From positions 1 to 24,132 of IMG/VR virus record IMGVR_UViG_3300022934_000179: a DNA stretch of 24,132 nt, one strand, 5' to 3'. The notes under the pieces were generated by a model. The model saw only the letters and a program-made list of their open reading frames with translations. It made no database searches and was not told the DNA's origin. This document shows, one piece after another, positions 1-24,132 of the stretch (positions are counted from its first letter, which is position 1; the number at the start of each line of letters is the position of its first letter). The position numbers were made by a program, and so were the translations under genes. This DNA is from a virus.

Positions 1-106
1 GCACAAGCTCCTGTCTGACAGACGGCACCGCCACAACATCCCCACCAATTATCTCACGGAATCCTAACCATCTACTCTAGCCTCTATTCCGGGACTCCTA
101 GACACA

Positions 107-157
107 CGCGCCCTCCCCCTCCGTGGATCACGGACCGGTACCCTGGGGGAGGGCGCG
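107..157. repeat. Nested inverted repeat (13-bp stem with inner hairpin)
   Basis: The arm at 107-119 (CGCGCCCTCCCCC) is the exact reverse complement of 145-157. The 25-base interval contains a second perfect hairpin, TCCGTG-GAT-CACGGA, at 120-134. No T-run follows in either direction, so it is not a standard terminator. A cruciform, protein-binding site or RNA-stabilising structure is possible. Confidence 0.7.
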
Positions 158-168
158 CAACGTGCCAC

Positions 169-199
169 GTCCCACACTACCCTTTTGGGTATGTGGGAC
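169..199. repeat. Hairpin, 13-bp stem with one-base bulge and TTTT loop
   Basis: Left arm 169-182 (GTCCCACACTACCC) pairs with right arm 187-199 (GGGTATGTGGGAC), leaving one bulged C at 177 and a TTTT loop at 183-186. It lies between the terminator at 228-254 and the nested repeat at 107-157. Confidence 0.7.
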
Positions 200-227
200 A
201 CGCGGCGCCTTTGGGATAGGCAGGCAT

Positions 228-254
228 AAAAAAGCCCAGTCGGGACTGGGCTTT
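228..254 (-). terminator. Rho-independent terminator
   Basis: On the minus strand a 10-bp stem (AAAGCCCAGT pairing with ACTGGGCTTT) is followed by a run of six T. It stands about 45 bases after the stop of the leftward 72-aa gene and ends the last cassette of the accessory block. Confidence 0.88.
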
Positions 255-265
255 GGTTTGGGGTC

Positions 266-283
266 GGCGGCCCGAAGGCCGCC
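266..283 (-). other. UUCG-tetraloop hairpin in the 3' UTR
   Basis: Read leftward, GGCGGCC-TTCG-GGCCGCC forms a 7-bp GC-only stem closed by a C(UUCG)G loop, an exceptionally stable RNA fold. It lies between the stop codon of the 72-aa gene and the terminator. It may protect the transcript from 3' exonucleases or strengthen termination. Confidence 0.6.
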
Positions 284-297
284 AGTCGCGGAGTAGG

Positions 298-516
298 TTA
301 TTCCTCTTTTTCAATTTGAATAGAAGCGCCCTGAACTTGATACTTGTAGATCTTACCGGATAATTTTTTTATATCAGCAATGTCCCAAGAGTAAGGACGC
401 TCAACATTATCCGGCATATCGATGCCAGCTTCCAGAAGCTGATCCGCTATTCGGAGTGCTTCCGCCAGTGCTCGGGATTCGCTTTGTGTTAATGTAATGT
501 TAGTGTTCGATTTCAT
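298..516 (-). CDS. Hypothetical protein, 72 aa
   Basis: I do not recognise this gene. A GTG twelve bases upstream keeps the frame open, but that GTG lies inside the ribosome binding site. GGAGA stands 5 bases before the ATG at 516, so I chose that ATG. The product starts MKSNTNITLTQSESRALAEA, which reads as a beta strand followed by an amphipathic helix, a common start in small phage proteins. It has no cysteine cluster and no membrane segment and ends in an acidic EKEE tail. It is the only gene of the leftmost cassette: a promoter at 571-599 precedes it and a terminator at 228-254 follows. Confidence 0.7.
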   Translation of the reverse strand: MKSNTNITLTQSESRALAEALRIADQLLEAGIDMPDNVERPYSWDIADIKKLSGKIYKYQVQGASIQIEKEE

Positions 517-542
517 TTTATTCTCCACGAATATTTAAGTTT

Positions 543-566
543 ACATGCACCGGTATTGGCGCATGT
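543..566 (-). other. 5'-terminal stem-loop in the leader of the 72-aa gene
   Basis: On the leftward RNA, ACAUGCGCC pairs with GGUGCAUGU (9 bp, one G-U pair) around the loop AAUACC. The -10 box of the promoter at 571-599 places the RNA start at about 563-566, so the hairpin would lie at or very near the 5' end. Such hairpins can stabilise messages. Confidence 0.5.
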
Positions 567-570
567 CTGT

Positions 571-599
571 AGAATATGCGATTACTGTGTGCATGTCAA
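571..599 (-). promoter_or_regulatory. Sigma70-like promoter P1
   Basis: The -35 is TTGACA (594-599), the spacer is 17 bases and the -10 is TATTCT (571-576). The spacer starts TGCACACA, a degenerate version of the TACACATAAA box shared by neighbouring promoters. The TGA inside the -35 is also the stop codon of the upstream 33-aa gene. Confidence 0.75.
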
Positions 600-697
600 C
601 TAATTAAGAAGATCAGCACAGTCAAAAAATACCAGAACGTGACCGCTCCCAGAGCAGCGGCCACGAATCCCAGACCAAGTAAAAATTTATGCATCAT
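596..697 (-). CDS. Small single-pass membrane protein, 33 aa
   Basis: This short gene begins with two ATG codons (697 and 694) placed behind GGGAGCG, a good ribosome binding site. The product is almost entirely hydrophobic: a short N-terminal MMHK, then LLGLGFVAAALGAV and a second apolar run, enough for one long or two short membrane segments. Its start overlaps the end of the 74-aa gene (translational coupling is likely) and its TGA stop lies inside the -35 of the next promoter. Function is unknown; holin-like or signalling roles would be speculation. The hydrophobicity, ribosome binding site and coupling make it more likely real than chance. Confidence 0.6.
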   Translation of the reverse strand: MMHKFLLGLGFVAAALGAVTFWYFLTVLIFLIS

Positions 698-911
698 CGC
701 TCCCACGCCGCGCGGCTGCGCCGACTATTTCCAACATTTCCTCAAGTTGATCCAGTACCTTCTGGCGATTACCCCGCAGCCCCAACTCATCCTTAATAAT
801 TGAGTAGCACGTTCGACCGCGGCTCACTTGCATCCCCTTCATTTCAAGCTTCAGTCCATGCTTCAGGGTAATCAGTCTGGCCAGAGGGATTTGATCTCCG
901 GTGATAATCAT
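687..911 (-). CDS. Conserved small phage protein, 74 aa (MIITGDQI type)
   Basis: The product begins MIITGDQIPLARLITLKHG and contains EMKGMQVSRGRTCYSIIK followed by ELGLRG. I associate this pattern with small proteins found in many phage genomes, but I know no assigned function. It overlaps the upstream 88-aa gene by ATGA, and GAGG stands 8 bases before the ATG. Its C-terminus overlaps the start of the 33-aa membrane protein. It is the second gene of the three-gene cassette driven by the promoter at 1208-1236. The family resemblance is from memory; the coupling and ribosome binding site are read directly. Confidence 0.75.
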   Translation of the reverse strand: MIITGDQIPLARLITLKHGLKLEMKGMQVSRGRTCYSIIKDELGLRGNRQKVLDQLEEMLEIVGAAARRGSDDA

Positions 912-1174
912 TTGCTATACCTCGCGTATCGATTGCGTCTGATCTCCCGTCGAAGTTGACGGTGGCTGTGGTTGTAGTTTTGCTTTATATGCTTCAAGGC
1001 TATCGCCAATTTTTGAACGTTGCGGTCGAGGTGAATCACGCTAACGTCCGAGTCCTTCGCGCTCTCTTCTAGCTTATGCAGTCGCTGCTCAAACTCGTCG
1101 AAGTCGGGAAGCTCGTCGCTGATAGCATCAAATATATCGCTATCGTTAATATCAATGTCTACGCTTGCATACAT
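908..1174 (-). CDS. Hypothetical protein, 88 aa, acidic start and basic end
   Basis: First gene of its cassette. GGAG stands 8 bases before the ATG at 1174. The N-terminal third is very acidic (VDIDINDSDIFDAISDELPD). The middle looks helical and coiled-coil-like (EFEQRLHKLEESAKD) and the C-terminal 25 residues are strongly basic, with RREIRRNRYARYSK. Such bipolar small proteins can be adaptors or nucleic-acid binders, but I recognise no family and do not assign a function. Its TGA stop overlaps the next start as ATGA. Confidence 0.7.
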   Translation of the reverse strand: MYASVDIDINDSDIFDAISDELPDFDEFEQRLHKLEESAKDSDVSVIHLDRNVQKLAIALKHIKQNYNHSHRQLRREIRRNRYARYSK

Positions 1175-1207
1175 AATAAAATCTCCACGATTAGTTAATG
1201 AGTAGCC

Positions 1208-1236
1208 ATTATATGCGATTTTTATGTGTATGTCAA
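1208..1236 (-). promoter_or_regulatory. Sigma70-like promoter P2
   Basis: The -35 is TTGACA (1231-1236), the spacer is exactly 17 bases and the -10 is a perfect TATAAT (1208-1213). The spacer begins with the shared box TACACATAAA. It drives the 88-, 74- and 33-aa genes. Of all promoters here it is closest to the sigma70 consensus. Confidence 0.88.
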
Positions 1237-1303
1237 TTACTCAATTGTAACAAATTGTAACAAGCCTCCCCCACCCCCTGCGGGGGTCGTTTCACTTGGG
1301 GGA

Positions 1304-1334
1304 TAAAAAAACCCGCCCCCTTTCGAGGGCGGGC
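1304..1334 (-). terminator. Rho-independent terminator with GAAA loop
   Basis: On the leftward RNA, CCCGCCCUC pairs with GGGGGCGGG (9 bp, one G-U pair) around a GAAA tetraloop, followed by seven T. It ends the cassette holding the zinc-finger and DUF2958-like genes and isolates it from promoter P2. A second small hairpin, ACCCCC-TGC-GGGGGT, lies at 1273-1287 but has no T-run. Confidence 0.88.
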
Positions 1335-1391
1335 TCGCCGATCCGCGAGGCCAGGGCAAAAACGGGATAACCCCGACCCACGGCTCACGGC

Positions 1392-1415
1392 TCACTGCCC
1401 GTGGAGTGGCAGTGA
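1392..1415 (-). other. 3' UTR hairpin directly after the DUF2958-like gene
   Basis: TCACTGCC (1392-1399) is the exact reverse complement of GGCAGTGA (1408-1415), with an 8-base loop. It begins at the base next to the stop codon and lies about 60 bases before the terminator, so the mRNA end carries two structures. Confidence 0.5.
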
Positions 1416-1742
1416 TCAGGCCGCTATGCGGCCCGATTCTCGGGCTTCCCGCGCATACTCGGAAAGCGTCTTATCAGCATTAAAAGCCAAATCTCTCTCC
1501 ACTGGCAGACCCAGTGGCGGGAAGCGCAGCCCCTCAAGCTCGGACTGGGAAACGTAACCCAATTCAGGAAAGCCCATGCCCAGATCGCAAAGGCCAAAAA
1601 GCGTATCATCATCGATCCGCTCCGAGATCAGCCAAGTACACGCCCCGCCCCCAAATAATTTAACGACCGGTCGGCGCGTGGATTCGTCCGCGCTCGCGTT
1701 AGCCGCGAGCGCCTTTTCGATTTCTTTTGTAAACAGTTTCAC
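1416..1742 (-). CDS. DUF2958-like protein, 108 aa
   Basis: The product opens with MKLFTKEIEKAL and contains a W residue, FGLCDLG, ELGYVSQSELE and GLPVERDLAF. These match my recollection of the DUF2958 family, small proteins common in phages and conjugative elements and of unknown function. The start is a GTG overlapping the stop of the upstream gene as GTGA. Residues 12-18 (LAANASA) are encoded by a perfect DNA palindrome that also occurs in the upstream gene; family members usually lack this segment, so I infer an insertion. The gene is last in the cassette that starts at the promoter at 1973-2003. Confidence 0.75.
   Translation of the reverse strand: MKLFTKEIEKALAANASADESTRRPVVKLFGGGACTWLISERIDDDTLFGLCDLGMGFPELGYVSQSELEGLRFPPLGLPVERDLAFNADKTLSEYAREARESGRIAA
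1690..1712. repeat. Palindromic micro-repeat inside the DUF2958-like gene
   Basis: GCGCTCGCG, loop TTAGC, CGCGAGCGC form a perfect 9-bp inverted repeat. A near-identical copy lies at 1888-1908, and both are translated in the same frame as LAANAS-A. See findings. Confidence 0.8.
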
Positions 1743-1942
1743 GCTGTCACCCCCATGCCGCGCAGCCGCGCCGGCAATACTAGCTCATCATTGCACAGGT
1801 CGCAGGCGCGACCAGTGTCGCCAAATTCCCCGCCGCCCAAAGGCCACGGGTTATTGCCATCGAACCATTCAATAGCTCGGTTGCCCGCGCTCGCGTTGGC
1901 CGCGAGCGATTGATCACAGATAATGCATTTTTTCTCAGTCAT
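1739..1942 (-). CDS. Zinc-finger-like protein, 67 aa
   Basis: The start chosen is the ATG at 1942, with GGGAG 8 bases upstream; a longer frame begins inside the leader. The product has CIIC at residues 6-9 and CDLC at about 45-48, with an intervening NNPWPLGGG loop and a CDLCNDELVLPARLR end. Many small phage proteins pair a CxxC with NPWPL and CDxCN, probably as a treble-clef-like zinc site. Partner and function are unknown. Between the first CxxC and the NPWPL loop lies the palindrome-encoded LAANASAG segment. It overlaps the DUF2958-like gene by 4 bases. Confidence 0.72.
   Translation of the reverse strand: MTEKKCIICDQSLAANASAGNRAIEWFDGNNPWPLGGGEFGDTGRACDLCNDELVLPARLRGMGVTA
1888..1908. repeat. 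Second copy of the palindromic micro-repeat
   Basis: CGCTCGCG, loop TTGGC, CGCGAGCG form a perfect 8-bp inverted repeat. It differs from the copy at 1690-1712 by one loop base and the outermost pair. Confidence 0.8.
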
Positions 1943-1972
1943 TGTTTCGACTCCCGTTTTGGTTGAGGGGCC

Positions 1973-2003
1973 ATTATACACATATCCATTGCATATGTGT
2001 CAA
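1973..2003 (-). promoter_or_regulatory. Sigma70-like promoter P3 with internal operator-like dyad
   Basis: TTGACA (1998-2003) and TATAAT (1973-1978) are separated by 19 bases; TGTATA at 17 bases is an alternative -10. The spacer region is a near-complete dyad: ACACATAT at 1978-1985 is the exact reverse complement of ATATGTGT at 1993-2000, with 7 bases between. The half site resembles the ACACATA box of the other promoters. Confidence 0.78.
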
Positions 2004-2081
2004 CCCCCGACCCCCACGGCCCACGGGTCAAAAACTTTACCTTGACAGGGGCGGGCCGCGGGGCGCTTGTTTCACTGTTAA
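2004..2081. other. Short GC-rich gap with CCCACGGCCCACGGG words
   Basis: This gap between the 98-aa gene and promoter P3 contains a CCCACGGCCCACGGG run at about 2013-2027 and a CCGCGG-centred GC-rich run near 2046-2064. I see no gene and no clear terminator with a T-run. Confidence 0.5.
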
Positions 2082-2378
2082 TTACCACAGCGACTCATCC
2101 GGCCCGAAATGATCGTTTAACTCCGCGATGATGTCGGGCGGTAGGTAGAATGCAGGGTTGGTATAACCGACTCTGACGCTTTCAGGATATATGCTCTCCC
2201 CGTCTTTAATGATATCCATGATCATATAATTGTGAATCCCCCAAGTGTCGCAGTTGGTTTCATATCCCAAAGCCTCAATAACGCCGGCCACTTTATCGGT
2301 AAAATTAAGGCCGTCGCCGTCGTTAAATCCAAATTTAGAAAAGGCCTCGCCCCAAAACCATTCTATTGTTTCAATCAT
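2082..2378 (-). CDS. Hypothetical protein, 98 aa
   Basis: The start chosen is the ATG at 2378, because AGGA stands 7 bases upstream. An upstream in-frame ATG at 2477 would run through the whole overlapping 57-aa gene and is less likely. The product begins MIETIEWFWGEAFSKFGF, includes DKVAGVIEALGYE, and continues with aromatic and hydrophobic residues to GPDESLW. The pattern of an acidic helix then a beta-rich part is seen in small phage proteins, but I recognise no family. It overlaps the 57-aa gene by 8 bases and ends the three-gene cassette that starts at the promoter at 2842-2870. Confidence 0.65.
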   Translation of the reverse strand: MIETIEWFWGEAFSKFGFNDGDGLNFTDKVAGVIEALGYETNCDTWGIHNYMIMDIIKDGESIYPESVRVGYTNPAFYLPPDIIAELNDHFGPDESLW

Positions 2379-2544
2379 GAATAATTCCTGCCTCAAGTAA
2401 TGCCGCGCAATTGCGACCGAAAAAGCCCTGCAATTGATAGGCAAGGCCGGTATCGTGCAGATACTGCCAAGCGTCAATTACATCATCCGGTTGCGCCGTA
2501 TCGTCTAAACCCTCTGCTATCTGTACCGCTTCGAAAGCTGTCAT
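2371..2544 (-). CDS. Small conserved phage protein, 57 aa (AWQYLHDTGLAYQLQG type)
   Basis: The ATG follows the upstream stop directly (TAAATG). The product begins MTAFEAVQIAEG and carries AWQYLHDTGLAYQLQGFFGR, then a short helix with LLEAGI. I recall very similar small proteins across unrelated phages (pattern AWQYL-x-DTGL-xx-QLQG-xx-GR), with no known function. It is shorter than most gene-calling cut-offs and would be missed easily. Its end overlaps the 98-aa gene by 8 bases, so translation is probably coupled. Confidence 0.82.
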   Translation of the reverse strand: MTAFEAVQIAEGLDDTAQPDDVIDAWQYLHDTGLAYQLQGFFGRNCAALLEAGIIHD

Positions 2545-2808
2545 TTAGAATTCCCCCGCCATCATTAAATAGTCTTCAGGCGACCACTCATCCGGAAAGT
2601 CCGAAAAATCCTGTAACTGTCCGCTAATCGCCGCGCGTTTAGGGTCGACCACTGGCCGGTTACATGGGTCAGTCCGGTCGCCATCGTCATATAGTGCATT
2701 GCACCCTAGCCTTGCAAATAGTTTCGCCCGCTGCTGAAAGGTATCTTCGAAATCGTGCAAGGTCTCAATTTCCCATGGTTCCCCGCAGTGTCTGCAATAT
2801 ATATCCAT
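2545..2808 (-). CDS. Zinc-ribbon protein, 87 aa
   Basis: CRHCGEPWE at residues 5-13 gives one CxxC pair; C35 (GCNAL) and C49 (DPCNR) could supply the second pair. Small phage proteins starting with CRxCGEPW are common and uncharacterised; zinc binding is likely. GGGA stands 8 bases before the ATG. It is the first gene behind the promoter at 2842-2870. Its TAA is followed directly by the start of the 57-aa gene, so the two are translated in series. Confidence 0.78.
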   Translation of the reverse strand: MDIYCRHCGEPWEIETLHDFEDTFQQRAKLFARLGCNALYDDGDRTDPCNRPVVDPKRAAISGQLQDFSDFPDEWSPEDYLMMAGEF

Positions 2809-2841
2809 CGTTTAATTCCCGTTTTGGTTAGTTGAGATTGG

Positions 2842-2870
2842 AATATATGTGTTTTTTATGTGTACGTCAA
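2842..2870 (-). promoter_or_regulatory. Sigma70-like promoter P4
   Basis: TTGACG (2865-2870), 17-base spacer starting TACACATAAA, then TATATT (2842-2847). The TGA in the -35 is the stop codon of the upstream GP88-like gene. The leader contains CAAAACGGGA, shared with two neighbouring cassettes. Confidence 0.82.
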
Positions 2871-3586
2871 CCCAAAGAAAAGGCCGGTATTCTGTTGGCG
2901 TCAATTACGAAACTTGAGTGCAATGGATCAATCTGCCTACCGCGCGGTGGCTTGTATTTCAGGCCGACTATTTTGCCGCGCTGCTGAAGGTTGATAATGT
3001 CGCTATTGTCACCATTGACCACTGGCCGACCTAAAAACGTTTTAGGCATACCGCCATGAAATACTGCTGAAATCGGTCGATCTGTATTCAATGCTGTTTC
3101 GACCTGGGGTCGATATCGTTCCGCATTGGAATAGCTGAACATTAGCTGATAGTTATCAGGAACCCGATCAAGTCTTTTAGCTATTTTGGTGTAATCAAAC
3201 AGATTCAATTTCGGGAAATTCTGAGGTATTGCGCCATTGGCTTCTAATTCGTATTGAATATCCGAAAGCACATTTAGCCGCACATATGGCTCGACGTTAT
3301 TACGCTCGCATAGCTTTTGAAAATTGTGCAATTCGTTATAGAGCAATTCCAGAAAGCCGGCGCGGTCTTGCATGTAGAAATCGGTTTTACGCTGTCGCCC
3401 CTCACTCACGTTAGACATACCGCCACGGCCCGCAGCCTCAAGGCAAGGCAATTCGCATTCCGCGGTTTTACGCATAGGACAAAGCGAATCATTCGGTTTT
3501 AAGGATAAACCCGCGACCCGTATAGCTTTATCGCGGTTATTTTTGCGTAGCTTTGTGTTGCCGCCACTGGTGTCCAATAGTTTCAT
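2867..3586 (-). CDS. GP88-family phage protein, 239 aa
   Basis: Several blocks match the mycobacteriophage gene product 88 family as I remember it: a GGNTKLRKNN start, a cysteine cluster C36-x7-C44-x3-C48 followed by GRGGM, RQRKTDFYMQDRAGF, VRLNVLSDIQYE, LFDYTKIAKRL, NYQLMFSYSNAE, AVFHGGMP, and GRPVVNGDNSD near the C-terminus. The family is widespread in phages and plasmids; its biochemical role is unknown to me. The three conserved cysteines might bind metal. The start ATG has GGGA 7 bases upstream. It is alone in its cassette, with the promoter at 3620-3648, and its TGA stop lies in the -35 of the next promoter. Confidence 0.87.
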   Translation of the reverse strand: MKLLDTSGGNTKLRKNNRDKAIRVAGLSLKPNDSLCPMRKTAECELPCLEAAGRGGMSNVSEGRQRKTDFYMQDRAGFLELLYNELHNFQKLCERNNVEPYVRLNVLSDIQYELEANGAIPQNFPKLNLFDYTKIAKRLDRVPDNYQLMFSYSNAERYRPQVETALNTDRPISAVFHGGMPKTFLGRPVVNGDNSDIINLQQRGKIVGLKYKPPRGRQIDPLHSSFVIDANRIPAFSLG

Positions 3587-3619
3587 TTTTGATTCCCGTT
3601 TTATGGTGGATTTAAGGCA

Positions 3620-3648
3620 AATATATAGAATGTTTATGTGGGCGTCAA
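3620..3648 (-). promoter_or_regulatory. Sigma70-like promoter P5
   Basis: TTGACG (3643-3648), 17-base spacer starting CCCACATAAA, then TATATT (3620-3625). The TGA inside the -35 ends the upstream 66-aa gene. Twelve consecutive spacer bases (CACATAAACATT) are shared with promoter P6. Confidence 0.82.
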
Positions 3649-3845
3649 CTATCCTCAGGGAACAGTTGTTCCGCTGTCATTGTAATTACATCCCAATCGA
3701 CCCCAATATTTGCGTCGAAATTCTCGGCCAAAACATAAAGGACATCATTCGCTTGCTCATTATTCAGGTCAGGTCGGACGCTTTGAACATCCTCGACATT
3801 CCATTTAATAACCAATGTTTCGGTTTTTTCGTCATAAAAAGCCAT
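3645..3845 (-). CDS. Small conserved phage protein, 66 aa
   Basis: AGGGG, partly inside the upstream stop, stands 6 bases before the ATG. The product reads as beta-helix-helix-beta: MAFYDEKTETLVIKW, then VQSVRPDLNNEQANDVLYVL and a GVDWDVI strand. Proteins with a D-x-RPDL-x-x-EQ helix followed by G-x-(D/N)WDVI recur in phage and plasmid accessory regions; I know no function. It is the second gene of its cassette and its TGA is inside the -35 of the next promoter. Confidence 0.75.
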   Translation of the reverse strand: MAFYDEKTETLVIKWNVEDVQSVRPDLNNEQANDVLYVLAENFDANIGVDWDVITMTAEQLFPEDS

Positions 3846-3854
3846 CTCAAACCC

Positions 3855-4187
3855 CTATCCGAATTCAGAAATTTCAGCCTCGAGCCGTATACGCGCCTCA
3901 CGCATTACAGAGGCTAAGTACACGCCATCCTCTGTATCCACTAGGCCGTCCCTGAAAACCTCTTCACCAAACTCTAAAGCCCCGACGCGATCCTTCATTA
4001 CGTCTAGCCGGTTTTCGTCCAGTTGTTTTTTCAACGTTTTTATATAGCTGTCCAATTTTTCCTGAGTTTTAAAATCAGAACGAATGTCGAGAGTGCCACT
4101 TACCCCAACGTCCCAACTCCAGTACTCCAGAATTTTCAACAAATACTCTGCATACGGTCTTAATTCTTTTTCACTTCTTTCCATCAT
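3855..4187 (-). CDS. Hypothetical protein, 110 aa
   Basis: Two adjacent ATG codons (4187 and 4184) follow GGGGAAACG, so either could start. The product is mostly helical and charged, with a possible coiled coil around DSYIKTLKKQLDENRLD and a C-terminal helix REARIRLEAEISEF. There are no cysteines and no membrane segment. I do not recognise it. It is the first gene behind the promoter at 4219-4247 and is followed, nine bases on, by the 66-aa gene. Confidence 0.7.
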   Translation of the reverse strand: MMERSEKELRPYAEYLLKILEYWSWDVGVSGTLDIRSDFKTQEKLDSYIKTLKKQLDENRLDVMKDRVGALEFGEEVFRDGLVDTEDGVYLASVMREARIRLEAEISEFG

Positions 4188-4218
4188 CGTTTCCCCGTTA
4201 TACGGTCAATTTGAGGCG

Positions 4219-4247
4219 AATGTATAGAATGTTTATGTGTACGTCAA
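4219..4247 (-). promoter_or_regulatory. Sigma70-like promoter P6
   Basis: TTGACG (4242-4247), 17-base spacer TACACATAAACATTCTA, then TACATT (4219-4224). The TGA in the -35 ends the upstream 205-aa gene. Confidence 0.8.
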
Positions 4248-4861
4248 GCCTTAAAAATTTCCTGTAAAACCCGAGCATGGTATTCCCTGATCCGATAAAT
4301 GTTTTGATTATTTTCTTTTTTCCACCGCTCCAGAACCCTTCCCACTATGGCGGGGCATAGAAACCAGTCCCATGTTTCAAAGGCCGACATGATGGTTTTA
4401 CCATCATTGAAATACCGCTTTGCACATTCAACAAAGTCGTGCCAATCGTCGAACTTTGCGTCAACCAATTCATGAAAGTCCATCGCCATCATGGCGCACT
4501 GTTCTCTCCACTCATATTGGCCGCACCATTCGTCATGGTGAGGGAGCTTACTGCCAATCGGATCGGCATCTATTGCCTCAGAATAAACAATAGCGTCTGA
4601 GCAGTAGTTCAAAATATTGTCATCATGTTCTGGAAGGGTGAATTCACTAACTTCAATCAATTGATCTGTGTCCTGATAGGCATTGATAGCCATCTTCCAG
4701 TTTTTAGGGTCAGGGTCACTAGCACTGGGGTCGAGGTCAATATGAAAGGTTGACTTCTCTAGACCGTCATCGTTTACGTTATCTATCGACAAGACAGTGT
4801 CAGCGGGGAAGCCGTTTTCAATGGCTTCATGTAGTTGGTTAATCAATTCTTCTATTGTCAT
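4244..4861 (-). CDS. Hypothetical protein, 205 aa
   Basis: AGGAG stands 8 bases before the ATG at 4861. The N-terminus MTIEELINQLHEAIENG and a following run of alternating hydrophobic and acidic residues suggest a mixed alpha/beta domain to about residue 75. The rest is rich in Trp, His and acidic residues (HHDEWCGQYEWREQC, then FETWDWF) and ends in a basic helix with ERWKKENN. I do not recognise a family; metal binding through the His/Cys-rich middle is only a guess. Its start overlaps the preceding 40-aa gene by 23 bases, and its stop lies in the next -35 box. Confidence 0.7.
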   Translation of the reverse strand: MTIEELINQLHEAIENGFPADTVLSIDNVNDDGLEKSTFHIDLDPSASDPDPKNWKMAINAYQDTDQLIEVSEFTLPEHDDNILNYCSDAIVYSEAIDADPIGSKLPHHDEWCGQYEWREQCAMMAMDFHELVDAKFDDWHDFVECAKRYFNDGKTIMSAFETWDWFLCPAIVGRVLERWKKENNQNIYRIREYHARVLQEIFKA

Positions 4862-4961
4862 TTCTGCGTCTCCTCTCTTCCTTTTCCTTTAATCGGCGAA
4901 TAGTTTCTTTCGTTCCTGGACCCCTGATCCATTTCTCAAGTAAATAAAATATGAACATCAT
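4839..4961 (-). CDS. Small basic protein, 40 aa
   Basis: A short frame begins with two ATG codons (4961 and 4958) directly behind a perfect AGGAGG. The second ATG is better spaced (4 bases). The product has a short apolar N-terminus (MMFIFYLLEKWI) followed by a very basic, charged half rich in KEKEERRRRN. It could be a small peripheral membrane or nucleic-acid-binding peptide, or a leader peptide for the overlapping 205-aa gene. The promoter at 4983-5011 places it first in its transcript. The strong ribosome binding site is the main reason to believe in it. Confidence 0.6.
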   Translation of the reverse strand: MMFIFYLLEKWIRGPGTKETIRRLKEKEERRRRNDNRRID

Positions 4962-4982
4962 GCCTCCTAGATATGAGACATT

Positions 4983-5011
4983 ATTATATGGGGCTATCTA
5001 GTAGGAGTCAA
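4983..5011 (-). promoter_or_regulatory. Sigma70-like promoter P7
   Basis: TTGACT (5006-5011), 17-base spacer, perfect TATAAT (4983-4988). The spacer is CCTACTAGATAGCCCCA and lacks the ACACATA box. The TAG stop of the upstream nuclease gene lies inside this spacer. Confidence 0.82.
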
Positions 5012-5456
5012 TATGCTCTATGAGAGCATTGATCGTGCCGGATTGGACTACAGGCTCAACCGCTTCGAGCCCGTGTTTCTTGACGTCCTCGGCCTGATCG
5101 CCAGAGAACAGGAAATAGTCTGTGCCTTCCGCCCGCATCCGACGGACGACCAACCAGACAGGAGCATCCGCATGTGTGGTAAGAAAACTTACCTGATGGG
5201 GACTAATTGTTACTTTGTTGGAGGTGGTGTTCTTCAGTTCGATTAGTTGAAATCGAGCTTTGGAGTCCAAGACCATGACGTCTGGAACCCCTTGCGACGC
5301 CCAACTCTCAAGCCGTGTTACTTTCCATCTTGGCATCTGCTTCGCTATTTGACGTTTCATGCTCGACCAGAACTGGCTCTCTGTCGATCTCCTCGTAATC
5401 GGCGTCTTCCGCTTCTGCTTCGATGGTTCTTCCCACGGTACCTCTAAGTTCTGCAA
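4998..5456 (-). CDS. VRR-NUC-type nuclease (PD-(D/E)xK fold), 152 aa
   Basis: Expected elements of the VRR-NUC family are in order: a helix carrying E26 (STESQFWSSMKR), WASQGVPDVMVLD with D59, then FQLIELK with E73 and K75, and PHQVSFL with Q88. Such enzymes are small phage or repair nucleases, often acting on branched DNA, and commonly sit near replication or packaging genes. The frame opens with TTG at 5456; GAGG stands 12 bases upstream, which is weak. The next start, ATG at 5360, would remove E26, so I favour the TTG. That makes a 149-base out-of-frame overlap with the terminase small subunit gene. Function beyond nuclease is inferred. Confidence 0.78.
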   Translation of the reverse strand: MQNLEVPWEEPSKQKRKTPITRRSTESQFWSSMKRQIAKQMPRWKVTRLESWASQGVPDVMVLDSKARFQLIELKNTTSNKVTISPHQVSFLTTHADAPVWLVVRRMRAEGTDYFLFSGDQAEDVKKHGLEAVEPVVQSGTINALIEHIDSY

Positions 5457-5940
5457 TTGCTTTCAAAACCTCTTCTTTTGACATGCTGTCTATCGTTCCA
5501 TGCCTGATTTCAGACTTATTGATGTAGATATTGCCATGAGCCTGACCTCGACGATACTCAGCCATGACGGCTGCGGAGTAGTTTTTGTCAGCAAAAGCAG
5601 CATCTCGAATCTTCTGTAGGTCACGCAGGTGCCGGCTAAAGTCTATGCCGTACTTGCGGTCTAATTCAGCACGGTATTGATTTATTGCTTTGACCACATG
5701 CGGACAAATAGCCGGGTTGGTCATCTCGTAGGCTCTGGTGTGAGCAGAGGATTCAGGATAGCCCGCGTTCACGGCGGCTTCTCTCAAAGTTATCTGGCCA
5801 TCTTTCGACACCAGTTCTTTGACAAAAAGCTCTTGCTTGCGAGTAAGTGGGGAATCGGGAGTGACCTTGGGGCGTCCTGGCTTGGCAGGCTTCTTGTCAA
5901 GATCACGGTATTTTGGTTTAGCTAAGGCTGCGCTCTTCAT
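5308..5940 (-). CDS. terS: Terminase small subunit, 210 aa
   Basis: The small subunit recognises phage DNA and hands it to the large terminase for packaging. After a basic Pro/Lys-rich N-terminus, residues about 31-80 (LTRKQELFVKELVSKDG, then TLREAAVNAGYPESSAH) form the helix-turn-helix-like DNA-binding domain typical of Terminase_2-type proteins. A helical middle follows, and the C-terminal 50 residues are highly acidic (AEAEDADYEEIDRE). No ribosome binding site precedes the ATG; a TATACT box ends 8 bases before it. The gene adjoins the repeat-rich 5941-6184 region, a possible packaging site. The large subunit is not in the window. The tail overlaps the VRR-NUC frame. Confidence 0.75.
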   Translation of the reverse strand: MKSAALAKPKYRDLDKKPAKPGRPKVTPDSPLTRKQELFVKELVSKDGQITLREAAVNAGYPESSAHTRAYEMTNPAICPHVVKAINQYRAELDRKYGIDFSRHLRDLQKIRDAAFADKNYSAAVMAEYRRGQAHGNIYINKSEIRHGTIDSMSKEEVLKAIAELRGTVGRTIEAEAEDADYEEIDREPVLVEHETSNSEADAKMESNTA

Positions 5941-5950
5941 GCCGCAGTAG

Positions 5951-5980
5951 TATATATAGCCAGAAAAATAAAAAAAATAA
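5951..5980 (+). repeat. Left AT-rich arm of a long inverted repeat
   Basis: The arm starts TATATATAG, then CCAG, then A-rich sequence with eight A and TAA. The reverse complement of 6132-6160 reads the same except for GAG in place of G and AAAT in place of AAAAAT. Confidence 0.8.
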
Positions 5981-6030
5981 AAAAAAACTTAGACCCCCCT
6001 TAACGAGTTTTTGACCTAAGTTCTGTCTCT

Positions 6031-6113
6031 GTAACCTTTGTAACCGCAGTGTAACCACTCAACTCAGTAAATACGGGCCCTCCAGAGCCGAGTTACACGG
6101 TTACGCCGGTTAC
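6031..6113. repeat. GTAACC iteron block with inverted copies
   Basis: Three direct GTAACC words at 9- and 11-base spacing are mirrored by AGTTAC, GGTTAC and GGTTAC at 8- and 9-base spacing. A GGGCCC palindrome lies near the centre (6075-6080). Iteron-like arrays are typical of initiator or terminase binding sites; which one applies here is inference. Confidence 0.7.
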
Positions 6114-6131
6114 GGCATTTTAAATAAAAAA

Positions 6132-6160
6132 TTATTTTTTTTATTTCTGGCTCTATATAT
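6132..6160 (-). repeat. Right AT-rich arm of the long inverted repeat
   Basis: This is the inverted partner of 5951-5980, about 150 bases away. The two arms bracket the GTAACC block almost concentrically. Confidence 0.8.
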
Positions 6161-6184
6161 AAAGGGAAAGTGTTTTTTGTAACG

Positions 6185-6358
6185 TTACCATGTGTCCTCG
6201 ATCCATGTGAGGATCACAATCTCCTTTTCTTTGGCGCTGCACTGTTTGCATATCCTGGCCCGTGAGCCGTGGTTCACGAACACCAACCAGTCGTGCATTC
6301 CGATAGAGCATTTGACCTTGGCCCAGTGTTCGTCGCACCAGTCTAGTATTTCATTCAT
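6185..6358 (-). CDS. Small zinc-finger-like protein, 57 aa
   Basis: The start is the ATG at 6358, with GGAG 6 bases upstream; the frame stays open further up but without a good ribosome binding site. The product contains CSIGMHDW (C17, H22) and RARICKQC (C37, C40), a likely four-ligand zinc site of the C-x4-H ... C-x2-C type seen in small phage proteins with an H-x-W motif. It is acidic and Trp-rich. Function is unknown. Its stop codon lies within the GTAACGTTAC palindrome at the edge of the repeat region. Confidence 0.7.
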   Translation of the reverse strand: MNEILDWCDEHWAKVKCSIGMHDWLVFVNHGSRARICKQCSAKEKEIVILTWIEDTW

Positions 6359-6368
6359 TGAGTTCTCC

Positions 6369-6394
6369 AAAAGAAAAGACCCGTATCGTGGGTC
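6369..6394 (-). terminator. Possible weak intrinsic terminator
   Basis: Leftward, GACCC-ACGATAC-GGGTC (5-bp stem) is followed by TTTTCTTTT. The stem is short. It lies just before the ribosome binding site of the 57-aa gene, so it would reduce read-through from the 122-aa gene upstream. Confidence 0.35.
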
Positions 6395-6494
6395 AGCCGG
6401 CTTGATCACCGCGGGAATCGCCATTCGGCTCAAGCTGCGGGTGTTGTTGGGGAAAATCAAACCGTAGAAAACCCCTACGCACCGCCCGCTGGCG

Positions 6495-6863
6495 TTAGAA
6501 ATCGTTAGATTTTTGTTCCGCCCGTGGATTTTCCATCTTGGTATACGCCTCGAAGTCGAACTTGATGAACTCCTCGTCTGTGTCGGGAACATCGAACCAT
6601 TCCTTGATCAGATCGTTGTCCTCACTGATCCGCTTGAAGTACTTCCAGAAGTTCGGGTCATGGATATGGTACTCGTGGATGTTGTGGTCGTGGTTCGTGA
6701 TGTGTATGCAGTTGACCCCGATCCCGTTGCTCTGCCAAGTGTACTTGGTTGAGCCGAAGTGCCCGTAGTCCACTGTTTGCTTTTCGGACGTCTGGATGAC
6801 GATGGCCGTGAAGAAGTCTGGGTTGCCCTCGTGTTCGACGGCAGTAATTTTGATTACTTGCAT
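6495..6863 (-). CDS. Hypothetical protein, 122 aa
   Basis: AGGA stands 8 bases before the ATG. The N-terminal half is beta-rich (MQVIKITAVEHEG and TAIVIQTSEKQTVDYG). A His-rich centre follows, with ITNHDHNIHEYHIHDP (five His in about 15 residues), then an acidic helical part (WFDVPDTDEEFIKFDFEAY). The His cluster could bind metal. I do not recognise the family. It has its own promoter at 6926-6954 carrying the shared spacer box, which ties it to the accessory block on the far side of the repeat region. Confidence 0.7.
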   Translation of the reverse strand: MQVIKITAVEHEGNPDFFTAIVIQTSEKQTVDYGHFGSTKYTWQSNGIGVNCIHITNHDHNIHEYHIHDPNFWKYFKRISEDNDLIKEWFDVPDTDEEFIKFDFEAYTKMENPRAEQKSNDF

Positions 6864-6925
6864 GTAAGTATTCCTATTTAAATGTTAAAGAACTGGAGCC
6901 GATCTTTTTGTCAGCTTCCAAATGC

Positions 6926-6954
6926 ATAGTATCATAGTTTATGTGTACTGTCAA
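6926..6954 (-). promoter_or_regulatory. Sigma70-like promoter P8
   Basis: TTGACA (6949-6954), 17-base spacer containing GTACACATAAAC, then TACTAT (6926-6931). It belongs to the same family as P2, P4, P5 and P6 and drives the 122-aa gene. Confidence 0.85.
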
Positions 6955-6986
6955 GCCCTTTATTTTCGGGGCTTTCAGGGTTTGGG

Positions 6987-7697
6987 CTAAAATTTCAGGT
7001 GGTCCAGGGGGAAATTCAGTCTTTTCTTATCAAAAGCCTCGATGCACTCACGGTAGGAATCCATGAAGTGATCGGACACCGAATCTGACGCATGCCAGTC
7101 GGCGCGTTTGAAATCCTTGGTGGGATTGAAGTGGGCCTTCTTCTCTGTGTTGTCGAAGTAGAGTTGGGTTTGCCCACCGTCGGGGCCGAAGAAGAATCTC
7201 GGCACTCGGGGGACGGCGTCAGAGCCGCAGACCACGGAGAGTTGCGTCTTCGCCCAAGGCATTTTGCCGTGGTAGGCGGGCCGGAAGAACACATTTGGCT
7301 TGCCCATCGTGATGAGGTGGACGTCCTGGAATTCTTTGCAGGACCAGGCGGAGAGTTCCGCCAGGGCCCCGCCCAAGCTGTGCCCACAAATCAACAGCTT
7401 TTTAGCCGGGTCCAGGAGTTTTCTGATATCCGGCCAAACTGAGCGATGAGCCCTGACGAAACCCGCGTGGCAGAGTCTGCCTTTGTAGGGTCGGGGGAAG
7501 CTGAGAACGTTGTACATCCAGTCTCTGAGCTGCTGTGTGCCGCGGAACACCACAATGTCGAGGTGCGGGGTCCGGTGGACGAAAGCCGTCGTAGACGTCC
7601 TCTCACACTCGATTTTGGTGGCACCGACGATATTGTCGTTGTAGGCGTTCTCTGAGTAGGTACACGCCGTGTCCAGATTGTCTTCGCTGAATGACAT
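6987..7697 (-). CDS. Class 3 lipase (alpha/beta hydrolase), 236 aa
   Basis: This is an esterase or lipase fold with a complete visible catalytic set. FRGT (51-54) forms the oxyanion region, GHSLGGALAEL carries nucleophile Ser107, GSDAVPRVP carries Asp160, and SDHFMDSY carries His210. Class 3 lipases hydrolyse acyl glycerides; in a phage the target could be host membrane lipid, during entry or lysis. No signal peptide or membrane segment is seen, so it would act in the cytoplasm unless packaged or released by a holin. There is no Shine-Dalgarno sequence; a TATAAT ends 8 bases before the ATG. A terminator hairpin stands just upstream. Confidence 0.85.
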   Translation of the reverse strand: MSFSEDNLDTACTYSENAYNDNIVGATKIECERTSTTAFVHRTPHLDIVVFRGTQQLRDWMYNVLSFPRPYKGRLCHAGFVRAHRSVWPDIRKLLDPAKKLLICGHSLGGALAELSAWSCKEFQDVHLITMGKPNVFFRPAYHGKMPWAKTQLSVVCGSDAVPRVPRFFFGPDGGQTQLYFDNTEKKAHFNPTKDFKRADWHASDSVSDHFMDSYRECIEAFDKKRLNFPLDHLKF

Positions 7698-7705
7698 GAG
7701 ACAAT

Positions 7706-7733
7706 ATTATAAGCAAAAAAAACCCCGGAACAA
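7706..7733 (-). promoter_or_regulatory. Promoter of the lipase gene, embedded in a terminator
   Basis: A perfect TATAAT (7706-7711) lies 8 bases before the lipase ATG. TTGTTC at 7728-7733 is a weak -35 at 16 bases and lies in the loop and stem of the preceding terminator. RNA would start at or within two bases of the ATG, giving a leaderless message. Confidence 0.6.
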
Positions 7734-7741
7734 GTCCGGGG
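7715..7741 (-). terminator. Rho-independent terminator
   Basis: Leftward, CCCCGGA pairs with TCCGGGG (7 bp, 5-base loop) and is followed by eight T. It ends the small-gene operon 8903-7773. Its T-run touches the -10 region of the lipase promoter. Confidence 0.88.
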
Positions 7742-7772
7742 ATAGGAATGAAGAAAAATGAAACTCAAGGAA

Positions 7773-7919
7773 TCAAACTAGCCTTTTCACTCTACGCCTG
7801 CCTTTGGTAGGTGTCAAACGTTTATCTGCGGCTTCCCAACCTCGCTTGTAGGACGCATAGCGCCCTTTGCTCATGCCAGGATAGGTCCCGCGGGCCGTGG
7901 TCAGTGAGGGGCACCTCAT
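7773..7919 (-). CDS. Small basic protein, 48 aa
   Basis: The start ATG at 7919 overlaps the stop of the upstream gene as ATGA, which fixes the start; a longer reading frame exists but lies inside that gene. The product is rich in Arg and Lys, with GMSKGRYASYKRGWEAADKR and a C-terminal KGRRRVKRLV. Such a charge suggests nucleic-acid binding, but I recognise no family. It is the last gene of the operon and a terminator follows within 32 bases. Confidence 0.6.
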   Translation of the reverse strand: MRCPSLTTARGTYPGMSKGRYASYKRGWEAADKRLTPTKGRRRVKRLV

Positions 7920-8164
7920 GAGCCGTGGACCTTGAGCCACGCCTCGAAGCCTTTGTTGTTCTGCTTCATGATGCGGTACTCGCGCATGTCGGCGCATACG
8001 GACTTGCGTAGCGTGGTCTCGTCCTTAAAACGCATATCGGCGCATTGTTTGGAGCAATACGATCCGTTGGCGGGGGAGGTTTTGACAAAGCCCTTCCCGC
8101 AGTGTCGGCAGGTACCCTCTCCCGAGGGGACTTTGGTTCGGTTAAATATGGCCAGATAGCTCAT
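7916..8164 (-). CDS. Zinc-binding protein, 82 aa
   Basis: The ATG at 8164 overlaps the stop of the 20-aa peptide gene as ATGA. The product has CRHCGKGF (C19, C22) and SYCSKQCADMRF (C37, C41), a likely zinc site like the Cys pairs of HNH-type or zinc-ribbon proteins, followed by a basic helical part and an ending AWLKVHGS. I see no clear HNH catalytic triad, so I do not call it an endonuclease. Upstream in-frame ATG codons at 8179 and 8191 lie within the peptide gene and have no ribosome binding site. Confidence 0.7.
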   Translation of the reverse strand: MSYLAIFNRTKVPSGEGTCRHCGKGFVKTSPANGSYCSKQCADMRFKDETTLRKSVCADMREYRIMKQNNKGFEAWLKVHGS

Positions 8165-8223
8165 GCTGAAGTATGACATACGACCAACCATGAGACTATG
8201 GCTCCGATTATGACGACTTCCAT
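8161..8223 (-). CDS. Tiny hydrophobic peptide, 20 aa
   Basis: A perfect AGAGGAGG stands 8 bases before the ATG. The product is one apolar segment (MEVVIIGAIVSWLVVC, then HTSA), enough for a single membrane helix. The ATG overlaps the upstream stop (TAATG) and its own TGA overlaps the next start (ATGA), so it is wedged between two coupled genes. A peptide this short can be a toxin, a membrane-protein modulator or simply a coupling device. The strong ribosome binding site and double overlap are the support. Confidence 0.5.
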   Translation of the reverse strand: MEVVIIGAIVSWLVVCHTSA

Positions 8224-8471
8224 TAGTGCAGCCTCCTCTTGTCTTCTTCGGTGATGTCTGGGAGGTCGCTGCCCATTGACGAGGTCATTTGCTGCCAGAT
8301 GACTTGCGGCAGTTCGACTTCCTCGGCGAGAGCTCCGGTCACGTGCAGTAACGCTGCCAGGACGGTGCCTGACTCAACCTCTGCAAAATCTTTTTTAAGA
8401 ATCTCCATAACTGCATTTTCAATAGCCTTCCCGTCTTTCATGAATTTTTCGAATTTTATGTCGTTGCTCAT
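8223..8471 (-). CDS. Hypothetical protein, 82 aa
   Basis: The ATG at 8471 overlaps the upstream TGA as ATGA, and AGGAGG lies 11 bases upstream. The product is helical: MSNDIKFEKFMKDGKAIENAVMEI by its residues, then a SGTVLAALLHVTGALAEEV segment that could pack as a hydrophobic helix, and an acidic end with DITEEDKRR. The mix recalls small phage proteins annotated as unknown, and I do not recognise a domain. Confidence 0.65.
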   Translation of the reverse strand: MSNDIKFEKFMKDGKAIENAVMEILKKDFAEVESGTVLAALLHVTGALAEEVELPQVIWQQMTSSMGSDLPDITEEDKRRLH

Positions 8472-8701
8472 CGGTCTGGATGCCTCCTGACTTCCCAAGC
8501 GTAATCGGTCAGCTTGTTGAGAAGTTCCTCTGTGGAAAATATGTGCTCCTTTAATATTTCGGCAATCTTGCGTCGATCTTGCGCCATAAGTTCGAGGCAG
8601 TGATCCTCGTAGGCTCGGTCCTCGTCGATTTCATAACGTGGGGTAGACTTCCCGTAGTCTTCATCGCCTACGCGCATGGGGTTATCAGGTATGTCCTGCA
8701 T
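8468..8701 (-). CDS. Hypothetical protein, 77 aa
   Basis: GGAGG stands 9 bases before the ATG at 8701; an in-frame ATG at 8734 lies inside the previous gene. The first 30 residues are polar and acidic (VGDEDYGKSTPRYEIDEDRA). The remainder is a helix-rich region with LELMAQDRRKIAEILKEH and a helical LLNKLTDYAWEV. It overlaps the preceding gene by 17 bases and the next by 4. No family is recognised. Confidence 0.65.
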   Translation of the reverse strand: MQDIPDNPMRVGDEDYGKSTPRYEIDEDRAYEDHCLELMAQDRRKIAEILKEHIFSTEELLNKLTDYAWEVRRHPDR

Positions 8702-8903
8702 TACTGGGGTCCTCCAGGGTTTGTTTACATTCATTTACTAAGGCTTGAATAACGTCTCTCGCTCTGGACGTGGCATGTGCCGTGGGTTCAGAGAGGTTTT
8801 GATTTTCAAGGTCGTAGTCCAGGTCTATGGCTGCGCTCTGTGCGAATCGCAGGATTAGATTCACTTGCTCTGTGGTGAGCGTTAGGTTGTGCTTGTATGA
8901 CAT
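8685..8903 (-). CDS. Hypothetical protein, 72 aa
   Basis: AGGAGG lies 4 bases before the ATG at 8903, which decides the start over an upstream in-frame ATG at 8927. The sequence begins MSYKHNLTLTTEQVNLILRF, a beta strand then a helix, like the 72-aa protein at 298-516, and ends in a helix, ALVNECKQTLED. The shared pattern (strand, T-x-x-Q/E, amphipathic helix) may reflect a common small fold, but I assign no function. It is the first gene of the leftward operon driven by the promoter at 8928-8956. Confidence 0.7.
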   Translation of the reverse strand: MSYKHNLTLTTEQVNLILRFAQSAAIDLDYDLENQNLSEPTAHATSRARDVIQALVNECKQTLEDPSNAGHT

Positions 8904-8927
8904 GTGCCCTCCTATGTAGAGATACAC

Positions 8928-8956
8928 ATAATATGCACATAAAAATGCATAGTCAA
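8928..8956 (-). promoter_or_regulatory. Sigma70-like promoter P9 (leftward)
   Basis: TTGACT (8951-8956), 17-base spacer, TATTAT (8928-8933). The spacer contains TTTTTATGTGCA, an inverted copy of the CACATAAA box. It drives the operon 8903-7773 and is back to back with P10. Confidence 0.8.
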
Positions 8957-8957
8957 A

Positions 8958-8986
8958 TTGTTTTACACAAAAAACTCCTGTATAAT
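8958..8986 (+). promoter_or_regulatory. Sigma70-like promoter P10 (rightward)
   Basis: TTGTTT (8958-8963), 17-base spacer beginning TACACAAAAA, and perfect TATAAT (8981-8986). The start codon at 8994 is 7 bases after the -10, so the message is probably leaderless. Confidence 0.75.
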
Positions 8987-8993
8987 CGAATAA

Positions 8994-9314
8994 ATGAAAA
9001 ACTTAATATTTGGAACAAGAGACGAACTGTATCAAGCGGGCTTTGATGTCGAGTGCGGAGAGCCGCAGACAGACATACGATATTTTGTGGTGGCTATGTC
9101 GCCTGACGGCAGACAATGGGCCTCCTCAAAGTGTTGGTCTGACGACCAGGAATGCCAGGACGTTTGTGAAACATACAAGCTGAAGGGTGTATCCCAATTC
9201 GACTTTGAAGCTAACTTTTACGAAATTGATCCGGCCTATGGCTCGCAAGCTTATGAACAACTCGACAATGCAGGGTATTGGCGAGAGCGAGAAATGGCCG
9301 AAGACCGATACTAG
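8994..9314 (+). CDS. Hypothetical protein, 106 aa
   Basis: The product has IRYFVVAMSPDGRQWASS and an acidic, aromatic C-terminal half (GVSQFDFEANFYEIDPAYGS). Small phage proteins with a YFV-(V/A)-x-x-x-x-G-R-x-W strand pair are familiar, without known function. No Shine-Dalgarno sequence is present before the ATG and TATAAT ends 7 bases upstream, so the RNA very likely begins at the start codon. It opens a rightward cluster with the HTH and zinc-ribbon genes. Confidence 0.7.
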   Translation: MKNLIFGTRDELYQAGFDVECGEPQTDIRYFVVAMSPDGRQWASSKCWSDDQECQDVCETYKLKGVSQFDFEANFYEIDPAYGSQAYEQLDNAGYWREREMAEDRY

Positions 9315-9332
9315 CCGATTTGGAGACTGACA

Positions 9333-9488
9333 ATGGCTGAGAAGAAATACGACTTTGACACCGTTCAGGCTGTGCGCCATGCTCGCAATGAAGAGAAGCG
9401 AAGCATTAAGTGGATAGCCGATGCGTACCAAGTACCCGTTGATACGGTTAGGGATTGGATATACCGAGACCGTCGTGTCAGAAGTTAA
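9333..9488 (+). CDS. Small helix-turn-helix protein, 51 aa
   Basis: GGAG stands 7 bases before the ATG. The whole protein is a homeodomain-like HTH: a first helix in DFDTVQAVRHARNEEK, then SIKWIADAYQVPVDTVRDWI with the helix-turn-helix, and a basic end RDRRVRS. Small HTH proteins of this size are common phage regulators. It lies between two divergent or convergent units and next to a ribbon-helix-helix-like gene at 9778-10002, so it could control the promoters with the shared ACACATA box; that link is inference. It was found by reading, since it is shorter than usual cut-offs. It overlaps the following frame. Confidence 0.75.
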   Translation: MAEKKYDFDTVQAVRHARNEEKRSIKWIADAYQVPVDTVRDWIYRDRRVRS

Positions 9489-9675
9489 AACATTTGAGTG
9501 CAGCCGTTGCGCTGACGAATTCAGTATTGAGGTGGAATACCACGCTGAAGGCAAAAAGGCAGATATAGCGTTGCTTATCTGCCCGGAATGCTTTGAAACT
9601 ATTCTGGTGGATAATCCTCTTCTTCAAGCTTACTTCGCAGTTGATCTACCACCATTCTCCGAAGTTCTTCATTAA
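9475..9675 (+). CDS. Zinc-ribbon protein, 66 aa
   Basis: CSRC at residues 9-12 and CPEC near residue 41-44 give a clear two-knuckle zinc ribbon, with an EFSIEVEYH strand between. The start is uncertain: GTG at 9475 overlaps the HTH gene by 14 bases, while ATG at 9421 would overlap it by 68 bases. I favour the GTG because it begins just before the conserved ribbon. The 3' end runs 77 bases into the oppositely oriented coiled-coil gene. Function is unknown. Confidence 0.6.
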   Translation: MSEVKTFECSRCADEFSIEVEYHAEGKKADIALLICPECFETILVDNPLLQAYFAVDLPPFSEVLH

Positions 9676-9781
9676 GCTGTCGAAGGTCTTCCACAGCGTC
9701 TATCAGATCATCTAGCTTGGCGAGCTTTGACTCTAGCTCCTGGATGTCTTCCAGGGAATCAAACTCAACAGTAAACCTCAT
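9599..9781 (-). CDS. Small coiled-coil protein, 60 aa
   Basis: The start overlaps the upstream stop as ATGA. After a short strand (MRFTVEFDSLEDI) the sequence is a continuous amphipathic helix with heptad-like leucines (LESKLAKLDDLIDAVEDL, then LNEELRRMVVDQL) and an acidic EEED end. It looks like a dimerisation module. It adjoins a ribbon-helix-helix-like protein and could be its partner. Its last 77 bases overlap a convergent zinc-ribbon gene, so one of the two 3' ends may be less constrained. Confidence 0.6.
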   Translation of the reverse strand: MRFTVEFDSLEDIQELESKLAKLDDLIDAVEDLRQLNEELRRMVVDQLRSKLEEEDYPPE

Positions 9782-10002
9782 GCTCTGAATTCGGGCCGTG
9801 GGCGACCTTCGTCGATCCGCTTCTGCTCGACCTGGTCACTCAAATACTCGCGGTCTTTCTGGCTCAGGTTCTCTGCAATCCAGGACTCGAAGATTATTCG
9901 GAGCTGCCCGGACAATGTGCGGCCTTCCACCTTCGATACCACAAATAGCTGATCATAGACCTCACGTGGCAATAGCACGGATTTCCATTTGTTTGTGTCC
10001 AC
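9778..10002 (-). CDS. Ribbon-helix-helix-like protein, 74 aa
   Basis: A strand (KWKSVLLPREVYDQL) is followed by a helix, FVVSKVEGRTLSGQLRIIFE, and a charged tail. This matches CopG/Arc-type ribbon-helix-helix DNA-binding proteins in order and size. Two GTG codons compete: the one at 10008 touches the ribosome binding site AGGAG, while the one at 10002 is 7 bases from it, so I chose 10002. It follows polA by about 32 bases. It may be a repressor of one of the nearby promoters, but no target is shown. Confidence 0.6.
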   Translation of the reverse strand: MDTNKWKSVLLPREVYDQLFVVSKVEGRTLSGQLRIIFESWIAENLSQKDREYLSDQVEQKRIDEGRPRPEFRA

Positions 10003-10034
10003 TTTCACTCTCCTGTATAAGAATGTTGTATATT

Positions 10035-11954
10035 TTACCGCTTAACTTCAGAAAATTCACCCCAATTCGGTCCAATTTCTATATCGCATTTGCTTGGAAC
10101 CGCGAGCGGTAGGGCGTTCTCCATCATCTCCGCCAACTGCTTGGCCTGCTCGACAGACGCTACGCTGAAGGCCAGCTCGTCATGCACCTGTAGCAGGGGC
10201 GTGGTCCCTGACTCGTAGATGTCCACCATCGCTTTTTTCGTCATATCCGCGGCGGATGCCTGGATCAACCGGTTCACGGCCTTGTAGGTGTAGGCCCTCT
10301 TGAGCCGAGTCGTTGGGCCGTAGTGGTTGACTGCTTCTTCGTAGGGCATGGCCTTGCTCATCTCAAACGTATCGGGCTCCCACAGATCGAAGCGGCACTT
10401 GCGCCCCTTGAGGCTGCGTATGGTGCCACTAGACTTGGCGCTTTCGACGTGTTTCTGCACCCCTTGGGTCAGGCTCTTAACGAACGGAACTCTGGCGTGG
10501 TAGACCTTGGTGAGCGCCTTAGCCTCGTCCAGATCGATCCCCAGTTGATCGGCCAGTTTGCCTGCACCCATGCCGTACATCATGGCGAGGTTGATCACCT
10601 TTGCCTGTTTGCGTGGGATGTCAGCCATCTCTGCCACCATAGTGTGGAAGTCCATGTCTGGGTCTTCGGTGTAGCCTTTGACAAACTCCTCGACGCCTTC
10701 CATAGGCATCTTGCGGTAGTCCCCAAAGACCTTGGCGTAATGGGTTAGGATGCGTGGTTCCTGCTGCGAGAAGTCTATAGCCGCCCACTGCTCCCCTTCT
10801 TCAGGGAGAAACAACTGCCGGATCATCGGACCAAGCTCTGGGTCGCGGGCCGGGATTTGTTGCATGTTAGGGTTGTTCATTGAGATGCGGCCTGAGACGG
10901 TTCCCCCGTCGTCTGAGCGCACCTGATTGATGTGGCTGTGTACGCGCCCGTCCTTGTTGACGTGTTTCAGTAGCCCGTCGATAAAGCCGCCCTGGGTCTT
11001 GTTCAGGTTGCGGGCCTTGACGATGCTCTGCGCCAGTTCATGGTCGTGGTCGTTCAGGAATGCTTTGGTGAAGCTCGGAGAGCCCTTGTCCGTGCGCGGA
11101 TAGGAGAGCCCCACCTTATCGAATGCCTTGGCTATGGAGGCTGCGGCCCAGATTTCCACGTCGGTTCCGGCGAGTTCCTTGATGCGCTTACGCATGGCCT
11201 TCTCGCGCTTCATAAGCTCCTGCTTGGTCCGTTCAGCGCGGTCAACGTCAAACCGTATGCCCCGCATGGTCATGTCTACAAGGCACGGCAGCAGCGCGGT
11301 CTCAAGCTCCCAGATTTGCCATAACTCTTCTTTATTGAGCAGCGTCTTGAAGTGGTTCCACAGCTCCAGGGTGATCTCCGCATCGACCTCTGCGTATGGA
11401 CCCACGAACTGGCTGGGCAGCTTCCACATCTCGCCCTTAGGATCGAGCCCGAACTCCACGGCAGCCTGAGTCAGGACTTTCTCTGACTTGGTCTTGTTGA
11501 GGTAGTCGTAGCACAGCGCGTTGAGGCTGTAGCTGAATCGGTTCTCGTCCAGGAGGGAGGCGGTCAGCATGGTGTCGATGACGCGGCCTTTGATCTCAAA
11601 GCCCATAGACTTGATCCACCCCAGATCGTACTGGGCGTTGTGCATGATCTTGTCTGCGGGAGTGTTGAACACCTTCTGTAGGTATTTGTTGATCTGTCGC
11701 TGATCCATGTTGCCACCGCCGAGGTGACCCACAGGGAAGTAGCCTTTCCAGCCAGGGACCGCAATGGCGTATCCCACCACCTCACCGTTGCCGGTTGGCC
11801 AGCCAGGACCGTTGGACTTGATGTCTGGGTCGCGGGTTTCGACGTCTATGGCAATTTCTTTGGCGTCCAGTATGGCATCAGGGAACGGATGCTCTGGGGG
11901 AACCCAGTCGGACTTTGGCGGAAACATCGCCATTTGCAGTTTGTTATTCGCCAT
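10035..11954 (-). CDS. polA: Family A DNA polymerase, 639 aa
   Basis: This is the replicative polymerase of the phage. The 3'-5' exonuclease is intact: DVET (37-40), HNAQYDLGWI with N106 and D110, and YAEVD with D191. The polymerase domain has motif A AAIDFSQQEPR (D394), motif B RKQAKVINLAMMYG (K452, Y460) and motif C VHDE (590-593). The 5'-3' exonuclease of cellular Pol I is absent. The site equivalent to Phe762 of E. coli Pol I is Leu456, a substitution known in viral polymerases. GGAG stands 8 bases before the ATG. It is part of the operon begun at 16554 and overlaps the zinc-ribbon gene by 11 bases. Confidence 0.95.
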   Translation of the reverse strand: MANNKLQMAMFPPKSDWVPPEHPFPDAILDAKEIAIDVETRDPDIKSNGPGWPTGNGEVVGYAIAVPGWKGYFPVGHLGGGNMDQRQINKYLQKVFNTPADKIMHNAQYDLGWIKSMGFEIKGRVIDTMLTASLLDENRFSYSLNALCYDYLNKTKSEKVLTQAAVEFGLDPKGEMWKLPSQFVGPYAEVDAEITLELWNHFKTLLNKEELWQIWELETALLPCLVDMTMRGIRFDVDRAERTKQELMKREKAMRKRIKELAGTDVEIWAAASIAKAFDKVGLSYPRTDKGSPSFTKAFLNDHDHELAQSIVKARNLNKTQGGFIDGLLKHVNKDGRVHSHINQVRSDDGGTVSGRISMNNPNMQQIPARDPELGPMIRQLFLPEEGEQWAAIDFSQQEPRILTHYAKVFGDYRKMPMEGVEEFVKGYTEDPDMDFHTMVAEMADIPRKQAKVINLAMMYGMGAGKLADQLGIDLDEAKALTKVYHARVPFVKSLTQGVQKHVESAKSSGTIRSLKGRKCRFDLWEPDTFEMSKAMPYEEAVNHYGPTTRLKRAYTYKAVNRLIQASAADMTKKAMVDIYESGTTPLLQVHDELAFSVASVEQAKQLAEMMENALPLAVPSKCDIEIGPNWGEFSEVKR

Positions 11955-12123
11955 TGGTGTTTCTCCAAATGGTTTCTCTGCCTATGGCCGGATTGAAATG
12001 TGTGCAGTGTTCGCAGTACCAACCCTTACGGACGTTGGCTTCAGTGTCAGTAACCGAGGTGGCTGTAAGCCCACACTTAGGGCAGACATTGTAGTAAAGC
12101 GGGTCAAATTCATCCTTTTTCAT
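11944..12123 (-). CDS. Zinc-ribbon protein, 59 aa, between helicase and polymerase
   Basis: The ATG at 12123 overlaps the helicase stop as ATGA, and the stop overlaps polA by 11 bases. The product carries VCPKCGLTA (C14, C17) and WYCEHCTHF (C37, C40), the two knuckles of a zinc ribbon of the CPxCG ... CxxC type. It has no extra domain. Placement between helicase and polymerase suggests a replisome accessory or a clamp between subunits, but this is only context. It is one residue below common gene-calling cut-offs. Confidence 0.8.
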   Translation of the reverse strand: MKKDEFDPLYYNVCPKCGLTATSVTDTEANVRKGWYCEHCTHFNPAIGRETIWRNTNGE

Positions 12124-13622
12124 ATGGAATAGGCCCTTTGGTAATCTTCTGGTTCGACAATAAAGAGGTTAGACATTGCTCGTGTAACCCCCACGTAGAA
12201 CACCCTGTGCAAATCATCGCCTGCGGTGTCCAGGGCTGCCTGCGTAAGGTCGGTGAATAACACCACGTTCTCTGCTTCTCCGCCTTTTGTCCCGTGGATC
12301 GTGGACAATCGGATGCGAGGTATGGCGTTAAACTTTTCGCCGCGCCGCAGTAGAGCCGTGATGTATATTCGTTCCGTTGGTGGGATTTTGTTCAGAGCTT
12401 CAAACCAAGGTTCATCCTTGGACGCAAGCAGCCCGTGGTCTTCCACCAGTTTGTCGTATGTCAGGAGGTCTCCAGAATCACCAGTGATGGTCTTCTTGCC
12501 TCGCGCAATCTTTTCTCCATTGCCTGCCATGTAGCTGTATACGGCCTTGGCAGACGAGCGGTAGATTGCGGCACCTTTACGCAGCCGTTCCCATGAGTTG
12601 ACGGCTGTGGATAACTTTTCGGATATGGATCGAGCGCCGTTGCGCTCAAACAAGTAGCCCCCGGACTTGAGCAATTCAGCCACGGGGCCCAGCATATAGT
12701 TGGCCTGAGCCATAATGAGCCAGGACCCCTCAGACAGGTCTAACGTGCGTATGTCCGATATGATCAGGACTTCGCCAATGTCACGCTTAGGCTTGTACGC
12801 CTTGGGGAAACGGTGAACGATTCGCTTGGCGATGCCTTCTGCGACGTTGTGTACTTTCCGCGGGATTCTGTAGGACTGTTCGAGAACTTCACTTCCGCCT
12901 GGAAGGTTGATGAAGTGATCAACGTCTGCACCTGCCCATCGATAGATAGCCTGATCGTCGTCTCCGGCGCAGTACATTTTCTCTGATTTTTCGTCGAGCG
13001 CATGAGCTATGTCCCATTGCAGTGGTGACAGGTCCTGAGCCTCATCCAGAAAGCACAGCTTGAACGAAGGGCAGATAGCCTGATAATTCTCTACGAACAG
13101 CGCGAGCATGTCCGTGTAGTCCACCAGATGGTTGGTTTCCTTGTAGTCATCGTAGGCCGTGGCCACGTACTCGACTTCATGCCAAGTGCTTCGGATGTTG
13201 GACTTATTGTATTGCTCTTTGAGCGATATCTTCTTGAGCCGCGACAGGTTGATGATGGACAGTATCGGGTGTTCGCTGATGCCTGACTTGCCGTCCTCGA
13301 TGTCCGCGGTCTTCACCTGATTAAGCTGGAAGCCAATCATTGCGCCCAGCTCCTTGTAATGCTTTGCCTGCATCAGGTCCTTCTCTTTGATGTTCAGCAG
13401 GCGGTAGGCAAGACTGTGCAGCGTCCTGAAGTAGTACAGGTCGGTCTCGGCATTAAGCTGAAACCGCTCTGCTGCACGTTCCTTGGCCTCGTTAGCGGCC
13501 TTACGGGTAAACGCAAGGAAGGCTATCTGGCTTGGGTGTATGCCACTCTCCAACGCCTGATCCACCATATTCAGTAGCTTGGTGGTCTTCCCTGTGCCCG
13601 GAGGTCCAAAGATGCGAAACAT
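12120..13622 (-). CDS. UvrD/Rep-like SF1 helicase, 500 aa
   Basis: An ATP-driven DNA helicase. Walker A is GPPGTGKT (6-13); motif Ia is FLAFTRKAANEAKERA; Walker B is LDEAQDLS (D193, E194); motif III is AGDDDQAIYRWAGA (219-232); motif IV is EQSYRIPRKVHNVA; motif V is LSTIHGTKGGEAENVVL; motif VI is VFYVGVTRAMSNLF. At 500 aa it is shorter than cellular UvrD (about 720 aa) and compares with phage Dda-like or UvrD-like enzymes. The start overlaps the primase stop as TAATG, so translation is coupled. It probably unwinds DNA for the adjacent primase and polymerase, since I see no DnaB-type helicase. Confidence 0.9.
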   Translation of the reverse strand: MFRIFGPPGTGKTTKLLNMVDQALESGIHPSQIAFLAFTRKAANEAKERAAERFQLNAETDLYYFRTLHSLAYRLLNIKEKDLMQAKHYKELGAMIGFQLNQVKTADIEDGKSGISEHPILSIINLSRLKKISLKEQYNKSNIRSTWHEVEYVATAYDDYKETNHLVDYTDMLALFVENYQAICPSFKLCFLDEAQDLSPLQWDIAHALDEKSEKMYCAGDDDQAIYRWAGADVDHFINLPGGSEVLEQSYRIPRKVHNVAEGIAKRIVHRFPKAYKPKRDIGEVLIISDIRTLDLSEGSWLIMAQANYMLGPVAELLKSGGYLFERNGARSISEKLSTAVNSWERLRKGAAIYRSSAKAVYSYMAGNGEKIARGKKTITGDSGDLLTYDKLVEDHGLLASKDEPWFEALNKIPPTERIYITALLRRGEKFNAIPRIRLSTIHGTKGGEAENVVLFTDLTQAALDTAGDDLHRVFYVGVTRAMSNLFIVEPEDYQRAYSI

Positions 13623-15163
13623 TAGAACGGTGAGTCCATTTCTTTCGACACCAGGTCAGGTGTCTTAGCACCGGACGTGTAAGTCTGAAACATAGGTATA
13701 CTCCATACGCGCACAGCTTTGCCGTTTATCTTTATGACAAGCGAATTGCCATCTATATCCCGAAGGCGTTGCGCTACCTTATGTGACTTGAAGTCAAAGA
13801 ACTTATTCTTTGTCAGGTAGGCCATGAAGTCTTTCAGTCGAAAGAACGTGCGGCCTTCTTCCTCGTCTGTATATGGGCGGCGCAGCAGGATTTCATCCCT
13901 GTTCTCCGCGTTCTGCATAGCAGTACAGAACTCTTCCAGTAAATCGTAGAACTGGCCCGTGATACTGGCGTCCTGTGACACCTCGACAATAGCCCCGTCA
14001 GTCTCGGACATTTCAGAGAGCAGCCCGTTGATGCGACCCTCCCACATGTCTTTCTTTACCGAGTGCGGCATAAAGTTTAGCTGCTCCACGCAGGCACGTT
14101 GGAATGCGCCCTGATTCATCAGAGCTTCAGTGTCTAGTTCAAGTGGGTGACCGTTCACATCCATGAACCATACCGGAGGCGTTGAGTTGTACTTACGCAG
14201 GTTGGCTATGGTCGCACCCGATACTGCGCTATCAATACCGTACTTCCTGGTCTTGCAAACCTCGGCATTACAATAGTCGCAGATCGGGGCGTCTTTACAC
14301 TTATAGGCGTAGTCTTTCTTTTGTAGCTGTTTTGCTACAAGAGTGACTTCCGGTAGGGGGAGGGGTGGATCGAAGTAACGTGCATTATACACCATGATCT
14401 CCGATTCCCAACTATCCGGGTATGCCTTGCGTAAGTAAACGCCCACATTGAATAGACCATTGTTTCTACCGCCCTCTGATATCTTTTGCTGACACAGAGT
14501 TTGCAAACACGGCGGACCGTCTTTGACAATGATGTTCTGCTCTTCAACGATAGTAAGTGCTAACAACTGCTCTTTGGTCTGAGCATATGTTCCGTGAAGC
14601 GTGAAGAACTCTTCGAGTGTCCCGGACTGCCCATCGTCTTTGATGACATACCGTAGGCCATCCTCGGCATCGTAGTAGGGCATGTTCAAGAAGTTACCCA
14701 CGTCACCTCTGTCGAGGTTCAGGCTCTTCTGCTTGGGGAATATCTCGCTCGTACCGTAGCCGAGTCCTGCCGCCACGGTCTGCAAGGTTTCTTGCATGTC
14801 CTTAGCGGGCACCCAGTCGGTAGTAAATAGGAAGCAGTGAGCCCCTCCTGATTTGGAGCGACACACCACTAACGGCAGCTTCATCCGCCGTATCTTTTGA
14901 ATCAGTTCCGTCAGATCAAGCGGGTATGTATCAATGTCGATACAACCCCACTTGCAGTTGTTATCTTCATTAATAGGTATGATGCCTATCGCATCGCCCT
15001 GGCCACTAAGGTGGCCTTCCCACAAATCATCTGTGCGCGGAGATTTGATTACCTGCGCTTTGCCAGTGTTCTTCCCGTTTTGATTTTTTCTATCAATCCG
15101 ATAAGTGCCGTAGGCACACTGCAATCCGTCAAAAATCCCCGCGAATTTCTTCGCGTTGTCCAT
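13622..15163 (-). CDS. Archaeo-eukaryotic-type primase (TOTE-like), 513 aa
   Basis: It primes phage DNA synthesis. The catalytic core of AEP-type primases is visible: CIDIDTY with D76 and D78, then CRSKSGGAHCFLF with S105 and H109, and EIFPKQKSLNLDRGDVGNFLNMPYY, the glycine-rich GN-x-(L/I) signature I link to TOTE-type primases. Around residues 230-305 comes EGGRNNGLFNVGVYLRKAYP and a four-cysteine zinc site (C289, C295, C298, C303) in CKDAPICDYCNAEVC. The C-terminal 200 residues are a further domain of unknown role. It stands in the operon between the SSB-like protein and the helicase; a hairpin lies in the 39-base gap upstream. Confidence 0.85.
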   Translation of the reverse strand: MDNAKKFAGIFDGLQCAYGTYRIDRKNQNGKNTGKAQVIKSPRTDDLWEGHLSGQGDAIGIIPINEDNNCKWGCIDIDTYPLDLTELIQKIRRMKLPLVVCRSKSGGAHCFLFTTDWVPAKDMQETLQTVAAGLGYGTSEIFPKQKSLNLDRGDVGNFLNMPYYDAEDGLRYVIKDDGQSGTLEEFFTLHGTYAQTKEQLLALTIVEEQNIIVKDGPPCLQTLCQQKISEGGRNNGLFNVGVYLRKAYPDSWESEIMVYNARYFDPPLPLPEVTLVAKQLQKKDYAYKCKDAPICDYCNAEVCKTRKYGIDSAVSGATIANLRKYNSTPPVWFMDVNGHPLELDTEALMNQGAFQRACVEQLNFMPHSVKKDMWEGRINGLLSEMSETDGAIVEVSQDASITGQFYDLLEEFCTAMQNAENRDEILLRRPYTDEEEGRTFFRLKDFMAYLTKNKFFDFKSHKVAQRLRDIDGNSLVIKINGKAVRVWSIPMFQTYTSGAKTPDLVSKEMDSPF

Positions 15164-15179
15164 ATTGTTGTCCGGGGAA

Positions 15180-15200
15180 AAGGGGGCACGAGGCCCCCTT
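15180..15200 (-). other. Hairpin between SSB-like and primase genes
   Basis: Leftward, AAGGGGGC pairs with GCCCCCTT (8 bp, loop CTCGT) and is followed by TTCCCC, so the T-run is short. It lies in the only real gap in the replication operon and may act as an attenuator or RNA-stability element reducing primase relative to SSB. A partial terminator is possible. Confidence 0.5.
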
Positions 15201-15202
15201 GA

Positions 15203-15979
15203 TTAGAACGGAATGTCATCAGTGTTGACGTCTGCCGACTCATCCTGATGCTTGACGTTGACCTCACCAGCCAGGATAGACGTGGCGAACGCCTTGGCTG
15301 ACTGGTAGATGTTAGCGTCCTCTACAGGACCGTTGAGGCTGATTTCCCAGCCGTGCCATGATCCTTTAGAGTTTTCCTCAGACACTGTCTTGAGGCTGTA
15401 CACGTGCGAGAAACGCGGTGGTGTGAACATACCGTTCTTGCCCTGCATGGTGCGGGACTGAACCATAGAGTTCCACTTGCGTGACTTCTTGAGCTGCGTT
15501 GACTTCATTGCAAGCAGCGCAGTCTCCATCGAACCGTCGTCTCCAACTATGACGACAAAGTGCTGATGGGTTTCTTCAAGGTACGAGCCCTGCCCGTCAA
15601 CCACGTATTCGCGGTTATCCTCTGAGCTGCGCTCAGTCTTGGGCCGTTGGTCGTCAGGCGTGAAGATGTTGATTGGTGCGCCAGTGCCAGTGCCACGTGG
15701 AGCCCATTCAATGTAACGTCGCTGGTAGACACAGGGCACAACGTTGATGCCTTCTTTGCCTTTCCAGACCTGACCGGTCACAGTGTTGTAGATGTCGCCA
15801 GCTTTGGCATCGTCCAGGTCGTCAAGGATTGGGTCCTGACGGGACAGCACCTTGAGGAACGGCAGTGCCACATCTTCTTGACCCAGTTGGCCAAGGCCGA
15901 CACCGGCATCTTCTTCAAACACAGACGCATCAAACGCCACGACATTAGTTTCTTTCTTTTCTGCTACTGACTTACTCAT
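15203..15979 (-). CDS. Single-stranded DNA-binding-like protein, 258 aa
   Basis: The C-terminus ends in NTDDIPF, matching the DDDIPF tip of bacterial SSB that recruits partner proteins. The N-terminal half has LPFLKVLSRQDPIL and GDIYNTVTGQVWKG, the centre has RRYIEWAPRGTG and ALLAMKSTQLKKSRKWNSM, and PPRFSHVYSLKTV follows. I recall this set in marine phage proteins annotated as SSB, but without the classic OB-fold motif being readable. It starts with ATG overlapping the upstream stop (TAATG) and precedes the primase. Binding to single-stranded DNA is inferred from the tail and context. Confidence 0.65.
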   Translation of the reverse strand: MSKSVAEKKETNVVAFDASVFEEDAGVGLGQLGQEDVALPFLKVLSRQDPILDDLDDAKAGDIYNTVTGQVWKGKEGINVVPCVYQRRYIEWAPRGTGTGAPINIFTPDDQRPKTERSSEDNREYVVDGQGSYLEETHQHFVVIVGDDGSMETALLAMKSTQLKKSRKWNSMVQSRTMQGKNGMFTPPRFSHVYSLKTVSEENSKGSWHGWEISLNGPVEDANIYQSAKAFATSILAGEVNVKHQDESADVNTDDIPF

Positions 15980-16554
15980 TATTTTGCACCTTTCTTAATC
16001 GTTGCACGTTGGCCCACATAAGCGCCAAACAAATCCATTGGAAATTCTTCACCGTTCTCAACACGCTCTTTGACAAAAGCCTTGAGTGTGCTTGGGTGAA
16101 CTTCTTCTTTTTGTGTCGCCGGGACGCCAGCGTCATGCGCGACCTTTATAAAGGTCTCAGCCTTCTTGTCTTCACCGCGTCCGAATACACAAGCGACAGT
16201 GTTCTTGATGATGTCATCAAACCCATTGTCTCGAAGCCAGCCGAAAGCTGCATCTCGGTTGTCTACCTTGATGTGAGCCCCGTAGGTTGGCTTTAATTCG
16301 ATCTTGCTGCCGTCATCTAATTCGAACTTGGCGAGCCCGATCTCATGAAGTAGTGCCGGTAGGTCCTCGTCCGTCAGCTTGAGGAGCTTCTGCTTCTCCT
16401 CTTTGATGCGGTCTTCGAGACTGGCAACTAATGTGGATTGCGCTTCGACGGCACGTGCCATCTCTGCTACGGTCTTCAAGCCGTCTGTGTTGATGCTGTG
16501 TAGCTCGGAGGTCTCGGCTTGATCGGCCTCCATCTCAGCAAATAGATCATTCAT
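15979..16554 (-). CDS. First gene of the replication operon, unknown, 191 aa
   Basis: The start is the ATG at 16554, with GAGGA 7 bases upstream; a longer frame extends through the promoter and is unlikely. The N-terminal third contains a coiled coil (LVASLEDRIKEEKQKLLKL). The rest has LPALLHEIGLAKFELDDGS, then NRDAAFGWLRDNGFDDIIKN and a C-terminal PSTLKAFVKERVENGEEFP. I recall similar proteins beside SSB and primase genes in marine phages, with no proven function. A loading or structural role in the replisome is inference. It leads the operon at the promoter at 16602-16630. Confidence 0.75.
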   Translation of the reverse strand: MNDLFAEMEADQAETSELHSINTDGLKTVAEMARAVEAQSTLVASLEDRIKEEKQKLLKLTDEDLPALLHEIGLAKFELDDGSKIELKPTYGAHIKVDNRDAAFGWLRDNGFDDIIKNTVACVFGRGEDKKAETFIKVAHDAGVPATQKEEVHPSTLKAFVKERVENGEEFPMDLFGAYVGQRATIKKGAK

Positions 16555-16573
16555 ATAGTCATCCTCGTGGTTA

Positions 16574-16592
16574 AAGTGTCGTTTGGACACTT
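16574..16592. promoter_or_regulatory. Operator-like inverted repeat AAGTGTC-N5-GACACTT
   Basis: The 7-bp arms at 16574-16580 and 16586-16592 are exact reverse complements. The site lies just downstream of the leftward -10 and overlaps the rightward -35 region, so a bound protein could affect both promoters. Confidence 0.6.
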
Positions 16593-16619
16593 GAGGGACA
16601 CATGATAATGCTATAAACT
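16591..16619 (+). promoter_or_regulatory. Sigma70-like promoter P12 for the SNF2 helicase
   Basis: TTGAGG (16591-16596), 17-base spacer starting GACACATGA, then TAAACT (16614-16619). TATAAA (16612-16617) at 15 bases is an alternative -10. The RNA would start only about 7 to 10 bases before the ATG at 16633. Confidence 0.55.
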
Positions 16620-16630
16620 TGCATATGCAA
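16602..16630 (-). promoter_or_regulatory. Sigma70-like promoter P11 for the replication operon
   Basis: TTGCAT (16625-16630), 17-base spacer, TATCAT (16602-16607). It overlaps P12 face to back, so the two compete. The -35 lies inside the 12-bp palindrome TTGCATATGCAA (16619-16630). Confidence 0.6.
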
Positions 16631-16632
16631 CT

Positions 16633-18081
16633 ATGAGTTACACATTTAAAACAGAGCCGTACCAGCACCAGTACGAGATTTGGGATAAATCTTGGAGGGC
16701 CGAATATTATGCCCTCTTTCTTGAGATGGGTACAGGGAAATCAAAGATCGCCATTGATACGATGGGGGCCCTGTACCAGGCCGGTGAAATAGACACCGCG
16801 CTTTTGATTGCCCCTAAAGGTGTATTTGACAACTGGGTCCGCAAAGAAGTTCCCACGCATTTGCCTGATGACATTGAATACCGCATTGTCCGCTGGCAGC
16901 CCAACTGGACGCAGAAATTTACTAACGAAATCAAAGACGTAGCGATACGCGGCGACTCCAAGGCGCTGCACATCCTGGTCATGAACGTTGAAGCGTTGTC
17001 CACGAAGAAGGGAGCGCAGAGCGCGTACCGGTTTCTACAACGCAATCCCAACAACTTTTGCCTGATTGATGAGTCCACGACTATCAAGAATCGTCAGGCC
17101 AGCCGGACCAAAAACGTCGTAGCTTTGGCGACTGTGTCAAAATACCGTCGCATACTGACAGGCAGTCCGATCACGAAAAGTCCTATGGATTTGTACAGCC
17201 AGTGCGATTTTCTGCACAGCGACGCTCTGGGATTCAAGAGTTTCTACAGTTTTCAGGGCCGTTACGCCGTCATACAGCGCCGTTCTATGGGCCATCGCAG
17301 CTTTCAGCATATTGTTGGATACCGGAAACTGGACGAATTGACCAAGAAACTGGACGGGTTCTCCACACGTGTCCTGAAGAGCGAATGCCTCGACCTGCCT
17401 GACAAGGTGTACACACAGCGCGAGGTGCCGCTGACCACAGAGCAAAAGAAAGTCTACAACCAGATGAAGGAAATGGCCCTGGCTCAGGTAGAGTCCGGGG
17501 AGTTGGCCACCACACAAAGCGTCCTGACCCAGCTAATGCGCTTGCAGCAGATAGCCTGTGGCTCGTTACGCACTGACGACGGTGAGATACAGGACATCAA
17601 GAACAACAGAATGACTGAGCTGTTGGCCGTGGTCGAAGAAGTGCGCGAAAAGGCCATAATCTGGGCCACATTTACACAGGACATTCTGAACATACAGGAG
17701 GCTCTGACCAAGGTGTATGGCGAGGATTCTGTGGCGATTTACTACGGTGAAACGCCCCAGGACGAGCGTCAGGCCATTGTCGAGCGGTTCCAGGACCCTG
17801 ATTCGCCGTTGCGTTTCTTTGTCGGGCAGCCCAGAACTGGGGGCTACGGCATCACTTTGACCGCTGCCAACACGATGGTTTACTACTCAAACAGCTATGA
17901 TCTGGAGATACGGCTACAGTCTGAGGACCGGGCTCACCGCATTGGCCAGGAGAAGTCTGTGACTTATGTGGACCTGGTGTCGCCTGACACTATAGATGAA
18001 GTGATCCTCCGAGCCCTGCGTAACAAGATAAATCTTGCCAGCACGGTACTCGGAGAAGACCCCAAGGAATGGTTGCGTTAA
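16633..18081 (+). CDS. SNF2-type DNA helicase (DEST box), 482 aa
   Basis: A superfamily 2 DNA translocase or helicase. Walker A EMGTGKSK (31-38), Walker B LIDESTTIKN (D146, E147, with DEST instead of the usual DEAH), motif III ILTGSPITKSPMDLY, and the late motifs GYGITLTAAN and RLQSEDRAHRIGQ are in order. The last one is a signature of SNF2 enzymes. No accessory domain is seen. It is divergent from the replication operon and convergent with the 1275-aa gene: the two stops share TTAA at 18078-18081. There is no Shine-Dalgarno sequence, and the leader is very short. A role in recombination or replication restart is likely; phage SNF2 proteins may also displace host factors. Confidence 0.92.
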   Translation: MSYTFKTEPYQHQYEIWDKSWRAEYYALFLEMGTGKSKIAIDTMGALYQAGEIDTALLIAPKGVFDNWVRKEVPTHLPDDIEYRIVRWQPNWTQKFTNEIKDVAIRGDSKALHILVMNVEALSTKKGAQSAYRFLQRNPNNFCLIDESTTIKNRQASRTKNVVALATVSKYRRILTGSPITKSPMDLYSQCDFLHSDALGFKSFYSFQGRYAVIQRRSMGHRSFQHIVGYRKLDELTKKLDGFSTRVLKSECLDLPDKVYTQREVPLTTEQKKVYNQMKEMALAQVESGELATTQSVLTQLMRLQQIACGSLRTDDGEIQDIKNNRMTELLAVVEEVREKAIIWATFTQDILNIQEALTKVYGEDSVAIYYGETPQDERQAIVERFQDPDSPLRFFVGQPRTGGYGITLTAANTMVYYSNSYDLEIRLQSEDRAHRIGQEKSVTYVDLVSPDTIDEVILRALRNKINLASTVLGEDPKEWLR

Positions 18082-21000
18082 CCAGTTCTGCCTAGAGAGC
18101 CAATACCCTGTGATCGAATCACGTCGCTGGTGACGTCAAACGGAAATGCCGCAGCAAACTGCTGACGACTGGCCGGTGACGCGGGAGCCGTGGGTGCTGG
18201 TGCTTGGGGCATTGGCATTGGAGCCTGAGCCACCGGAGGTGGTGCGACTGGCTGTGGCGCACTGACTTGTGGCGGGGGCGTAGCCTCCTGGCGCTGGTCA
18301 CGAGCTTCCTGCCGCTCTCTTTCCTGCCGCTCAGACGCGGTTTCAGGTATGTCTCTCCCGTAAATGTTTCTTGCGAACTCTCGAAACTCAGTGCCTGCTG
18401 GGATCAGTGCTCCACTGTACAAGAAACTGTACAACTTTCTCAGATCACGAATAGGCGGCGGAGGTTTGGGCCCTTCTTTCCTGGCTCTTTCTAAAGCAAA
18501 AGCCATTAAATCAGGTTCTTTCAACATTTGAGTCATTAAAGTTTGAGCAAGCAATGCCGGGTTTTCGGAAACGACCCGGTCCGCTAAATTAGCACCTAAC
18601 CCGGCTGCAACCAGTGAACCAGAACCACCAAATATGCCGGCTTTGTTCAAAAAACCGTAAAAATTTGACGCCACGCCCGCACCGAGGCCCCTTACCGCAG
18701 CCTGCCCTATCATCTCTTGTGCCTGATTAGACAACCCTGCTGGAATAACCTCACCTAACTCCGCAGCCCTTTGCGGAGACATTGCTTTTTGAATGTTGTC
18801 CATCTCTATAAGAACTTGATTTATACGCGCAAAGTGCGTTTCGTCTATCAAGTTTTCTTGTCTTAGGATGTCTAAAACAGATTCTCTTCTTCCAGGGACT
18901 ATTGGCTTTCTTAAATAGTCGGAGAACTTGTTTACATTAAAAGGCGGCAAACCTGTTTCAATATTGTTTGGGGACGCACCGCCCGCGTATACGAGCGCAT
19001 GATTAAAAATTGAGTTTAAAAACCCTTCTTTAGCTTCTTCTGCTAAGTCAAAACCCTCTTCATCGGCGTTGGCTACTGACCGTGCAACTTGCCTAAGCTC
19101 TTGAATAGGGTTCTCCCTAGACACTGCTCGTTCATCAGGAAAAGCAATCATTGAAGCGATTCCTGATATGGGGTTGTCGTAAACGTTTTCAAAGTATTTA
19201 ACTAAAGCGTCCGTCTCCGTTAGTTGTTTGCTTAAAACACCCTCCTGGTTAACCATGTTGTCAAACAAAACTTTTCGTTTTTGAACGTCTACTAAATCAG
19301 ACTTTAACGTAGGAAAATATTGGTCCAGAACATTGTTGACCACAGGGTCTTGCAACATTCTTTCAAACTCAGCGGTAGGCTCTAAACTAGTTTGTATAAT
19401 TTCGTTGTTTGGGTTTGCGGGATCAGGAATTAAAACGACGTCGCCGTTGGCATCTACCATAGGCGCACGAGAAAAAAACTTGGGATTATTTAAAATCCCA
19501 CGAAACAACGTTTCTTGCGTTGCTCTAATCGCAGGAATTTGAGTTCCAGCGTTCAGAACGTCGTCTGCTTCTAAAGCTCGGGCCGTGTTTAAGCTCTCGT
19601 TAGCTGCTGCAATTTCATTGCTCGTACTAAGCGCCCCCGCTCTACTGTTGTATTCCAACAAAAAGTTGGCAGCATCATCCATTTGACTTAGACGAACTCG
19701 AAGTGGGTTATCTAAATCTTTGAACAAAGCAGTGCCTGCCAAACGCCCGTTTATGTCAGAACGCATAGCCCCGTTTAGGGCGTTAGTCATTACATTATTG
19801 GCTTCATCCATGTAGCTCAGATAATTTTCAAAAAAAGGTTTAAACTGACCACCTGGGGTCGCCTGACGTCTAAATGCGCTAACTTGTCTTAAAGTTTCTT
19901 TTGTTCCATTTTCTAATTGATTCAATAAACCTAACAGACGATCATTGCCCGACCGCATGGCATTAACCATTGCCTGATCTATTTCATCTAAGAAATTTAA
20001 AAGTTCTCCAGTGTTTATAGTGTCTGGCTCAGGGGTATCTCCCTCCGGCATTTGAACAACTGTGCCCGGTAATTCTAGTTGTTCACCTTCTGGTAAAGTT
20101 GGTACGTCTCCCGCTTTTTTGTATTTATCTGGGTTAACAAATTCGTCAAAAGCTTCTAAAACTTTGTCTAAACTATGTAAATCTTTCCCATAACTTATTC
20201 GAGGTCGTCTACCTCGAATACCCATTTCTTCACCTATTCGATTGTAAACGTCAATCAAACCCTCAAAAGGTTCTTCTCCCTCTGTTCCTGGGTTTTGCAA
20301 AGCAGCGGTTGGAACATCAACATTTTTAGGAACTAGTTCTCTGAGCACGTCACCTTGTCTAACAATATCCCCATAAACACCACCTCGACCATCTGGTCCA
20401 AAGAAGGTGTTGTACAACTCTTGTGCGCTATCAAAACGTTCCCCGCTCTCTAATGCTTTTTGTGCGGTGTCTTGATATCGTTTGAAGGCGTTTTCAACAG
20501 AAGCGTTAATGGTAGCTCTGTATTTTTCATCTCTAAAATTTGCAAACAAACCCATAGCTTGCGGATTATCAAATGTCAAAAGACTCTCCAACAGCTCATT
20601 GTATTGACGCATTGCATTACGATGTCTTCTTTGAATTTCTTCATCGGGGAGGAACTCGCCATCAGGGCGTTGCATGGTTCCTTTGTTTTCCAAAAAGTAC
20701 AGTATGGGCAAGCCGGTTTGTAAGGCCGCAGTTCGATCACCTACAGTGAGGTCCCGGTCCGGGAACCGTGGGTCCTGAGTCGTGGGACGTATATTTGCGG
20801 CCCCCAGCAACTCTTCTCTAGACACGCCCTCAGCCCCTTGAGCGCGTAACAGCTCAAGAGCCCGGTCTGGGTCTTCTTGAGCAATTTCCATAATTTCTAT
20901 TACGCGTCGTCCGGCCGCTGTTACTCTTTCTTCAGGGCTTAGGTTTTTAACAAATGCAGAAAGCCCATCATATCCACGTCGAACAGTATTCGCCATCCAA

Positions 21001-21905
21001 GGCAACGGATCATAAAAAACAAAAGCGGCTTCAGCAGCAATGTCTGTTAAAGCATTAACTGCGCCTCTATCACCTGGCGCTATGGCTTCTGTCAGACCGG
21101 CTGCCCCTGACGCCATGCCTGCTCCTCTAAGCTCTGTCGTCAGACTGGCGCGTGGGTCTCTTCTAGCAATATCAAATCCGGTTTCTAAAAATTCTTCGCC
21201 TCTACGAAGTCCTCTAGAAATAGGTTGAGACAAAGGCATGCGACGTAAATTGTCGCCAATAAACTGAGAACCCAAGCTTATAGCACCTTTTTGAGCAAGC
21301 CAGGGAAGTTGGAAAGCCGGGACAGAGCCACCAAAAACGCCGCCAGCAACAGAGAGACCGCGACCATCTGCATACGGCAGGTTGAGTTCAGGAGCCATCA
21401 TCCTTCTATACGTGTCACCGGCCAGGTAACCTATTGTTCCTAAAGCAAGACCTGCGCCAAACCCATAAGGACCGGCCATTGTAAAACCCGCTACTGCTGG
21501 TGCCATAACAGAAGCTTCTACTGCGGCACCTTCAAAAAACTTTTGAAACTCAGAAACATCCCTGACGTTGGCGAATTTTGTTAAAATTTCTTGATCCGAT
21601 ATACCTTCGTTTCTTAAATCTTCGTAGAAGTTAGGTGGTAGAAGTTGGTAATTACCGTCTTCGTCTTGGTATTTGTACTCACTTTGAACCACGTGTTTGG
21701 TGATTTGTGGCAGCGATAGACCTTGTCCTAAGTAGTAGTCAACATCTACGGAAACACGATTATGTGGTTGAACAATTTGAGGAAGACCAGACAGAGCGGG
21801 CGCTTCCGGCAGATTTTCTAACCCAAGAGTTTGTTGACGTGTTAAAACATCGTCATTTGGTTGTTGGGTTTCCTCTATAAAAAGACTAGAAGGTTGATCG
21901 GCCAT
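18078..21905 (-). CDS. Very large virion-type protein (probable ejected internal protein), 1275 aa
   Basis: I do not recognise a named family. Size, position and features fit an internal or ejected virion protein of a podovirus. Apolar Gly/Ala segments near residues 130-165 (VEASVMAPAVAGFTMAGPY, then FGAGLALGTIGYLAG), and again near the C-terminus (AGIFGGSGSLVAAGLGANLA), could enter membrane. Long helical regions lie between. The last 80 residues are Pro/Ala/Gln-rich (APQPVAPPPVAQAPMP) and end in a conserved-looking FPFDVTSDVIRSQGIGSL. ATG overlaps the upstream stop as TAATG behind GGGGGA. The convergent SNF2 gene shares TTAA at its end. Base composition drops in the middle of the gene. Confidence 0.65.
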   Translation of the reverse strand: MADQPSSLFIEETQQPNDDVLTRQQTLGLENLPEAPALSGLPQIVQPHNRVSVDVDYYLGQGLSLPQITKHVVQSEYKYQDEDGNYQLLPPNFYEDLRNEGISDQEILTKFANVRDVSEFQKFFEGAAVEASVMAPAVAGFTMAGPYGFGAGLALGTIGYLAGDTYRRMMAPELNLPYADGRGLSVAGGVFGGSVPAFQLPWLAQKGAISLGSQFIGDNLRRMPLSQPISRGLRRGEEFLETGFDIARRDPRASLTTELRGAGMASGAAGLTEAIAPGDRGAVNALTDIAAEAAFVFYDPLPWMANTVRRGYDGLSAFVKNLSPEERVTAAGRRVIEIMEIAQEDPDRALELLRAQGAEGVSREELLGAANIRPTTQDPRFPDRDLTVGDRTAALQTGLPILYFLENKGTMQRPDGEFLPDEEIQRRHRNAMRQYNELLESLLTFDNPQAMGLFANFRDEKYRATINASVENAFKRYQDTAQKALESGERFDSAQELYNTFFGPDGRGGVYGDIVRQGDVLRELVPKNVDVPTAALQNPGTEGEEPFEGLIDVYNRIGEEMGIRGRRPRISYGKDLHSLDKVLEAFDEFVNPDKYKKAGDVPTLPEGEQLELPGTVVQMPEGDTPEPDTINTGELLNFLDEIDQAMVNAMRSGNDRLLGLLNQLENGTKETLRQVSAFRRQATPGGQFKPFFENYLSYMDEANNVMTNALNGAMRSDINGRLAGTALFKDLDNPLRVRLSQMDDAANFLLEYNSRAGALSTSNEIAAANESLNTARALEADDVLNAGTQIPAIRATQETLFRGILNNPKFFSRAPMVDANGDVVLIPDPANPNNEIIQTSLEPTAEFERMLQDPVVNNVLDQYFPTLKSDLVDVQKRKVLFDNMVNQEGVLSKQLTETDALVKYFENVYDNPISGIASMIAFPDERAVSRENPIQELRQVARSVANADEEGFDLAEEAKEGFLNSIFNHALVYAGGASPNNIETGLPPFNVNKFSDYLRKPIVPGRRESVLDILRQENLIDETHFARINQVLIEMDNIQKAMSPQRAAELGEVIPAGLSNQAQEMIGQAAVRGLGAGVASNFYGFLNKAGIFGGSGSLVAAGLGANLADRVVSENPALLAQTLMTQMLKEPDLMAFALERARKEGPKPPPPIRDLRKLYSFLYSGALIPAGTEFREFARNIYGRDIPETASERQERERQEARDQRQEATPPPQVSAPQPVAPPPVAQAPMPMPQAPAPTAPASPASRQQFAAAFPFDVTSDVIRSQGIGSLGRTG

Positions 21906-24130
21906 TACGGTGTTCCCCCTGGAGAGGATATTCTTCCGTCCCTACGTCCTTGGTCAAACACTGCTTGCACGTCACTATCTGTGACGCCTTGGCCGCGCCT
22001 TCTTTCAGCCAGTTTTAAACCAAGTATGACGTCTTCTAAAAGTTTGGCGCTGGCTAACCTAGCATCAAGCTCTGATAAAAACTCAGCGCCTTGGTCAACT
22101 TTCGCCCTTTCACTGGCCGTGGCAATTTCTTCTGAAAGATTATTTAAAAGGCTCTCATACTTAGAAATCGCTACGCTTAATTCTTGTCCAGATTCTGGGA
22201 GAGGAATTAATTTTCTAAACTCATCTATTTCTCTTTGATTAGGTCTGCCACTTCGTGCAGCTATATAGTTGGTGACCAACTGTTCGTTTATAGTTCCTAG
22301 TTCGGCTACGACTTGTCTCTCTTGTGGAGAACCTGTCGCTATATCTCTTAAACCCCTAAATGGGTCAACCCCAACCAGAGTGGGTAGATCAGCAATAAAT
22401 GCTGTAAAACTACCTAAGCCGCCCTTAATTTGCTCTGCCGACCCAAAAACATCTACGCTAGGGTCACTCAAAGCTCTTAATAGCCTTTGCGGCCTTCCCT
22501 CAGACATTTCTATATATCTTACAGGAATTTCTCTGCCCGCTATTGTAACGGTTTCATTGACATTGACGTCATCAGGCGTTGGTTGAGGACGAGGTTGACC
22601 CTCTCCTGAGCCCTGTCCTTCTCCCGTTTGAACAGGCACGTCACTTAAAATGTCGGTTGGAAGTCTTCCGGCATCGATCAAACCTTGTATGCTTCTTTGC
22701 AACGCACTTGGCAAAGGCTGTCGAACCAACCTAGTTATGGGAGGAGCGTTTGGCCCAGCCGTTGGATCAGGGATTGCCTCCAAAGTTTGTTTAGTCAAAT
22801 CACTCAGCAACTTGGTTAACTGATCTTGCAGAAGAGGCGACGCCATACCATCGCTTTGTCTAACAAGGTCTAAAGTCCTCGACAAGGCTGTCTGAGTATC
22901 GGTTCCCGGCAGAGCGTCCACAGCTTCTGTTTGCTGTAATTGACTTCCTTCAACAACTATTCCACCTGCCCTGTCTGCATATTCTCGGGCCCTTGCAAAA
23001 TCACCCGGTTTGTTAAGATCAAAAACAGGAGCCCCCTCAATAGGTATTTGGGTGCCTCGTGTGACGATATACGCCAAGTTAGGCGCCTCTGCGTCTGCCA
23101 TTGACGACGTCACATCCTCGGCTTTCTTCAAAATAGCTGTCTTTCCAAAGCCCATTTGAAGACTTTGCATCTTCTCTAGACCGGCACGGGTACTGACATC
23201 AATTAGCTCAGAAACAGGACGCCCCGTTTCAGAGCTTATGAATTGCCTAAAATCGGGAACCGGTGGTTCCATAGACTTTTTATAAGCCTCTAACGCCATT
23301 TCGTCCTTTAACTCTGCGGCTCTGACAGCGGCTGCCGCTGCCGCAGCTTTTCTGGCTTGTTCCTGGTCCAAAGCATATTGCGCCGCAGGCGCATTTACGC
23401 TTTGGCGCATCAACTGATCAACAGCCATATCTGCCTCAGAGCCCGCACCCAGAGCTTCAAAGATAGTGGGCAGAATCTGTTGTGCCGCGCTCTCGCCCAA
23501 ACGAGGCTGTCGGGTCAGACCCTGTAAGCCGGCCTGTACGATCCCTCTGGACCGAGCCCTGCGTCGAAGGTCATCTGCGTCAAGGCCCAAAGCTTGTTGC
23601 AAGAAAGCCTGCTGGTTCTGGAAGTCCGCCATTCTGGGGTCGCCACCGTCCTGCATCCTTACTGGAGCCTGCTGCATGATACCCGCGCCCATCCTGCCCT
23701 CTACTGGTGCATTGGCGTCAGTCACACCAGCCATCAACTGACCAATGCCACTGTCAGCGGCACCTTTTTCGGTCATCATGATTGTAGGCTGCACCATAGT
23801 CAGCACACTGGTCGGTGTGCGACCAGCGTCGTTAGGACCAACATACTCAGCCAGCTCTTGATACCGGGCCGCTATGGGCTTCTGGTTGCCTCTGAAGGCA
23901 TTAATCAACTGCTCTGGACCCTGGGCCGTGGCCAGATCAGCTTTGGCCTTGTCGGCTACCATACTGGCTATGCCCTGGTTGTCTGGAGCCGTGGGCCGTG
24001 AGGGAGCCATAGGCTGTGGAGGAGCCGTGGGCCGTGAAGGGGCAGCAGGGATGCGTGGGGCAGGAGCCATGGGGGCATTGGAAGGTCTCATTGGCGGCAT
24101 AGCGCCAGAGGGGGCTCGTGCCATCGGCAT
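21905..24130 (-). CDS. Large virion-type protein, at least 741 aa, N-terminus possibly outside the window
   Basis: The frame is open to the window edge: the first in-window ATG is at 24130, only two bases from the end, so the true start may lie beyond. The N-terminal 50 residues are Pro/Ala/Met-rich with two repeats of PSRPTAP; then a helical body with RMQDGGDPRMADFQ, an alanine-rich coiled coil (EQARKAAAAAAAVRAAELKD), and a charged C-terminal part. I do not recognise a named family. Its TAA overlaps the start of the 1275-aa gene (TAATG), so the two are probably translated together as virion or ejection proteins. Composition changes inside the gene near 23.1-23.4 kb. Confidence 0.6.
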   Translation of the reverse strand: MPMARAPSGAMPPMRPSNAPMAPAPRIPAAPSRPTAPPQPMAPSRPTAPDNQGIASMVADKAKADLATAQGPEQLINAFRGNQKPIAARYQELAEYVGPNDAGRTPTSVLTMVQPTIMMTEKGAADSGIGQLMAGVTDANAPVEGRMGAGIMQQAPVRMQDGGDPRMADFQNQQAFLQQALGLDADDLRRRARSRGIVQAGLQGLTRQPRLGESAAQQILPTIFEALGAGSEADMAVDQLMRQSVNAPAAQYALDQEQARKAAAAAAAVRAAELKDEMALEAYKKSMEPPVPDFRQFISSETGRPVSELIDVSTRAGLEKMQSLQMGFGKTAILKKAEDVTSSMADAEAPNLAYIVTRGTQIPIEGAPVFDLNKPGDFARAREYADRAGGIVVEGSQLQQTEAVDALPGTDTQTALSRTLDLVRQSDGMASPLLQDQLTKLLSDLTKQTLEAIPDPTAGPNAPPITRLVRQPLPSALQRSIQGLIDAGRLPTDILSDVPVQTGEGQGSGEGQPRPQPTPDDVNVNETVTIAGREIPVRYIEMSEGRPQRLLRALSDPSVDVFGSAEQIKGGLGSFTAFIADLPTLVGVDPFRGLRDIATGSPQERQVVAELGTINEQLVTNYIAARSGRPNQREIDEFRKLIPLPESGQELSVAISKYESLLNNLSEEIATASERAKVDQGAEFLSELDARLASAKLLEDVILGLKLAERRRGQGVTDSDVQAVFDQGRRDGRISSPGGTP
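23985..24001. repeat. 17-bp direct repeat, copy 1
   Basis: GGAGCCGTGGGCCGTGA at 23985-24001 is identical to 24021-24037. Both lie within the Pro-rich N-terminal coding region of the virion-type protein and encode the SRPTAP repeat. A degenerate copy lies between them. Confidence 0.75.
24021..24037. repeat. 17-bp direct repeat, copy 2
   Basis: Identical to the copy at 23985-24001. Related CCGTGGGCC and CCGTGAGCC words occur elsewhere in the window; see findings. Confidence 0.75.
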
Positions 24131-24132
24131 AT

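Follow-up and report, generated by a model that had tools for sequence, protein, structure and literature searches.

A single repeat element upstream of the terminase small subunit gene, conserved in layout across a family of water-borne phages, is a candidate replication origin

Introduction

What is the role of a non-coding block of nested inverted repeats that sits next to a phage terminase small subunit gene (terS)? The block was noticed in a stretch of 24,132 nucleotides representing one viral contig (IMG/VR record IMGVR_UViG_3300022934_000179, G000; hereafter the window), and the first-pass annotation, made from the letters alone, called it an origin or packaging site. The open-licence literature that we searched contains no description of the element, nor of the origin or packaging site of these phages (for context, PMC12753301). 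The analysis below confirms the observation, which turned out to be larger than first noted.

Results

Anatomy of the element

The element comprises two AT-rich outer arms that enclose a second symmetric arrangement of short words (Table 1). The arms had been described as inverted near-copies, and indeed they are 83% complementary over 30 nt and 88% over 25 nt, with 151 nt between them; the best 26-nt pair is complementary at 22 of 26 positions compared with a maximum of 20 among 60 local 2-mer shuffles. Read directly, three GTAAC(C) words (starts at 6031, 6040 and 6051) face three GTTAC words (starts at 6092, 6100 and 6109), and two of the pairs (6031/6109 and 6040/6100) share the centre 6072 that the first-pass annotation had given, while the third (6051/6092) is centred at 6073.5. 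Together with two words in the palindrome outside the arm, which is also present where it had been reported, this amounts to eight GTAAC/GTTAC words in 250 bp against 0.22 expected from the window background (Poisson P about 1e-10). Elsewhere in the window, no 250-bp stretch holds more than two. G014 is a longer contig from this phage; over its 34 kb the element is the sole long-distance inverted repeat.

Table 1. Features of the element and of the genes discussed, in window coordinates.
Feature	Position	Strand	Evidence and remarks
terS, terminase small subunit	5308..5940	-	phrog_51 1e-10; Pfam Terminase_2 4e-5; KPGRPK tail and HTH
terS-proximal outer arm, AT-rich, TATATATAGCCAGAAAAATAAAAAAAATAA	5951..5980		inverted near-copy of 6132-6161; with its partner, top PWM match in G014
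Conserved box, terS sense CTCGTTAAGGGGGGTCTA	5991..6008	-	by eye, at a matching relative position in relatives as well as in the DSL-LC04 and HTVC023P clades
Three GTAAC(C) words ("M/R" block of relatives)	6031..6056		direct read, density test, relatives; opposite in orientation to the triple at 6092-6113
Central spacer, GGCTC-TGGA-GGGCC in terS sense	6057..6091		lineage-specific palindromes in relatives; overall hairpin signal weak
Iteron-like triple of direct words, terS sense GTAACCGGCGTAACCGTGTAAC	6092..6113	-	word starts 9 and 8 bp apart; exact pattern shared by at least 120 stretches of viral contigs (biased sample, see text)
Outer arm, inverted copy of 5951-5980	6132..6161		arm complementarity; covariation tests
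GTAACGTTAC palindrome, outside the arm	6179..6188		many relatives have one to three GTTAC words here
RHH protein (RHH_5/CopG-like), candidate word reader	9778..10002	-	weak Pfam RHH_5 match; motif MDTxxWKSxLVP...EGRTxxGQLR

The profile matches of the adjoining gene agree with its annotation as terS, and given its position and minus-strand orientation the element lies directly upstream of it. Further upstream are genes for PolA, a UvrD-like helicase, an AEP primase, gp34/gp33-like proteins and an SNF2 helicase, and the position of the element between early/replication genes and terS is constant. The accessory region upstream of terS also holds a class 3 lipase gene (6987-7697, minus strand). 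In five relatives (L023, L025, L064, L074 and L090), terminator-like GC hairpins with T runs close the upstream operon just before the outer arm. On the other side, a gene for a VRR-NUC-like nuclease follows terS in eight of nine genomes, and in relatives (L071:1540-2022, L025:6470-6931) its ORF overlaps the terS 3' end in a different frame. Most main-clade TerS proteins carry an AT-hook-like KPGRPK or GRGRPK N-terminal to the HTH, which the HTVC023P TerS does not have.

Nested inverted repeats of this kind could also encode a structured RNA, either a terS leader or a small RNA. Individual sequences give good folds for either strand, which nested inverted repeats necessarily do, but there was no RNAalifold consensus, no Rfam match above threshold and no consistent G-U versus A-C bias, which makes an RNA very improbable. 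By eye, the centre seemed to hold a convincing covarying hairpin, but its mean of 5.5 compared with 4.8 in shuffles, and it is not claimed.

One element per genome

Whether the repeats are conserved in relatives has a clear answer. Two independent routes, through TerS relatives and through a 22-nt iteron-pattern search, converge on the same place, and about 165 relatives carry one such element each, always upstream of terS. The pattern GTAACCGGYGTAACCGTGTAAC forms a fixed-spacing direct-repeat array in at least 120 stretches, a sample biased towards the search pattern itself, and the 9+8 start spacing is kept with other words. TerS was found in 186 of 193 sequences; in the other seven, the locus or contig ends 15-290 nt past the iterons, and the element adjoins terS at every main-clade locus whose sequence extends far enough in that direction. 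The arm-to-arm length is 219-248 bp in 151 of 152 loci (mode 236), and AT-rich arms are present in the clades read. Each of 14 near-complete or long contigs searched contains one triple, except the window phage's own contig, where both halves of its symmetric element matched. When genomes were scanned with a position weight matrix (PWM) of the arms, the two arms were the two best matches in each of G002-G007 and G014, and one arm was the best match in G001; as the best-scoring places of their genomes, the arms do not represent a general promoter. An exact iteron match occurred in none of the genome contigs searched, and a DNA match in none of the named phages. Other GTAAC-rich spots in G002, G003, G006 and G007 fall inside open frames, most of which encode Val-Thr repeats. 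Long frames of this Val-Thr-rich type (VGSVTVTADANVNVTG; G006 26.7-27.6 kb, G003 11.8-12.3 kb, G007 27.9-28.2 kb, G002 49.5-50.1 kb) explain many of the chance GTAAC words.

The element is a real DNA site, present once per genome and probably cis-acting. Conservation, single copy, position, iterons and AT-rich arms support the class of site first proposed, with the exception of a cos-type fixed end. A cos site with fixed cohesive ends would suit the position beside terS, but contigs and circular assemblies pass through the site and contig ends are scattered rather than clustered at one base, which leaves this explanation with hardly any credibility.

The same layout with other letters

A genome-wide layout scan that made no use of sequence similarity (26-nt inverted arms, 150-290 bp apart) returned a single match in DSL-LC04 (61.5 kb) and a single match in HTVC023P (60.9 kb), both upstream of terS. 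HTVC023P is a cultured phage that infects the ocean bacterium SAR11, and its element, at MN698239.1, 11622-11842, makes a precise candidate origin or packaging site available in a cultured phage. In HTVC027P, the layout scan found no such element upstream of the annotated terS.

Nearly every representative of the HTVC023P-type clade has the layout; there, arms include TTTCCTAATACACTTCCTTACAAA, the words are CTAGGAAA and most spans measure 215-250 bp. The DSL-LC04 clade has a triple of GTAAT words (GTAATAGACGTAATGCCGTAA) that retains the 9+8 spacing, and lineage-specific arms (GATACACTCTCT, TTTACTAAGRTAAAC, TTCCTATAGARKTTTTTGRGGTCA). Here the site is 270-630 bp from terS, with one or more small genes and a promoter intervening; this sigma-70-like promoter (TTGACA-N17-TATACT-like, by eye) is outside the element. 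The conserved box varies in relatives (GCGTTAAGGGGGTCGCGG, CAGGGGGGTTCCGCGA, ACAGAGGACGTC), and clade-level homology of box and centre was judged by eye. The layout is kept while the letters differ across a large family of water-borne phages.

Arms coevolve and words change in concert

With the conserved box used to set the regions, the two arms of a genome match each other better than arms from different genomes do (DSL, p 4e-4, 10 representatives; HTVC, p 9e-4, 16 representatives). In the main clade alone the signal is weak (123 of 5000 permutations reach the observed value) because all members share one arm motif.

The words, in turn, switch together, from GTAAC to GTTAC and from CTAGGAAA to CTAAGAAA, and do so repeatedly along the TerS tree, where the word label changes about six times, at least three of them on well-supported branches. 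Locus L080, for example, carries GTTAC at its word places, whereas the corresponding places in L025, and most of those in L071, read GTAAC. All 13 GTTAC-type elements have inverted GTAAC partners, and a search with the flipped triple yielded at least 22 further terS-linked elements, all with flipped partners. In the HTVC-clade loci L291/L292, every TAGGAA is replaced by TAAGAA (nine TAAGAA, no TAGGAA). Such concerted change implies that the words either have a sequence-specific reader or pair with each other, and the switches provide natural genome pairs for finding the site-reading protein.

Candidate readers of the words

The first-pass annotation suggested testing whether the TerS HTH domain binds the GTAACC block. 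Words differ between L080 and L071, whose TerS proteins are 96% identical with identical HTH, and hence TerS, by this comparison, does not track the words. Such binding is thus not favoured, in keeping with the little sequence preference with which SPP1-type TerS HTH domains bind pac DNA (PMC4737164). A nearly sequence-blind HTH would at the same time make the lack of tracking compatible with a pac site, at which TerS would wrap or sense bent AT-rich arms, TerL would make its first cut within the element and headful packaging would proceed toward the late genes. Several observations agree with such a site: the element immediately precedes terS in two clades and lies nearby in the third, the SPP1 pac likewise has direct repeats and spans the terS promoter and start (PMC4737164), most main-clade TerS proteins have a GRPK AT-hook-like tail, and several near-complete genomes assemble as circles, as headful genomes do. 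However, words that change in concert while the TerS HTH does not would need another reader, and the distance to terS in the DSL-LC04 clade does not fit well. Neither do the contig ends, which show no excess at the site in the main clade and, in the HTVC023P clade, are more frequent inside it but scattered. On this evidence a pac site is the strongest rival reading, somewhat less probable than an origin.

RHH dimers bind short tandem words, which makes the RHH protein encoded upstream of the element a natural candidate reader. All seven near-complete main-clade genomes that were compared encode it, at 2-3.4 kb upstream of terS. Its tracking of the words is inconsistent: the RHH strand is altered (YKSVIVP) in one GTTAC genome but unchanged in five other GTTAC genomes and in the GTGTC genome. 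Given these mixed results, the protein may be the reader but is an unproven candidate. In the GTGTC-word genome, the replication proteins show no exchange or replacement.

The words could instead be operators beside the terS promoter for a phage regulator of the late operon, for example the RHH protein. As the product of a core gene with one altered strand this protein would qualify, and in several relatives the element has terS on one side and a terminator-like hairpin of the upstream genes on the other. On the other hand, the RHH protein does not follow the words in the other GTTAC and GTGTC genomes, a fixed 236-bp geometry with coevolving outer arms exceeds what operators need, and the DSL-clade promoter is outside the element. 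Transcription control is accordingly an unlikely explanation.

Discussion

We infer that the element is most likely a replication origin, with a probability of roughly 0.45. Iterons with AT-rich flanks favour an origin over a pac site, and concerted words, which need a specific reader, fit an initiator better. A sequence-specific initiator would recognise the direct words, which are GTAAC in this phage and GTAAT or CTAGGAAA in sister clades, together with the partners in inverted orientation; the resulting nucleoprotein complex would then open one or both AT-rich arms, and the phage AEP primase, UvrD-like helicase, PolA and SNF2-type helicase could load at the opened site.

Some results count against an origin. 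No initiator gene was recognised in the genomes, RHH tracking is inconsistent, closeness to terS fits a pac site equally well, and the skew is weak. The GC-skew analysis that the first-pass annotation recommended gave a divided outcome: cumulative skew is monotonic with coding direction, whereas fourfold sites have the higher skew on the right-hand side of the element in eight of nine genomes and show the reverse in one. The difference is significant in only four genomes, three of which are similar, and the step is not exactly at the site, so that fourfold-site skew is a weak, confounded locator of an origin and at best suggestive.

A further reading, which we regard as rather unlikely, is a bipartite site. 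Coevolving arms and switching words would then be read by two different factors, joining the start of replication and of packaging in a single nucleoprotein complex beside terS throughout the family.

Comparison with known systems

The pac site of phage P1 resembles the element in having short words clustered on either side of a middle zone and in lying near the TerS gene. Its hexamers are Dam sites, unlike the words described here, and P1 pac is not known to have inverted AT-rich arms. PLE satellite origins share iterons with inverted sub-repeats and a poly-A tract, but require a RepA_N initiator (PMC7145576), which was not recognised in these phages.

Phage SPP1 offers parallels to both main readings. 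The SPP1/SF6 pac resembles the element in its direct repeats immediately upstream of terS and in a TerS with HTH (PMC4737164). It differs in that SPP1 pac overlaps with the promoter of terS and with the beginning of gene 1, whereas the element lies between genes and, in one clade, as far as 630 bp from terS, with words that evolve in concert and independently of TerS. The SPP1 origins oriL and oriR consist of direct repeats and an AT-rich unwinding element, oriR being intergenic and bracketed by transcription signals (PMC6316719). As SPP1 origin and pac both contain direct repeats, with AT-rich DNA beside the origin, the repeats as such fit either reading. The gp38/gp39/gp40-type set of initiator, loader and helicase was not recognised here. 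Direct repeats adjoining AT-rich DNA are what the element has in common with oriL and oriR, while its AT-rich arms flank it on both sides as inverted copies and its words stand in both orientations.
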